A stretch of 58,925 nt of DNA from an uncultured Ruminococcus sp. (lineage in GTDB: Bacteria; Bacillota; Clostridia; Oscillospirales; Acutalibacteraceae): assembly GCA_902786345.1 (NCBI GenBank), contig CADACB010000031.1, positions 1 through 58,925 on the forward strand. Direction: 5' to 3'. Positions 1 through 58,925 of this stretch are shown piece after piece (within the stretch, counting starts at the first letter, position 1; each line of letters starts with the position of its first letter). Made by a program: the position numbers and the translations under genes. The notes below the pieces were generated by a model. The model made no database searches and was not told where the DNA came from. It saw only the letters and a list, made by a program, of their open reading frames with translations.

Positions 1-276
1 AAAATCAACATTATTTTCACGCGCGATCTGTACGCCCTCGCGCAGCTTGTCGGCAGTCGGATTTGGCATAACGCCCGCGTCCTCGACGATCGTCTTGCCG
101 TTTGCCCTTAGTATCTTAACGACCGCGTCATAAATACCGTTGCGCTTGACTGAGCCGCCACCGTAAATGAGCTGTACGGTCTTGCCGTACTTTGGCAGTT
201 CGTCGTTCAAAAATTTGAGAGAATCGTCCCCAAAATAAAGTTTTGTCGCATTCTTGTAACTGAAATTACCTAACAT
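1..276 (-). CDS. Iron-containing alcohol dehydrogenase (NADH-dependent butanol dehydrogenase type), N-terminal part
   Basis: The first 92 codons of a gene that runs off the left edge. The N-terminus reads MLGNFSYKNATKLYFGDDSL, followed by a stretch with YGKTVQLIYGGGSVKRNG and DAGVMPNPT. This is the typical start of group III iron-dependent alcohol dehydrogenases of the butanol dehydrogenase (BDH) subfamily, where the GGGS loop binds the dinucleotide. Members reduce aldehydes to alcohols with NAD(P)H in fermentative anaerobes. The ATG at 274-276 is preceded by a good GGAG site (reverse complement of the bases just right of it). The metal-binding His/Asp residues lie beyond the window, so intactness cannot be judged. 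Confidence 0.9.
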   Translation of the reverse strand, partial: MLGNFSYKNATKLYFGDDSLKFLNDELPKYGKTVQLIYGGGSVKRNGIYDAVVKILRANGKTIVEDAGVMPNPTADKLREGVQIARENNVDF

Positions 277-306
277 AGTTTTAACTCCTTTATCTTAAAT
301 TTTTGT

Positions 307-966
307 TTAATTAAATAGTTCTAAACCGTTGATCCAGCCTTCGATATCCGAGGATAAACTAAGACGCTCGCCTTTGAGCCAGTTACCACTGCCGGCGTTC
401 GCTTTGAGGTTATCGCCGCTTGCACCGATATCAGAACTGCCCGATGTGCAAAATGGAATCATTGTCTTTTCGCTGAAATCATAGCTCTCAACAAAGGTAT
501 CCATTATTCTTGGTTCTTCACCCCACCAAATCGGAAAACCGATGAAGATGGTGTCATAACCGTTGAGGCTGATCTTTTCACTTCCGATCTCAGGACGGAC
601 AGTTTTTTCATTTTGCTCCTTTGTGGTGCGACTATTGTTGTCATTATAATTCAAATCGTCGGATGTATAGGGCTGTGCCGCCAAAATTTCTTAGATGTCT
701 GCATTGGTGTAGCTTGCGATCTGTTCCGCTACACCCTTTGTGGTGCCTGTTGCCGAGAAGTATACAACCAGCGTTTTGCCGCTGTTATCGGTATCATTAT
801 TTTGTTCTTCTGTATTTTTATCTGTTGCTTTGGATGAGTCGGATGTATTTGATGATACCTTGGCAGATTTTGTTGTATCATTTTGGCTGTTCGTTTGCTT
901 TGCTCCGCAGCCTGCCAAAGCAAAAATGAAGATCATAATGGTTAATAATGCAATTACTTTTTTCAT
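307..966 (-). pseudogene. Flavodoxin-domain lipoprotein interrupted by an in-frame TAA
   Basis: One reading frame of 220 codons with a stop (TAA, 691-693) inside it. The N-terminal part (691-966) has a lipoprotein signal ending in LAGC, a Ser/Thr/Asn-rich linker and the flavodoxin FMN-phosphate loop VVYFSATGTTKGVAEQIA. The C-terminal part (307-684) carries GYDTIFIGFPIWWGEEP and the rest of the flavodoxin-like fold. Both halves are in the same frame, and the stop falls in the strand after the phosphate loop, where related proteins have an aromatic residue (DI-x-EILAAQPY). An internal TTG at 684 could restart translation but would lack the FMN loop. The simplest reading is a recent nonsense mutation; a base-call error is possible. 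A GGGA ribosome-binding site precedes the ATG at 966. Confidence 0.88.
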
Positions 967-1048
967 ATTGATTTTCCCTTTCTTATTATTTACTTAAGAA
1001 TAAACAAAATCAGAATTTGATAATGGAATCTAAAAAGATTTATTAAAA

Positions 1049-2152
1049 TCAATCACTATTTTTTGACATAATATCTTTTATAGTATCGCAATAAACCTTT
1101 GGGTTATCCATAAACATACTGTGACCTGCATTTTCAATCCAATAAAAGGCTTTGTCAGGTGCTTCTATACTTTCATAATAAGCCTCTGCATCTTTCTGAC
1201 AAACAGAATAATCACCCTTGCCGGCAAGATAATATACAGGCACATTATAGGTTTTTGAAAGCGTACCAATATCAAATCCAAAGAAAGCATACTCCATAAT
1301 TTCCTTGTTCTGAGCAAAGAATTTTTCTGTATTCATTTGTGACATAAACCATTTCATATCATCAAAATTCATATCCGGAGAAGTAATGCCTGTAATCATT
1401 TGAGAAAGTCCCGACATTTCGCCTTCACAGGCAATGTACTTTGAGGTTATTGAAACAAGCTGACCAAGGTCATCAAGGGACATATCATTATATTCTTTAA
1501 CCTTGCTCATTTTGTTGATAAGGTTTGTAAGTTTTTGCTCATCCTCTGTTCCTTTGATTGCATCTTTTTCAAGAGCCGTTCGGGCGGCGTTCAGCTTGTT
1601 TTCATAGAGATTTGTAATCTGACTTATACCGATATAACAGATTGCATTTTCAGGATGTTTCTGTATATAGATACTGCCTATTACAGTTCCCCAGGAATGT
1701 CCTGCAATTATTACTTTTTCCTTGCCAAAGCGTTCTTTTGCATACTCAACGATTTTATTCAGGTCATCAACAAGCAGGTCTATGTTAGAATTTGCATCGC
1801 AGTTATTTGCATAATAAGCTCTGCCGCATCCACGCTGGTCATAGTTGATAATAGTAAGCTCAGATTCAAGTTCCCTCTGATAATAAGCGGATACAAATCC
1901 CATAGGACTTGCAGGACCCCCGTGTATAAAAATCATAACGGGATTTTTGGTATTTTTTCCACGAATCTGAACGTACTGTTTCATTCCGTCTATGTCTATG
2001 TAAGTAGATTCCTGAATACCGGTTTTGGTATCAATTTTGTTTTTATCGCTGTTTATCAAGCGTGAAACAAAAACTGACAGTACCGTAAGCACAATAACTG
2101 CGGTAATTATAATTAACACAATAAGCATAATTTTTTTAAGTTTCCTTTTCAT
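1049..2152 (-). CDS. Membrane-anchored alpha/beta hydrolase (proline iminopeptidase-like)
   Basis: A 367-residue protein with an N-terminal membrane anchor (about residues 7-30) and an exported alpha/beta-hydrolase domain. HGGP (77-80) supplies the oxyanion region, DQRGCGR (105-111) is the conserved strand-4 motif of the prolyl-aminopeptidase (S33) family, and GHSWG (151-155) is the nucleophile elbow with Ser153. Asp314 (GKGD) and His344 (NAGHSMF) fit the other members of the triad. Family members cleave N-terminal proline from peptides or hydrolyse esters; the substrate cannot be read from sequence. All catalytic residues are present, so it looks functional. It stands alone, and its ribosome-binding site is weak (GAAAGAATG). 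Confidence 0.85.
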   Translation of the reverse strand: MKRKLKKIMLIVLIIITAVIVLTVLSVFVSRLINSDKNKIDTKTGIQESTYIDIDGMKQYVQIRGKNTKNPVMIFIHGGPASPMGFVSAYYQRELESELTIINYDQRGCGRAYYANNCDANSNIDLLVDDLNKIVEYAKERFGKEKVIIAGHSWGTVIGSIYIQKHPENAICYIGISQITNLYENKLNAARTALEKDAIKGTEDEQKLTNLINKMSKVKEYNDMSLDDLGQLVSITSKYIACEGEMSGLSQMITGITSPDMNFDDMKWFMSQMNTEKFFAQNKEIMEYAFFGFDIGTLSKTYNVPVYYLAGKGDYSVCQKDAEAYYESIEAPDKAFYWIENAGHSMFMDNPKVYCDTIKDIMSKNSD

Positions 2153-2256
2153 AATTTCATTCTTTCTTTTTATACTGCAAATAAATTAAAAATGTCTGTT
2201 TTAAATCCCGATTTATCTTTCCAAAAGTATAACACAAAACTCGCTATAAGAAAAGA

Positions 2257-2279
2257 GGGAGTATCGTTATGATACTCCC
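2257..2279 (-). terminator. Rho-independent terminator behind the tRNA-Ala remnant
   Basis: Perfect 9-bp stem GGGAGTATC / GATACTCCC with a 5-nt loop, followed on the minus strand by TCTTTTCTT. It sits 8 nt past the CCA end of the tRNA remnant, so it is probably the original terminator of that tRNA gene. Confidence 0.7.
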
Positions 2280-2287
2280 AAAATTTG

Positions 2288-2347
2288 TGGTGGACCATAG
2301 GGGGATCGAACCCCTGACCTCCAGATTGCGAACCTGGTGCTCTGCCA
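2288..2347 (-). pseudogene. 3' fragment of tRNA-Ala (CGC anticodon)
   Basis: Reading the minus strand from 2347 to 2288 gives the last 60 nt of a tRNA. It contains the D-arm 3' part (TGGCAGAGCA), anticodon stem CCAGG/TCTGG with loop TTCGCAA (anticodon CGC), T-arm AGGGG-TTCGATC-CCCCT, acceptor 3' strand ATGGTCC, discriminator A and encoded CCA. U70 in the acceptor strand fits the alanine G3-U70 identity pair. The 5' acceptor strand (expected GGACCAT) and the D-stem 5' half are absent: upstream sequence diverges abruptly at 2348. The tRNA is therefore broken. A 3' tRNA fragment of this kind is what tRNA-targeting integrases leave at one end of an inserted element. Confidence 0.85.
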
Positions 2348-2820
2348 GAAGGTATAGCACCATCATCATAGTACACAGCAAGTCGAAAAGGATCTCCTCT
2401 TGCAGCACGTCTGCTTTATCCACGCTTACTATCCAATGAGTCCACGGCGTAGTAACTTACATCAGGAAATTTATACCAAACGGTATGAGATAAAACAGCG
2501 TTGTCAGCAACTTACTTTGTGGCAGACGGTCCAACCTGTTCAGTATGTAACGAATTAATGTAATAGCAAACGCAACAAAAGATACCAAATAACCACCGTC
2601 TCCGAGATAAGTAAAAGCCTTTAGCAGAGAATTGCCATCGCAGAAGGGCCAGAGGATCTCAAAGCTGCACATAATGACAGAAAACAGCAACATAAGCGAG
2701 ATACGGTATTTGAGCTTTTGCTTGTATAACAAGAGATTGTTAATGAGAAGGATGACGAGCAATCATAGCTACAAAAAGCAGTTCCCGGTACAATCCGTTG
2801 ATAATATCTTGATCTGTCAT
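2348..2820 (-). pseudogene. Decayed N-terminal membrane domain of a sensor protein
   Basis: Remains of a multi-spanning membrane protein. The frame starts at ATG 2820 (MTDQDIINGLYRELLFVAMI), shifts near 2762 and continues as LLVILLINNLLLYKQKLKYR with three or four membrane segments. It meets a stop at 2457, and fragments such as TPWTHWIVSVDKAD and RGDPFRLAVYYDDGAI appear in other frames. This resembles the N-terminal membrane part found before GGDEF or histidine-kinase domains in related clostridia (compare the intact kinase at 3610-4875, which has a similar RGPLF segment). No output domain is left: the homology ends exactly where the tRNA fragment begins. Family assignment is tentative; the frameshifts are directly visible. 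Confidence 0.6.
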
Positions 2821-2924
2821 AGTTTCTCCTTTCTGAACCATAAATCTGATATTATTATTTTACTTAATTTTTACATTCTTCAATCAGGTGTTCCAGAATT
2901 GAATAGCTAATTTAACAAAAAATA

Positions 2925-2953
2925 TTGATTTTTGTATATTTTTTGTGTATTAT
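2925..2953 (+). promoter_or_regulatory. Sigma-A-type promoter for the HTH-receiver gene
   Basis: TTGATT, 17-bp spacer, TATTAT, in very A+T-rich DNA about 65 bp before the start at 3018. Confidence 0.5.
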
Positions 2954-3017
2954 GATATTATATGTAACTATAAAAGAAGCAGAATAGCAACTGATATAAA
3001 CTATGGAGTATGATACA

Positions 3018-3608
3018 ATGAATCAGTTTTTTTCAGAGACCTTAAGAAAGCTAAGAGCTGAAAAAGGGCTTTCACGGCTGGAATTAGCGGATAAAATGTA
3101 TGTTACCAGATCCACAGTAGCCCGGTGGGAGATCGGCAGCCGTTTGCCGGACGCTGTGATGATATCCAGGCTTTCCGAGGTCTTGGGCGCTGACATTAAT
3201 ATTCTGATCTCCGCTGCTGCGCAGAGTGACGAGTGCCCCAATGTTATCTTAGTGGACGACAACAAAATTATCCTCAGCGGAGGGCTGCCTATCTTGGAGG
3301 AGGTTATGCCGCATGCCTCGGTCACAGGCTTCACAAAACCGGCGGAAGCTATCGAATACACAAAGGCAAACCGAATTGCCCTCGCTTTTCTTGATATTGA
3401 GATGGGAACGATAAGCGGACTGGACGTGTGCAGCAAGCTTCTGGAGATAAATCCACGTATCAACGTAGTGTTTCTGACCGCATATCGTGAGTATTCATTT
3501 GATGCATGGAGCACCGGAGCGTGCGGCTTTTTACTCAAGCCCCTGACCGCCCAGAGCGTCAGAGGACAACTGAGCCGCCTGCGGTATCCTGTAATAGGGT
3601 TTGGCTGA
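3018..3608 (+). CDS. Fusion of XRE-type HTH DNA-binding domain and response-regulator receiver domain
   Basis: A 196-residue protein. Residues 5-60 form a helix-turn-helix of the XRE/Cro family (LRAEKGLSRLELADKMYVTR, then STVARWEIGSRLPD). Residues 75-188 are a CheY-like receiver with acidic pair Asp80/Asp81, phospho-acceptor Asp126 (FLDIEMG), Thr154 and Lys174. DNA binding is therefore N-terminal and the receiver C-terminal, the reverse of most response regulators. There is no LytTR or AlgR output domain although the partner kinase is of the LytS class. ATG 3018 is chosen over 3003 because GGAG (3005-3008) lies 9 nt before it. The stop overlaps the start region of the kinase gene, so the two are translationally coupled and presumably form a two-component system. 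Confidence 0.88.
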   Translation: MNQFFSETLRKLRAEKGLSRLELADKMYVTRSTVARWEIGSRLPDAVMISRLSEVLGADINILISAAAQSDECPNVILVDDNKIILSGGLPILEEVMPHASVTGFTKPAEAIEYTKANRIALAFLDIEMGTISGLDVCSKLLEINPRINVVFLTAYREYSFDAWSTGACGFLLKPLTAQSVRGQLSRLRYPVIGFG

Positions 3609-3609
3609 T

Positions 3610-4875
3610 ATGGAGTGGATCAATTTACTAAGTTATTCTATATGCTGTGCTATACTGATAATGATGGTAATCGGTATAACGTTCTCGGCTTTTATGCCTG
3701 CCCTCGACCGGTGGAGCAGGTACTATTTCGTTACGTTCTTTTCTCTTCTATTTCTATATGCCGTTGTTCTCACTATAGATATGATCATCTACAGCAATCT
3801 CAATATGGTGGCTGCGGAAAGAATTGTCGTTATTTTTGAATATCTGTTTTTCTCTGTGCTGATGCCTATGCCAATACTCCTACTGTTGCATCGCTGCGGA
3901 GAAAACGCAAAAAGCAGCGTATTGTTACGCACTGTAGTAGCGCTGTGGGCAATATTTTGTTTATTGCTGTTTGCTGCTCAGTTTACGGGCATCTTCTACT
4001 ATAATACAGATAATCAGTACTTCCGTGGTCCTCTGTTTCCGCTGATGATGGCTCCGCTCGCTGTGATTATGATCCTTAACATAGTGGGTCTGTTCAGAAG
4101 ACGGAAAAAGCTCTCAAAAAAGTTTTTTACAGCCCTTCTTATTTATTTGCTGCCTACAGCGATTTTCATTATTATGGATATGTTTGCTTTTGTCGATACG
4201 CTGGTTTCATTCTGGATGTTCCTCTGTGCGCTGACAATGTTCGCCATTATCCTTACGGATAACATAGAACATTATATGCATCAGCAGCGGGAAATTGCCA
4301 ATCAGCGTGCCGATGTCATGGTCTTGCAGATGCGGCCACATTTCGTCTACAACACAATGATGAGCATTTACTACCTATGCAAGCAAAATCCCGATAAGGC
4401 ACAGCAGGTCACGCTGGACTTCACAACTTACCTGCGCGATAACTTTGCTGCTATCGCAAACGATAATGTCATTCCTTTTACCGAAGAATTGAAGCACACA
4501 CAAGCATATCTTGCCGTAGAGCAGGCTCAGCACGAGGACAGGCTATTCGTAAAATTTGATACGCCTCACACTATGTTCCGATTGCCTCCGCTGACGCTGC
4601 AGCCCCTTGTGGAGAACTCGGTCAAGCACGGTATGAACCCGGACGGTAACCCGCTCAATATCTCTGTTGTCACACGTCAAAATGATACGGCAAGCGAGAT
4701 CATTGTAGAGGACGACGGTCCGGGCTTTAGCAGTTCAAACGATAAAGAACCGCATATTGCGCTGGAAAATATACGTGAAAGGCTTGAACTGATGTGCAAA
4801 GGCAAATTGGAAATTGCGCATCGAGATGGCGGTGGAACAGTGGTAAGGGTAACGATTCCGACGCCGGACCGGTAA
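3610..4875 (+). CDS. LytS-type sensor histidine kinase
   Basis: About 421 residues. Roughly six membrane helices occupy residues 8-218, with no recognisable extracytoplasmic sensor domain beyond short loops. The cytoplasmic part starts with a short coiled segment and the His_kinase (LytS/YehU class) motif MRPHFVYNT with phospho-accepting His244. The HATPase_c domain follows, with N-box PLVENSVKHG and G1 box DDGPGFS. A TTG at 3601 gives three extra residues; the ATG at 3610 is the more likely start. It immediately follows the HTH-receiver gene, its probable phosphotransfer partner. The signal is unknown. The acetolactate decarboxylase genes directly downstream on the same strand may be targets or simply later parts of the transcript. 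Confidence 0.9.
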   Translation: MEWINLLSYSICCAILIMMVIGITFSAFMPALDRWSRYYFVTFFSLLFLYAVVLTIDMIIYSNLNMVAAERIVVIFEYLFFSVLMPMPILLLLHRCGENAKSSVLLRTVVALWAIFCLLLFAAQFTGIFYYNTDNQYFRGPLFPLMMAPLAVIMILNIVGLFRRRKKLSKKFFTALLIYLLPTAIFIIMDMFAFVDTLVSFWMFLCALTMFAIILTDNIEHYMHQQREIANQRADVMVLQMRPHFVYNTMMSIYYLCKQNPDKAQQVTLDFTTYLRDNFAAIANDNVIPFTEELKHTQAYLAVEQAQHEDRLFVKFDTPHTMFRLPPLTLQPLVENSVKHGMNPDGNPLNISVVTRQNDTASEIIVEDDGPGFSSSNDKEPHIALENIRERLELMCKGKLEIAHRDGGGTVVRVTIPTPDR

Positions 4876-4919
4876 TATACGGCAGCTTTGTCGATAAATA
4901 TTATTTAAGAAAGTAAAGT

Positions 4920-5754
4920 TTGATTATAAAAAAAGTAAAAGCAATTCTTTTGGCTGCGGCTATGATGGTGTCATTGGCATCGTGCTCTGTGCAAGAGTCT
5001 GAGAAAAGCAAGGAACAGCATGATAATGACAGAGAAACGGTATATCAGGTTGCATTGTTACAATCCTTGACTCAGGGTTACTATGACGGCATCATAAAAG
5101 TGAGTGAACTGAAAAAACACGGCGACATTGGTATAGGAACCTTTGATTGAGGGAGTCAACGGTGAAATGATTGTACTGGATGGAAAGGTCTATCAGGCAC
5201 TCGGCGACGGTACGGTTCAGGAAGCGGATGAAAGCGAAACAGTCCCGTTTTCCAATGTAACCTTCTTTGATATAGACGGAAGTGAGGAACTTTCCGATAT
5301 AGGTGATGTTAACGCTTTAAAGGAGAAACTTACTTCTATAGTCGAGACAAACGGCAAAAATCTATTCTACTTTGTAAAAGTAAGCGGTACGTTCAATGAG
5401 ATGAATGTCCGCAGCGAATTAAAGCAGGAGAAGCCCTACAGATCGCTTGACAAGGCGCTCGCAACCGACCAGAGAGAGTTCAAATATGAGAATATCAGCG
5501 GCACCGTTGTTGCTCTGTACTGCCCCGACTATATGGACGGACTGAACACCCCTGGCTGGCATTTCCATTTTGTATCCGATGACAGAACTAAGGGCGGTCA
5601 TATTCTTGACCTTAAATTCGATAAAGCAACAGCAGAGTATGATGCTACGCCTGAATTTGAGATGTGTCTGACTGATAATGATGGTTTCCAGAAGATGGAT
5701 CTTGCAAAGGATGTCACCGCTGCGATCAGGAAAGTTGAAACCAACGAGGAATAA
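4920..5754 (+). pseudogene. alsD: Acetolactate decarboxylase, lipoprotein form, frameshifted
   Basis: Acetolactate decarboxylase converts alpha-acetolactate to acetoin. The first frame (4920-5150) has a lipoprotein signal ending in LASC and the family motif VYQVALLQSLTQGYYDG...GDIGIGTF. The second (5143-5754) continues with EGVNGEMIVLDGKVYQALGDG and the active-site region GWHFHFVSDDRTKGGHILDL, whose histidines bind Zn. The break is a perfect 4-bp tandem duplication, TTGA-TTGA at 5143-5150. Removing one copy gives GTFEGVNGEM, exactly the family consensus, so the gene was intact until this slip. Start is TTG at 4920 with only a weak ribosome-binding site. The product would be secreted and membrane-anchored, as for some known secreted acetolactate decarboxylases. 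Confidence 0.9.
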
Positions 5755-5880
5755 CAGGAATTCTGACAAAGACTCCCGTTAATCATTAAGAATATAATTG
5801 ATCCAAGGAAGAGAAAAAACGGGTTGTTTATTTTGCTTTGTGTAATAAAACGCAAACCACAAAAGTAGAGGGAAAAACTG

Positions 5881-6141
5881 ATGAGATCAAATAAAATATA
5901 TCAGGCTTCCACGTTACAGGCTTTAACGCTTGGATACACAAAACCCGTCGGCGCAGTACGGGAATCACTTGAGTATGGCGATACAGGACTCGGTAAATTC
6001 GGGAATGCATACGGTGAAATGATAGTTGTAGACGGAGTATGTTATAAGTCAAAACAGGACGTAAGTTTCTTGCCATGTATTCCGGTATTACATACCCGGT
6101 TCAGTTTGAACATTATATTTCTTTTAATGTTGCCATGCTGA
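5881..6141 (+). pseudogene. Second acetolactate decarboxylase, N-terminal fragment
   Basis: The frame begins MRSNKIYQASTLQALTLGYT and continues with GDTGLGKFGNAYGEMIVVDG, clearly paralogous to the N-terminal third of acetolactate decarboxylase. Homology stops after VDGVCYKSKQDV (about 6060), and the remaining residues to the stop at 6141 are unrelated. The catalytic HxH region is missing, so it cannot be active. It lacks the lipoprotein signal of the gene upstream, suggesting a cytoplasmic paralogue. The end of homology coincides with the beginning of another gene fragment in a different frame, so a deletion fused two genes here. The sequence before the ATG has AGAGGGAAAAAC, an adequate ribosome-binding site. 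Confidence 0.78.
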
Positions 6142-6245
6142 TGCCTTGTGTTTCTGATGCAGCCAAGCGTGCGCCGCTGATCGTAAATAATCTTATTCGT
6201 CCGGCATTACACCCAAATGCCGAATCACTCAGAAATATACTCTAA
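6063..6245 (+). pseudogene. C-terminal fragment of an unrecognised protein
   Basis: A 60-codon open stretch, in a different frame from the acetolactate decarboxylase fragment it abuts. It reads KFLAMYSGITYPVQFEHY, then FNVAMLMPCVSDAAKRAPLI, and ends RNIL-stop. It has no start codon or ribosome-binding site of its own and looks like the tail of a gene whose front was deleted. I do not recognise the family. Confidence 0.45.
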
Positions 6246-6265
6246 AAATAAAAGGAAGTATTATC

Positions 6266-6814
6266 ATGGAAGCAATACAGTCTTTTGACTTATTTGTTCT
6301 GAACACTATACAAAATACGCTTCGATGCGGATTTTTGGATTATTTCACTTTGTTTATCAACTATCTGACAACCTCCGGTATCATCTGGGTTGCTGCGGGT
6401 GTTATCATGCTGTTTTTTAAGAAAACTCGTGCGGTGGGAATCATTCTGCTGGCAGCACTGGCACTTGGCTTTTTGACCGGCGATGTATTACTCAAGCACC
6501 TTGTTAACCGCCCCAGACCGTTTACCGTAAATACGGATATTGTTCTGCTGATCAAACAGCCGTCGGGTGCAAGCTTTCCGTCAACCCATAGCGTTTTGGC
6601 GGCTGCAGCGACAACCGTACTGCTTTCCAAAAAAAGAGTATTCGGGTTTATTGCGCTGGGGTTGACCGTATGCATAGCATTCATGCGTCTTTATCTTTAT
6701 GTGCATTATCCAACAGATGTCCTGTGTGGGCTACTGATAGGCGCATTGTGCGGTGTTTCTGCTCTTCTGATCTCAAAAGCCCTAAAGCTGGAAAACAGCC
6801 TTTCAAAACGGTAA
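6266..6814 (+). CDS. PAP2-family membrane phosphatase
   Basis: A 182-residue integral membrane protein with the three phosphatase motifs of the PAP2 superfamily: K77-x5-RP (KHLVNRPRP), PSTH (105-108) and R141-x5-H147-x3-D151 (RLYLYVHYPTD). His108 and His147 are the catalytic pair in this family. There are five or six predicted membrane helices. Such enzymes dephosphorylate undecaprenyl pyrophosphate or phosphatidic acid; which one applies here is not readable. An AGGAAG site precedes the ATG. It stands between the decayed alsD region and the DUF6765 operon. Confidence 0.9.
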   Translation: MEAIQSFDLFVLNTIQNTLRCGFLDYFTLFINYLTTSGIIWVAAGVIMLFFKKTRAVGIILLAALALGFLTGDVLLKHLVNRPRPFTVNTDIVLLIKQPSGASFPSTHSVLAAAATTVLLSKKRVFGFIALGLTVCIAFMRLYLYVHYPTDVLCGLLIGALCGVSALLISKALKLENSLSKR

Positions 6815-6906
6815 TGTTTTTAATCTCAACACCGGATATTTTCCGGATGTCGTTATCAAACAGACTTCAAAAGATCTGATCCGGACTCTCGGAAGGAGGA
6901 ATTCTT

Positions 6907-7395
6907 GTGGAATCAAATATTCGTAAGCTTGAAAACAGCCTTGTTACCATCGGAACAGGTGTTGTTATCCTCAGTTTGTGGACACTTTTCAAGATCATAC
7001 TTTACATGATCGTTTACCTGGGAGAAATAAAGAACATGTTAGGCACGCTTCCGCACACAGAAGCAGCCTTTGTCATCGTTCTGATAGCAGCAGCCGTTGT
7101 TATTGAATTGGTGCTGCACTGCTTTGTAGGTCTGTCCGCTATAGGCGAAGGAAGAGGAAAAAGAAAGCGTCCGGTGTATCTGATCGTGACTGGATTCATT
7201 ATTGTTTTATATCTGGCTGCGATCCTGCTTGAATTATCGTTGCTGTTTTTTTTTAAGGCAATTTCACTCACATTTGCAGTATCAATGGTGATTGACGTTA
7301 CCTCGACAGGTTTGATCATAGATATGTTTGTTGCATCCGTTCGCCTGAGAAAGCTGAAAAAACAAAAAGCAGAGAAGGAGGGAGCCGCTATATGA
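6907..7395 (+). CDS. Four-helix membrane protein of unknown function
   Basis: A 162-residue protein with four hydrophobic segments (about residues 15-40, 52-75, 90-115 and 120-142) and a basic C-terminal tail (RLRKLKKQKAEKE). I recognise no motif. It starts with GTG at 6907 after a strong GGAAGGAGG site. Its end overlaps the next gene by 4 nt (ATGA), so it forms the first gene of a tight three-gene operon with the DUF6765 protein and a second membrane protein. Confidence 0.7.
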   Translation: MESNIRKLENSLVTIGTGVVILSLWTLFKIILYMIVYLGEIKNMLGTLPHTEAAFVIVLIAAAVVIELVLHCFVGLSAIGEGRGKRKRPVYLIVTGFIIVLYLAAILLELSLLFFFKAISLTFAVSMVIDVTSTGLIIDMFVASVRLRKLKKQKAEKEGAAI

Positions 7396-8561
7396 ATGCC
7401 GATTTTCATTACTATGCGACTTATTGCGCCGCTTTTTTAGCGGGATATACTCATAAGGAATGTCAGGACATCGCATACAGCGACCAGCTTGTCGATTTGT
7501 GCAGCAAGACTTTCCTTTCGAGTCTGAATGCACCTCTCTCTGCTGCCACCACCCAGCTTCAGCTTGAGCTGATGGATACAAGAACTGACATCATCGGTTT
7601 GCAGGATATCACCAGGATATGGTCATCTTTCCATTTCCTGCCCAGGGATCTGAACGCAGACCCAAAGTTCAAATGTTCCAAGGGGTACCGGAACAAATAT
7701 CGTCTCATCTGCGGTCCGAACAGTGAGCTTCTCAGGGATACTGTCAGACTTGCCGGACACGGGGATCTTCAGTCGGTCGGTATGGCTATGCATATTTTAG
7801 CCGACACATGGGCTCATCAGCACTTTGCCGGCACGCCTTCTCTTGTCATTAACAACACTAATTCTTATTTCTATGAGCTGTTTCCTGAGGGAGACGGTTA
7901 CAGGGAAAAGAAGCTGACCTTCCGTCACAGCGTATCAACGCCCGATGATCTTGCCGAAAGTATATACACCAGCAGTCTTTACTCCAACGACGAAAACTCC
8001 ATAATGAATCTTGGACATGGTCGTGCCGGACACCTGCCGGATTATAGCTTTATCCGCTACAAATACCTTCCTGCATGGGGACAGTATGAGGAGCTTGTTA
8101 AGGATAACCCGTCTGATTATTGGCACGCCTTCTGTCAGATGGTTTATGCTTTGAAATGCCTGCGTAATAATGCAGAGAAATTCATCTGCGGACAGTATGA
8201 CGAAGAAAGTGTCAGACCTCACGAGGACACGATCAGACAGATCATCACCAAGCGTCAGCTCGATGCATCGTCGGACTGGAAGGCCTTCGGTGAAAATCTG
8301 TCCGGCAAAGAGATCGCACCCTTCGACATCCGCCTTTATCATGAGGAATACCGCTTTGCCCCTCCTGAAAAAAAGAACGAGACATTTATCGGCAGGTTCA
8401 TTCTTGCGGCTCTTGCACAGAAAAGCATGGTAACAAACAGGATATTCACATCCGGCAGCAAGCTTGCCGGATATTCTGCCGATTATAATAAAAAGGGGTT
8501 CAAAGGCATCAGGGATTACAAACAACTGGTGCAATATCAGGGAGGTGACGATAGAAAATGA
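7392..8561 (+). CDS. DUF6765 family protein
   Basis: A 389-residue soluble protein without signal peptide. It matches the DUF6765 pattern: an N-terminal MNADFHYYATYCAAFLAGYT, an Asp-rich follow-up (IAYSDQLVD) and the signature ILADTWAHQHFAG (residues 135-147). The His/Asp arrangement (DFHYY, SDQ, AD-x2-AHQHF) looks like a metal site of the zinc-dependent phospholipase C / S1-P1 nuclease kind; this is my inference and not an established function. It overlaps its neighbours by ATGA at both ends, so it is translated together with two membrane proteins, one of which is HdeD-like. G+C is higher than in the core genome to the right. Confidence 0.8.
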   Translation: MNADFHYYATYCAAFLAGYTHKECQDIAYSDQLVDLCSKTFLSSLNAPLSAATTQLQLELMDTRTDIIGLQDITRIWSSFHFLPRDLNADPKFKCSKGYRNKYRLICGPNSELLRDTVRLAGHGDLQSVGMAMHILADTWAHQHFAGTPSLVINNTNSYFYELFPEGDGYREKKLTFRHSVSTPDDLAESIYTSSLYSNDENSIMNLGHGRAGHLPDYSFIRYKYLPAWGQYEELVKDNPSDYWHAFCQMVYALKCLRNNAEKFICGQYDEESVRPHEDTIRQIITKRQLDASSDWKAFGENLSGKEIAPFDIRLYHEEYRFAPPEKKNETFIGRFILAALAQKSMVTNRIFTSGSKLAGYSADYNKKGFKGIRDYKQLVQYQGGDDRK

Positions 8562-9097
8562 GTTTATTGAAACGGCTCAGAGAGCTGATCATAGCGCTTG
8601 TGACAGTGGTTTTTGGTATCGTGCTCATCTTTGACGGTGAAAACGGCCAGCTGATTGTCGTCAGCATTATTTGTCTATTTTTCTTTTTTGAAGGCATTCG
8701 TCTGCTTATATACTACCTGAGGATGGCTCGTCACATGGTCGGCGGAAAAAGAGTCTTGATAAGCTCTATTATCACGCTGGATCTCGGTCTGCTGACGCTT
8801 CAGATGGTCTCCATTTCAAACACAACTATTCTTCTATATCTGCTGAGTATTTTTGCCTTCACCGGTGTCATAGATATTTTGCGTTCAATGGAATCAAAAC
8901 GTCACGGTGGTCATTGGAAGGTTAAGTTTGTTAACGGCTGCATTTATATCGTATTTTCTGGCGCACTGATCATAGCAGGCATTTTTGTCAATAACTCCTA
9001 TTTTCTTGTTTGCTGTTTCAGTGTATGCCTGATCTATTCTGCCTTTATTCGCATCTTCTCGGCATTCCGCAAGACAGCGGTCGTCTACATACAGTAA
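8558..9097 (+). CDS. HdeD-like (DUF308) multi-spanning membrane protein
   Basis: A 179-residue protein with six short hydrophobic segments in pairs. It has the small-loop features of the DUF308/HdeD group (VVFGIVLIFDGENGQLIVVSI near the N-terminus, then IITLDLGLLTLQM). HdeD in enteric bacteria is linked to acid resistance; the role here is unknown. It is the last gene of the operon with the DUF6765 protein, with an ATGA overlap, and is followed by two hairpins. Confidence 0.7.
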   Translation: MSLLKRLRELIIALVTVVFGIVLIFDGENGQLIVVSIICLFFFFEGIRLLIYYLRMARHMVGGKRVLISSIITLDLGLLTLQMVSISNTTILLYLLSIFAFTGVIDILRSMESKRHGGHWKVKFVNGCIYIVFSGALIIAGIFVNNSYFLVCCFSVCLIYSAFIRIFSAFRKTAVVYIQ

Positions 9098-9116
9098 AGC
9101 CGCAAAACAAAAGCCA

Positions 9117-9179
9117 AAGGGAGGCAACTTCTTTACGAAGTGCCTCCCTTCCGGGTAAGGTTTATTTATCCTTACCGGG
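9117..9179 (+). terminator. Tandem hairpins ending the DUF6765 operon
   Basis: First hairpin 9117-9150: arms AAGGGAGGCAACTTC and GAAGTGCCTCCCTT around a TTTAC loop, with one bulged A. Second hairpin 9151-9179: CCGGGTAAGG and CCTTACCGG. Neither is followed by a clear T-run, so termination, or protection of the mRNA 3' end, is inferred from position. Confidence 0.55.
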
Positions 9180-9180
9180 T

Positions 9181-9748
9181 ACAATGTTTCCAACTGTTAA
9201 AGATTGAGAAAAAACGAAAAAAGAATAAGACATATGTGATAATGAGTGTCAGCTCTATGGACAACACTTTCTTGGGAATGACTTACTGAAAACGGTTCTC
9301 TGGTATGAAGCGTAAGCTTATACTCAGCAAGTTCTATATGGGATTTATTGCAACGATAGTTAGTATTACTGCAATTGTATTTGTATGTCAATAAACGATG
9401 AGTACGGAAATAAAAGAAAATCTTGCCAATAAACTTCGAATGCTTAAAATCGGGTACGAAAAACTTCCACAGTCTGAGAATCTAAAGGATTTCCAACAAA
9501 TAATTTCCAAATTCTTAAAAGCCTTGTAAGCTTGCAAATATAACTGGCATTTGTTCCGACACTGACAGCAATCTGCCTGGAAGTAATAGGTGTTGCCGCT
9601 TGTTAAGTAAAACAAAAAATGCCAAGCAAAATACAATAAATTATTTGGCTACAGCAATTCATTGGATGATTATTTATTCGACCTTCTCGCTTTAGGTGGT
9701 CGGTTTTAAACATATGTAAAACACAGATTAAACGTTGTTTATAATACT
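9181..9748 (+). other. Gene-poor stretch with two very short open frames and debris
   Basis: Two adjacent plus-strand frames are visible. At 9305-9394 a 29-residue peptide starts MKRKLILSKFYMGFIATIV and forms one membrane helix. At 9398-9529 there is a 43-residue frame starting MSTEIKENLANKLRMLKIGY. Neither has a convincing ribosome-binding site. Further fragments (LAFVPTLTAICLEVIG) show up in broken frames to about 9620. This could be the remains of a longer gene or mobile DNA. No known family recognised. Confidence 0.35.
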
Positions 9749-10453
9749 TCAGAAGAAAATTTCTTCACAGCCATCCACTTCTGACATAGCACAAGCTTCC
9801 ATCCCGGAAACTATAAATTGTTCCAGCAATACAACTCCGATGGCACTAAGTGCTTTTTTTAGCTTAAATGCCATTTCAATGTCACGGTTTGATGGTATCG
9901 CTATTCCTCTTGGATGATTATACGCGATTATCGCACCGGAAGCTTTGTGCTGAACACATGACTGTAAGATCTTTGTGATATTTACATCTGATGTGCTATT
10001 TGTTCCTTTACATATAAAATTGCAGTAAAGCTGTTCTCCTTTTGAGTTTAACAGCAAAAGCAGTAAATGTTCCTCATTCTTTCCAATAAAATATGTAAGA
10101 ACAAAATCTTTGATGTTTTTGCCGGAATTGAATTTTTTGTTTTTATTTGGGCTTACATATTTATCCTTATAATATCTTGAACATACATCAGGAATAAGCT
10201 TTAGAAAAATAGCTGTATTATAACTTATACCACATTCCTGCAACGATTTAACAGGAGCATCAAATATTGCGGATAACGATCCAAAGCGATTCATAAGGCG
10301 ATGTGCAATCTCATTGGTATCCTTACGTGGAATGCCATAGAACAGCAGCAGTTCTATGATTTGATGATCAAAAAATTTTTCAAGTCCTTCAGATTCAAAA
10401 CGTTTTTTTACACGGTCACGATGCCCGTTGTGAAGGTTTTTGTTTTCATTCAT
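9749..10453 (-). CDS. RadC-like JAB-domain protein with an altered metal site
   Basis: A 234-residue protein. The N-terminal helix-hairpin-helix-like UPF0758 domain covers about residues 8-95 (HRDRVKKRF, IELLLFYGIPRKDTN). The C-terminal JAB/MPN (RadC) domain covers about 105-232. The canonical zinc motif HNHPSG-x-x-x-PS-x2-D appears as YNHPRGIAIPSNRD (178-191): the first His is Tyr178, while His180, Ser188 and Asp191 remain. One zinc ligand is thus missing, and catalytic metal binding is doubtful. RadC-type proteins are commonly carried by mobile elements, which suits this decaying region. A long run of Leu and a low G+C content set it apart from the operon to the left. It starts at ATG 10453. 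Confidence 0.85.
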   Translation of the reverse strand: MNENKNLHNGHRDRVKKRFESEGLEKFFDHQIIELLLFYGIPRKDTNEIAHRLMNRFGSLSAIFDAPVKSLQECGISYNTAIFLKLIPDVCSRYYKDKYVSPNKNKKFNSGKNIKDFVLTYFIGKNEEHLLLLLLNSKGEQLYCNFICKGTNSTSDVNITKILQSCVQHKASGAIIAYNHPRGIAIPSNRDIEMAFKLKKALSAIGVVLLEQFIVSGMEACAMSEVDGCEEIFF

Positions 10454-10548
10454 ATCTGTTTATCCACCTGCCTGTATATACTATAATCGAACATATTATA
10501 ACTGATTCAATGTATTTTCTCAACGGATTTTAAAACATTTTAAGAATT

Positions 10549-10609
10549 GAAGGGGTTCTAATACAAACCACCACTTCAGTGGTGGTTTGCTCTACCTATA
10601 GAAGGGGTT
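10549..10609 (+). repeat. 24-26 bp palindrome flanked by 9-bp direct repeats
   Basis: Perfect 12-bp inverted repeat CAAACCACCACT / AGTGGTGGTTTG (10564-10575 and 10578-10589, 2-bp centre). It is flanked by GAAGGGGTT at 10549-10557 and again at 10601-10609. There is no T-run on either side, so it does not look like a terminator. A subterminal palindrome next to a short direct repeat is reminiscent of IS200/IS605-type ends or small palindromic elements derived from them; no transposase is nearby. Confidence 0.5.
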
Positions 10610-10730
10610 AATATAGACCAAATCACTGCAATGTTGTTTTGTATTATGGATTATGGTGCAATAACATAAAAACAACAGTTAACGGTGGAACTTTTTCTTT
10701 ATGGCTTTGAAGAACCATCTGTTATAAAAA

Positions 10731-11294
10731 TTACTTCAACTTGAGACCATCTTTAAAAGCCTCTCCAACTCTGCCGCTGACTTTATAATATCCGTGTGTG
10801 TAAGGGTCAAAAGCGATTGCCTGTAGTAAATCGATGTCCACCTTGCCGTCTTTCATTACTGTTTCTTCTGCGGAAGTTCTGACGACCTTTGCAATAACTC
10901 CAAGGCCGGTTTCATCACCCTGATATTCGATGAATTCACATTCCATAGCTATAGGAAATTCATTGATGATAGGAGCGTCAACAACATCTGATTTTGTAAA
11001 TGTCAGACCGCTCTTTGCAAACTTATCCGGTTCTTTGTTTCCACTGACTACACCGAAGTAATCCGCTTCTGTAACATGTTTTGCATCTGCTATATGGATA
11101 ACAAATCCCTTTCTTGCTTTGATATTTTGAACGGTCTTATGTGTCTCGGTAAGATTGAGTGCTACCACATTACGCTCCAGCATTGTGCCCCATGCGGCAT
11201 TCATCACATCTACGGTTTCGTCTTCGTTAAATGTCGAGATCAGCAGCACAGGCATAGGAAAAATGGCTTCGGTTGTTTTGATTTGTTGTTTCAT
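10731..11294 (-). CDS. Flavin reductase-like (flavoredoxin) FMN-binding protein
   Basis: A 187-residue protein of the flavin-reductase-like split-barrel family. The start MKQQIKTTEAIFPMPVLLIS and the following segment MNAAWGTMLERNVVALNLT are typical of the flavoredoxin subgroup that binds FMN non-covalently and passes electrons from NAD(P)H or ferredoxin. GHYKVSGRVG-like residues (HGYYKVSGRVGEAFKDG) close the fold. The gene stands alone. A good ribosome-binding site (GGAGG, reverse complement of 11303-11307) precedes ATG 11294. Its physiological substrate is not known. Confidence 0.88.
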   Translation of the reverse strand: MKQQIKTTEAIFPMPVLLISTFNEDETVDVMNAAWGTMLERNVVALNLTETHKTVQNIKARKGFVIHIADAKHVTEADYFGVVSGNKEPDKFAKSGLTFTKSDVVDAPIINEFPIAMECEFIEYQGDETGLGVIAKVVRTSAEETVMKDGKVDIDLLQAIAFDPYTHGYYKVSGRVGEAFKDGLKLK

Positions 11295-11418
11295 GGTAAT
11301 GAACCTCCTATAATGGTTTTAGTTAATGTACTACACATTATAATCTTTTTTGTTGATAATTACAAGTACTTATATATAATATAAAGACCTTGTATGCGAT
11401 GATGAAATATAATATGTG

Positions 11419-11455
11419 TCCGAACGATTTAAATGCAAACCGTTCGGATTTTTTT
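11419..11455 (+). terminator. Rho-independent terminator without an obvious upstream gene
   Basis: TCCGAACG / CGTTCGGA (8-bp stem, 14-nt loop) followed by seven T on the plus strand. No plus-strand gene ends nearby: the previous one ends at 9097. It may stop a short unannotated transcript or be left over from a deleted gene. Confidence 0.6.
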
Positions 11456-11608
11456 ACCCAATAAGTTTAATTATTATTTTGCTGCCACGATTGTCAGCAT
11501 TATAAGGTCAGTGTTTTAGGTATGGATTGCTCCGAACAGAAAATCGGCAAACTGTAAAGACCCTTAAATGCAAATATCGTTTTTCTCTGAAATCGGACTG
11601 TTACGATT

Positions 11609-11659
11609 TTAACCACGCCCTATCTGTCTCTTTCGGGAATGGTGAGGTAATAATGCCAT
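11609..11659 (-). other. Orphan translation start: strong ribosome-binding site with a 16-codon frame
   Basis: On the minus strand AAAGGAGGACAACACA precedes an ATG (11657-11659) opening MALLPHHSRKRQIGRG and then a stop. A TATAAT-like box lies upstream (near 11715). It looks like the surviving beginning of a decayed gene; a genuine micropeptide is possible but unsupported. Otherwise the 11295-11801 stretch holds only the terminator above. Confidence 0.35.
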
Positions 11660-11801
11660 TGTGTTGTCCTCCTTTAAATTTTTTGCAGCATCATATGTTT
11701 ACATTTAATTATACTGATTGGATACAAAGCTTACAAGTACATACTTTTTTATTACATATTTACATTTTTGTAATTCCAAAGTTGATGATAAAGTTATATT
11801 A

Positions 11802-11830
11802 TTGACATATCTTTATTGGATTGTTATACT
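11802..11830 (+). promoter_or_regulatory. Consensus sigma-A promoter for the CstA gene
   Basis: TTGACA (11802-11807), exactly 17 bp, TATACT (11825-11830). It lies about 30 bp upstream of the start codon at 11861. Confidence 0.75.
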
Positions 11831-11860
11831 ATTTAGTAGATTAATAAATGTGGTGATTGT

Positions 11861-13309
11861 ATGATTTCTTTATTGATTTCATTTTGTGTACTGGTGATAG
11901 GATACTTTGTTTACGGAAAAATTACGGAAAAAATATTTGCGCCTGACGACAGAAAAACGCCTGCGATTGCCATCAATGATGGTGTGGATTGTGTACCAAT
12001 GAAGAGGTGGAAGGCATTTCTGATACAACTTCTTAATATTGCGGGAACAGGTCCGATTTTCGGAGCTTTGATGGGAGCAGTTTTTGGACCGGTGGTGTTT
12101 TTGTGGATTGTTTTTGGATCAATACTGGGCGGTGCTGTTCACGATTATATGTCGGGTATGATAAGTTCCCGACATAATGGTGCTTCGATTGCTGAACTTT
12201 CGGGTCTATATCTCGGAAAGGTCGCTAAGTGGATCATGCGTATTTTTTCAGTCATTCTACTTGTATTATGCGGTACTGTATTTGTTACAAGTCCTGCCGA
12301 ATTACTGAGTAATCTCACGCCTGGCTGGATGAATGGTACTTTCTGGGCTGTGGTGGTATTGATCTATTATCTTGCGGCAACATTGCTGCCTATTGATAAG
12401 CTTATAGGCAAGTTATACCCTGCCTTTGGTGTTCTTTTGATTATTATGGCTGTTGCGGTGATCGGAGGAATTATTTTTTCTGGCGGAAAATATACGATTC
12501 CTGAACTTTCCCTTTCAAATCTTCATCCTGTGGGTACGCCTATATGGCCGTATATGTTCATAACCGTTGCTTGCGGAGCAGTATCGGGTTTTCATGCAAC
12601 CCAGTCTCCTATGATAGCAAAGTGCATCAGATCCGAAAAAGAGGGCAGAAGTATTTTTTATGGAGCGATGATCAGTGAATCGGTAATAGCTCTTGTCTGG
12701 GCTGCTGCAGGTGTAGCTTTCTATGGTACGACTGAGCTTTTGAATGAAGCTCTTAAAAGCGGCGCTTCCAACGTGGTATATGATATTTCAACAGGTGTAC
12801 TGGGTGGCTTTGGCGGTGCACTTGCTGTTGCTGGTGTAATTATTTGTCCTATCACTTCGGGTGATACGGCATTCAGAAGTGCAAGGCTTATTCTTGCTGA
12901 AACATTTAAGCTTGACCAGAAGAATATAAGAAACAGGCTTGTTATTACCATACCTCTGCTTGTCATTGGCGGTTTGCTTACATGGTTTGCAATAGTAAAC
13001 GACAACGGGTTTCAGATTGTGTGGCGGTATTTTTCATGGAGTAACCAGACACTGGCAATGATAGCTCTCTGGGTGGCAACGGCATATCTGCTGAAAAAGG
13101 GGAAGTATCGTTTTGGCTCTCTTTTGACGTCGCTGCCTGCTTCTTTTATGACAGCTGTAAGCATTACTTACATACTTATGGCAAAGGAAGGTTTCGGTAT
13201 GGAACAGACCGTGGCTTATCTATCGGGAGGCTCTGTTGGCGCAATACTTTTGGCGGTATATCTTATAAAGCTGTTTGCAAATTCAAAAAGCGGTCTTAAA
13301 TTCGGTTGA
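11861..13309 (+). CDS. cstA: CstA-family carbon starvation / pyruvate transporter
   Basis: A 482-residue integral membrane protein with about 14 hydrophobic helices. Diagnostic CstA segments are LLNIAGTGPIFGALMGAVFG and GAVHDYMSGMISSRHNGAS, then ACGAVSGFHATQSPMIAKC and CPITSGDTAFRSARL. CstA and its relative BtsT import pyruvate or peptides with protons in enteric bacteria. The short form here (about 480 residues versus about 700 in E. coli) is the usual form in anaerobic Bacillota. A consensus promoter lies close upstream, giving a short untranslated leader, and a GGTGA site precedes ATG 11861. Transported substrate is inferred, not shown. Confidence 0.92.
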   Translation: MISLLISFCVLVIGYFVYGKITEKIFAPDDRKTPAIAINDGVDCVPMKRWKAFLIQLLNIAGTGPIFGALMGAVFGPVVFLWIVFGSILGGAVHDYMSGMISSRHNGASIAELSGLYLGKVAKWIMRIFSVILLVLCGTVFVTSPAELLSNLTPGWMNGTFWAVVVLIYYLAATLLPIDKLIGKLYPAFGVLLIIMAVAVIGGIIFSGGKYTIPELSLSNLHPVGTPIWPYMFITVACGAVSGFHATQSPMIAKCIRSEKEGRSIFYGAMISESVIALVWAAAGVAFYGTTELLNEALKSGASNVVYDISTGVLGGFGGALAVAGVIICPITSGDTAFRSARLILAETFKLDQKNIRNRLVITIPLLVIGGLLTWFAIVNDNGFQIVWRYFSWSNQTLAMIALWVATAYLLKKGKYRFGSLLTSLPASFMTAVSITYILMAKEGFGMEQTVAYLSGGSVGAILLAVYLIKLFANSKSGLKFG

Positions 13310-14066
13310 TTCTTGATAATTCTTGTGTTTGTTGTTTTAATCTTTTTCATAGTTGTTACGGATATTGTCGATATCCTCGGTGCTTCTGTCAGAACAGCTG
13401 AATCAACTGGAATTCACATTGACTGCAAATATTCATATGAAAAACGGAATAACTTGTGAATAGGGAATTCGCAGATTAGATTTACGATTATAGAAATTCA
13501 GACTGCCCGATTTTGTTACAATGAATGATTTTGAATCGGCAGTAAGTGAATTGACTAAGAAGAAAAACTCAATGTATAGGGCAACAGGCTAAATCACTGC
13601 AAAAATACGAAAAGGACAATGCTGCATAAAATCTGGCTTTAAAGTCAAAGGTTTCTTATTATTGATACACCTTGTGCAGCGTAATGGCTGGAATGAAGCG
13701 AATATGCGTTATTGGATGCAAAAGGGGTGGACAGATAAAAAAGTCCGTGGAAAAAGTTTAATGAAGAATGCTAACATGACGAAAAAACTAACGGATTATT
13801 TGTCGGATTATTTTTGCAGCTTTATACGTCAGAGGACCGGAATCCGCATTGTATTGAGCAAATCAAAACTGATGGTTTATTTTGACGAGTCGTTCAGGGT
13901 AGGTATGTTTGAGTAACTGTATTGATGTTATTTATCGGCTTGAAAAGCATTATCACATTTAATTTCTACAGAAGAGCAAGTTATAACTTTAATGATAAAG
14001 CAGCATCTATTAGTGGATTTAGGAAAGTTGGTTCAGCAATAACAGCATAGGAAAGAAAGATTATTT
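13310..14066 (+). other. Gene-poor stretch with decayed coding fragments
   Basis: Three plus-strand fragments are visible. About 13314-13459 reads LIILVFVVLIFFIVVTDIVD and more, without a start signal. Near 13521 MNDFESAVSELTKKKNSMYR is followed by a stop. At 13662-13916 an 84-residue frame opens with TTG (MIHLVQRNGWNEANMRYWMQ...) and contains a basic segment, then RQRTGIRIVLSKSKLMVYF. None has a good ribosome-binding site. The last could be a real small gene or the tail of a phage/plasmid-type protein; family not recognised. Confidence 0.35.
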
Positions 14067-14945
14067 ATGCACTATATAAAAGCTAAAGGAATACTGTCAC
14101 AATACAACGGAATGAATCTTTATCGCGGCTGCACGCATGGGTGTATCTATTGTGACTCAAGAAGCACCTGCTATCAGATGAACCACGCATTTGAGGATAT
14201 TGAGGTCAAGGAAAACGCGCTTGAATTGCTGGAGGATGTCATCCGCCGCAAAAGAAAGCCCTGCATGATCAGCACAGGCGCAATGACCGACCCATACATA
14301 CCTCTTGAAACAAAAATAGAATTTACCCGCAAGGCGCTTTTGTTGATAGAAAAATATGGCTTTGGTGTTGTGATGCATACGAAGTCCACCCGTGTGCTGA
14401 GAGATCTGGATATTCTCAGACGAATTAACGAAAAAACAAAGGCTGTTGTACAGATGACGCTGACAACGGCTGATGACAATTTGTGCAGGATTATAGAACC
14501 AAATGTAAGCACGACAACAGAAAGATTTAAAGCACTTAAAATGCTGCGTGAAAACGACATTCCGACTATAGTCTGGCTGTGTCCGATCCTGCCTTATATC
14601 AACGATACAAAAGAAAACATTATGGCAATTCTTGAAATGTGTGTTGAGGCAGGGGTGAAAGGCATCATTTGCTTTGGTATGGGGCTAACCCTTCGTGAAG
14701 GCAACCGTGAATATTTTTACAGTAAGCTTGATACGCATTTTCCCGGGCTAAAGGAACGTTACATTAAACAATTCGGTAACTGTTATGAAGTAAATAGTCT
14801 CCACAATGCTGAACTAATGAAATTGTTTCATGAAGCTTGCAGAAAAAACGGTATCCTTCACAATAATGGAGAGATATTTGCCTATCTGAACCGTTTTGAA
14901 GAGAAGACTCCTTTTCAACAGTTGAGCTTTTGGAATGATCAATAA
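14067..14945 (+). CDS. SPL-family radical SAM protein
   Basis: A 292-residue protein whose N-terminus MHYIKAKGILSQYNGMNLYR leads into GCTHGCIYCD, the Cys22-x3-Cys26-x2-Cys29 motif that binds the [4Fe-4S] cluster and S-adenosylmethionine. The ISTGAMTDPYIPLE segment and the TIM-barrel pattern match the group annotated as SPL (spore photoproduct lyase)-like radical SAM proteins, related to Rv2578c. The specific spore photoproduct lyase residues are not apparent, so the reaction is unknown. It stands alone in a decayed neighbourhood. A GAAAGAAAG site precedes ATG 14067. Confidence 0.88.
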   Translation: MHYIKAKGILSQYNGMNLYRGCTHGCIYCDSRSTCYQMNHAFEDIEVKENALELLEDVIRRKRKPCMISTGAMTDPYIPLETKIEFTRKALLLIEKYGFGVVMHTKSTRVLRDLDILRRINEKTKAVVQMTLTTADDNLCRIIEPNVSTTTERFKALKMLRENDIPTIVWLCPILPYINDTKENIMAILEMCVEAGVKGIICFGMGLTLREGNREYFYSKLDTHFPGLKERYIKQFGNCYEVNSLHNAELMKLFHEACRKNGILHNNGEIFAYLNRFEEKTPFQQLSFWNDQ

Positions 14946-15187
14946 GACAAATAAATTTGCCAGATAGAAATAAAATAAAATGAATAATCGGATCAAATAC
15001 ATTGATAACCTGACAGATGGATGACCATTTCACTTCTTCACGTTTCTCATTTCAAAAAAGAGGATATAATACGTTTATCCTTAACGTCTGGTGATATTAT
15101 GAAAAACAGAAAATAAGGGTGCAGGACAGATTATAATATCAAGTGCAACAGTAAAAAAGAATAGACTTCATAGTTACTCAGAATTAA

Positions 15188-15506
15188 GTGACTACTGATG
15201 AAGAATCCTCACAGGATGATGATGAATCTGAAGTATCTGAAACATCAGAAGTATCTGAATATTCAAATGAACCGGATAATCCAGTGATTTCCAAAAACAC
15301 AAGTATCGGAAAAAATCAATGTTTCGGAAAAATCGGAATCCTCTTATACAAACAGTGATCCGGAAAAGTACATTATCAGACGAAAATTAATTGTTGTTCA
15401 AACCACTGATAATACTCCAAATACAGGTGATAATACTGTGTTCCTTATTGTAATGTGTGAGAATATATCACTATATGTTGTTGCATCGGCACAAAAAAGA
15501 AACTGA
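15188..15506 (+). pseudogene. C-terminal remnant of a sortase-anchored surface protein
   Basis: The first frame (15188 on) encodes an acidic Ser/Glu stalk (VTTDEESSQDDDESEVSETS...). A frameshift near 15305 moves to a frame with INVSEKSESSYTNSDPEK and then TTDNTPNTGDNTVFLIV, which looks like the TPNTGD/NPxTG-type sorting signal plus the beginning of a membrane anchor, ending KRN-stop at 15506. The anchor is itself disturbed (VMCENISLYVVAS). Nothing of the extracellular domain is left upstream. A hairpin terminator follows at 15573. Substantial decay is clear; the sortase assignment is inference from the motif. Confidence 0.6.
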
Positions 15507-15572
15507 AGACAGGAAACAGTAAATATCTTTATTGATTTTATAAAATTATTTAAAATTATTCTTATAAATTAA

Positions 15573-15614
15573 TCGGCAGAATTTCCTTTCTTTCACATAG
15601 GAATTTTCTGCCGA
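15573..15614 (+). terminator. Hairpin after the surface-protein remnant
   Basis: TCGGCAGAATTTCC pairs with GGAATTTTCTGCCGA with one bulge and a 13-nt loop. There is only a weak T-rich tail. Confidence 0.5.
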
Positions 15615-16085
15615 CTTGTATATGTCGTATACAACCAATAACTTATTTTACTATATGTTATAATATAAGCAAAACAATTATATGATAATAAGATCTTATC
15701 AAAAAGGAAGGTATATGGCTTATGTCTCTAATCCGAATATCCCATTGAGGCATGGTTTTTTTTGAATCCACTATCTCTCATGCCGGTTTACAGGATTTAC
15801 AGCCTGCTGCACGAGAAAAATCTTACAAAAAATGTTCTGATTCAAACTTTCTTAATTATCTGAAACATATTCGCAAAACAAAAATTAATAACGTCTTGTA
15901 CACCGGTGAAATCGCCAATGCCGCTCAGACGTTATTGGATAGGTTATAAATTAATATTACTTAATTTGGTGAGAGTTTGGTTATAAAAGTATTTTCAGAA
16001 AAGCCAATAGTGCATCACTGATTTTTTTCATCTATTTTATTAAACAGACCGGATAATGAGAAGTATCAAGAACCCAATAAAAGAT
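15615..16085 (+). other. A+T-rich stretch with a short broken frame
   Basis: A frame starting at ATG 15716 (MAYVSNPNIPLRHGFF) stops after 16 codons and overlaps a second frame to 15949 (ISHAGLQDLQPAAREKSYKK, ending AAQTLLDRL-stop). The eight-T run at the overlap could be a slippage point. No family recognised; probably a gene remnant. Confidence 0.3.
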
Positions 16086-16122
16086 AAAAGAGCCAAACGA
16101 GTATATCGTCTGACTCTTTTAT
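16086..16122 (-). terminator. Terminator of the flotillin gene
   Basis: On the minus strand AAAAGAGTCAGACGA pairs with CTCGTTTGGCTCTTTT (with G-U pairs) and is followed by a T-rich tail, directly after the flotillin stop. Confidence 0.65.
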
Positions 16123-16127
16123 TTCTG

Positions 16128-17669
16128 TTATGCCTGATCTACCGACTTGCTTTCGGAATGTTCAGTAATGTTGTTCGTGATGTTTTTCGTAGTGGAATTG
16201 GAAAGCACGCCCTTGACCGGTTCAGCAGCTGCTCTGACAAGGCCATTCAGCTCTTCATTGAAACTTTTACCATTAAGAGCCTGATTCTTTGTGTCAAGAA
16301 TCTTCATTAGTTCCGGAATACCAGCGAGTGTATCAAGCAGTGCATTGCCTGTCTTATCTCCCTGTGAGTTGCCGCCGATATTGACGAACTGAGCGTTCTT
16401 ACCGAGTTCTGCCATAATAGTTGCGGTTTTGGTAGCAATTTCAATTCTTGCCTGAGTTTCAATTTTTACCTTTTCAATCTCAAAATTGACCTTTTCATTG
16501 GATGCACGAGCCTCTGCAAGTGCTCTTTCACCTTCTGCCTTTGCCATCAACTTTGCTTTTTCTGCTTCTGCCTCTGCAATACCCTTCATCTTGGCAACCT
16601 CGGCTTCTGCTGAACCTTCTTTTTTGATTCTCTCAGCTTCGGCTTCAGCCTTGATCTTGATAGCATTAGCTTCTTTTTCGGCAACCTGTACCTGAGCTTC
16701 TGCGTCTATTTTTTTGATATTTGCAGCCGCTTCTGCTTCGATCTGCTTTCTCTGTTTTTCGGCTTCAGCTTTTGTAGCAATAACATTTTTTTCCTTTTGT
16801 GCAGCAAGGTTAGCCTGTTCCTGCCTTACTACTTCTACTCTACCTTGCTGTTCGGCTACTTCCTGCTGACGGACTGTTTTCTGTAGTTCACCGGCAATTG
16901 CAGCATCAGCTTCAGCTTTATCAGTCTGTGATCTGAATTCGGCTAATCTCAACTTATTGTCTCTTTCCTTTTCTGCGATTTCAAGTTGAGATGCAAGCTC
17001 GTTTTGCTTTGCGGTTTTCTCGGCAGCAGCCTTCTGAGTACGGACTTCCTGATCGACCATAGCGGTTGTTGTTTCAGCGGTCTTTCTCTTTTCTTGCATA
17101 TCGGGTGCAGCCATATTGTCGTAGTAACCGTTGTTGTCGGTGATGTCCTGAATGTTTAAGGAAACAAGTTCCATGCCCATGTTGATCATCTCGTCAGAAA
17201 CAATCTCCTTTACCTTTTCAGTAAAGGTTTGCTTGTCCATCAATACTGCTTCCGGTGTCATAGATGCAACAATATCACGAACAGCACCTGTAAGTGTCAA
17301 ACGTACGTCATTAATAATACCGTTTTGTCCTCTTTCTTTGAAGGACATAATAGCTTTCTTAAGCCTGTTCATATCGTTAACGTCCGGTCTGATCTGAGCT
17401 GTCCAGTCAATGATGATCGGCACAGCAGTTTTTGTTTTTACTTCATCACGGTCTGCCGTAACGGTCAACATACAGAGGTCGAAATACTGTGCTTTTCTGA
17501 AAACCGGGATAACAAAGCTGCCTCCGCTTACTTTTATTTTCGGTTCTTTACCGCCGGTAATGATCAGAGCCTTATCAATATCCGCAACCTTGTAGATACT
17601 GCACATGAATATGATAAGTAAGACCAGTATAGCAATGCCAATTCCAACAGAGATTAAAATTCCTTCCAT
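16128..17669 (-). CDS. Flotillin / SPFH-domain membrane scaffold protein
   Basis: A 513-residue protein. An N-terminal membrane helix (about residues 4-25, ILISVGIGIAILVLLIIFMC) is followed by an SPFH domain (about 30-200) and a long Ala/Glu/Lys coiled coil with repeated KAEAEAE-type heptads (about 205-420), then a Gly/Asn tail. This is the flotillin layout (FloT/YuaG), proteins that organise membrane microdomains. ATG 17669 is chosen because AAAGGAGAAACAAA stands before it; an upstream in-frame extension to 17708 has no signal. Monocistronic, with a terminator at 16086-16122. The NfeD-like partner often found beside floT is not adjacent. Confidence 0.9.
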   Translation of the reverse strand: MEGILISVGIGIAILVLLIIFMCSIYKVADIDKALIITGGKEPKIKVSGGSFVIPVFRKAQYFDLCMLTVTADRDEVKTKTAVPIIIDWTAQIRPDVNDMNRLKKAIMSFKERGQNGIINDVRLTLTGAVRDIVASMTPEAVLMDKQTFTEKVKEIVSDEMINMGMELVSLNIQDITDNNGYYDNMAAPDMQEKRKTAETTTAMVDQEVRTQKAAAEKTAKQNELASQLEIAEKERDNKLRLAEFRSQTDKAEADAAIAGELQKTVRQQEVAEQQGRVEVVRQEQANLAAQKEKNVIATKAEAEKQRKQIEAEAAANIKKIDAEAQVQVAEKEANAIKIKAEAEAERIKKEGSAEAEVAKMKGIAEAEAEKAKLMAKAEGERALAEARASNEKVNFEIEKVKIETQARIEIATKTATIMAELGKNAQFVNIGGNSQGDKTGNALLDTLAGIPELMKILDTKNQALNGKSFNEELNGLVRAAAEPVKGVLSNSTTKNITNNITEHSESKSVDQA

Positions 17670-17927
17670 TTTGTTTCTCCTTTGCTTTAACGAAAGATGA
17701 TCTTCCATTAATGTATGTTTGATTTCTTACATTTTCAATTATACTGGAATTTAAGAAAAATTGGATAGGATAATTGCTATTTGTTTTCCAAAAAAACAGA
17801 ATTTATTCTACTTTTTAGTGAACTGCTGTTTTCTGAAGTCAATGGGTTTTGTTTCGTCGTCCTCATTGCCTGATATATTTTTCCGGTAGGTTTTGTTGGT
17901 CACCTAAAACATTTATAATAGAGTAAA

Positions 17928-17974
17928 AACACCGGAATTCCAGGCGTATGCCCGAAATCTCCGGTGTTAGATTT
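17928..17974. terminator. Bidirectional hairpin between flotillin and protease genes
   Basis: AACACCGGA (17928-17936) pairs with TCCGGTGTT (17960-17968), with an inner stem GGCGTATGCC. It serves the protease gene on the minus strand (tail TTTTTAC) and also has six T on the plus strand side. The rest of 17670-18022 shows only the flotillin upstream region. Confidence 0.65.
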
Positions 17975-18022
17975 TTTATTGAATTTACGTCATTTTTAAA
18001 TACGGTTTTGCTTAGAATTCCA

Positions 18023-21000
18023 CTAACGCTTCGGCTCTACCCATATTTCCTGTGTTACGCAGGCAAGTTTTTCGTCCTGATCAACTGCAAGAACATATAT
18101 AGTGTACGCACCGGGTTGATCCGGTACTTTAAATGTAGCTTTGCCGTTTTCTGAATAATCCTGAATGTAATATTCTTTTCCGTAGCGGAAATAATAGAAT
18201 ATATAGCCATAAGGCTCAGTACCGTTTTCTGCTTGGATGTTCAGATCTATCTTGTCTCCTGCGGCAATTGTTGAATAGGGAGTGGTAATGTTAAAGCTTT
18301 TAATGTTTAAACCAGGTGTGGCATTTGCGAAAAATTCGGTATAACTGTATTCGCTGCCGTTGGTTTTACAAAGTATAACCTGATACCGTCCTGGTTCGCC
18401 GATGGTCCATTTAAATTCACCTGTAACAAGACCGGTTTTGGGATTTATCACTCCTGTATTTGCAGAAATTTTTTTGCGGTCATATTCTTTATTATCCCGA
18501 AAAATTATAAGATCATAGTTTGTTTTAAAGTCACCAAATTCTTCCGTATATACAGATTCTACATCAGTATCTGTACCGAATGTGGTTTGACCGTTTTTGC
18601 TGACAAATGATTTCAGATTTGATTTGTGATCGGCAACATTAACTTCAAAGTCTGTTGTTACTGTATTGTCAGTATAGTCGCTCGAATATACAGTTACTTT
18701 GTAATCTCCCGGACGATCAAATACATATGCGTTGTTTTTGCCGCCATATAAGGAATCGGTTATAGTGACGTTTTCGCTTCGGTCGTCACCATACAATCCG
18801 TCAAAAACCATTTCTCCTGTAGTGAGGTTGGTGACGGTATATTTGTATTTGTAGGGGGCAATACCACCGGTTGATTCAGCGTTTAATACAAGGCTTTGTC
18901 CCAGTCCTTTTTTTGTGGTGTCAATAGTTACGGTACTGTTAAAATTTTCGATATGCTGTTGATTATCAAAGAAATTATCTCCGGGATGAACTACATAGTG
19001 GAGTCCGTTGTTTGAATCGTAGTTTGATAGCTTATCGTAGAAAAATACATATGCATTATCATATTCTCCGAGATCTATCATATACTTGTGAGTGTATCCG
19101 CGTGTAAGCCGAGTTTTTTCCATATCGGCAGATTTATATCCCGAGGTACGGTCTGTGAAATAATATCTTATTTCAGAGTTTTCAAATCCTCTGTGATAAA
19201 CATTTGCATATCGTGTATATTTATCAGAGAATGTAATTGACGTTGAACCTGTTTTTAGATTTTGCGGCAGTGTGCCGACAGGTTTATATATCCTGTAGTT
19301 TTTCTCATCACAAAGATAGAAATCGGAAATGGAAAGTGATTTACCGTTGTTTTCATTATGTGAAAATTTAACTGTCCATTTTACTTTGGTGTAGTCATCA
19401 GCTCCTAACTTTTCCATCAAAGGATGAAGACTATAGATAAAATGAATGTATTCATCAGGATTTTCGTAGTTAAGGAGACTTGAATGAATGTCTGAATCTG
19501 CTTTACGGTTGTACAAATCTATGCATTCAGTGATTTCGTTGTCGTTGTAAGAACCGGTAAGAGTGATGATGCTGTGGTTACGGTCGTCTGTTTTTTCAGA
19601 ATATTTCAGAAATGCGTATGGTTTTTCGTCTTCTTCCGGTATCATCTTAATTCCGGTTATACTGTATAAGCCATAAAGACATTCCTTATTCTGTGATGAA
19701 TCGGTGACGGTGGAATACATATTTAGAGCATCATATGACATCCATATGTAACCGTCATTGCCATCGCTCCAGTCTGTACCATATGAATTGGCTATTTTGA
19801 AAGCACCCATTTCACCGCTGTCAACTATTCCGTTATTGTTTATATCAGCCCAGATATTATCATCATATCCAACAATTGTGATTAAATGAGATCCTGTGCT
19901 TTTATCTATTCTGACAATGCACGATTCACCAACAGTGTTCTTGTTTATTATTGGATCGTCAGAAGTTTTCAGCCTGCATTTAGTGTATTTCGTGAAATAC
20001 GTGCTTGCGGTAAGTATGTTTCCGTCAGCAAGTGCAGCCTTTATCGGCATAACGCCTGGATCATCAACAGACTTAATGGTTTGTGATTCATTGTATGTAA
20101 GAAAAGTGAAAAAGCTTTTTATCCTGTGGTCAACTGCAAATCTGTAAGTTTCTTCGTCAGACGGTAGAACATAATGATATGAGTCATTCTGAATAGTGTT
20201 ATAAACATCCTGACCGAAAGGCATATATTCCCTTGTTACAGCTCCGAAAGCAGCTGTGCGGTTATAGATAACATTCGAATTAATACCCGCAACTGATGTA
20301 CCGTCGATCAAATCATAAGTGAACCTTGGGGAGAATATGTTATTATAGGTGGTTGGAATATTGTGGTATTTATTGTACATATATGTGTATGTATAATATA
20401 TAGTTCCGTGTACAGAACAGGTAGGTCCAACCTGATTTATGATTGGCGGAAAATATTCTGATTTGCTGTTATCTACAGATTTCGGCAAAACTTCTATAGG
20501 AGTATAGTTTTCGTCGTCTTCACTTGCAACAGTATAGTAATCATCAAGATTTCTTATTGTTTTTTTAATACCGTCTACCTGAACTGCCTCAGGAAATTCT
20601 TCTGTAGGCGGATTAAGAGGATCGTGAACAGCTTTTGTCACTGTGAGAGGAAGATCTTTATTTACAATATTACCGCTCTGGTCCTTTGCCTTTACTCTTA
20701 CTGTATAAGAGGTTGCTGCCTTTGGTGTTACTGTAGCAGAGGATACTGTGGAATATCCCTTTACTCTGGTCCAGGTTGATTGTGAGTTTTGTTTGTAATA
20801 TACCGCAAACTCTGATATACCTGTTCCGTTTGAAGACAGGCAGTTAACATTTACACTCTTTCCGAGGGTTATGGAGCTTGCAGAAAGTGTAGATTGATTT
20901 TTAAGATCGGACTTTTTTCTAACCGTAAGGGGAAGGTCTTTATTGGCTATCTTGCCGCTTGAGTCTTTTGCCTTTATCCTTATAGTGTATGAGGTTACAG

Positions 21001-22483
21001 CCTTTGGTTTTACTGAAGCTGTTGTGGATGAAGAATAATCCTTCACCTTAGTCCACGTTGACTGTGAATCCTGCTTGTAATAAACGGCATATTCAGCCTT
21101 GCCGGTTCCGCCAACTGATGAGCAGTTTACATTTACGCTGCTGCCGAAATTTATTGAATTTGCAGACAGTGAAGATGTATTTGTAAGCTTTTTTGTTACG
21201 CTGAGAGGAATATCTTTGTTGACAATCTTGCCGCTTTCATCCTTTGCTTTAACCCTTATAGTATAGGATGTGGCAGATTTTGGAGTGACGCTGACTTTAG
21301 TATCTGCTGAATAGTCGCTGACCTTTGACCATGTGGTCTGTTTATTCTGCTTGTAATAGACAGCATACTGCACCGCACCTATACCATCGGCTGATTTACA
21401 GTTGACAGTCACGCTGTTTCCGAGCACAATAGTGTCTGCTGATGATGCTGACGTGTTTTTAAGATCAGATTTGACTATAGTTCCGCCTATTCTTGCGAAC
21501 TTGCAGGTGAGATGATCGTTATCCTTAGCTTCAAGGTCTTTTGATCCCACATTATCGTGCATAGAAACATCATAGGGAAGGCTGTCTATACCTGATTTAC
21601 CACCGGTTGCAACAACAGAAATGCCGATACCGTTAAGCCTTACATCATCGACCGTAAGACCAAGCTTGTCCAGCGGAACGGACACTTCATAATGATAGTC
21701 CCTTGAAGCGCTGTCGTGCCCTTTTTTGCTGAAGTTCACCCATTCGGAATCGTTACTGAAAATATCATTTACATCGCGGTTATCAATGCCATTTATTCCG
21801 TAAACACTCTTACTGAGTATGCCATCGCCGTATTTCATACGTATACCAGAAGCAGTGCCCTCAAACATAGCAGAGGGGTTAATTCCGCCGCTGTTTCCGC
21901 AATAAATAGCGGCAGGAAGCTTATTGTCTGAATATACAGTAATGATTCTGTTGACGTCGTTTTCAAAGGAGATACCAAGATCAATAAGGGTATCACCGAA
22001 ATGTGTTTTGCAGTTGTTGCCTATTTTGTCGTCTTTGCCTGTATCTATCGCGATAATGAACGGATATGTACCCACGTTGTACATTTTGTCGGTTTCTTGG
22101 GTGAGTGTTTTTGTAGATACGGCATCCAGGACGTCTGTCATTTCCCACATCAGGTAAAGATTGTCTTCATCATACGCACCATATAGCGTATACAAATCCT
22201 GAGCAGGACGGTTTGCGGTTTCTGAGTTGTATACATTGGGATCATCATTTGCCGCACCCTGTGCAATGATCATTGAGCTTTCCCAGTCAGAAAGGTCATC
22301 ATAGAATGCTACAGTTTTTTCGAATCCGTTGCCTGTTGCATTTGTAGTATAGTATCTTGCAAGCTTTTTGTTATTGGCTGTATTTTCGGCATACGCTGCT
22401 GTTCCACCGGGCAAGAGCATGCCAACCGATAAAGCTGCTGCAAGAGTTATACTTAAAATACGCTTGGTTGATTGTTTGTACAT
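18023..22483 (-). CDS. Large secreted C1-family (papain-like) cysteine protease with Ig-like repeats
   Basis: A 1486-residue protein with a Sec signal peptide (cleavage about residue 32). Residues 33-335 resemble a family-9 carbohydrate-binding or DOMON-like beta domain (YDDLSDWESSMI, DLYTLYGAYDEDNLYLMWEM). Residues 341-614 are three about 90-residue repeats, each with YAVYYKQ and SYTIRVKAKD, like triple-tyrosine or Ig-like modules. The papain domain spans about 670-920 with Gln684, Cys689 (NQVGPTC), His866 (GSHLITIVGYDD) and Asn899 (ANSYGTDW). Between His and Asn sits a perfect EF-hand loop, DINNNGIVDSGE (880-891). Further beta modules follow to the C-terminus. No cell-wall anchor is seen, so the protein is probably released or bound by its modules. 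GGAGG precedes ATG 22483. Substrate unknown. Confidence 0.88.
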   Translation of the reverse strand: MYKQSTKRILSITLAAALSVGMLLPGGTAAYAENTANNKKLARYYTTNATGNGFEKTVAFYDDLSDWESSMIIAQGAANDDPNVYNSETANRPAQDLYTLYGAYDEDNLYLMWEMTDVLDAVSTKTLTQETDKMYNVGTYPFIIAIDTGKDDKIGNNCKTHFGDTLIDLGISFENDVNRIITVYSDNKLPAAIYCGNSGGINPSAMFEGTASGIRMKYGDGILSKSVYGINGIDNRDVNDIFSNDSEWVNFSKKGHDSASRDYHYEVSVPLDKLGLTVDDVRLNGIGISVVATGGKSGIDSLPYDVSMHDNVGSKDLEAKDNDHLTCKFARIGGTIVKSDLKNTSASSADTIVLGNSVTVNCKSADGIGAVQYAVYYKQNKQTTWSKVSDYSADTKVSVTPKSATSYTIRVKAKDESGKIVNKDIPLSVTKKLTNTSSLSANSINFGSSVNVNCSSVGGTGKAEYAVYYKQDSQSTWTKVKDYSSSTTASVKPKAVTSYTIRIKAKDSSGKIANKDLPLTVRKKSDLKNQSTLSASSITLGKSVNVNCLSSNGTGISEFAVYYKQNSQSTWTRVKGYSTVSSATVTPKAATSYTVRVKAKDQSGNIVNKDLPLTVTKAVHDPLNPPTEEFPEAVQVDGIKKTIRNLDDYYTVASEDDENYTPIEVLPKSVDNSKSEYFPPIINQVGPTCSVHGTIYYTYTYMYNKYHNIPTTYNNIFSPRFTYDLIDGTSVAGINSNVIYNRTAAFGAVTREYMPFGQDVYNTIQNDSYHYVLPSDEETYRFAVDHRIKSFFTFLTYNESQTIKSVDDPGVMPIKAALADGNILTASTYFTKYTKCRLKTSDDPIINKNTVGESCIVRIDKSTGSHLITIVGYDDNIWADINNNGIVDSGEMGAFKIANSYGTDWSDGNDGYIWMSYDALNMYSTVTDSSQNKECLYGLYSITGIKMIPEEDEKPYAFLKYSEKTDDRNHSIITLTGSYNDNEITECIDLYNRKADSDIHSSLLNYENPDEYIHFIYSLHPLMEKLGADDYTKVKWTVKFSHNENNGKSLSISDFYLCDEKNYRIYKPVGTLPQNLKTGSTSITFSDKYTRYANVYHRGFENSEIRYYFTDRTSGYKSADMEKTRLTRGYTHKYMIDLGEYDNAYVFFYDKLSNYDSNNGLHYVVHPGDNFFDNQQHIENFNSTVTIDTTKKGLGQSLVLNAESTGGIAPYKYKYTVTNLTTGEMVFDGLYGDDRSENVTITDSLYGGKNNAYVFDRPGDYKVTVYSSDYTDNTVTTDFEVNVADHKSNLKSFVSKNGQTTFGTDTDVESVYTEEFGDFKTNYDLIIFRDNKEYDRKKISANTGVINPKTGLVTGEFKWTIGEPGRYQVILCKTNGSEYSYTEFFANATPGLNIKSFNITTPYSTIAAGDKIDLNIQAENGTEPYGYIFYYFRYGKEYYIQDYSENGKATFKVPDQPGAYTIYVLAVDQDEKLACVTQEIWVEPKR

Positions 22484-23372
22484 TGTTATTTCCTCCTTAT
22501 TTTAGTGTAAATTTATAGTAACATATTGCTTTTTTATTTTCAATATTGTATATAATAGTTTTTTCTTATGATTACAATAAATTGTAAGTAATGAACATAT
22601 TTACAGGTTCAGTTTTGTATAATTTGATTTTGCTGAGAAAAAAATATGTGAATAATTGCTATATAATATATAAAAATAAATTCTTAAGTTTTTGATATTG
22701 TATGTTATAATACAAGTAAAATTCTTGTACAAAGTAGCAATCTCTTATATTTCAGCAGTTATAGAAATCAAACAGATGCTGACGGTGATAATATAGTTTT
22801 GATTATTCAGCCGAACTGTATTGATTATATATAGTCTGAGATTAGTTGTACTTTGCTGCTGTTGCTTAATGTGAGTGAAAATGAAATAGGATTAGATTGA
22901 CATCGAAAAAATTGAGATAAATAAGTGAATCAAAGACATTATAATCTGATTCATTTTTCCTTGTTGATGATATAAAATACGTTGAAATAAATAATGCCGA
23001 ATATAGTAACAAATATCAATATAATATGTGATATATCAAAAACAAATACTTGAAATAACATTCATTTAAAAATATATTACTATATGAAAATAACTGTTAA
23101 ATCTATGTAGTTGATTGAAAACATAGGGTTGATATTATAATAAAGAAAGTTAGGTTAATGAAATCTGTTTTGTATTGTTATATTAGTGAGTTGTGTGTTG
23201 GTAAGTCTGCGAATAGCTTTTGCACTACCTAAACAGAAAAGATTACGTATTGACTAAGATGCATCACGCAAAGCTGATATGAACAAAGATTGAAAGTCTG
23301 AGAGGAAAAATGTTATTATCGGTTCATATTATATAAAAAAGTAGTAAAGAAGTATGAAATGTTAAGAAAAAT
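22484..23372. other. Long A+T-rich intergenic region
   Basis: About 890 bp between the protease start and the next gene's terminator. It presumably carries the protease promoter. TATAAT-like boxes are frequent, but I could not single one out. A short fragment NQTDADGDNIVLIIQPNCID (about 22770-22830, plus strand) may be gene debris. No RNA gene, repeat or convincing ORF seen. Confidence 0.4.
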
Positions 23373-23427
23373 AAAAACCATCTGCTGCACAGTGTGTTGA
23401 TCACAGCTTGTGCAGCAGATGGTTTTT
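23373..23427. terminator. Strong bidirectional terminator after the zinc-ribbon gene
   Basis: AAAAACCATCTGCTGCAC (23373-23390) and GTGCAGCAGATGGTTTTT (23410-23427) form an 18-bp perfect stem whose A- and T-runs allow termination on both strands. Confidence 0.8.
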
Positions 23428-23445
23428 GATATTGGTATAATTTTA

Positions 23446-24765
23446 TCAGAATTCGAATGGCTGGGATTCACCGCAACCGCAAGTACCTACATATTTAGGC
23501 ATAACTTTACCGCAGTTAGGGCATGTCCATGTACCATCATTGGGAACGTCTTTTCTGTTGTTGACAATTTCCTGAGCCTGTCTGAATGCTTCATCTTCTT
23601 TTGCTTTTTTACCAAAACGACGCTTTCTCTCTTCCTTGACATGCTTTGGTGCAGGCTGAGGGGAAGGGGCAGGTGAAGAATTGAAACGCATAGGTTGTGC
23701 AGCATTGTTTGCTGAATTGATGGAATTATCTTGATAAGCACCGGGTGCGTCGCTAAATTTCATAGAAGTAGGTGCTCTGTTTCCGAATCCCATAGATGCG
23801 GGAGGCTCATCGCTGAAGCGCATAGGAGCAGGAGGCGGTGCATTTTCAAAATCTAACGGCGCAAATGATGAATCCTGACTTTTAGGCTGATTGAACGACA
23901 TATCGAAAGTGCTATAGCTTTCATATGTTTCGTTCTTAGGAATATTATCATTCTTAATGAAGTCCATATTTGAATGGGTACTATCGTCCGGGACATTTAC
24001 CTGTGGATTATAACCCTGTATTGACGGCTGGACATTTTCAAACTCCGCAGCCATTTCGGGAGACACTTTATTTTGACGGCCTGTTGCTGCATTTGGGAAT
24101 ATCACTTCACTGCTGTCAGCAGGCTCTGATGATTCAAACTCAAATGGCTTAGGCTCACCGCAACCGCAAGTACCAACATAGTTAGGCATAATCTTTCCGC
24201 AGTTCGGGCATGTCCATGTGTTAGAACCGGAGCTTGGCACAGGACTTGAGGTTTCAGGTTTCTTTTTACTAAAGAATGACTTAGATTCTTTTATGTTTTC
24301 TCTTCTGGGTCCCGGCTTTGCAGAAGGTTTATTTTCAGACCTTGCACTGACAGAAGTATCGGCAGAATCAGCCGGAACAGGAGGTTCAAATTCAAATGGT
24401 TTAGGCTCACCGCAACCGCAAGTACCAACATAATTAGGCATAATCTTACCGCATGCCGGACAGGTCCATGTATCTGAACGCTGCTCAAGAACGTCAACCT
24501 TTTTCTTTCCGAATATATTGGTCTTTTCTGTAACAGTGGAATTCTGAACCGGAGCAGCAGGAACAGCGGCTTCTGTCTTAGCAGGAGCAAAAGGCTTTCT
24601 GGCATTGCCTGCACTGACAGAAGTATCGGCAGAATCAGCCGGAACAGGAGGTTCAAACTCAAATGGTTTAGGCTCACCGCAACCGCAAGTACCAACATAA
24701 TTAGGCATAATCTTACCGCATGCCGGACAGGTCCATGTATCTGAACGCTGCTCAAGAAACATCAA
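23446..24765 (-). CDS. Zinc-ribbon repeat protein (downstream part of a frameshifted Dabb/zinc-ribbon gene)
   Basis: An open frame of 439 codons with four near-identical zinc ribbons (WTCPxCGKIMPNYVGTCGCG, Cys-x2-Cys-x10-Cys-x-Cys) at about residues 15-35, 105-125, 185-210 and 412-437. Each is followed by a PFEF segment and separated by low-complexity Pro/Ser/Ala/Lys linkers. The C-terminal ribbon ends the protein. The start is only an apparent one (ATG 24762 in MFLEQRSD, no ribosome-binding site): the frame is the continuation of the Dabb gene upstream, separated by one inserted T. Function unknown. Metal binding by the ribbons is inferred from the four cysteines each. Confidence 0.75.
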   Translation of the reverse strand: MMFLEQRSDTWTCPACGKIMPNYVGTCGCGEPKPFEFEPPVPADSADTSVSAGNARKPFAPAKTEAAVPAAPVQNSTVTEKTNIFGKKKVDVLEQRSDTWTCPACGKIMPNYVGTCGCGEPKPFEFEPPVPADSADTSVSARSENKPSAKPGPRRENIKESKSFFSKKKPETSSPVPSSGSNTWTCPNCGKIMPNYVGTCGCGEPKPFEFESSEPADSSEVIFPNAATGRQNKVSPEMAAEFENVQPSIQGYNPQVNVPDDSTHSNMDFIKNDNIPKNETYESYSTFDMSFNQPKSQDSSFAPLDFENAPPPAPMRFSDEPPASMGFGNRAPTSMKFSDAPGAYQDNSINSANNAAQPMRFNSSPAPSPQPAPKHVKEERKRRFGKKAKEDEAFRQAQEIVNNRKDVPNDGTWTCPNCGKVMPKYVGTCGCGESQPFEF

Positions 24766-24826
24766 CCTTTTTCTTTCCGAATATATTGGTTTTTTCTGTA
24801 ACAGTGGAATTCTGAACCGGAGCAGC
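24344..24826 (-). repeat. 267-bp in-frame tandem duplication carrying the frameshift
   Basis: The segment from about 24344 to 24558 is repeated almost perfectly at 24611 to 24826, period 267 bp (89 codons), covering a zinc ribbon plus the linker AAPVQNSTVTEKTNIFGKKK. The upstream copy has GTTTCTTGAG where the downstream copy has GTTCTTGAG: one extra T, which creates the stop of the Dabb frame. Very few other differences are visible, so the duplication is recent. Confidence 0.85.
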
Positions 24827-25321
24827 CACAGACTTTGAAACCTCGGTAGCGGTCATTTTAGCAGCCGGTTTTGAAACCTTAGCAGCAGTCTCTTTAGCAT
24901 CTGGTTTTGAAACTTCAATTACAGGTTTTTTAGCGACAGGTTTTTCTACTGTGATCTCAGGCTTGACGTTTTCTTTTATTTCCGGCGCATCCGGAACTTC
25001 GTCAAAAGGTCTTGACTGTGTTATTTCTTCCTCATAAAAATAATCAGCAGCAACGCGTGCTTCGGTAATTTTTTCGATGAAATCCTTGCATTTAATATGC
25101 TCAGGATGGTTTTGATAGTATTTAAGTGCAGCGGCATTTTTTAGTGCTGCATACAATACAACGTCGTAATCGGACGAAGTATTGAAGTTATAGCCCATCT
25201 CAACAGATACAAGTCCGTCAATTTTTCCGACAAGATTTGTAAGCATATCTATCATATGGTCTATATTTTGTTGTTTGTCATTGCTGTCTTTGATTTTCCA
25301 AAAGACTATATGTTTGACCAT
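24752..25321 (-). CDS. Dabb (stress-responsive A/B barrel) domain protein, upstream part of a frameshifted gene
   Basis: Residues 1-98 form a Dabb-type alpha/beta barrel (MVKHIVFWKIKDSNDKQQNI, LVSVEMGYNFNTSSDYDVVL, YQNHPEHIKCKDFI); this family dimerises and in plants is stress-induced. Residues about 110-189 are a linker of repeated KPxAKxT/EVSKP units. The frame ends KKKVDVS-stop where, in the second copy of the duplicated segment, KKKVDVLEQRSDTW continues into a zinc ribbon. Deleting one T at about 24755-24757 joins this frame to 23446-24765, giving a protein of about 620 residues. GGAGG precedes ATG 25321. Whether the shift is real, programmed or a base-call error is open. Confidence 0.8.
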   Translation of the reverse strand: MVKHIVFWKIKDSNDKQQNIDHMIDMLTNLVGKIDGLVSVEMGYNFNTSSDYDVVLYAALKNAAALKYYQNHPEHIKCKDFIEKITEARVAADYFYEEEITQSRPFDEVPDAPEIKENVKPEITVEKPVAKKPVIEVSKPDAKETAAKVSKPAAKMTATEVSKSVAAPVQNSTVTEKTNIFGKKKVDVS

Positions 25322-25580
25322 TTGACTTTCCTCCTGAAATCAAATTTTAAAAATCTGTAAAAATACACAATATCGCATATTTTTCTATTTTTATTTATAT
25401 TGATTTTAACACAGGAAAGAAATTTTATCAATAAGAAATTGTAATTTTTAATAAAAAAATCGAAAATTAAATTTGTATTTTATTAAAAGATGATTGAGTA
25501 AAGGATATGGAAATGCAATATACCATTAAGAGGACTGAAATTTTGATTTTCACAGATGTATATATTATGAAAATTAGATG

Positions 25581-25612
25581 AAAAAAATCCGCTGCAACGA
25601 ATACAGCGGATG
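25581..25612 (-). terminator. Terminator of the DUF6465 gene
   Basis: Minus strand ATCCGCTG-TATTCGTTG-CAGCGGAT followed by a run of seven T. The remaining 25322-25580 region is A+T-rich with no gene. Confidence 0.75.
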
Positions 25613-25642
25613 ATTTGTAAATAATATTGATTTTCAGCGGAA

Positions 25643-25969
25643 TTAAAGCTCAACGCACTTGCCGTTTTCTTTGCCGTTAACTACATAGTAAGCGACGTTG
25701 TTCTCAGGCTGTACATAAAGCTCAATTGTCTCAACAGCGTCTGTGTTGCCATCAGCCTTATAAGCAGCCTTTACAGCCTCTACTATATCGTTTACACCTG
25801 TATTCTTACCCTGGAACTCAATTGTTACGTTTACTTTAGCTTCCTTTGCTTTAGCAGTTTTTGTTATTTTTGTTGCTTTTGTTTCTGCTTTAGCTTCAGT
25901 TTTTGTTTCAGCCTTAGCTGCCTTTGTTGTTTTTGTTTCCTTTTCAGCGGTTTTCTTTGCAGTTGCCAT
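25643..25969 (-). CDS. DUF6465 family protein with Lys/Thr/Ala-rich N-terminus
   Basis: A 108-residue protein. Residues 1-45 are a Lys/Ala/Thr/Glu low-complexity tail (TAEKETKTTKAAKAETKTEA). Residues 47-108 form a compact domain (VNVTIEFQGKNTGVNDIVEA, ETIELYVQPENNVAYYVVNG) typical of DUF6465, common in Lachnospiraceae and Oscillospiraceae. The basic tail resembles histone-like or nucleic-acid-binding tails, but function is unknown. ATG 25969 is chosen because AGAGGTAATG stands before it and a consensus promoter lies 80-105 bp upstream. The longer frame to 26080 includes that promoter and is unlikely. Own terminator at 25581. Confidence 0.85.
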   Translation of the reverse strand: MATAKKTAEKETKTTKAAKAETKTEAKAETKATKITKTAKAKEAKVNVTIEFQGKNTGVNDIVEAVKAAYKADGNTDAVETIELYVQPENNVAYYVVNGKENGKCVEL

Positions 25970-26047
25970 AATAACATTACCTCTTTCAAAAAATATAACA
26001 TTAATATATGCGAAAAAGTACAGCTCTCTGTTTCGTACTTTACCTTG

Positions 26048-26076
26048 ATTATAAACGTATTTCGGGCTTTTGTCAA
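26048..26076 (-). promoter_or_regulatory. Consensus sigma-A promoter of the DUF6465 gene
   Basis: Minus strand TTGACA (26076-26071), 17-bp spacer, TATAAT (26053-26048). A perfect match to consensus, implying high expression. The remaining 26077-26289 is A+T-rich without features. Confidence 0.8.
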
Positions 26077-26289
26077 ACAAAACATTTATTTTTTTTCCTA
26101 TAATAACAAAAAACGGTTACATATACAAATATCACAATTCTTAAAAAACATTATTGTAGATAATTACTAACAAAAAAATGTATAAAATTTCTGATACAAG
26201 AAAAAATAAATAACGAGCTATTTATCATCGGAGATGAGTAAATAATGAAATTATTAAAAGCTTTGATAATGATACGGAGGTTTTATATA

Positions 26290-26469
26290 ATGGCAAAAAA
26301 TACAACTAATGTTATAAAAGGGGTAGGAGCAGGACTGGTAGCAGGAGTTATGTTCGGAATTGTAAGTTCTGTTATGATGAAAGACAGCAAGAAAAATAAA
26401 AGGAAGGCGTCAAAAGCTATAGATGCAGTTGAAGGTATACTTGATGGTATGCAGGAAATATTCAGCTAA
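26290..26469 (+). CDS. Small membrane protein, YtxH-like
   Basis: A 59-residue protein starting MAKNTTNVIKGVGAGLVAGV. One glycine-rich membrane segment (about residues 9-30) is followed by a Lys-rich cytoplasmic stretch (KDSKKNKRKASKAID) and a short amphipathic helix. This layout resembles YtxH-type small proteins of Bacillota. ATG 26290 is preceded by ATACGGAGG at good distance; the longer in-frame start at 26245 has no such signal. Followed by a terminator at 26571. Confidence 0.7.
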   Translation: MAKNTTNVIKGVGAGLVAGVMFGIVSSVMMKDSKKNKRKASKAIDAVEGILDGMQEIFS

Positions 26470-26570
26470 AAACGTATCAGTAATAGAGATACTGACAAAC
26501 AGAGATGATATTCTGATTGGTTGAATGTAATCAGGGTCAGTGTTTTCCTTTACGGATTAATATATAGTGA

Positions 26571-26606
26571 AAAGCCGATGGATTTTAAGATTTCATCGGC
26601 TTTTTT
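26571..26606 (+). terminator. Rho-independent terminator
   Basis: AAAGCCGATG (26571-26580) pairs with CATCGGCTTT, loop about 13 nt, followed by six T (26601-26606). Confidence 0.8.
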
Positions 26607-26765
26607 GACAGCAGAATTGATCCCTCGGTTGATCTGTTCGCATACGTGTTTTGCTTTATGAATTGAAAATTATAAACGGATGCGAAAAAATCTTATCAGT
26701 GTGGTTGAATTTTCTGCGGATTAATGTTATACTTTATAAAATTTACTTTTATCGGAGAGATTAAA

Positions 26766-27560
26766 ATGGAAATAAATAAGGCTTTTGATATAATAACCGG
26801 AAAGGTTGAACAAGTCCTGTTTGAAAAGGGCTTTGAAAAGCATAACGTAGCTGATACGGAAAATGAAAAAACGGCACTTTATACAGGAGCCGTTGCGTAC
26901 AGCGTGGTTTATTACTTTGATAAAAAAAGAATAGTTCTTCGTTCGTGTGCTATGGTAGATGACGAGCCTGATAATGCGTGGAAAACAGTAGCAACGTGGC
27001 TTTTTGATGAGGAAGTGGATACATCACGTGAAGCTGAAAATATAGGTGATGATTTTGCTGAGACAATAAGAGGACCAAAGCAGACAGCAGTTCAGCAGAA
27101 GAAAAAGTCAAAGAAAGAAAACGGAGAAACGGCAAACGATCCTCTTTTCTTTGCAAACAGAATGATAGCTTATTTTCCTGAGTTAAAGGATGATGTTGCT
27201 TTTGAAAAGGCACATTATTCCGAATTCAGAGGAATAACTTTTGCGGATGAAAAAATACTTCCAAGATTCACTGAGTTTGTTAAAACTAAGGATGAAAAAA
27301 GCATTGCAAAGCTTTCAAAGAGCCTTTTTGAGCTTTACGAAGCAGGTGATCTTGATGTCAAGGGGATAATCACATACATACTTCTTAATTCTGCAGATGA
27401 TGAACAGTTTGAAAAACTGACGGCAGAGTTTTCTGCTGAGGTCAAGAAAACTGCTGTGGCATCACGTGCTCTCAGGGGAAAAAAAATAAAGCCGGAAAAG
27501 CCGAAAAAGCCTAAGAAATATATGGCGGATACGCTCAATTCAATGAATACAAACAGATAA
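26766..27560 (+). CDS. Conserved hypothetical protein
   Basis: A 264-residue soluble protein. The N-terminal part (about 1-110) is an alpha/beta domain beginning MEINKAFDIITGKVEQVLFE with SVVYYFDKKRIVLRSCAMVD. A Lys-rich linker lies at 110-122. A helical domain (125-240) reads ANRMIAYFPELKDDVAFEKA and SLFELYEAGDLDVKGIITYI. A Lys/Pro tail (KIKPEKPKKPKK) ends it. I do not recognise the family. ATG 26766 has GGAGAG in front; the 14-codon upstream extension lacks a signal. It lies between two terminated units, so it is probably monocistronic. Confidence 0.65.
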   Translation: MEINKAFDIITGKVEQVLFEKGFEKHNVADTENEKTALYTGAVAYSVVYYFDKKRIVLRSCAMVDDEPDNAWKTVATWLFDEEVDTSREAENIGDDFAETIRGPKQTAVQQKKKSKKENGETANDPLFFANRMIAYFPELKDDVAFEKAHYSEFRGITFADEKILPRFTEFVKTKDEKSIAKLSKSLFELYEAGDLDVKGIITYILLNSADDEQFEKLTAEFSAEVKKTAVASRALRGKKIKPEKPKKPKKYMADTLNSMNTNR

Positions 27561-27774
27561 GGATGACTGCTTTATGTGTTTATTTGCATATAAAGCTGTC
27601 AGCAACAGACGAATGTGTGCAGACTATATAGTGTCATAGCAGCAATGAGTTGGAAAGGGCAGCACTTTGTGTGCAATGCGGCTGTAATCTTGAGCTCCGG
27701 CAATAGCACTGTTATTTAATCATAACAGAATTCGGATGTGATTGCAGTACAGCAAAAAAATAAATTTTTAAGTA

Positions 27775-27803
27775 TTGACAAATAGCCTGTGGTGTGGTAT
27801 AGT
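27775..27803 (+). promoter_or_regulatory. Sigma-A promoter of the rpmG-secE-nusG operon
   Basis: TTGACA (27775-27780), 17 bp, TATAGT (27798-27803), about 80 bp before rpmG. The rest of 27561-27885 holds no gene. Confidence 0.8.
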
Positions 27804-27885
27804 ATTATTACCTCATCAGAGGTTATTTTTTTGTGCCTTTTTTTGAGGGAGGCTAAATTATTCCGAAATACCGGGAGGTGCCGTC

Positions 27886-28035
27886 ATGAGAGTAAAAATA
27901 ACACTAGCCTGCACAGAGTGCAAACAGCGTAACTACAACACAATGAAAAACAAAAAAAACGATCCGGATAGGCTTGAGATGAACAAGTACTGCAGATTCT
28001 GCAAGAAGCACACTCTGCATAAGGAAACAAAGTAA
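27886..28035 (+). CDS. rpmG: Ribosomal protein bL33
   Basis: A 49-residue protein, [20 protein letters not shown]... ending KHTLHKETK. It has the zinc-binding form of bL33: Cys9-x2-Cys12 and Cys36-x2-Cys39 (CTEC, CRFC). It is part of the 50S subunit near the E site. GGGAGGTG precedes ATG 27886. It is the first gene of the cluster, 16 bp before secE, the usual order in Bacillota. Confidence 0.95.
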
Positions 28036-28051
28036 GGAACGGAGGTAAAAT

Positions 28052-28285
28052 ATGGCTAAAGAAAAATCGCCAAAGAAAAAGCCCAATATTTTTAAACGTA
28101 TTGGCAACTACTTCCGTGACATCATCAGCGAGATCAAAAAGATCGTATGGCCAACCCCAAAGGCAACCTTTAAAAGCACAGGCGTTGTACTGATTGCAAT
28201 GGTTGTTGTAGGAGTTGTAATTTTCGGACTTGATACCGGACTTCACGCGTTGTTCGGACTTGTAATGGATCTTGCCGGAAATTAA
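28052..28285 (+). CDS. secE: Preprotein translocase subunit SecE
   Basis: A 77-residue protein with the SecE core: basic N-terminus, amphipathic helix (YFRDIISEIKKIVWPTPKAT) and one membrane helix (VVLIAMVVVGVVIFGLDTGL). SecE clamps SecY in the membrane translocon. The short single-helix form is normal for Bacillota. ATG 28052 follows AACGGAGG. It lies between rpmG and nusG, as expected. Confidence 0.95.
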   Translation: MAKEKSPKKKPNIFKRIGNYFRDIISEIKKIVWPTPKATFKSTGVVLIAMVVVGVVIFGLDTGLHALFGLVMDLAGN

Positions 28286-28311
28286 AGCAGTAACATTCGG
28301 AGGAGATACTT

Positions 28312-28836
28312 ATGCCGGATAATGAAGCAAAATGGTACGTTGTACACACGTACTCCGGTTACGAAAATAAGGTCGCGTCCACCCTTGAAACGACTGTTGA
28401 AAACAGAGGACTCAAGGATCTTATCCAGGAAATTCGTGTGCCTAAGGAAAAGGTGACCGAAGTCAAGGATAATAAGACAAAAGAGGTGGAGCGAAAGATT
28501 TTCCCCGGATATGTCATTGTAAAAATGGTGATGAATGACGATTCATGGTATGTTGTTCGTAATATCAGAGGATGTACCGGTTTCGTCGGACCAAGCTCCA
28601 AGCCTGTTCCGCTTTCTGATGAAGAGGTTGAAAGACTTGGTGTTGAAACAAAATCTGTTGAGGTCAATTATGAGGTGGGCGATTCAGTCCGCATTACAGA
28701 CAGTCCGTTTGAGGATTCTGTCGGAATTGTAGATGAGATTGATCTTCAGAACAACAGCGTCCGCGTTATAATACATATGTTCGGACGTGAAACTCCTGTG
28801 GAACTTGAGCTGAGTCAGGTCGAGCCGCTGGAGTAA
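28312..28836 (+). CDS. nusG: Transcription termination/antitermination factor NusG
   Basis: A 174-residue protein. The N-terminal NGN domain (KWYVVHTYSGYENKVASTLE to about residue 110, with FPGYVIVKM and RNIRGCTGFVG) binds RNA polymerase. The C-terminal KOW domain (about 120-174, GDSVRITDSPFEDSVGIVDE) contacts NusE/S10 or Rho. Length and motifs are normal. GGAGGAGA precedes the ATG. Confidence 0.97.
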   Translation: MPDNEAKWYVVHTYSGYENKVASTLETTVENRGLKDLIQEIRVPKEKVTEVKDNKTKEVERKIFPGYVIVKMVMNDDSWYVVRNIRGCTGFVGPSSKPVPLSDEEVERLGVETKSVEVNYEVGDSVRITDSPFEDSVGIVDEIDLQNNSVRVIIHMFGRETPVELELSQVEPLE

Positions 28837-28885
28837 AACATGCTGATAACGGAGCATATCCGTTGTTATTGAGGGATCTGTCCCT

Positions 28886-28930
28886 CGTGGGAGGAAGCGA
28901 AAATCAATATTCGCTCCGCAATTTACCACG
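28886..28930 (+). promoter_or_regulatory. L1-operator-like hairpin before rplK
   Basis: CGTGG-GAGGA at the left pairs with CTCCG...TTTACCACG at the right: outer stem CGTGG/CCACG, inner GGAG/CTCC, with an additional GCGAA/TTCGC extension. A second element with the same conserved bases stands before rplA (29389-29420). Ribosomal protein L1 is known to repress its own operon by binding an mRNA mimic of its 23S rRNA site; this location and shape fit, by inference. Confidence 0.65.
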
Positions 28931-28951
28931 AATTTTGGAGGTGCAATTAAA

Positions 28952-29377
28952 ATGGCTCAGAAGGTAACAGGCTTTATAAAGCTTCAGATACCTGCCGGCA
29001 AGGCAACCCCGGCACCGCCTGTTGGTCCTGCACTTGGACAGCACGGTGTCAATATTATGGCTTTCACAAAGGAATTCAACGAGCGTACAAAGAATGACGC
29101 AGGTCTTATTATCCCTGTTGTTATCACTGTATATGCAGACCGTTCATTTACCTTTGTTACAAAGACTCCGCCTGCTGCAGTTCTTATCAAGAAGGCTTGC
29201 GGAATCGAAACAGCTTCGGGCGAACCTAACAAGAAAAAGGTTGCTAAGATCACCCGTGAACAGGTTCAGAAGATTGCTGAACAGAAAATGCCTGATCTCA
29301 ATGCAGGAAGCATTGAAACAGCCTGCAGTATGATAGCAGGTACAGCAAGAAGCATGGGTATCGAAGTAGTAGATTGA
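28952..29377 (+). CDS. rplK: Ribosomal protein uL11
   Basis: A 141-residue protein of normal length. The N-terminal domain reads [20 protein letters not shown] and [20 protein letters not shown], with the proline-rich loop that contacts the GTPase-associated centre. The C-terminal rRNA-binding domain reads [20 protein letters not shown] and [16 protein letters not shown] precedes ATG 28952. It is co-transcribed with rplA. Confidence 0.97.
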
Positions 29378-29388
29378 TCAGAGACCCG

Positions 29389-29420
29389 AGTGGGAGGAAA
29401 TAAACTCCGATTTTACCACT
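29389..29420 (+). promoter_or_regulatory. L1-operator-like hairpin before rplA
   Basis: AGTGG-GAGGA pairs with CTCCG-ATTTTACCACT: outer stem AGTGG/CCACT, inner GGAG/CTCC, with the same invariant GUGGGAGGA and UUACCAC as the element at 28886-28930. The closing base pair changes from C-G to A-U between the copies, a compensatory change supporting the structure. Confidence 0.65.
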
Positions 29421-29438
29421 GAATAGGGAGGAAAACCA

Positions 29439-30140
29439 ATGAAACACGGTAAAAAATATGTTGATGCCGTAAAACTCATCGACAAATCAAAGGCTTATGA
29501 CACAAAGGAAGCAATTGATGTTTGCCTTAAGACAGCTACAGCAAAGTTTGATGAAACAGTTGAGCTTCACGTAAAGCTCGGTGTTGACTCTCGTCATGCT
29601 GATCAGCAGGTCAGAGGTGCTATTGTTCTTCCTAACGGAACAGGTAAGCAGGTAAGAGTTCTTGCAATATGCAAGGGCGATAATGTTCAGAAGGCTCAGG
29701 AAGCGGGAGCAGAATATGTTGGTGCTGAAGAGTTTACACAGAAGATCCAGGGTGAAGGTTGGATGGACTTTGACGTACTTATTACAACACCCGATATGAT
29801 GGGACTTGTAGGTCGTCTTGGTAAGATCCTTGGTCCGAGAGGCCTTATGCCAAACCCCAAGGCCGGTACAGTAACACCTGATATTGCCAGAGCTATCAAA
29901 GAAGCTAAGGCAGGTAAGATCGAGTATCGTCTTGACAAAACCAATATAATCCACTGCCCGATTGGTAAGGTTTCTTTTGGCACAGATAAGATCTCAGAGA
30001 ACTTTGACGCTCTTATCAATGCCGTTATCAAGGCTAAACCTGCAGCTGCCAAGGGACAGTATATTAAATCCTGTGCGGTTACAACAACAATGGGACCGTC
30101 TGTAAGGATCAATCCTTCAAAGATCAGCGGTGCAGTTTGA
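29439..30140 (+). CDS. rplA: Ribosomal protein uL1
   Basis: A 233-residue protein of standard length, beginning [20 protein letters not shown]. It has the L1 signature in the second domain ([20 protein letters not shown]) and a conserved C-terminal segment ([20 protein letters not shown]). It forms the L1 stalk and represses its own mRNA translation. TAGGGAGG lies before ATG 29439. Confidence 0.97.
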
Positions 30141-30154
30141 TTTTTGAAAAACAC

Positions 30155-30183
30155 TTGACAAATACACTTTTGTGTGTTATATT
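30155..30183 (+). promoter_or_regulatory. Sigma-A promoter for rplJ-rplL
   Basis: TTGACA (30155-30160), 17-bp spacer, TATATT (30178-30183), directly after rplA and upstream of the L10 leader. Confidence 0.8.
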
Positions 30184-30190
30184 TGATAAT

Positions 30191-30312
30191 GCTGTTGACC
30201 AAAGACAGCAGGTGCGTAAGCATAATGGGTTTCCCGCCTGCCGAGGTTGTGCGTTTTTAAGCTTTATTAAGTGTATTACTACGCCTTCCTCGAAACGGGA
30301 AGGCGTTTTTTT
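30191..30312 (+). ncRNA. Ribosomal protein L10 leader with terminator
   Basis: The 5' leader contains the typical L10-leader kernel (AAGACAGCAGGTGCG ... CCTGCCGAGGTTGTGCG), in which L10(L12)4 binds a kink-turn-like RNA. It ends in a Rho-independent terminator, ACGCCTTCC/GGAAGGCGT with loop TCGAAAC and a T7 tail (30281-30312). Binding of excess L10 complex would favour the terminator and shut down rplJ-rplL. Confidence 0.85.
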
Positions 30313-30340
30313 GCGTTAAATTTCAAGGAGGTGAATCGTT

Positions 30341-30865
30341 TTGCCAAGTCAGAAGGTTTTAGAGCAGAAGCAGCAGGTTGTTGCAGAGCTCGCTGAAAGA
30401 ATCCGTAATTCTGTTGCAGGTGTTATCGTTGATTATAAGGGTATCACTGTTGAGGATGATACAAAGCTTCGTAAGGAGCTTCGTGAGAACGGTGTAAAAT
30501 ACACTGTTATAAAGAATACACTCATCAAGCGTGCAGCAGAACAGGCAGAGCTTAACGGTATTGATGATGTACTTAACGGTACTTCCGCAATCGCAACCAG
30601 TGAAGAGGACTATGTAGCAGCAGCTCGTATTCTTCAGAAGTTTGCGGATGCACACGAAAACTTTAGTGTTAAGACAGGTTATCTCGATAATGAGGTAATC
30701 AGCCTTGATAAGATCAAGAGTCTTGCAAAGCTTCCTTCAAGAGAAGTTTTGCTTGCAAATGTACTTGGTGCTTTCCAGGCACCTATCGCTTCTTTCGCAA
30801 GAGCTGTACAGGCTATTGTTGATAAGAACGGTGAAGAAGCTCCGGCAGAAGCTGCTGAAGCATAA
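30341..30865 (+). CDS. rplJ: Ribosomal protein uL10
   Basis: A 174-residue protein starting at TTG 30341 behind a perfect AAGGAGGTGA. It begins MPSQKVLEQKQQVVAELAER, with the conserved VIVDYKGITVEDDTKLRKEL and KNTLIKRA, and a C-terminal helix that carries bL12 dimers. It anchors the stalk that recruits translation factors. The UUG start with a very strong ribosome-binding site is common for rplJ in this group. Confidence 0.96.
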   Translation: MPSQKVLEQKQQVVAELAERIRNSVAGVIVDYKGITVEDDTKLRKELRENGVKYTVIKNTLIKRAAEQAELNGIDDVLNGTSAIATSEEDYVAAARILQKFADAHENFSVKTGYLDNEVISLDKIKSLAKLPSREVLLANVLGAFQAPIASFARAVQAIVDKNGEEAPAEAAEA

Positions 30866-30904
30866 TTTAAAAAACAAAATCTCAAAATCTGGAGGTAATT
30901 TAAA

Positions 30905-31282
30905 ATGGCATCAGAGAAGGTTACAGCTATTGTAGAAGAATTAAAGGGTCTTACAGTTCTCGAGCTTTCAGAGCTCGTACACGCTGTAGAAGAGGAGTTT
31001 GGTGTATCAGCAGCCGCTGCTGTTGCAGTTGCAGCTCCTGCTGACGGCGGTGCAGCTGCCGCTGCTGCTCAGACAGAGTTCGACGTTATCCTCAAGTCTG
31101 CAGGTGCAGAGAAGATCAAGGTTATAAAGGTAGTAAGAGAGATCACAGGTCTTGGTCTTAAGGAAGCTAAGGCTCTTGTTGATGAGGCTCCGAAGCCGAT
31201 CAAGGAAGCAGTCAGCAAGGATGATGCAGATGCTATCATGGCTAAACTTACTGAGGTTGGCGCTGAGGTTGAGGTTAAATAA
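30905..31282 (+). CDS. rplL: Ribosomal protein bL12 (L7/L12)
   Basis: A 125-residue acidic protein. It has the N-terminal dimerisation helices ([20 protein letters not shown]), an Ala-rich hinge ([15 protein letters not shown]) and the C-terminal factor-binding domain ([20 protein letters not shown], ending [10 protein letters not shown]). TGGAGG precedes ATG 30905. Last gene under the L10 leader. Confidence 0.97.
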
Positions 31283-31359
31283 TTTTAGAATAGCTTCATA
31301 ACATCAAAATCATAGTGAAACACAGTTTTCACTTCAAACACCAAAGGGAGGTGCAAAAA

Positions 31360-31548
31360 ATGGCAAAATGTGAAATTTGCGGTAAGGGAGTAACATTTGG
31401 CATCAAGGTTTCTCACTCACACAGACGCTCAAACAGAACATGGAAGCCAAACGTCGTTAAGGTTAAGGCGATCGTAAACGGCAGCCCAAAACGCGTTAAT
31501 GTCTGCACCCGTTGCCTTCGTTCAGGTAAGGTTACAAGAGCAGTCTGA
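31360..31548 (+). CDS. rpmB: Ribosomal protein bL28
   Basis: A 62-residue protein starting MAKCEICGKGVTFGIKVSHS and ending VCTRCLRSGKVTRAV. It has the zinc-binding form with Cys4-x2-Cys7 and CTRC. ATG 31360 follows GGGAGGTG at good distance; the 15-codon upstream extension is not needed. It follows rplL after 77 bp, which is an unusual neighbour for rpmB. The small hairpin between them (GTGAAA/TTTCAC) may be processed. Confidence 0.95.
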   Translation: MAKCEICGKGVTFGIKVSHSHRRSNRTWKPNVVKVKAIVNGSPKRVNVCTRCLRSGKVTRAV

Positions 31549-31635
31549 TCACGCATTCAGCTATATTCGTCGGGCGAGCTGAGATTCGCCGTACGATACA
31601 AATTGCACTTCGTGCAGTTGATAATCACATAAATA

Positions 31636-31685
31636 AAAAGCACTTCCGGTTTATGCTTATAACGCTATGTCAGAAGTGCTTTTTT
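31636..31685 (+). terminator. Terminator after rpmB
   Basis: AAAAGCACTTC (31636-31646) pairs with GAAGTGCTTTT, a long imperfect hairpin with a T-run ending at 31685. Confidence 0.75.
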
Positions 31686-31702
31686 ATGTTTGACAATATT
31701 TC

Positions 31703-31737
31703 AAAAAAACAAGCGGCAAATCTGTCGCTTGTTTTTT
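31703..31737. terminator. Bidirectional terminator between rpmB and nfnB
   Basis: AAACAAGCG(G)CA / TG(T)CGCTTGTTT with A7 on the left and T6 on the right, so it ends the minus-strand nfnAB transcript and can back up rpmB termination. Confidence 0.75.
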
Positions 31738-31803
31738 ACTGTTTTTGGATTTTTCTTCTTGAATTGTAAAATATCATTCTGATTCAAGATTATTTTACAT
31801 AAT

Positions 31804-33204
31804 TTATTTTTTACTCTTGATATATTCATCAATTGATTTGGCTGCTGTTTTTCCTGCACCCATAGCGAGAATCACTGTTGCAGCTCCGGTAACAGCGTCA
31901 CCGCCTGCAAAAACGCCCTCACGGCTTGTCAGACCATTGTCATTGTCTGTGACAATACAGCCCTTGGAATTTACTTCAAGACCGGGAGTAGTTTTTCTTA
32001 TCAAAGGATTAGGACTTGTGCCTATCGCCATTATCATTGTATCGACATTAAGAATAAACTCACTGTTTTCTTTTATGATTGGTCGTCTTCTGCCGCTTGC
32101 GTCAGGTTCTCCAAGCTCCATTCTGACGCACTTCATTCCGCATACTTCGCCTGATTCATCGCCGAGAACCTCAACCGGATTAGTGAGAGTTTTGAAAATT
32201 ATTCCCTCTTCAACGGCATGTTCAATTTCCTCTTTTCTGGCAGGAAGTTCTTCCATACCGCGGCGATATACAATGTATACCTCATCCGCGCCCATTCTTT
32301 TTGCAGAACGTGCGGCATCCATAGCAACATTTCCCCCGCCTACAACGGCAACCTTTTTGCTGTGCTTGATCGGAGTTTTGCTGCCTTTTTTATATGCCTT
32401 CATAAGATTGATTCTTGTAAGATATTCGTTTGCGGAATAAACACCCTTAAGGCTCTCACCGGGAATGTTCATAAAACGCGGAAGACCGGCACCGCTTCCT
32501 ATGTAAACTGCTTCATATCCCATTTCAAAAAGCTCATCTATTGTCAGTATCTTACCTATTACCATATTGGTTTCGATGTCAACACCTATAGCTTTAAGAT
32601 TATCAATTTCATTTTGCACTATTATCTTCGGAAGACGAAATTCAGGTATACCATACACAAGTACACCGCCGGCGAGATGAAGTGCTTCATAAATCGTTAC
32701 CTTATATCCCATCTTTGCAAGATCTCCTGCGGCTGTCAGCCCGCTTGGGCCGGCACCGATTATAGCGACCTTGTGTCCGTTGTACTCGGGAATTTCGGGT
32801 TTTTCTGTACAGTGTTCCCTGTGATAATCTGCAGCAAAGCGTTCAAGACGTCCTATTCCAACGCTTTCTCCTTTAAGACCTCTTACACATTTGCTTTCGC
32901 ATTGTCTTTCCTGAGGACAAACACGACCGCAAACTGCAGGAAGAGAACTTGATTGTGAGATTATTTTATAAGCCCCTTCCATATCCTCGTTAACAATTCT
33001 TTCAATAAATGCAGGTATATTTATAGATACCGGACAGGCAGTGGTACACGGCTTGTTTTTACAGTTAAGACATCTTCTTGCCTCATTAACAGCCATTTCA
33101 TACGTGTAACCAAGAGCAACTTCTTCAAAATTATTTTTTCTTATTTCCGGATCCTGAACCGGCATAGGACATTTTTTGGGATCATTATTTCTGTTTATAG
33201 GCAT
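31804..33204 (-). CDS. nfnB: NfnB / GltA-type NADPH oxidoreductase, bifurcating transhydrogenase large subunit
   Basis: A 466-residue protein. The N-terminal ferredoxin-like domain has two cysteine clusters (Cys45, 48, 53, 57 and Cys92, 96, 102, 106) for two [4Fe-4S] clusters. An FAD fold follows with VAIIGAGPSGLTAAGDLAKM, and an NADP(H) fold with VAVVGGGNVAMDAARSAKRM; it ends with FAGGDAVTGAATVILAMGAG. These features are shared by glutamate synthase small subunits and NfnB. Because nfnA lies 5 bp upstream on the same strand and no glutamate synthase large subunit is present, NfnB is the better call. With NfnA it couples NADH and reduced ferredoxin oxidation to NADP+ reduction in the cytoplasm. 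Automatic annotations usually call it gltA. Confidence 0.9.
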   Translation of the reverse strand: MPINRNNDPKKCPMPVQDPEIRKNNFEEVALGYTYEMAVNEARRCLNCKNKPCTTACPVSINIPAFIERIVNEDMEGAYKIISQSSSLPAVCGRVCPQERQCESKCVRGLKGESVGIGRLERFAADYHREHCTEKPEIPEYNGHKVAIIGAGPSGLTAAGDLAKMGYKVTIYEALHLAGGVLVYGIPEFRLPKIIVQNEIDNLKAIGVDIETNMVIGKILTIDELFEMGYEAVYIGSGAGLPRFMNIPGESLKGVYSANEYLTRINLMKAYKKGSKTPIKHSKKVAVVGGGNVAMDAARSAKRMGADEVYIVYRRGMEELPARKEEIEHAVEEGIIFKTLTNPVEVLGDESGEVCGMKCVRMELGEPDASGRRRPIIKENSEFILNVDTMIMAIGTSPNPLIRKTTPGLEVNSKGCIVTDNDNGLTSREGVFAGGDAVTGAATVILAMGAGKTAAKSIDEYIKSKK

Positions 33205-33209
33205 AATCC

Positions 33210-34049
33210 TTAACCCTCCTGTTTCATCAGGTTACAAGACGACTCCCGTGCGTGAGTCTCAAATTCCCGATACATTGTACCTCTGTGCATAGCCTCATCA
33301 AAGTCAACAAGATGACCGTCAAAATCAGGACCGTCAACACAGGCAAATTTTGTTTCACCGCCTACAGAAAGTCTGCATCCGCCGCACATTCCGGTGCCGT
33401 CTATCATAATGGGGTTCATACTTACAATAGTTTTTATGTTGTATTTTTTTGTGAGCAGGCACACGAATTTCATCATTATAAGAGGACCAATGGCTATAAC
33501 CTCATCATATTGATTTCCTTCTTTTATAAGAGCCTCAAGCGCATCGGTTACAAGACCTTTTGTACCATAGCTGCCGTCATCAGTCATAATCCTGAATTCA
33601 CTGCTTACGGCTTTGAATTCATTCTCAAGTATGATCAGATCTTTATTTCTGAATCCTGCGATACTGTGTACTTCACAGCCCAGCCTGGAAAGTTTTTTGG
33701 CGATAGGATAGGCAATTGCACATCCTACACCGCCTCCTACAACAGCAACTTTTTTAAGTCCGTCAGTTTCGCTCGGACATCCCAAAGGTCCGACGAAATC
33801 CTGAAGACTGTCACCCTCCTCAAGAGTATCAAGCTCCATAGTTGATCCGCCTACAACCTGATAAATTATTGTAACAGTGCCCTTTTCTCTGTCAAAATCA
33901 GAAATCGTAAGCGGAATACGCTCACTGTCTTCTTTTGCTCTGAAAATTATGAACTGTCCCGGCTCAGCCTTTTTTGCAATGAGAGGAGCTTCTATCTCCA
34001 TAAGAGAAACCGTTGGATTCAAGGCTCTTTTTTTTACTATCTTGTACAT
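33210..34049 (-). CDS. nfnA: NfnA-type sulfide/dihydroorotate dehydrogenase-like FAD/NAD-binding subunit
   Basis: A 279-residue protein of the ferredoxin-NADP reductase superfamily. The FAD segment is RIPLTISDFD (44-53), the NAD segment VAVVGGGVGCAIAYPIAKKL, and the C-terminal [2Fe-2S] motif D217-GTGMC222-GGC225 with C237 (KFACVDGPDFDGH). In the characterised NfnAB enzymes this subunit binds NAD(H) and a [2Fe-2S] cluster with one Asp ligand, which matches Asp217 here. It lies 5 bp before nfnB, so the two are co-expressed. ATG 34049 is preceded by AAAGGAC. Confidence 0.9.
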   Translation of the reverse strand: MYKIVKKRALNPTVSLMEIEAPLIAKKAEPGQFIIFRAKEDSERIPLTISDFDREKGTVTIIYQVVGGSTMELDTLEEGDSLQDFVGPLGCPSETDGLKKVAVVGGGVGCAIAYPIAKKLSRLGCEVHSIAGFRNKDLIILENEFKAVSSEFRIMTDDGSYGTKGLVTDALEALIKEGNQYDEVIAIGPLIMMKFVCLLTKKYNIKTIVSMNPIMIDGTGMCGGCRLSVGGETKFACVDGPDFDGHLVDFDEAMHRGTMYREFETHARESSCNLMKQEG

Positions 34050-34277
34050 AGCTTATACAGTCCTTTCTAAAAGCGATCAATCTAAAGCAAAATACAAAAC
34101 TAAATATCAACATTATTATATCATAAATGATTAATACAAACAAGGTAAAAAATAATATAATTGTAATTCTGTGAATTAATATATATGTATTATATTTATT
34201 ACAGGAATTCGATAATATATAAAATGAAAATAAAATATAATAAATAGTAAAAATACCTCATAAATACATATGTTTGG

Positions 34278-34306
34278 TTGACAATTTTGCGGTTAGATAT
34301 TATAAT
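34278..34306 (+). promoter_or_regulatory. Consensus sigma-A promoter of the AraC-family gene
   Basis: TTGACA (34278-34283), 17 bp, TATAAT (34301-34306). This leaves a leader of about 100 nt. The rest of the 34050-34411 interval is A+T-rich, with nothing else seen. Confidence 0.8.
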
Positions 34307-34411
34307 GGTAAAAAAAGCACATATAAAGTGCAGTAGTAACATAAAAAAGCATTATTATACGTTTAACGAATTTTATTATCAACAAAAGGAATAAACAAAG
34401 GAGTTTTTATA

Positions 34412-35302
34412 ATGCAGCATGAAGAGCTTATGAGCTTAAAGGAAACAGGGCATAAGGGTGATTTTTTACTCCCGTTTACAGTGTGCAAAACGTTATTGCC
34501 TGATTTTTATACTACATTTCCTATGCACTGGCATAATGAGATGGAGCTTGTTTATATAGACAGCGGAGAATACATAGAAACAATAGATTTTGAAAACTAT
34601 CGTGTAAAAAAAGGTGATATTGTAATAATCCCTCCATGTATGCTTCACTCTTTTAAGCAATATGAGGAAGAAAGAACATCATTCAGAACAATTATATTTG
34701 ATTTGAGTATAGTGACAGGAAACAATACGGATGCGTGTTCTATAAAATACTTTACTCCTTTTACCGAAAACAGAGTTGTATTACCGGCAGTGATTTCAGC
34801 GGATATGCCGCATTATAATGAGCTGAAAAGTGTAATGCTTAAAATGATGGAGATATATAGCAATAAGGAAATATGCTTTGAACTTGAGCTTAAGTCAAAG
34901 CTATATGAACTTTTTTATCTTCTTTTCAAATGCTTTTTCAAGAGCGAGGTCAATAAAACATCTATAAAAACCGGTACAACCAAAAGCGTTAAGATCATAT
35001 TGGACTATATCAGCGAAAATTATATGTATCCTATAACAATAGAAGAGCTTGCCGAAACCGTAAATCTCAGTAAGCATTATTTTATGAGGTTCTTTAAGAA
35101 ATATATGGGTATGACTTGTATTGAATATATAAATGATTACCGCTTGAATATTGCCGCAAATCTGCTTCTTACGACACGTATGAAGATCACCGAGATTGCT
35201 GTAAGCATTGGAATTACGAATCTTTCGTATTTCAACAGGATATTCAAGAAAAAATTTCACCTTACTCCAAAGGAATATCGTTTCAATGCAGATGATATAT
35301 AA
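34412..35302 (+). CDS. AraC-family transcriptional regulator with cupin sensor domain
   Basis: A 296-residue protein. The N-terminal cupin (about residues 20-115) has PMHWHNEMELVYIDSGEYIE and KKGDIVIIPPCMLHSF, typical of sugar- or metabolite-sensing AraC regulators. The C-terminal double HTH (about 190-293) reads ISENYMYPITIEELAETVNL and MKITEIAVSIGITNLSYFNR, ending FKKKFHLTPKEYR. AAAGGAG lies before the ATG. It stands alone with its own promoter and terminator, so its target is not obvious; the divergent nfnAB operon across a 360-bp gap is one candidate. Confidence 0.92.
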   Translation: MQHEELMSLKETGHKGDFLLPFTVCKTLLPDFYTTFPMHWHNEMELVYIDSGEYIETIDFENYRVKKGDIVIIPPCMLHSFKQYEEERTSFRTIIFDLSIVTGNNTDACSIKYFTPFTENRVVLPAVISADMPHYNELKSVMLKMMEIYSNKEICFELELKSKLYELFYLLFKCFFKSEVNKTSIKTGTTKSVKIILDYISENYMYPITIEELAETVNLSKHYFMRFFKKYMGMTCIEYINDYRLNIAANLLLTTRMKITEIAVSIGITNLSYFNRIFKKKFHLTPKEYRFNADDI

Positions 35303-35309
35303 CAATGAT

Positions 35310-35336
35310 CCCCTGTCAGACTGACAGGGGGTTTTT
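35310..35336 (+). terminator. Terminator of the AraC-family gene
   Basis: CCCCTGTCAG-A-CTGACAGGGG followed by GTTTTT. A 10-bp perfect stem. Confidence 0.85.
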
Positions 35337-35458
35337 CACTAGTTTACAGCATTTTGTGCAGGTTAAGAGTGAAAATATGTATGTTACCGTTTTGTGGTTT
35401 CTTTTTCTGATTATATATGATAATATTTAACTACAGTCAAGAAAACGGATGTGAGTTA

Positions 35459-35899
35459 ATGAAACTGAAAATTGAACAATCAGATGAATTTGATGAAATT
35501 GAGGTTACGATAAGATGTAAAACAATAGACTCAAGACTTCAAAAGGCCATAGATATATTACAAAACACTCCCAAAACTCTGACAGTTCAGAATAACGGAG
35601 CACTAAAAATTATAAAAACAGGCTTGATTTATTACATTGAAAGTGTTGATGAAAAAACCTTTGTCTATTGTGAGAGCGAAGTTTATTCATCCGAACTGAA
35701 ATTGTATGAATTTGAAGAGCTTTTCAGTAGTATAAGCTTTGTCAGGATAAGTAAGGCGTGTATTCTTAACATTGATTATATCGACAGCATAAGGGTGCTT
35801 TTGAATGGAAAGCTGGAAGCAACCCTTATGAATTCTGAAAAGGTGATAATAACAAGACACTATGTGCCTATGTTCAGAAAAAAGCTGAACAGTATGTAA
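35459..35899 (+). CDS. LytTR-family DNA-binding regulator
   Basis: A 146-residue protein. The first 45 residues are a small ferredoxin-like stretch, and about residues 50-145 form a LytTR domain (IIKTGLIYYIESVDEKTFVY, FVRISKACILNIDYIDSIRV, ITRHYVPMFRKKL). No receiver domain is present, so control is not by phosphorylation. Such LytTR proteins are typically paired with a DUF3021 membrane protein, which follows here by 14 bp, and they often autoregulate. ATG 35459 is preceded by GGATGTGAG. Confidence 0.88.
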   Translation: MKLKIEQSDEFDEIEVTIRCKTIDSRLQKAIDILQNTPKTLTVQNNGALKIIKTGLIYYIESVDEKTFVYCESEVYSSELKLYEFEELFSSISFVRISKACILNIDYIDSIRVLLNGKLEATLMNSEKVIITRHYVPMFRKKLNSM

Positions 35900-35913
35900 A
35901 GGAGATGAATGAT

Positions 35914-36378
35914 ATGAAAAATAAAATAATGAAAAATCTGAAAAAATCAATTGTAGCTTGCAGTGTATCTTGCTGTGCCTCATATACACTTGCATCGGTT
36001 TTGATATCGTTGTTGAATATTAACGAAATGAATTATAATATCTGGGTCATAAATATAGAGTTGTTTTTTGTATGCTTTGTTATAGCATTGCTGATGCTTA
36101 TTTCGGATGCTTTTTTGGATTATGATAATAATATTAAGATCACCTTTCTGATTGGCTTTGCTGAGGTTGCTGTACCTGTTCTGGTGCTTGGAGGGCCTGT
36201 TTTTAATTGGTTTGATCTTTTCAGTCCGCAGATAATCAGCCCTGTTCTGATACTATCATTTGTATATATAGCAATATTTATATTATTCTATTTGCATAGC
36301 AAAAAGGTTGAGAGAGAGATTAATAAAAAAATATCTGAAAGAAAGGAACGAATTAGAAATGACAAACAAGATAATTGA
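35914..36378 (+). CDS. DUF3021 family membrane protein
   Basis: A 154-residue protein with four membrane helices (about residues 11-35, 43-66, 77-97 and 107-128) and a Lys/Glu/Arg-rich C-terminal tail. This is the DUF3021 layout. It is thought to act as a membrane inhibitor of the LytTR partner in LytTR regulatory systems (general knowledge of such pairs; not shown here). ATG 35914 is chosen because GGAG at 35901-35904 is 9 nt away; the ATG at 35905 would overlap it. Its 3' end overlaps the ABC gene by 20 bp. Confidence 0.85.
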   Translation: MKNKIMKNLKKSIVACSVSCCASYTLASVLISLLNINEMNYNIWVINIELFFVCFVIALLMLISDAFLDYDNNIKITFLIGFAEVAVPVLVLGGPVFNWFDLFSPQIISPVLILSFVYIAIFILFYLHSKKVEREINKKISERKERIRNDKQDN

Positions 36379-37282
36379 AGTGACAGATCTGAAAAAATCT
36401 TACGGCAAGGTTAAGGCTGTTAGGGGAATAAGCTTTTATGTTGAACAGGGCAAGCTGTTTGCCTTTCTTGGACCTAACGGTGCGGGAAAATCAACGACTA
36501 TAGATATTATCACGACATTTTTACAGAAGGACAGCGGAGAGGTGATAATAGATGGTCTGGTTTCGGGTAAGGATGATGATAAAATAAGAACCATTATCGG
36601 CGCAGTTTTTCAGGATAATATGCTTGATGAAATGCTGACTGTAAAAGAAAACATAATGATGAGAGGGTCACTTTACGGTCTTAGAGGTAAGAAGCTGATA
36701 ACTGCAGTCGAAAAGGCTATTGCCGCTGCAGAGGTAGGGGAGTTTAAAGACAGAAAATACGGTAAGCTTTCGGGCGGACAACGAAGAAGGGCTGATATTG
36801 CAAGGGCACTTGTAAATACACCCAAGATACTTTTTCTTGACGAGCCTACAACGGGACTTGATCCTCAGACAAGAAAAAATGTATGGGAAACAATACAGAA
36901 GCTTCAACGCGAAACCGGTATGACAGTATTTCTTACTACTCATTATATGGAGGAGGCAGCAGAAGCGGATTATGTTGTTGTAATAGATAACGGAGAGGTT
37001 TCTGCAAAAGGCACACCGTCATATCTTAAAGATAAATATGCAGGTGATTTTCTCAAGCTTGTTCCCAAAAAGGAAAAATATGAAGAAATATTATCCGGTC
37101 TTAAAAATGATAATTACAAGTTCAGTGAAAATGCAGATTCAATAAAGATCAATATATCTCATACACTTGAAGCACTTCCGCTTATTGAAAAGTATAAGAA
37201 TGATATAACGGCACTTGAGGTTATCAACGGTACAATGGATGACGCCTTTATTGCCATTACCGGAAAGGAGATAAGAGAATGA
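36359..37282 (+). CDS. ABC transporter ATP-binding protein
   Basis: A 307-residue protein. Walker A is GPNGAGKST, Q-loop VFQDNMLD, signature LSGGQRRRADIARAL, Walker B ILFLDEPTTGLDPQ, and H-loop TTHYMEEA. The C-terminal 75 residues form the extension typical of DrrA/CcmA-type exporter ATPases. Paired with the ABC-2 permease that overlaps its end by 4 bp, it likely exports a drug, antimicrobial peptide or lipid. ATG 36359 is preceded by AAAGGAACG; an upstream frame to 36308 lies inside the DUF3021 gene. Confidence 0.93.
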   Translation: MTNKIIEVTDLKKSYGKVKAVRGISFYVEQGKLFAFLGPNGAGKSTTIDIITTFLQKDSGEVIIDGLVSGKDDDKIRTIIGAVFQDNMLDEMLTVKENIMMRGSLYGLRGKKLITAVEKAIAAAEVGEFKDRKYGKLSGGQRRRADIARALVNTPKILFLDEPTTGLDPQTRKNVWETIQKLQRETGMTVFLTTHYMEEAAEADYVVVIDNGEVSAKGTPSYLKDKYAGDFLKLVPKKEKYEEILSGLKNDNYKFSENADSIKINISHTLEALPLIEKYKNDITALEVINGTMDDAFIAITGKEIRE

Positions 37283-38136
37283 TAAGTTTTACAAAACGTA
37301 ATTTAAAAATATATTTCCGTGATAAATCTTCCGTATTCTTTTCCTTGCTTGCAGTGTTAATAGTACTTGGACTTTATGTATTTTTTCTTGGAGATCAGCT
37401 TGTCAATAGCTTCAAGGACGAGGTGGCCGGAGCACAAAAGCTTATGGACAGTTGGATAATGGCAGGTATACTTGCTGTAACGCCTGTTTCTACAACACTT
37501 GGTTCTTTTGGTGCTATCGTAAATGATAAAACCAAAAAGATTTATAAGGATTTTCGTTGTTCACCGATAAAATCAAGATCAATTGCCGGTGGTTACATAT
37601 TAAGCTCATTTTGCGTAGGCGTGATAATGTCTTTGTTTGCGCTGGCACTTGTTGAAGTTTACTTTGCTGTCAAGGGATATGCATTACTTTCTATGCTTCA
37701 GTTCTTACAGGTTCTTGGTGTAATATTGATCTCGGTGCTTGTAAGTTCGGCAATGATGTATCTTGTTGTTTGTTTGTTTACAAGCCAGAATGCCTTTGCA
37801 ACAGCGAGCACTATAATCGGTACACTCATAGGCTTTGTAACCGGTATATATCTTCCTATAGGAAGTACGGATCAATCCATACAGTACGTAATAGAATTTT
37901 TCCCGATCTCACATGCGGCATCTCTTTTCAGAAAACTGCTTATGGCTGAACCAATGAAAGAAAGCTTTGACGGTGTTCCTGAGAAATTTCTTGATGACTT
38001 CAAGCTTGATATGGGTGTTGAGTTCAAAGTATTTGATCACACGTTTACAACACTGGAAAGTATATGTTATATGCTTCTTGCGGCTATTATTTTCTATATG
38101 ATCGGCATTTTAGTAACAAAAAAGAAGAATAAATAA
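37279..38136 (+). CDS. ABC-2 type transporter permease
   Basis: A 285-residue protein with six membrane helices. The first helix is preceded by SFTKRNLKIYFRDKSSVFFS, a characteristic start of ABC-2 permeases of the DrrB/YadH kind, and a large loop lies between helices 1 and 2. It overlaps the ATPase gene by ATGA and completes the operon LytTR - DUF3021 - ATPase - permease. The operon would couple an exporter to its own membrane-linked regulator. Substrate unknown. Confidence 0.9.
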   Translation: MISFTKRNLKIYFRDKSSVFFSLLAVLIVLGLYVFFLGDQLVNSFKDEVAGAQKLMDSWIMAGILAVTPVSTTLGSFGAIVNDKTKKIYKDFRCSPIKSRSIAGGYILSSFCVGVIMSLFALALVEVYFAVKGYALLSMLQFLQVLGVILISVLVSSAMMYLVVCLFTSQNAFATASTIIGTLIGFVTGIYLPIGSTDQSIQYVIEFFPISHAASLFRKLLMAEPMKESFDGVPEKFLDDFKLDMGVEFKVFDHTFTTLESICYMLLAAIIFYMIGILVTKKKNK

Positions 38137-38180
38137 AAACAGGAGGTACAGCATTGGTAATATGTGCTGTGCCTCTTGTT
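38136..38180. terminator. Hairpin between convergent ABC and HTH genes
   Basis: AACAGGAGGTACAGCA (38138-38153) pairs with TGCTGTGCCTCTTGTT (38165-38180). The minus-strand side has a T5 tail, so it terminates the HTH gene and perhaps both. Confidence 0.65.
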
Positions 38181-38192
38181 AATGTTTCAGAA

Positions 38193-38615
38193 TTATTCAA
38201 GGATTTTATGTCCGTGTTCATAAAGAAGAATGTTTATATCAATGATTGAGATTTTATGAAGTATACCGAAAAGGATTATACTGTCACGTTCGTCCTTGGG
38301 ATAGAGCGGAGCAGCTTTTACGGAAAGCAACAGTGCTTTTGTCTGTTCGACGGTTGCTCCGATTCCGATGCTCAGCATAATAAGCTTGTCACGAGAGGGA
38401 GTTTTAGTGCCGTTGAATATCTGGTAAGCGTAATTTTTTTGAATGAAAGAATTGTCTATAGCTTCGGATTTTGTTATGCCATTATTTTTGAGTATACTGT
38501 TGAGCATTTGCACAAGCGATGCATCAGATATATTTTCAGTATTTTCTTTTAGATAGTCATTCAGGTCACTTTTGTTTTTAAGTATTTGTATAAGCTCATC
38601 TGTGGATTTTTTCAT
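38193..38615 (-). CDS. Helix-turn-helix protein divergent to the Ser/Thr kinase
   Basis: A 140-residue protein. Residues about 30-95 look like an XRE-type HTH (LVQMLNSILKNNGITKSEAI, NYAYQIFNGTKTPSRDKLIM). The C-terminal 40 residues (APLYPKDERDSIILFGILHK) are conserved in a clostridial family that stands next to membrane Ser/Thr kinases. Here the kinase gene starts only 66 bp away in the opposite direction, so both promoters share this gap. The HTH protein is a plausible kinase substrate or regulator, by inference. GGAAG precedes ATG 38615. Confidence 0.75.
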   Translation of the reverse strand: MKKSTDELIQILKNKSDLNDYLKENTENISDASLVQMLNSILKNNGITKSEAIDNSFIQKNYAYQIFNGTKTPSRDKLIMLSIGIGATVEQTKALLLSVKAAPLYPKDERDSIILFGILHKISIIDINILLYEHGHKILE

Positions 38616-38681
38616 TTTTATCTTCCTTTTCTTTACAGAATGTGATAAACTATAAATAATATAAATGAAAGAAAGTTATTT

Positions 38682-39749
38682 ATGGATTTGGAATCAAAAT
38701 TCAGGCTTTGGCAGTTCGATACAGTCAAAGCCTATAATGATAATACGGAGCTTGTGTTCAACAAAAACTCACATATTTTAATGATCAAAAAAATAATGCC
38801 TGCTGATGAAGCTGAACTTCATCGAAGTCTGTCGGACATAAGACATCGTAATATAGTCGGGATATATGACGTTGTTTCAGACGGAAATAAATGTATAGTG
38901 CTTGAGCAGTATATATCAGGTAAGACTTTGGAAAGTTGTGAAACAATGAGTGAGAAAGCCGCAGTTGATATTATGGTTCAGCTTTGCACAGCCCTTGAAT
39001 TTATACACAATATGGGTATTATTCACCGTGATATTACCCCTTCTAATGTTATGTTGAGTGATGATGGTATTGTCAAGCTTATCGATTTTGATATTGCACG
39101 TAAATTCAAAGATAGTGCTCCAAATGATACCCGTATTCTTGGAACAGAAGGATTTGCGGCACCGGAGCAGTTTGGATTTGAGCAGACGACAGCACGTACA
39201 GATATTTATTCACTTGGGGTGTTGTTGAATTATCTGCTTACAGGGGATAAAGACATAAAGAATATTTATGAAAATAATCCGAGGCTTAAGTATGTTATTG
39301 AAAAATGTACAGAGCTTGAACCGCAAAAAAGGTATGAAAGTGCTGCCCGGCTGAGAGCTGTACTTATAATTGCACTATATGGAAAAAAATATTTCTATAA
39401 AACCGATTATGCTTCGGACGGCTTTGATGCCGGTATCACATTCGGCAAAAGGGATATGAAATTCAAACGTATATACATTTCAGTTATTACTTTTATTACA
39501 ACAGTAATATCTGTTTTCTTTTCAATCGGTGTGTATATGAACACAAGCAGTCCGGAAGATTTTCTGTTAAGAACGTTGGTTATTGTGCTTGTATTGGTGA
39601 TACCTATACTGCTTATTGTTAATCCTGACAGCTTTCAGAAAAGATTATTCAAGAAAATATATTATCCGTTACGAAGAGTTATTTTCATAGTGGCAGCTAT
39701 TTTTATTATGCTTGCCGGAGCTTATGTTGGAATATATTTTAACATATGA
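38682..39749 (+). CDS. Membrane-anchored Ser/Thr protein kinase
   Basis: A 355-residue protein. The kinase domain covers residues about 12-235: beta-3 Lys (ILMIKK, 36-37), catalytic loop HRDITPSN (115-122), DFD (135-137) and GFAAPEQFG (157-165). The DFD motif in place of DFG is noteworthy, as is the absence of a clear glycine-rich P-loop in the first 30 residues (LWQFDTVKAYNDNTELVF). The C-terminus has three membrane helices (about 262-285, 295-315 and 328-352) and no PASTA repeats. It is divergently arranged with the HTH gene, suggesting a kinase-regulator pair. No matching phosphatase gene was seen in the window. Confidence 0.88.
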   Translation: MDLESKFRLWQFDTVKAYNDNTELVFNKNSHILMIKKIMPADEAELHRSLSDIRHRNIVGIYDVVSDGNKCIVLEQYISGKTLESCETMSEKAAVDIMVQLCTALEFIHNMGIIHRDITPSNVMLSDDGIVKLIDFDIARKFKDSAPNDTRILGTEGFAAPEQFGFEQTTARTDIYSLGVLLNYLLTGDKDIKNIYENNPRLKYVIEKCTELEPQKRYESAARLRAVLIIALYGKKYFYKTDYASDGFDAGITFGKRDMKFKRIYISVITFITTVISVFFSIGVYMNTSSPEDFLLRTLVIVLVLVIPILLIVNPDSFQKRLFKKIYYPLRRVIFIVAAIFIMLAGAYVGIYFNI

Positions 39750-39978
39750 TTTAAAAAATGTGTATGCTCTCAGCATAATTTGTTTTATAGAAAGATCAAT
39801 GCGCGTAACAAAATCTTATTTAAAATTGTTTATATATAACTGAATATTTACAGTGATAATATAAAGTTTTTCACACAGAATTCAGAAAACAAAATAATTG
39901 TGTGCTGACAGCATAACAAATATTTTGCCTTTTGATATATTATAATGTAAAATCTAATAAAGTCAAGGAGGATTTTAC

Positions 39979-40584
39979 ATGAAATCTGTAAAAAGAATTA
40001 TTATCATAGCATTAGCGGTTGTTCTCGGAGTCAGTGCGGGGTGTGGAACTGATGAAGCTTCAAACTCAGAATCGAAAAATTCTGTATCACAGACAAGTCA
40101 GGCTTCGTCATCGGAAAATAAAGTATCGCAAACAGATCAGGTTTCGTCACCGGAAAGTGAAACATCTCAGTCAGGCAATGATATGGTTTCGGGTAATCTG
40201 AAATTTACAATTGATAAGGTTATTACAACGAAATTATTAAAGGGTGAAAATGAATACCTTAATGACAAAGCCGATGACGGTAAGGCATTTGTCATCATTG
40301 AGATGACAGCAGAAAACATAGGTGATGAAAACGATTATGTAAACCCGCTGTATTTTTCCGCATCCTCAGATGATATATCAATAAGTGACGCAGTTCTGCT
40401 TAATAAGCCTGATGGACTTGAAATGTTCTCCGGCGATATTATGTCCGGAAAGAAACGCAAGGGCTATCTTGCATATAAGCTTGAAGAAAACTGGAAGTCT
40501 GTTGAAATCTCTTATACAGAGGTTCTTGATAATAAGCCTGCATTTACATATACAGTAAATCGCAGTGATGCGGTAGAGCAATGA
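39979..40584 (+). CDS. Lipoprotein with DUF4352-like domain
   Basis: A 201-residue protein. The lipoprotein signal ends GVSAGC (Cys22). A Ser/Gln/Glu-rich linker has three near-repeats (SQTSQASSSENKV, SQTDQVSSPESET). A beta-sandwich at about residues 75-195 (AFVIIEMTAENIGDEND, KGYLAYKLEENWKSVEISYT) is the DUF4352/telomeric-repeat-binding-like fold common in Bacillota lipoproteins. AAGGAGG precedes the ATG. The ATGA overlap couples it to the next small gene. The last 73 bp are also covered by the antisense OadA frame. Confidence 0.75.
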   Translation: MKSVKRIIIIALAVVLGVSAGCGTDEASNSESKNSVSQTSQASSSENKVSQTDQVSSPESETSQSGNDMVSGNLKFTIDKVITTKLLKGENEYLNDKADDGKAFVIIEMTAENIGDENDYVNPLYFSASSDDISISDAVLLNKPDGLEMFSGDIMSGKKRKGYLAYKLEENWKSVEISYTEVLDNKPAFTYTVNRSDAVEQ

Positions 40585-42251
40585 GGCATATCAGACGTAT
40601 TATCGAAAAACTTAAAGAAGAGCAGGGAAAAGAGTTCTGTCTGAAGGACGGCAGGAGTTTTACATATACTTTTAACGGAAATGATATATATATTGAAGAT
40701 AAAAATTGGCATATAACAGAAAATGATATTGCAGCCGCACTTGACTACAGATCCGGACTTGCTGAATATGATATTATTCAAGCCGAAAAATATTCCTATA
40801 TATTTTCTCTTATAAATCTGTATTTTAACAATGCCGACTGACAGTATATAAAAAACCTTATTTTTAAGGTCAGCCGAAGGATTTATACCTATTTTTGCAT
40901 CACGCCGAGCCTTAAAGAATTTAGGTGCAACCTGTGGGAACTGTGCATATGTAAGTACATCTTCTTCCTGCTCGATCCACTCAGGAATTTCTGCACGAAG
41001 CTTTTCAAGCTCCGGCTCAAGGAGATCTGCCGGTCTGCACGTAACAGGTTTTTCGTCACCAATGATTTTTTTTCGGAACTCAGGATCTATCGGCACAGGA
41101 GTAGTACCATACTTGCCGGCAACAAGATCCTTGAACTGACCGCTGCAATTTTTATATTTCCCGAAAAGTACATTAAATACCGCCTGTGTACCAACAATTT
41201 GTGAGGTAGGTGTAACAAGAGGCGGATAACCTGCATCCTCACGTACACGGGGAACTTCTTCAAGTACCTCTGTCAGCTTATCCTCTTGACCTGCATCCTT
41301 AAGCTGCTTAAGAAGGTTGGAGAGCATACCGCCGGGAACCTGATAGATAAGTGCTTTAGCGTCAGCTACAAGCATCTTCGGATCAAGCAAGCCGCTTTTT
41401 ATGTATTTTTCGCGAAGCGTCATAAAGTAATCTCTTATTTCAGAAAGCTTGATAAGATCAAGTCCTGTATCATATTCCGTACCCTGAAGAGCTGCTACCA
41501 TAGATTCTGTCGGAGCGTGAGATGTTCCGTTTGCAAGCGGAGACATAGCTGTGTCTATTCTGTCAACACCTGATTCAATTGCTTTGAGCAAACACATTGA
41601 CGCAAGGCCTGAGGTGTAGTGAGTATGAAGCTGAACGGGAATTTTAACAGCCTGTTTTATAGCAGCAACAAGTTCAGCTGTATAAAACGGAGTAAGCAAA
41701 GCCGCCATATCCTTTATGCAGATTGAATCAGCACCTGCGTCCTCAATTTGTTTGGCATAATCAACGTAATATTGTGTTGTAAAAACAGGACCGGTTGTGT
41801 AGCTTATGGCAACCTGAGCTTCAACATTCGGATTCTCTTTTTTTGCGGCCTTTGCGGCATTTATAGCGGTTTGCAGATTCTTTATGTCGTTAAGCGCATC
41901 GAATATTCTTATTATATCAATACCATTTGCCACTGAACGCTGAACAAAATATTCCAGTACATCGTCAGCATAATGACGGTAGCCAAGCATATTTTGTCCT
42001 CTGAAAAGCATCTGAAGCTTTGTTTTTGGACAATGCTTACGAAGTACGCGAAGTCTTTCCCAAGGATCTTCATTCAGAAAACGTATACAGGAATCAAATG
42101 TTGCACCGCCCCAGCATTCCAGGGAGTAAAAGCCGATTTCGTCCATTTTTTCGAGAATCGGAATCATATCCTCCAGCGGCATTCTTGTTGCAAGCAGTGA
42201 CTGATGAGCGTCACGGAGCACCGTTTCAGTGATCTGTATTTTTTTAGCCAT
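40512..42251 (-). CDS. oadA: OadA-type oxaloacetate/pyruvate carboxyltransferase subunit with read-through C-terminus
   Basis: The first about 465 residues are a complete OadA/PycB carboxyltransferase. The TIM barrel reads ITETVLRDAHQSLLATR, with catalytic Asp14, metal ligands His209/His211 (QLHTHYTSG) and Lys180 in CIKDMAAL. The conserved PYC_OADA domain follows to QVAPKFFKARRDAKIGINPS. No biotinyl domain is fused; it is encoded separately 34 bp upstream. Family members end about here, but no stop occurs: the frame runs on for about 114 residues of atypical, Cys/Ile/Phe-rich sequence. It passes through a terminator hairpin (40850-40872) and opposite two convergent genes. The extension probably results from loss of the stop codon or a frameshift. 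ATG 42251 is preceded by AAAGGGG. Confidence 0.85.
   Translation of the reverse strand: MAKKIQITETVLRDAHQSLLATRMPLEDMIPILEKMDEIGFYSLECWGGATFDSCIRFLNEDPWERLRVLRKHCPKTKLQMLFRGQNMLGYRHYADDVLEYFVQRSVANGIDIIRIFDALNDIKNLQTAINAAKAAKKENPNVEAQVAISYTTGPVFTTQYYVDYAKQIEDAGADSICIKDMAALLTPFYTAELVAAIKQAVKIPVQLHTHYTSGLASMCLLKAIESGVDRIDTAMSPLANGTSHAPTESMVAALQGTEYDTGLDLIKLSEIRDYFMTLREKYIKSGLLDPKMLVADAKALIYQVPGGMLSNLLKQLKDAGQEDKLTEVLEEVPRVREDAGYPPLVTPTSQIVGTQAVFNVLFGKYKNCSGQFKDLVAGKYGTTPVPIDPEFRKKIIGDEKPVTCRPADLLEPELEKLRAEIPEWIEQEEDVLTYAQFPQVAPKFFKARRDAKIGINPSADLKNKVFYILSVGIVKIQIYKRKYIGIFFGLNNIIFSKSGSVVKCGCNIIFCYMPIFIFNIYIISVKSICKTPAVLQTELFSLLFFKFFDNTSDMPHCSTASLRFTVYVNAGLLSRTSV
40581..40841 (+). CDS. Small hypothetical protein coupled to the lipoprotein
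   Basis: An 86-residue acidic protein, MRHIRRIIEKLKEEQGKEFC and onward, with GRSFTYTFNGNDIYIEDKNW and a final helix. There is no signal peptide or recognised domain. Its ATG overlaps the lipoprotein stop. It lies entirely opposite an open extension of the convergent oadA frame, so one of the two is likely spurious in this stretch. Given the tight coupling I regard this gene as real with moderate confidence. Confidence 0.5.
   Translation: MRHIRRIIEKLKEEQGKEFCLKDGRSFTYTFNGNDIYIEDKNWHITENDIAAALDYRSGLAEYDIIQAEKYSYIFSLINLYFNNAD
40850..40872 (-). terminator. Terminator hairpin inside the oadA frame
   Basis: Minus strand ACCTTA-AAAA-TAAGGT followed by six T. It lies where oadA should end, supporting that the natural gene end is here. 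Confidence 0.6.
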
Positions 42252-42285
42252 TATGACCTACCCCTTTCAATGAATGTGTCATATA

Positions 42286-42642
42286 TCAGTTAAGTGTTAC
42301 AAGCACAGCGCCGGTATCAACGGATTCACCCTTGCTCACCTCAACTGATGCAACAGTAGCGTCACGTCCTGCTTTGATCTCGTTTTCCATTTTCATTGCT
42401 TCAAGAACAACCAATACATCGCCTGATTTTACAGACTGACCTGCTTTTACAGGTACATCAAGAATCGTTCCGGGCATAGGAGCTTTTACAGGCTCTCCGC
42501 CTGTTGCTTTTGGAGCAGCCTTGGGAGCTGGTGCAGGTGCGGCTTTTGGAGCTGCCGCAGCTGTGGTCTGTACAGAACCGTCTGCTTCTTCTACCTGTAC
42601 GTCATATACAACACCATTGACGGTTATTTTTAAGTTTTTCAT
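42286..42642 (-). CDS. Biotin carboxyl carrier protein
   Basis: A 118-residue protein. Residues 1-45 are a short beta stretch and an Ala/Pro-rich swinging linker ([19 protein letters not shown]). Residues 50-118 are the biotinyl domain with [20 protein letters not shown] and the biotinylation site EAMKMENE (Lys84). It carries CO2 between carboxyltransferase subunits. ATG 42642 is preceded by AAAGGAATG; the upstream extension to 42675 overlaps the previous gene. It lies between the acyl-CoA carboxyltransferase and oadA genes on the same strand. Confidence 0.92.
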
Positions 42643-42671
42643 AATAAACATTCCTTTCGGTTTTATATCTG

Positions 42672-44042
42672 TCAAATATAAAGATTATTGTGCTTTTTGG
42701 GTAGTGTGGACACTCTCTTATTGCAGAGCATATCAATTGAAGTGATAAGTCTTGAACGAGTTTCCTCAGCATTTATTATGTCGCTGATATATCCGTTTTC
42801 GGCTGCCTTCATTGCTGATAGATTTTCCTCTTTGAAGCGTTTGATAACAGCGGCTCTGTCTGCCTTGGGATCCTTTGAATTCTTAAGCTGACCTCCCAGA
42901 TCGTCACCAAGCATAATAACAGCCTCAGCTTCAGGGGTAAGTGCAGAAACCGATGCCTTTGCCCATGCAAGTGTAATATCTGCTGATGCGCCTGTACCTG
43001 CTGCTGCAATATATACAGTACCATATGCATTGCCTGTAATAACAGTGATTTTTGCGGTTGTTGCTTCTGCATAAGCTGATGTAAGCTTTGCTGCAGATTT
43101 TATGCACTCGAATCTTTCTGCGTCTACAAACGAAATAACGGGAATACTGAATGCATCACAGAAGCGTATGAACCTTGCAGCCTTAGAGCATGCTTTACCA
43201 TCAAGCACCTTGCCGTCAAGAGCTGTGATACCTGTTGTTGTTCCGTTGATGGTTGCTATTATTGTTTTTACATTTTGGCTGTATTCTGCCTGTAGTTCAA
43301 CTGCACTGCCAAGGTCACATACAGCAGCTGCTGCCTGAGAAGCAGTCATATTTATATCCGTATTATTTTCAGCGTCTATGCTGTCATAGGCAACACACGC
43401 GCTTGAAAGATTATTTGAAGGAAGGATAGCAGCAAGCTCTCTTGCTTTTGTGATAGCTTCGTTTTCGTTTTTTGCGAGTATATGAGCAACTCCCTTTTCA
43501 GCGGCTTTCTTTGCAGTGGAATCTGTACCGCTCGTATTAAGTGAGAATTCGGCATTTTCTGAAATTATCAGAATATCTGCGCAGGCAGCTATAAGAGCCT
43601 GTGTGCCGAAGCATTTACCGAGTACAACAGAGATCTGTGGTACAACTCCCGAAAGATTATTGGAATATTTAAGTATATCGCCATATGCTGCAAGCAGGTC
43701 TGTACCTTCCGACAGTCGTCCGCCAATGGAATCATAGACGGCGACAACAGGTTCACCTGTTTTTAGTGCGAGATCATACAATTTTTTTATTTTTACAGCC
43801 TGAGCCTTTGACATAGCACCGTCCGCTATATCAGTATTCTGAGCAAAGGCATACACACCCATACCTTCAATGTATCCGTGAGCAGCAACAGCTTCTGTAT
43901 ATCCGTCTGTTGACTTTGCAAAGGCATCAATTTCAGTAAACACTCCATCGTCAAACAGAGCCGAAAGTCTTTCATATGCCTTAGAGCCGTTCAGCAACGC
44001 ACGAGCTGAAGACAGCTCTTCAATTTTTGATTCTATACTCAT
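42672..44042 (-). CDS. Acyl-CoA carboxyltransferase subunit (transcarboxylase 12S / methylmalonyl-CoA decarboxylase alpha type)
   Basis: A 456-residue crotonase-fold carboxyltransferase. The N-domain has [20 protein letters not shown] and [20 protein letters not shown]. The C-domain has [20 protein letters not shown] and [20 protein letters not shown]. Normal members are about 510-520 residues, so this one is a compact version, mainly through shorter N-terminal parts. It likely moves the carboxyl group between biotin and propionyl-CoA or acetyl-CoA. With the biotin carrier and OadA downstream it forms a three-gene unit matching the three subunits of soluble transcarboxylase. GGGAGG precedes ATG 44042. 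Confidence 0.85.
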
Positions 44043-44283
44043 TCTTATCCTCCCTTTAATTGATTGGAAATTTTCTCTATAACATTATATTACACTTTAG
44101 TCAAAATATCAACCCCCGAGGGTGCAGTTGCGTAACTGCGGCGGCGTTATCACGGCGGAACGTGTTCGTGATTGTGTTCATTTACGCTCACTCTGACTGA
44201 AAATCAACTTCAGTGCCGCGGCTTAACTTCAATTATTTTGCTAATTGTAATGGCAAACAGCAACATTCCTGCTTGCTGTCAAT

Positions 44284-44327
44284 AAAAAAGCAGATACGAT
44301 TACTCAGGTTAAGTAATCGTACCTGCT
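44284..44327 (-). terminator. Terminator of the CAP-domain gene
   Basis: Minus strand AGCAGGTACGATTAC / GTAATCGTATCTGCT with a 9-nt loop and a T6 tail. The stretch 44043-44283 to its left is gene-free. It contains a locally G+C-rich patch (44110-44240) with small inverted repeats such as GCAGTT-GCGT-AACTGC, of unknown role. Confidence 0.8.
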
Positions 44328-44403
44328 GTGAATTGCTTATATGGTTAATGTGTAGATATAAGCAGATATAAATGATGTATTGAGTTAATATATGTGCTTG
44401 CTA

Positions 44404-45219
44404 TTATCCGATAAACATCTGAGTCCAATAATTACCGTCAGCAACATATCCTACTCCGATTTTTGTGTATGAAGAATTGAGTATATTTGCTCTGTGACCT
44501 TCGGAATTCATCCACGCATTGACAACAATCTCAGGAGTTTGCTGCCCCATAGCAATGTTTTCTCCTGCTGTACGGTAGGTGATGCCGAATTGCTTCATCA
44601 TATCAAACGGTGAACCGTATGTTGGAGAAGTGTGGCTGAAATATTCTTTATCTTTCATATCCTGTGATTTTATCCTTGCAATCCTGCACAGCTCTGCATC
44701 AGCTTGTAATTGATTCAGACCGTTTTGTACACGTATTTCGTTGACAAGCTCAATTACTTTGCTTTCATATGCAGAGATGCCCTCTGCTGTGTTTGAGTCA
44801 GGAATTTTTGGTGTGCTGTTTTGTTCAGTCTGATCATTATTGGATTCTGACGTATTTGTTGTTGCCGGAACAGACTGATCAGTGCCGGTGTTGGAAGTAT
44901 TCTGAGTGATGTCTGACGATGGAGTGCAAATACCGTCCGGGCAATTAACTCCGGGAAGTTTTATGCCGCAGCTGTTAAGAATATCCGAAATTTGATTTGA
45001 AGATATATTTCCTGAAAGAATATTCTGAAGTTGAGTCTGATCGCAGCATTTTGAGAGAATGTCATTCAGATTGCCGCAATCTTCTGTTATGCAATTGCCA
45101 CCGCTGAGTGTATATAAATTAATATTTCCGCAGCTTGTATCTGCTGCACTTACGGGAATTGCTGCCATAGATATTGCTCCTGCCAATGCAAGAACAGTTA
45201 GTGCTGATATTTTTTTCAT
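44404..45219 (-). CDS. Secreted CAP-domain (SCP-like) protein
   Basis: A 271-residue protein. Signal peptide is about residues 1-25 (ending PVSAA). A Cys-rich region at 30-97 has seven cysteines (GNCITEDCGN, SKCCDQTQ, NCPDGIC). A Ser/Thr/Asn/Gln linker follows. The CAP domain at about 150-271 has the motifs YFSHTSPTYGSPFDMM, TAGENIAMG and AWMNSEGHRANIL with its conserved His/Glu. Bacterial CAP proteins of the YkwD group are secreted and of uncertain function. The Cys-rich N-terminal module is unusual for the group. AGGAGG precedes ATG 45219. Monocistronic, with a strong terminator. Confidence 0.9.
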   Translation of the reverse strand: MKKISALTVLALAGAISMAAIPVSAADTSCGNINLYTLSGGNCITEDCGNLNDILSKCCDQTQLQNILSGNISSNQISDILNSCGIKLPGVNCPDGICTPSSDITQNTSNTGTDQSVPATTNTSESNNDQTEQNSTPKIPDSNTAEGISAYESKVIELVNEIRVQNGLNQLQADAELCRIARIKSQDMKDKEYFSHTSPTYGSPFDMMKQFGITYRTAGENIAMGQQTPEIVVNAWMNSEGHRANILNSSYTKIGVGYVADGNYWTQMFIG

Positions 45220-45565
45220 AAGAAAAACCTCCTGTTTTGATTGTTTTGAAAACCTGCACTTTCGGTCTTCAAGTAAATTATAGTATTATTTTTGTGGCAA
45301 ATCAACACACAATATCAGGTAAGACAGGAAGTGTTTCCCTTGCATATCTTAAAAGTGTTAAAATAAATTGAAAAGGGTTTTGTATTGTGTTTATTTTGTT
45401 ATTTTAGAGTAATCTCTCACTGTGATAAAATAAAATTAAAAAAATTTTAAAAATATAGTGACTTTTAACTATTTTTATGTTATAATGAATAAAATTATAT
45501 TCCAATTATATATTTTTGAAGCATTGCAAAGCGGTGTCATAATTATACTGATCAAAGGTGGTTTA

Positions 45566-46528
45566 ATGTTTGAACAAACTATAAATATTGATAGAATGGA
45601 ACAGGCGGCTGCTCTCTTCGGTACGTTTGATGAAAACATAAAGCTTATTCAGAATGAATATATGGTGTCTGTTGTATGCAGAGATTCTGAGCTTAAGGTT
45701 TCCGGTGAACCGGAAAATGTTTCAAGAGCGGCACGGGTTATTGAAAGTCTGCTGAATCTTATCAATAAGGGTGAGGCTCTCAGCGAACAGAACGTAAGAT
45801 ACTGTATGTCGCTTGTGAATGACGGCAATGAGCAGAGAATTGAGCAACTTGCAGGTGATTGTATTTGTATAACCTCAAAGGGCAGACCTGTCAAGCCTAA
45901 AACACTCGGTCAAAAGGGTTATTGTTCGGCAATAAAAAACAATACTATCACCTTTGGAGTAGGACCTGCCGGAACAGGCAAGACGTATCTTGCTGTTGCG
46001 ATGGCTGTTGCTGCGTTTCGCGCAAGGGAGATCAACCGTATAATACTCACAAGACCGGCTGTTGAAGCAGGAGAAAAGCTTGGGTTTCTTCCCGGTGATC
46101 TTCAAAGTAAGGTCGATCCTTATTTAAGACCGCTTTATGATGCATTGTTTGATATGTTGGGGGCAGAAACATATCAGAAATATGTGGAACGCGGAAACAT
46201 AGAGGTCGCACCTCTTGCATATATGAGAGGCAGAACGCTTGACGACAGCTTTATAATACTGGACGAGGCTCAAAATACTACACCGGAACAAATGAAAATG
46301 TTTTTGACAAGATTGGGATTCAATTCAAAAATGGTGATAACGGGAGATATAACACAGATAGATCTTCCCGGGGGGATTCGTTCCGGACTTAAAGATGCTG
46401 TCCGTATTCTTAAGGATGTTGAGGATATAGAGACTGTTATGTTTTCTGCAAAGGATGTTGTCCGTAATCGTCTGGTTCAGGACATCATCAAAGCTTATGA
46501 TAGTATAAATGGAAAAAAACAAAGATAA
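45566..46528 (+). CDS. phoH: PhoH family ATPase
   Basis: A 320-residue protein. An N-terminal KH-like stretch is followed by the PhoH ATPase with Walker A GPAGTGKTYLAVAMAVAA, GFLPGDLQSKVDPYLRPLYD, and Walker B FIILDEAQNTTPEQMKMFLT. PhoH is linked to RNA metabolism and is usually next to ybeY, as here. ATG 45566 follows AAAGGTGG; the 36-codon upstream extension has no signal. The gene begins a compact operon: phoH, ybeY, dgkA, era, small ORF, recO, mutS2. The gap 45220-45565 holds its promoter region; TATAAT lies around 45479. Confidence 0.93.
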   Translation: MFEQTINIDRMEQAAALFGTFDENIKLIQNEYMVSVVCRDSELKVSGEPENVSRAARVIESLLNLINKGEALSEQNVRYCMSLVNDGNEQRIEQLAGDCICITSKGRPVKPKTLGQKGYCSAIKNNTITFGVGPAGTGKTYLAVAMAVAAFRAREINRIILTRPAVEAGEKLGFLPGDLQSKVDPYLRPLYDALFDMLGAETYQKYVERGNIEVAPLAYMRGRTLDDSFIILDEAQNTTPEQMKMFLTRLGFNSKMVITGDITQIDLPGGIRSGLKDAVRILKDVEDIETVMFSAKDVVRNRLVQDIIKAYDSINGKKQR

Positions 46529-46551
46529 TTCTATTGAAAGGTGAGGTTCCT

Positions 46552-47058
46552 ATGGACAAGATAAAAGTAATTATTTCAAATAAGCAGAAGGATGTTAAGA
46601 TCCCAACAGGGCTTCGTATGCTGATAAGACGCTGCTGTAATGCCGTTTTGCAAATGGAAGAATTTGAAGGCTCTGTTGAAGTCAGTGTTACACTTGTGAA
46701 TAACAAGCAGATAAAAGAGCTTAATTCAATATACAGAAACAAGGACAGGGTAACAGATGTTCTTTCTTTTCCTATGGGTGAAAACGGCAAGTATGATACC
46801 GATCCCACAACAGGTGCAAAGATACTCGGAGATATTGTAATATCAATGGAAACAGCAGTTGAGCAGGCTGAACGTTTTGGTCATTCACTCCAAAGAGAGG
46901 TTGGTTATCTTACAGCACATTCAATGCTTCATCTTCTTGGTTATGATCACGAGGATAACGGTCTGCAAAGAATCCGTATGCGTGAAAAAGAAGAAAAAGT
47001 AATGACACTTTTAGGCTTGCCAAGTTCCTCAAGCTATGTTTTGAAGGATGAGGACTGA
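46552..47058 (+). CDS. ybeY: Endoribonuclease YbeY (rRNA maturation factor)
   Basis: A 168-residue protein with the zinc motif HSMLHLLGYDHED (His-x3-His-x5-His) and the preceding YRNKDRVTDVLSFPM. YbeY acts in 16S rRNA 3' processing and ribosome quality control. Start ATG 46552 is preceded by AAAGGTGAGG. The last bases overlap the next gene (TGATG). Confidence 0.95.
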   Translation: MDKIKVIISNKQKDVKIPTGLRMLIRRCCNAVLQMEEFEGSVEVSVTLVNNKQIKELNSIYRNKDRVTDVLSFPMGENGKYDTDPTTGAKILGDIVISMETAVEQAERFGHSLQREVGYLTAHSMLHLLGYDHEDNGLQRIRMREKEEKVMTLLGLPSSSSYVLKDED

Positions 47059-47576
47059 TGTCCTTTCTTAAGGGTTTTAAATACGCATTCAGCGGAATAA
47101 TACACTGCATAAAAAACGAGCGGAACATGAGATTTCATACAGTAGCTGCACTGTATGTTCTTTGTTTTGCACGTTTTTTTGGTTTTTCACGAAATGAATA
47201 TATTATACTTTTTCTAACGATTGGCGGAGTAATTGCTGCCGAGGTGTTTAATACTGCAATTGAGGAACTTTGCGATAAGGTGAGTGAGGAGTATGATATA
47301 AAAATCAAATACGCTAAAGATTCCGCTGCCGGAGCAGTTCTTGTACTTGCAATTTTTGCAGCTGTTATTGGAATAATTCTTTTTTGGAATATTGACGGAT
47401 GGAGTTCAATGTATAATTTTTATATTACTCATCCTGTGAACCTATGTGCACTAATAGTGACAGTAATTGCGTCTTTGATATATATAATAATAGGTCCTGT
47501 CGGAATACAAAGTTTTTTATCAGGAAATAATAAAAATGATAATACAAAAAACAGAGAGAAGGGAAAAAATGACTGA
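47058..47576 (+). CDS. dgkA: Diacylglycerol kinase / undecaprenol kinase family protein with extra membrane segments
   Basis: A 172-residue protein. Residues 1-115 are the DgkA core: KGFKYAFSGIIHCIKNERNM, EVFNTAIEELCDKV with the Glu motif, and YAKDSAAGAVL. In Gram-positive bacteria it phosphorylates undecaprenol. A further membrane pair to residue 155 makes it longer than the usual about 125 residues. It lies between ybeY and era, the normal place. It shares the ybeY stop and overlaps the era start by 8 bp. Confidence 0.9.
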   Translation: MSFLKGFKYAFSGIIHCIKNERNMRFHTVAALYVLCFARFFGFSRNEYIILFLTIGGVIAAEVFNTAIEELCDKVSEEYDIKIKYAKDSAAGAVLVLAIFAAVIGIILFWNIDGWSSMYNFYITHPVNLCALIVTVIASLIYIIIGPVGIQSFLSGNNKNDNTKNREKGKND

Positions 47577-48477
47577 AAGTAAAACAGCATTTATTGCAAT
47601 AGTGGGAAGACCGAATGTAGGTAAATCATCTATACTAAACAAAATGCTTGGTGAAAAAATTGCAATAGTATCTTCAAAACCGCAGACAACACGTACAAGG
47701 ATAATGGGTGTTCTGACTGAGAAAAACAGTCAGCTTGTGTTTATTGATACACCGGGACTGCACAAGCCGAGGAACAGTCTTGACAAATATATGTTAAGGT
47801 CAATAAATGAATCGGTTGCAGGAGTTGATATGTGTGTGCTTGTTGTGGAGGCTGACCGAAAACTCAGTGAAGAAGAAGAGCAGCTAATAGAAAAATTCAG
47901 GAGTGCACAGCTTCCGGCACTTCTTGCAATTAATAAAACCGATATGGTAAAGGATAAAACCGTTCTTGCAAAGCAGATTGGGGAAATATCAGAAAAGTAT
48001 GATTTCAGTGCTGTAGTACCCTGTTCAGCACAAACAGGTTTTGGTATTGAAATACTGAAATCAGAAATGCGTAAGCTTGCTCCTGTCGGAGAATTTATGT
48101 TTGATGAGGATACACTGACTGATCAGCCGGAGAGGGTTATTGCCGGAGAAATTGTCAGAGAGAAGCTGTTAAGACTTCTTGAGCGTGAAGTGCCTCACGG
48201 AGCGGCAGTTTATATTGAAAGAATGAAGGAACGTGAAAGCGGAGAGCTTATTGATATTGATGCAGTGATCTATTGTGAACGCAGCAGTCATAAGGGTATA
48301 ATCATCGGAAAGGGCGGTGCTATGCTGAAAAGAATAGGTACATACGCCAGACAGGATATGGAAAAATTCTTTGACTGTAAGGTTAATTTACAGATATGGG
48401 TAAAGGTAAAGGAAGATTGGCGAAACAGAGAATCTATACTTCGCAGTCTTGGATATGATGAAAATGAATTCAATTGA
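47569..48477 (+). CDS. era: GTPase Era
   Basis: A 302-residue protein. The G-domain has G1 GRPNVGKSSI, G3 DTPGLHKP and G4 NKTDMV. The C-terminal KH domain has IIIGKGGAMLKRIGTYARQD. Era binds the 3' end of 16S rRNA in 30S assembly. ATG 47569 follows AGAAGGGAAA. Confidence 0.96.
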   Translation: MTESKTAFIAIVGRPNVGKSSILNKMLGEKIAIVSSKPQTTRTRIMGVLTEKNSQLVFIDTPGLHKPRNSLDKYMLRSINESVAGVDMCVLVVEADRKLSEEEEQLIEKFRSAQLPALLAINKTDMVKDKTVLAKQIGEISEKYDFSAVVPCSAQTGFGIEILKSEMRKLAPVGEFMFDEDTLTDQPERVIAGEIVREKLLRLLEREVPHGAAVYIERMKERESGELIDIDAVIYCERSSHKGIIIGKGGAMLKRIGTYARQDMEKFFDCKVNLQIWVKVKEDWRNRESILRSLGYDENEFN

Positions 48478-48713
48478 TATAATTCCAATAAGAAACTTAA
48501 TAATTTTTTTCTGATGACAATTTACTTGTTATAATTCATTCATACAAGGTTATAATAATAACATACATTTATAACAGTCAATAAAACTATTTGTATACAT
48601 TATCCAAAAGCGACAGGCTGCTTCATCTGAAGATCAATATTGACAATGAAACGTTCTGCCGCTGATCGGGTGTTAAGCCACTCCGCTGTGCTACAGTAAA
48701 TGGGGGTATTTGT

Positions 48714-48872
48714 ATGGATGAATATACAGCGTGGAAGAATTTTGTAGAAACAGGAAGGGTCAGTGATTATCTGGCATATTGCCGTGTGAAGCTTGGGTAT
48801 CCGCCAGAGGTTACTGAAAAAAAACCGGAGGTGTTTTATGAGAACACGAACGAAAGGACTGATATTAAATGA
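48714..48872 (+). CDS. Small protein between era and recO
   Basis: A 52-residue protein, MDEYTAWKNFVETGRVSDYL and onward, ending NERTDIK. It is preceded by a GGGGG-type ribosome-binding site 8 nt upstream and overlaps the recO start by 35 bp in another frame. The WKNFVETGRVSDYLAY beginning resembles YqzL, the tiny protein found between era and recO in many Bacillota, but this one is longer at the C-terminus. Function unknown. The 235-bp region before it shows only short debris. Confidence 0.6.
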   Translation: MDEYTAWKNFVETGRVSDYLAYCRVKLGYPPEVTEKKPEVFYENTNERTDIK

Positions 48873-49587
48873 ACAAAGTGTTGGTGAAAGAGACAGGCTG
48901 ATAACAGTTCTGACAAGGGACAGAGGGATAGTCAGATGCTTTGTGAGAGGAGGAAAAAGCTTCTCAAACAAAAGCTTTGCAGCAACTCATACCATGTGCT
49001 ATTCAAAAATGAATATATTTGTAGGAAAAAATTCTGAAATAGTTGATGATGCAGAATTGATTAGATTTTTTTCTGAACTCAGACAGGATATAGAAAAGCT
49101 TGCACTCGTTCAATATATGTTTGAGATTGCAATCTGCTGTATTCCACAAGGTTTGGATTCTGAAAAGCAGCTGAGTCTTATTCTTAACTGTATGCATTTT
49201 CTTTCGACAGGGGACAGATCTGATAAATTTGTGAAAACAGTCTTTGAAGTCAGATTAATGCTCAGCCTCGGTTTTGTACCTGATATATTATACTGCTATG
49301 GCTGCGGATGTTATGAAGCGGATGTTATGTATTTTGATTGTCAAAAAAATAGTATAGTGTGCTCCTCGTGTGCTAAGGAAGGTCCAAATATGTTAAAGCT
49401 GTCAAGAGGAGCACTCACTGCATTGAGATATATTATAGTTGCAGAACCAAAGAAAATATTTTCATTCAATATATCACAGGAGTCACTTGATCAGCTGTCG
49501 CAGTGCTCCGAAATGTATGTACTCTCACAGATAAATAAACACCCGGGCACACTTGATTTTTATAAACAAGTGTGCACCGTTACATAA
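48838..49587 (+). CDS. recO: DNA repair protein RecO
   Basis: A 249-residue protein. The N-terminal OB fold (RTRTKGLILNEQSVGERDRL, GIVRCFVRGGKSF) is followed by a helical domain with a zinc-finger region (YCYGCGCYEADVMYFDCQKN, VCSSCAKEG). RecO works with RecR to load RecA. ATG 48838 has ACCGGAGGTG 5-10 nt upstream; the longer frame to 48793 has no signal. Confidence 0.93.
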   Translation: MRTRTKGLILNEQSVGERDRLITVLTRDRGIVRCFVRGGKSFSNKSFAATHTMCYSKMNIFVGKNSEIVDDAELIRFFSELRQDIEKLALVQYMFEIAICCIPQGLDSEKQLSLILNCMHFLSTGDRSDKFVKTVFEVRLMLSLGFVPDILYCYGCGCYEADVMYFDCQKNSIVCSSCAKEGPNMLKLSRGALTALRYIIVAEPKKIFSFNISQESLDQLSQCSEMYVLSQINKHPGTLDFYKQVCTVT

Positions 49588-49598
49588 AGGAAAAGGAT

Positions 49599-51947
49599 AT
49601 GAATAAAGATCAAAAATCATTAGAGCTTGATAAAATACTTTCAATGCTTGCAGAACAGACATCCTTTGAGGATGCCAAAAACAGTGCCCTTGAAATTGAG
49701 CCTTCAACAGGACTTTTTGAAGTAAGGGAGCGTCTTCAGCAAACCTATGATGCACACTCTTTAACGGGCAGGTTTGGAGCCCCTGCTTTTGGAAATATCC
49801 ATAATATGACGAATGCACTGAGAAGAGCGCAGGCAGGTGCAGTATTAACACCGCTTGAGCTTCTTAGGTGTGCAGCTTTGCTCAGGGTTATACGCTCTGT
49901 GACAGACTGGAGGGCAAAATCATCTTCAATCGAAAGCAGTATTGATACATATTTTAATGCTCTTACACCAAATAAATATCTGGAAATAAAAATTACATCA
50001 GCTATACTTTCGGAGGATGAGATCTCTGATAACGCTTCCCCCGAGCTTGCGTCAATCCGTAAAAAGATAGCGGCGGCTTCATCAAAAATAAGAGAACGTC
50101 TTGATAAGATAATACATTCACAGTCAATGCAGAAATATCTTCAGGACAGCATTGTAACTATAAGAAGCGGAAGATTTGTCATTCCGGTCAGGGCGGAGTT
50201 TCGATCGGCAGTTTCCGGACTTGTACACGATACGTCATCAAGCGGAGCAACTGTATTTATTGAACCTATGAGTGTTGTTGAAGCAAATAACGACATACGT
50301 ATGCTTCGCTCAAAGGAACAGACAGAAATTGACAGGATACTTGCTGAGCTTTCAGCAGAACTGGGAGCTTATGCTGATCAGATCAGCAGCAGTTATAAGA
50401 TGCTGACTGAGCTTAATGTTATATTTGCAAAGGCACATCTTGCATACAAGATGAAAGCAACTCTTCCGATTATGAATAATGAGGGCAGAATATTGCTTAA
50501 AAAAGCACGTCATCCTCTCATTTCTCCTGATAAGGTTGTTCCTACCGATATAGAGCTTGGAACAGACTTTGATACATTGGTTATAACAGGTCCGAATACA
50601 GGCGGCAAGACGGTTTCTCTCAAAACAACGGGCTTGTTGACACTTATGGCTATGTGCGGTATGATGATACCGGCGGCTGATAACAGTGAGTTGTCTGTGT
50701 TTGACGGAATTCTTGTTGATATAGGTGATGAGCAGAGTATTGAACAGTCGCTTTCAACATTCTCAGCACATATGACAAATATAAGAAGGATCACAGAACT
50801 TGCTGATGATAAAAGTCTTGTACTGATTGATGAGCTTGGAGCAGGTACTGACCCTGTTGAGGGTGCTGCACTTGCACAGTCTATTATTGAAGAGTTCCGT
50901 AAGCAAGGAGCAAAAATTGCAGCAACAACTCACTATGCCGAGCTAAAAAGCTATGCACTCGATACACCGGGTGTGGAAAACGGCTGCTGTGAGTTTGATG
51001 TATCCACACTTCGTCCGACTTATAAGCTACTGATAGGAATGCCCGGACGATCAAATGCATTTGCAATATCAGAGCGATTGGGAATAAGCAAGAACGTTGT
51101 AGACAGAGCGAGAGAGCTTGTATCCGCTGAAAATACTAAATTTGAAGCTGTTGTGGGAAAACTTGAACAGAGCAGGAATGAGCTTGACGAAAAAATCAGA
51201 GAGGCAGAACAGCTTAAAATACAGGCACAAGCCGAGCTTGAAAAAGCCAGACAGGAATCAGAAAAGCTCATTAGTAACAGCAAAAAAGAGCTTGAAGGTG
51301 CAAGGCTGCAGGCTGAGGGAATAATTACAAAGGCACGTGCACAGGTATATGGTGTGCTTGACGAAATAGAAGAAATACGCAAAAAGAAAGAGATCACAGC
51401 TGAACAGAAGGCAAAGCTTAAATCAGATATAAGAAATATGGAGGATGAAGCAGACCCTGTCAGTCATAGCTCCAATGAAGATTATGTTTTGCCAAGACCT
51501 TTAAAAGCAGGAGATCTTGTGCTTATTTTTGATATAGATAAAAAAGCAACTGTGATGGAAACAGGGAAAGACAGTGTGCTTGTTCAGACAGGTATAATTA
51601 AAACCCGTGTTCCCATAAGTAACCTGAGATTATTGAAGCAAGAAAAGGTGAAGCTGCCAAAAAGGAATGTTACGCGAACTGTACGCAGTGATATAAATAA
51701 ATCAGCTGCTACAGAAATTGACGTAAGGGGAGAAAACTCAATTGATGCAGTGATTGAGGTTGACCGGGCAATAGATACTGCGGTTATGCAGGGGCTTCAT
51801 CAGATCACAATAATTCACGGAAAAGGAACAGGAATACTCCGAAAGGAAATACAGCTGCATCTAAAAAAACATCCGTCTGTCAGAACCTTCCGTCTGGGAA
51901 CATTTGGCGAGGGTGATTCAGGAGTCACTATAGCAGAGCTTAAGTGA
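49599..51947 (+). CDS. mutS2: Endonuclease MutS2 (recombination/ribosome-rescue MutS paralogue)
   Basis: A 782-residue protein. The MutS core and clamp come first, then the ATPase with Walker A TGPNTGGKTVSLKTTGLL and DELGAGTDPVEGAALAQSII. A long coiled coil (about 515-600) and a KOW-like segment follow, then the C-terminal Smr domain (EIDVRGENSIDAVIEVDRAI, ITIIHGKGTGILRKEIQLHL). The LDxR nuclease triad of Smr appears as IDVR. The length is normal. GGAAAAGG precedes ATG 49599. Roles reported for the family are suppression of recombination and rescue of collided ribosomes. Confidence 0.95.
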   Translation: MNKDQKSLELDKILSMLAEQTSFEDAKNSALEIEPSTGLFEVRERLQQTYDAHSLTGRFGAPAFGNIHNMTNALRRAQAGAVLTPLELLRCAALLRVIRSVTDWRAKSSSIESSIDTYFNALTPNKYLEIKITSAILSEDEISDNASPELASIRKKIAAASSKIRERLDKIIHSQSMQKYLQDSIVTIRSGRFVIPVRAEFRSAVSGLVHDTSSSGATVFIEPMSVVEANNDIRMLRSKEQTEIDRILAELSAELGAYADQISSSYKMLTELNVIFAKAHLAYKMKATLPIMNNEGRILLKKARHPLISPDKVVPTDIELGTDFDTLVITGPNTGGKTVSLKTTGLLTLMAMCGMMIPAADNSELSVFDGILVDIGDEQSIEQSLSTFSAHMTNIRRITELADDKSLVLIDELGAGTDPVEGAALAQSIIEEFRKQGAKIAATTHYAELKSYALDTPGVENGCCEFDVSTLRPTYKLLIGMPGRSNAFAISERLGISKNVVDRARELVSAENTKFEAVVGKLEQSRNELDEKIREAEQLKIQAQAELEKARQESEKLISNSKKELEGARLQAEGIITKARAQVYGVLDEIEEIRKKKEITAEQKAKLKSDIRNMEDEADPVSHSSNEDYVLPRPLKAGDLVLIFDIDKKATVMETGKDSVLVQTGIIKTRVPISNLRLLKQEKVKLPKRNVTRTVRSDINKSAATEIDVRGENSIDAVIEVDRAIDTAVMQGLHQITIIHGKGTGILRKEIQLHLKKHPSVRTFRLGTFGEGDSGVTIAELK

Positions 51948-52001
51948 GAAATGAGGGAATGAAAAAGTAAATGCTGATTTTGGGTAATGGGGGTATGCGG
52001 T

Positions 52002-52754
52002 GTGAAGAAATTTTCTTTGGGAAAGCTTATACTTCTGCTTGTTCTGATTATTGTTATTTTAGCTGTAACTTTTTCGGCAATATGTGTGGTTTTCGCCCTT
52101 CAGGACAACAACAGAGATAAATATACTCTTGATGAAACAGATGATTCGTTTCTTGACATTGTTCTAAAAAGCGCTGTGACAGGTTCTGAATTCAAGGTTA
52201 CAGAAGCACAGATAAATACCTATCTTGATAATAAGTTCTGCAGCGGCAATGAAAGCAGTAATGTATTGAAAAACATCAGACTTTATTTTCATAAGAATGA
52301 TGACACTGAGCTATATGCCCGTATAAGATATAAAGATCACGATTTTTCAGTATATGCCAAGACAAAAATAGAGCTTGACCCTAAAACAGGCATAGCGGCT
52401 GTGAATATATATAATGCAAAGCTTGGTGAGCTTCCTGTTCCGAATTTTATACTGAATAAAGTAATTAGTCATTTTTCAGAAAATCAGAAATATGTAAGCT
52501 TTGATAATAACACTTTGTATATTCAGACGCTTTATAAATATGAGTTTGACACATTTACAATAGCTCTTAATCTTGAAAAATTTGATATTGAAGATGGTGA
52601 GGTCAGCTGTAAAACAAACAGTCTGACATGGGAGGCACTTAAAGCTTTAAAGGATTATCTTTTGTCAGATAAGGGTCAGGAAATGTGCAAGAGAATATTC
52701 GGATATAATCTGAGAGATCTAAAAAAAGATCTGCTTTCGGCTGTTTTTGGATAA
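52002..52754 (+). CDS. Membrane-anchored protein of unknown function (YpmS-like)
   Basis: A 250-residue protein with one N-terminal membrane helix (LILLLVLIIVILAVTFSAIC) and an extracytoplasmic part starting with an ITEAQIN-like segment (FKVTEAQINTYLDNKF) and repeated beta strands. The layout resembles the YpmS/DUF2140 group of Bacillota, but I am not certain. GTG 52002 is chosen with TGGGGGTAT as ribosome-binding site, the same arrangement as the small gene at 48714; ATG 51987 would overlap that site. It closes the phoH-mutS2 run and is followed by a terminator. Confidence 0.65.
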   Translation: MKKFSLGKLILLLVLIIVILAVTFSAICVVFALQDNNRDKYTLDETDDSFLDIVLKSAVTGSEFKVTEAQINTYLDNKFCSGNESSNVLKNIRLYFHKNDDTELYARIRYKDHDFSVYAKTKIELDPKTGIAAVNIYNAKLGELPVPNFILNKVISHFSENQKYVSFDNNTLYIQTLYKYEFDTFTIALNLEKFDIEDGEVSCKTNSLTWEALKALKDYLLSDKGQEMCKRIFGYNLRDLKKDLLSAVFG

Positions 52755-52775
52755 TATATTTTCTGTTTAAACATA

Positions 52776-52826
52776 AAAACCGGTATACTGCACTTGTAAG
52801 TAATTGCAGATATGCCGGTTTTTTAT
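52776..52826 (+). terminator. Terminator after the YpmS-like gene
   Basis: AAAAACCGG(T)ATACTGCA pairs with TGCAG-ATATGCCGGTTTTT, loop about 12 nt, with a T6 tail. Confidence 0.8.
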
Positions 52827-52950
52827 TAATATTTGGTTGCTGACAGCAAAATATCTTTGAATTATTTTTAGAAAAATTTTGCTGTCAGTGATTTCCCAAA
52901 GCTGTACATTAAGTTTTATGGACGGTTCAAATGACTTGTACTATTTTTTG

Positions 52951-53817
52951 TTAATTATCCTTAAGATATTTTATCATAGCAAGCGCGGCTGTTGCGCCTT
53001 CATAAACGGCCTTATATACCTGGAGTGTACCGCCTGTACAGTCACCTGCGGAATAAAGTCCGGGTATATTGGTTTCCATATTTTCATTAACTTTTATACG
53101 ACCGTTGTCAAGCTCTGCGCCGACCTTTCTTGCAAAATCGCCGCTTCCTGCAACGCCAAGAGCTATAAATACTCCGCTTGCAGACAGCTTTTCACCGTCC
53201 TCAAAGGTTATTCCTTCAACAGTAGTGCCGCCGTCAACGGATATGATCTTTTTTGTATTTAGCTTTATATTATCGGGCAGTGCGGCAGTCATTTCATTTC
53301 CGTTTGTCAGTATAGTAACGCTGCCTGAGGTATTTGCAAGCACCATAGCTTCGTGAAGTGCATATTCACCATTGCCGATAACACATACATCTTTGCCTCT
53401 GTAAAAAAAAGCATCGCATACGGCACAATAGCTTATACCCTTGCCCTCAAATTCCTTTACACCCTTTAAATTAACACTTTTACGTGCAGCCCCTGTTGCA
53501 ATAAGAAGGGCGTCACCTTGATATTCGCCCTTGTCTGTAACGGCAACAGGCTTGAATTCAGAGTTGAATGTTAGCGATACGACTTCTTCTTCAATGAATT
53601 TTACTCCAAGTCTTTTTGCTCCCTCAATTCCCTGATTATAGAGTTGTTCACCCGTCAGCGGTTCAGCAAAGCCATAGTAGTTTTCTATTTTTTCAGCCTT
53701 TGCAAGCGCACCAATTCCACTTGAAATAACAGTAACATCAATTTTACCGCTTCTTTGGAGATAGAGCGCTGCCGATATTCCTGCCGGTCCTGACCCTATT
53801 ATAATTGCTTTTTTCAT
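52951..53817 (-). CDS. Thioredoxin reductase-like FAD/NAD(P)-dependent oxidoreductase
   Basis: A 288-residue protein. FAD fold IIIGSGPAGISAALYLQRSG at the N-terminus; redox-active motif CAVC (YCAVCDAFFYRGKDVCVIGN) in the central NAD(P) domain; FAD-binding end YSAGDCTGGTLQVYKAVYEG. This is the low-molecular-weight thioredoxin reductase architecture, slightly shorter than typical (about 305-315). The NAD(P)-binding GxGxxA is changed to GNGEYA. It may reduce a thioredoxin or a glutaredoxin-like partner; no thioredoxin gene is adjacent. GGAAAGGATAAG lies upstream of ATG 53817. Confidence 0.85.
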   Translation of the reverse strand: MKKAIIIGSGPAGISAALYLQRSGKIDVTVISSGIGALAKAEKIENYYGFAEPLTGEQLYNQGIEGAKRLGVKFIEEEVVSLTFNSEFKPVAVTDKGEYQGDALLIATGAARKSVNLKGVKEFEGKGISYCAVCDAFFYRGKDVCVIGNGEYALHEAMVLANTSGSVTILTNGNEMTAALPDNIKLNTKKIISVDGGTTVEGITFEDGEKLSASGVFIALGVAGSGDFARKVGAELDNGRIKVNENMETNIPGLYSAGDCTGGTLQVYKAVYEGATAALAMIKYLKDN

Positions 53818-54012
53818 AAGTCAGCTTATCCTTTCCTGATAATAATTTAAAATATCTTCTTTTAAATGCAGAATAATTTTATTCAATAGATAAGTTCTTT
53901 TTATGTTATGATTGGCAGAGAATACTGCCATTATGCCTTGTAATTTAAATAGCGTATCCAATTATTCCGTTCTATGAATTTTGGGAGCAGCAGCGTCAGT
54001 TTTATGCAATCC

Positions 54013-55149
54013 TCAAATTTTATCATATACACCATATTCACAGCCAACGTTATAAGCACGAATGTCATCTATCATTTTAAGTTTTCCGCATACTTTTTTG
54101 TAAAGTCTTATCCTGCCTTCACCGTTGCCGCCGTTCCATAAGCGATTGTGCTTCTTAGAGCCATCGGGAGCTTCATAATTTATAAGCAGCATATCCGATT
54201 TTTTACAGTGAATATCGGTTATCATAACAGAATTAAAATTTTCAAGTCTTATATGCCAGATCATTTTATCGGATGTTTCTTTAGTATAGAATATCGTTTT
54301 AGGCATAGTCCACGGTTTTGAGAAATTGTATTCATATTCCTTTCCTTCATACATAAATGCGCCAAGCAGCTTTTTATCAAGCGGAACACAGTATACTTTA
54401 GGTCTGCCGCCGCCAATGTCAAATACACTGTTGTTTAGTTTTTTTCCGGTAAGACTGCTTTTTAGGTTACATGAGGAGAGCCATATCCACGGGCTTGTAA
54501 AATCACGTCCCCAGTTTTTATCGGCATAACCGTATGAAGTTTCAGGTGTAACAATATATTTTTCACCGTTATAGGTTACTGTACCGCTATAGAGAGTTTT
54601 CATACCCTCGGCGTGCCAGTACATTTCAAATGCCTTTATTGCCCTGAAAAAGTCATTTGCACCATAGCCAACATTAAATGCGATTTTTTTATCAAGTTTC
54701 AGATCCCATTCCATTGTACCGAAATCGCACATATATTCAGGGTGATTTTTTGATTCACTTTCCGTTACACACACACTGCCCTTAAGTCTTATGTCAGATG
54801 CAAAGCAGTTACCTGCAGCAATGAAATATGGAGCTTTATCGTGTATATAAACCTTATTTATTCCGAAGAATTTATGAAGCTGACAGTGGTCATTGCCCCA
54901 ACAGCCTGCTTTGACCATAAGATATGAAGGTCTTTTATTTTTTATTTTATTCTTAGTCAACTGACCCAATATGGGTTTGTTTTTTCTGAGTGCAGGGTTG
55001 CATACGAAGAATTCTATAAAAAAAGACTTTTCCTCACCGGTTTTTTCATTTTTTGCAGTAAAGGAATGCCACCACCAATCGTAGCCTTTTATTGCAAGAG
55101 AACCGGTGAGCATAAACTGATTGCGTGTTATATCCTGTTTGTTGAACAT
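54013..55149 (-). CDS. Tocopherol cyclase family protein
   Basis: A 378-residue soluble protein. It shows the tocopherol-cyclase-like pattern: an N-terminal GSLAIKGYDWWWHSFTAKN, then a Trp/Gly-rich barrel with PETSYGYADKNWGRDFTSPW and WIWLSSCNL. Plant tocopherol cyclase closes the chromanol ring; bacterial members in clostridia have no known substrate and no tocopherol pathway. The name therefore reflects fold and not function. It has no signal peptide. GGAAGGATC precedes ATG 55149. It stands alone between the thioredoxin reductase-like gene and the VanW gene. Confidence 0.8.
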   Translation of the reverse strand: MFNKQDITRNQFMLTGSLAIKGYDWWWHSFTAKNEKTGEEKSFFIEFFVCNPALRKNKPILGQLTKNKIKNKRPSYLMVKAGCWGNDHCQLHKFFGINKVYIHDKAPYFIAAGNCFASDIRLKGSVCVTESESKNHPEYMCDFGTMEWDLKLDKKIAFNVGYGANDFFRAIKAFEMYWHAEGMKTLYSGTVTYNGEKYIVTPETSYGYADKNWGRDFTSPWIWLSSCNLKSSLTGKKLNNSVFDIGGGRPKVYCVPLDKKLLGAFMYEGKEYEYNFSKPWTMPKTIFYTKETSDKMIWHIRLENFNSVMITDIHCKKSDMLLINYEAPDGSKKHNRLWNGGNGEGRIRLYKKVCGKLKMIDDIRAYNVGCEYGVYDKI

Positions 55150-55262
55150 TATGATCCTTCCTCTTCTATTGTATATGGAATTTTAGGATAGTATAGGATA
55201 ATTATAATTCCCATTATGCCTGCAAGTCAATACTATTTATTTAAAGTATTTGAAAATAAAAC

Positions 55263-55291
55263 AAGGCACAGTGAATATATCACTGTGCCTT
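55263..55291 (-). terminator. Terminator of the VanW-family gene
   Basis: AAGGCACAGTGA and TCACTGTGCCTT form a 12-bp perfect stem with a 5-nt loop; the minus-strand tail is GTTTTATTTT. Confidence 0.75.
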
Positions 55292-55310
55292 ATAGTTAAG
55301 AAAGAATATA

Positions 55311-57374
55311 TCAGGCTGTTGCTTTTTTAAGATATTCTTCGGCAGTGCCATATGGTATCGGAGCACTGCTTCCGCAACCGTTGGGTGAGTATATATCCGG
55401 AATCTGATTTGTTGGAGACACGCTCGGACCATTTTCAATGTCGCTTGGTATCATACCTGCAATATAGTAGTAACCGTCTGTATTATAGTCATATGAGCCG
55501 GATGGAAGAAGTTCTCTCTTTACCTCTTTGCCATTCTTGAAATATACTTTTGCACCTCTTGCAGCATAGCCGTCGCCGTCAGCATAAGTAACCCATCCTA
55601 CAGGAACAATCTCGTCATACTCTGTTGAGAGAGGACCGTACATTTCAACGAGAAGTTCGTCAATTCCATCGCTGTTATAGTCGTATATGTAAGTAGCGAT
55701 ATATATTGGATAGTCACGGTTGTTTTTGAATTTCATATCAAGGTTTCCGTAATCAACAGTTGCGTCAAGACCTCTGTCTGCATAAATTGACGCATACTGA
55801 TGTGCATATCTTTCGACGACCTCCATATCTGCCTTAAGAGCACACATATAAAGAGTGGTTGAAGCCTGACAGATACCGCCGCCGTACTGATCTTCAAATT
55901 TACCTTTTACGATTGCTTTTGAAGGCTGATAACTTCCGGTTACGCCGTTAGGATATTTGTGCTCATAGCCGTTGGTAGTATCGCCTGTCATTTCGTTGAA
56001 GGAGAAGGTTTCTCCGGGATTTACAACAGTACCGTTTGCTGCTTTTATAGCAAGTTCCATATTTGCTATTGAAGCAGCATATGTATGAGGTGTTGTATAA
56101 TGAGAAGCAATGAGCTTTGTGTTTGCCTTAATGTCCTTAAGTTTTACTTTATATGGAGTTTCTTTTGTCTTGATTGTGAAGCTTCCGGTTTTTGTGTCCT
56201 GAGCGAGGATGTTTTCAATGTTTGTTTTAAGCTCGGTTTTATCTACAAGGAATCCGTTTGAGCCATCAGCATATGTAAATTTTTCGGCTGCGGCAGGGTC
56301 AAACTTTGTTACTCTTGCGTCAACCGGCTGAATGTCAAATTTTTCTGCTGCCTTTTCCACTGCTGCCATAACAGAGTCATTATTGATTGCAGTAGCTACC
56401 TTGAAATCCGTCTTACCGTTGTCAGTGGTATGGTCAGCGCTTGGATTGTCAAGTTCTCCTCTGCTGTAGTGATATGCCTGGATGAGAACGTCTGAGAGGT
56501 TAGAATCAAAACCAAAGTCATTCTGATTAAGTGTGAACGACTTTCCGTCACAAGCAATACTTATAGAGATTTGTTCACGCAGAGAGACAATCTTTTCTTG
56601 CATAGCGTCATAGGCCTGTGAAAGAGTTTTTCCTGAAAGATCTATTCCTTCAACAGTTACATTTTCCCCGAAAAGGATGTTTGTTGTATCAACATCGCTT
56701 ATTTCAAGAGGCTCCTCCGATACCTTAAGCGGATCGGCGTGTTCCTGTGTTGCCTGGGATGTTACGGTAACAGATTCTTTTTTTGAGGTTTTGGAATTGA
56801 CTGAGACTTCGGTGTTTGTCTGAACAGCGTTGTTGTTCATATTCAGTGCAAATAACACACCAGCAACACCCACGCATAAGGCGGCAGCTGTTACTGCAAA
56901 AGGTATTACCGGAAACTTTTTCTTTTCCTTTTGTTTTGGAATAGACTTTCGTTCTGGCTTTTTATCTGCGGCAGCAAATACTACAGTGTCATCCTGATCG
57001 TCCTCAGCCGAATCTGCGGGGGTTTCGTTTGCCTGAGCAACCTTTTCCTTTTCAGCAAGATCCTCAGCCGCCTTTTTTTCAAGCGCACTGTTTTCAGCAA
57101 AAACTATCTCTTCGTCCTCTGATTCTTCTTCCTGAGTTTTTTCAGCTTCAGAGTTTGTTTCAGATTTTTCTTTATTTTGCTCTTTGATATTTTCTGCATC
57201 AGCTGTTATTTTTTCTGTTATTATTTCAGCCTCTGCCGTTTTTGGGGATTTTTCTTCAGATTTTAAGATCTTTTCGGTTTTAGCAGGAGCATCAGGCTTT
57301 TCTACAATCTCGGTTAATTCCTGTGCAACCACAGATTTCATTTCTATTGATTCCTTATTATTCTTTTCTTCCAT
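55311..57374 (-). CDS. VanW-family protein with YoaR-type putative peptidoglycan-binding domain
   Basis: A 687-residue protein. Residues 1-about 150 are a highly acidic and basic cytoplasmic tail (Glu/Lys/Ala-rich). A membrane helix follows (FPVIPFAVTAAALCVGVAGV), then an extracellular part with a PG_binding_4 (YoaR) domain (VEGIDLSGKTLSQAYDAMQE) and a VanW domain (VVNPGETFSFNEMTGDTTNG, QYGGGICQASTTLYMCAL, NRDYPIYIATYI). A Gly/Pro/Ser-rich end closes it. VanW is found near vancomycin resistance genes, but its biochemistry is unknown; here there are no van genes and it likely acts at the cell wall. GGAGGC precedes ATG 57374. The long charged cytoplasmic tail is unusual for the family. Confidence 0.88.
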   Translation of the reverse strand: MEEKNNKESIEMKSVVAQELTEIVEKPDAPAKTEKILKSEEKSPKTAEAEIITEKITADAENIKEQNKEKSETNSEAEKTQEEESEDEEIVFAENSALEKKAAEDLAEKEKVAQANETPADSAEDDQDDTVVFAAADKKPERKSIPKQKEKKKFPVIPFAVTAAALCVGVAGVLFALNMNNNAVQTNTEVSVNSKTSKKESVTVTSQATQEHADPLKVSEEPLEISDVDTTNILFGENVTVEGIDLSGKTLSQAYDAMQEKIVSLREQISISIACDGKSFTLNQNDFGFDSNLSDVLIQAYHYSRGELDNPSADHTTDNGKTDFKVATAINNDSVMAAVEKAAEKFDIQPVDARVTKFDPAAAEKFTYADGSNGFLVDKTELKTNIENILAQDTKTGSFTIKTKETPYKVKLKDIKANTKLIASHYTTPHTYAASIANMELAIKAANGTVVNPGETFSFNEMTGDTTNGYEHKYPNGVTGSYQPSKAIVKGKFEDQYGGGICQASTTLYMCALKADMEVVERYAHQYASIYADRGLDATVDYGNLDMKFKNNRDYPIYIATYIYDYNSDGIDELLVEMYGPLSTEYDEIVPVGWVTYADGDGYAARGAKVYFKNGKEVKRELLPSGSYDYNTDGYYYIAGMIPSDIENGPSVSPTNQIPDIYSPNGCGSSAPIPYGTAEEYLKKATA

Positions 57375-57589
57375 AAAATTAGCCTCCATTCAAAAACATA
57401 AACGGCTATACGTGATTGTTTCTTCTCAACTAATAATACACCAAAGTACTATGAAAAGTAAAGTCTTTTTTTAGTTTAAAATATGCCAAATAAATTACTG
57501 TTCCGGAGAGCAATTTTGTTTTATTATTCCTTGCTTTTTCCTAAAATATAGAAAATTATCATCCATAATACATTTCGTGCTTATTTTTA

Positions 57590-57618
57590 TTGAAAAAGCT
57601 TTTAAAATACTGTATAAT
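57590..57618 (+). promoter_or_regulatory. Sigma-A promoter of the glycosyltransferase gene
   Basis: TTGAAA (57590-57595), 17 bp, TATAAT (57613-57618), about 45 bp before the start codon. Confidence 0.75.
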
Positions 57619-57662
57619 ATTTACATAATTATTTTATAAGATAAGGTGAAGGAGGTAATAAA

Positions 57663-58874
57663 ATGAGAGTCCTGATACTGTCTGCAACAACAGGCGGCGG
57701 ACATATGAGAGCTGCCAATGCGCTTAAGGATTATATAATGAGTAAGCAGAGTGATGCCGTAGTAAAAATTTATGATACGATACACTATGTAAGTCCACTT
57801 ATAAATAAGGCGGTTACTAACGGATATGTTTATCTTGCAACCAAAACACCTTATATTTTTGGTACACTCTATAAAAGCTCGGATAAAAATACACCTATCA
57901 ACAAAACGGTGGAGCTTACAATGATGCAGCTGCGTAAGCGTCTTGCACCAATGATAGACGATTTCAAGCCTGATATAGTAATTACGACTCATTCTTTTGC
58001 CACGGAACTTATCTGTGCTCTAAAAATACGTGAAAAACTTAAGTTCCCGATAATAAGTATACTGACTGATTTTGCCGTACATAAAACCTATATAAACGAA
58101 GGTGTGGACGGATATGTGCTTTCAAGTGAAGAAATGGTGGGGCAGATGCTTGAGAGAGGTGTTGACAGAGATAAGCTTTATCCCTTCGGCATACCTATAA
58201 AAAAAGAATTTCTCAGTGAAATTAACAGGGCAGAGGCGTTTGAGGAAGAGGGACTTGATCCTTCGCTCCCGACTATGCTGATTATGGCAGGCAGCTTTGG
58301 TGTGACAGATGTTCTTAAGATCTATCATAAAATAGTGAAGTCACCGGCTGATTTTCAGATAATTGTAATTACCGGAAAAAATGAAAAGCTCTATGAGACA
58401 TTTGAAAAATATCTGAGTAAAATAGATATTAATAATACTATGTATGAGATAAGACAAGCTAATCCTGATATAAAGAAGCATACCTCTATGAAGTCATCCA
58501 AGCACAAAAAACCATCTAAGCCGACAAAGCTTCTGTTTTTTACGGATAAAGTAGAGCGCTATATGAGAATGTCAGACATAATAGTTACAAAGCCCGGCGG
58601 ACTTACAGTTACAGAGTCTATTGCAACAGGACTTCCTTTAGCAATATTCAAGGCTATTCCGGGTCAGGAGGAGCAAAACGCAGATTATCTTGTTCGCAAT
58701 GGTATGGCTGTGCGTATTGAAAAAAATAATAAATGTACAGAGATTATAACTGATCTTATCACTCATCCCGAAAAGCTTCAGGCTATGCACGATGCTATTG
58801 AAGCCTGTAATAAGGGCAATTCGGCTGCAAGAATTTATGAGCTTATGCTTAAGCTTCTTGACAAAAGCAGCTAA
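57663..58874 (+). CDS. MGDG synthase-type glycosyltransferase (diacylglycerol glucosyltransferase-like)
   Basis: A 403-residue GT28-family enzyme. The N-terminal acceptor domain begins VLILSATTGGGHMRAANALK, the GGGH loop typical of MGDG synthases and UgtP. The C-terminal nucleotide-sugar domain has FTDKVERYMRMSDIIVTKPG and GGLTVTESIATGLP, then IPGQEEQNADYL. It likely adds glucose or galactose from the UDP sugar to diacylglycerol, making glycolipid anchors. A Lys-rich insertion (KKHTSMKSSKHKKPSKPTK, about residues 275-295) is unusual and may bind acidic membrane lipid. GGAGG precedes ATG 57663. Confidence 0.9.
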   Translation: MRVLILSATTGGGHMRAANALKDYIMSKQSDAVVKIYDTIHYVSPLINKAVTNGYVYLATKTPYIFGTLYKSSDKNTPINKTVELTMMQLRKRLAPMIDDFKPDIVITTHSFATELICALKIREKLKFPIISILTDFAVHKTYINEGVDGYVLSSEEMVGQMLERGVDRDKLYPFGIPIKKEFLSEINRAEAFEEEGLDPSLPTMLIMAGSFGVTDVLKIYHKIVKSPADFQIIVITGKNEKLYETFEKYLSKIDINNTMYEIRQANPDIKKHTSMKSSKHKKPSKPTKLLFFTDKVERYMRMSDIIVTKPGGLTVTESIATGLPLAIFKAIPGQEEQNADYLVRNGMAVRIEKNNKCTEIITDLITHPEKLQAMHDAIEACNKGNSAARIYELMLKLLDKSS

Positions 58875-58925
58875 AGACATTTCTGACTTTATGAATAAAC
58901 AGTTGTGATATTTTACCTGAGTTAT

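Follow-up and report, generated by a model that had tools for sequence, protein, structure and literature searches.

A gene kept across its genus encodes a repeat protein with a Dabb domain followed by a varying number of zinc fingers. The extra T that breaks the copy studied here is most likely an artefact, and the likeliest role of the protein is that of a multivalent scaffold; taken as a whole, this reading stands slightly better than evenly balanced. The gene lies on the minus strand within the window (the whole stretch of 58,925 nucleotides analysed here), and its features are as follows.

24752..25321, minus strand: Dabb ORF of 189 residues, with the Dabb domain at residues 2–95 and then a Pro/Ala/Lys-rich linker (Pfam, AlphaFold)
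23446..24765, minus strand: second open frame of 439 residues, with four zinc ribbons, a SYNPQ/IKND block, PMRF repeats and a terminal module (ORF list, AlphaFold)
24655..24744, minus strand: zinc ribbon 1
24388..24477, minus strand: zinc ribbon 2
24136..24252, minus strand: zinc ribbon 3 with flanking residues
23449..23625, minus strand: terminal module, made up of a basic FGKKAKE helix (a helix in the AlphaFold model), an NRKDVPN segment, ribbon 4 and a PFEF end
24610..24826, minus strand: 5'-side copy of a tandem duplication (ribbon 1), carrying the extra base and the stop (BLAST)
24343..24558, minus strand: second copy of that duplication, on the 3' side, holding ribbon 2 (BLAST)
24757..24759, minus strand: one-base length difference between the copies, in an A run on the plus strand, a T run on the minus strand
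23373..23427, no strand assigned: terminator-like inverted repeat directly downstream of the gene (seen by eye, unscored)

Domain architecture of the broken gene

The 189-residue Dabb frame is closed by a TGA at 24752–24754, and the 439-residue frame begins with a mechanically assigned TTG that is unlikely as a gene start. On a plain reading, the two frames form one coding chain of roughly 625 residues that is broken once. The initial annotation had described a Dabb domain fused to four zinc ribbons and broken by one inserted T, and this was borne out, the Dabb ORF being followed by the next frame, which holds all four ribbons. No signal peptide was seen by eye in the sequence, and the protein appears to be cytosolic as far as its sequence allows a judgement.

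The N-terminal 95 residues match the Dabb family (PF07876) in both sequence and predicted fold, residues 2–95 scoring 84.1 bits against a cut-off of 25 (E = 1.1e-23) in a Pfam scan of the window that covered the best 25 of 41 families. Against PDB sequences, the domain matched 3fmb (E = 1.2e-10). AlphaFold block means were 86–97 across residues 1–90, and the predicted model has a ferredoxin-like alpha+beta fold that is backed by its PDB matches, namely 3fmb (TM by target 0.82), olivetolic acid cyclase 5b08 (0.84) and SP1 1si9, with a range of 0.79–0.84. Dabb domains form barrel dimers, and the domain here probably dimerises as well, judging from the family, a monomer being what was modelled.

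All four ribbons of the window are of the C4 type with the pattern W-T-C-P-x-C-G-K-[IV]-M-P-x-Y-V-G-T-C-G-C-G. The near-identity noted for them at first holds for ribbons 1–3 (ribbons 1 and 2 match at 27/27 compared residues, and ribbon 3 matches these at 26/27). It does not extend to the terminal ribbon, which matches the other three at 22–23/27 residues, is not a recent copy and sits in the conserved terminal module. In the AlphaFold model of the 439-residue frame, the ribbons form four compact, separately folded units (blocks 71–93) joined by low-confidence linkers, and 204 of the 439 residues score below 50.

The predicted ribbon fold is nearest to RanBP2-type fingers, which form two hairpins about a single zinc, though not significantly: in a Foldseek search with the ribbon model, run without a control fold, RanBP2-type titles made up 17 of the best 19 rows at E = 0.58–5. 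The RanBP2-type motif is W-x-C-x(2-4)-C-x3-N-x6-C-x2-C. The ribbon fits it in the Trp, the C-x2-C pair and the spacing of the third Cys, whereas its last pair is C-x-C instead of C-x2-C and the Asn is missing. Of 112 ribbons from the genus, 104 have Met at this position and none has Asn, a spurious pattern match in G063 (G numbers are our handles for genomes) and truncated or N-interrupted ribbons having been left out. Two window ribbons scanned alone with Pfam gave no PF00641 match, and two ribbons of other genera scored 17.1 and 13.6 bits against a cut-off of 27. Membership in the RanBP2-type family was rejected, both the motif and the Pfam cut-off being missed, and the likeness to PF00641 proteins (Nup358, Nup153, ZRANB2 and archaeal ArnA) lies in the predicted fold, at E of 0.58 or above among the top Foldseek titles. 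PMC6509490 describes ArnA as having a RanBP2-type finger. PDB sequence searches with the ribbon profiles returned short partial matches only, and in NCBIfam no family scored above its cut-off.

Distribution, layout and homogenisation in the genus

A piece of the gene was found in 52 of the 64 genomes of the genus, including all 26 of good quality (at least 90% complete, at most 5% contaminated). Either half matched 54 genomes, and two of them, G028 and G033, were removed as other proteins on reading. The 12 genomes without any piece are all below 90% completeness. A Dabb domain of the window type occurs in 39/64 genomes (22/26 of good quality); the four good-quality genomes without the Dabb half (G007, G018, G019 and G052) contain the C-terminal half. 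The protein removed from G028 (L113 1094-1201) also has ribbons of a similar general style, two in number and shorter, with the pattern W-x-C-x-C-G...C-x-C.

Outside the genus, Dabb matches were weaker (E = 2.3e-26 or worse in a search of 149 genomes). The two that were read, in G081 and G098, are frames of 95 and 98 residues holding Dabb alone, whereas the four intact genus copies add a tail of about 420–840 residues. The terminal-module query gave one weak match outside the genus (G089, E = 9.6e-6). The ribbon profile matched 17 of 394 genomes of the order, two of them from this genus, and all four of its matches in the window's own genome lie inside this gene. Fourteen out-of-genus ribbon loci were fetched, ten of which contained a ribbon frame; eight of the ten carry one ribbon, in six cases at or near the frame end, and the two loci with several ribbons, in low-complexity proteins, belong to one sister genus. 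No Dabb domain was seen by eye in these ten frames. The ribbons of other genera follow W-x-C-x2-C-G-x2-N-x6-C-x-C, and align with the genus ribbon at the Trp, the Gly, the Tyr and all four Cys; they carry the Asn (9/10 aligned), in contrast to the mostly Met-bearing ribbons of the genus (104/112). No family name was found for this out-of-genus ribbon. A 2094-residue open frame of the sister genus (L168, G334:C77:12000-26000) is of low complexity; it combines extended charged segments with several ribbons of the pattern W-x-C-x2-C...C-x-C.

Among the relatives searched, the fusion of Dabb and ribbon was seen solely in this genus, and it was absent from the family libraries searched (the best 25 of 41 families in the window Pfam scan), so that the architecture, unfamiliar at first sight, proved unfamiliar in these sources as well. 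Literature searches linking Dabb with a zinc ribbon returned unrelated work only, judged by title; those for 'Dabb domain' returned plant work throughout, and those for zinc ribbons and concerted evolution found none. The survey of homologues proposed in the initial annotation showed a varying ribbon number and a Dabb domain at the start of all eight copies that were assembled through, the opposite of the refuting outcome named there, a constant ribbon number in homologues that lack Dabb. This is a real genus-wide gene with an unusual architecture.

The usual layout is a Dabb domain, a Pro/Ala-rich linker that differs between genomes, a varying number of fingers, the SYNPQ/IKND block, PMRF repeats of the kind APMRFDD, and the terminal module with the last finger. 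The ribbon units read FGKKK...VTPLEQRSDTWTCPxCGK. In some copies (e.g. G004, G011, G017, G024 and G030), the SYNPQ/PMRF block stands ahead of the ribbons. Most relatives that were read share the terminal module (basic helix, NRKDVPN, ribbon and PFEF stop); among 36 genomes whose last ~60 residues were collected, the helix and NRKDVPN part is missing in six (G001, G023, G037, G042, G045 and G048). The neighbourhood is kept mainly on the upstream side, where DUF6465 or its small neighbour was found in 13 of the 16 N-half loci tested and was not found in the stretch searched at G058, G044 and G002. The nusG-rplK-rplA region is kept in all four loci reaching that far (G049, G026, G062 and G023). 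Seven C-half loci had no common downstream genes, save one weak match in G008. The NusG proteins of G062 (L062 4193-4822) and G023 (L068 5108-5746) align to the window NusG at only 43–45% over a longer stretch, as though they contained an insertion.

The four intact copies (G006, G044, G046 and G049) have 934, 661, 517 and 567 residues, with 6, 4, 3 and 3 ribbons, respectively. Synonymous-codon identity of internal ribbons averaged 0.757 within genomes (52 pairs, 20 genomes) and 0.493 between genomes (2576 pairs), and the highest value among 500 shufflings of the genome labels was 0.541. Internal and terminal ribbons of the same genome reached 0.604, a rough control for common codon usage. Eighteen of the 20 genomes with at least two internal ribbons exceed 0.493, one of them barely (G052, 0.53), and G005 (0.33) and G051 (0.48) lie below it. 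The internal fingers are thus homogenised in most genomes, not in all. The codon likeness of internal ribbons within a genome indicates that they were recently copied or converted and that the terminal ribbon is older, and we infer that recombination between repeats drives the copying and homogenisation. The earlier proposal of an array expanding by recombination is consistent with the varying finger number and the homogenised internal fingers, and it fails for the last ribbon, which is not a recent copy. The family represents a bacterial case of concerted evolution in a small zinc-finger module.

The extra T and the assembly of the array

The tandem duplication in the window copy is real, its two copies aligning over 217 columns with three mismatches and one 1-base gap (98.2% identity, E = 8e-106, period 267, by BLAST) and sharing a longest exact stretch of 100 bp. 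The near-perfect 89-codon, 267-bp unit described at first needs to be narrowed, since about 217 bp per 267-bp unit are common to both copies and the ~51 bp between them are not. BLAST picked up this duplication, whereas it was missing from the default tandem-repeat scan, whose sole entry within the gene was a 36-bp array of 2.3 copies in whole codons. The single extra base in the 5'-side copy shifts the frame immediately ahead of a finger, with substitutions nearby. Contrary to the initial description, the frame does not end at the repeat border: the stop at 24752–24754 sits about 72 bp inside the copy.

Assemblies tend to end at this gene. In 31 of 39 genomes, the window included, the contig stops no more than 2 kb downstream of the point where Dabb begins (7.3 expected); over the same distance upstream, 0/39 have a contig end. 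Fourteen of the 31 cut N-halves hold at least one whole ribbon and 17 stop earlier, in the linker or the first ribbon, indicating that fingers alone are insufficient and that the low-complexity linkers also matter. The end of the N-half contig recurs exactly in the C-terminal half over 77 bp in G020, G026 and G042 and over 84 bp in G047 and G048, as expected for a break of a k-mer graph; seven further genomes have exact end repeats of 17–55 bp, and 19/31 have none in the sequence searched. According to PMC5830445, a 2018 rumen RUG set (its list includes RUG291) used Illumina reads, assembled with MEGAHIT and IDBA-UD. One half or both are kept in every good-quality genome, yet most assemblies cut the gene, so gene catalogues will tend to list its pieces.

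Besides the four intact copies, the eight that were assembled through comprise four that are frame-broken within a repeat unit (the window, G004, G034 and G058). The breaks in G034 (83 bp at 98.8%, offset 76; 78 bp by a second comparison), G058 (75 bp at 97.3%, offset 74; 65 bp by a second comparison) and G004 (47 bp exact, offset 47) are out-of-frame duplications and look like misjoins or unmerged overlaps of contig ends. The window break is of another kind, with one base involved. Given these misjoin-like breaks elsewhere and the contig ends at the gene, the extra T is probably artefactual, a local error of assembly or consensus in a rarely crossed repeat.

A general tendency of the assembly to indel errors, as the cause of the T, was unsupported as far as checked. 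In 20 stretches of 20 kb taken from this genome, 93 adjacent-ORF junctions were listed (1- and 4-base overlaps left out). Fifteen of them, mostly picked because the start was weak or a ribosome site was missing, were tested with Pfam: none of the nine informative junctions was a split gene, and the other six had one side without a Pfam match. With general indel errors not shown in this set, the break could be real. It would then be a frame break of one allele, a pseudogene or decaying copy whose strain makes only the 189-residue Dabb protein, which we consider rather unlikely. Consistent with such an allele, the three substitutions between the copies mean that the assembler told them apart, and the window contains another frame-broken gene, outside any repeat, for alpha-acetolactate decarboxylase (4920-5150 and 5143-5754, plus strand; consecutive matches to PF03306 positions 1–36 and 36–218). 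The C-terminal half of G055 ends its frame without the terminal module, and G020 has an in-frame stop ahead of the terminal finger, suggesting that damaged alleles may exist; two contigs of G020 (L118 and L134) carry like C-terminal halves with this same stop. However, the 439-residue frame and its terminal module are intact behind the stop in the window, and none of the 26 good-quality genomes of the genus lacks both halves.

On/off variation, in which changes in array length would toggle the finger part, is very improbable: four of the eight assembled-through copies are out of frame and the C-terminal half of G030 is also broken inside the array, but three of the four breaks are out-of-frame duplications of contig-overlap size, the breaks read sit at differing places, no simple-repeat tract and, by eye, no homopolymer longer than six bases was seen near the window break, and copy changes of whole units preserve the frame. 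This suggestion of the initial annotation thus gained no positive support, and array frame breaks in draft genomes should not be taken for phase variation unless reads show so.

Possible functions of the finger array

Anatomy offers the main clue to function, and a multivalent scaffold is a tentative proposal that draws on the probable dimer, the disorder, the like binding modules and the lack of a signal peptide. The ferredoxin-like Dabb domain would dimerise and hold an extended tail, disordered for the most part, in which near-identical predicted C4 fingers, differing in number between copies, stand together with the PMRF-motif stretch and, in most cases, the fixed terminal module with its finger. 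Recombination from repeat to repeat would copy the fingers and keep them alike, the frame surviving when whole in-frame units move, and the dimer could present several like fingers to one partner, binding it with an avidity that depends on how many copies there are. The true arrays may exceed the assembled ones, because assemblies break in most copies.

PMC10636164 describes eight small fingers arranged in tandem within a flexible part of Nup358. The likeness would be one in the way of working only, with no common ancestry shown. It is a speculative and rather doubtful extension that the family is a bacterial counterpart of such finger-array scaffolds, in which rapid gain and loss of RanBP2-like fingers would tune valency, and hence condensation or partner avidity, between strains. 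To our knowledge, bacteria have no Ran.

Alternatively, the Dabb domain could be an active enzyme, cyclase- or lyase-like, with a tail that only localises it. Four residues of the domain, His4, Tyr69, His72 and His75, do not vary across 39 Dabb sequences, and both olivetolic acid cyclase and a hydroxynitrile lyase are among the matches of the predicted structure. On the other hand, the HPxH stretch also occurs in the solved Dabb-like chains 3fmb and 3bgu, whose function is unknown, and no pathway was recognised among the few neighbours scanned, so that we regard an enzyme as unlikely. A zinc buffer, with one zinc per finger and the array as a metal store, is less probable still: the cysteines are invariant in the aligned ribbon rows and each chain has several fingers, but conservation in the ribbon region extends past the cysteines to W, Y, PF, PMRF, SYNPQ and ND, and C4 zinc sites are usually tight and slow to exchange.

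Elsewhere in the window, the minus-strand frame at 18023-22483 encodes a 1486-residue protein that is probably secreted, judging by its start, and contains Y_Y_Y/Fn3-like repeats and, by eye, a region resembling papain-type cysteine proteases.
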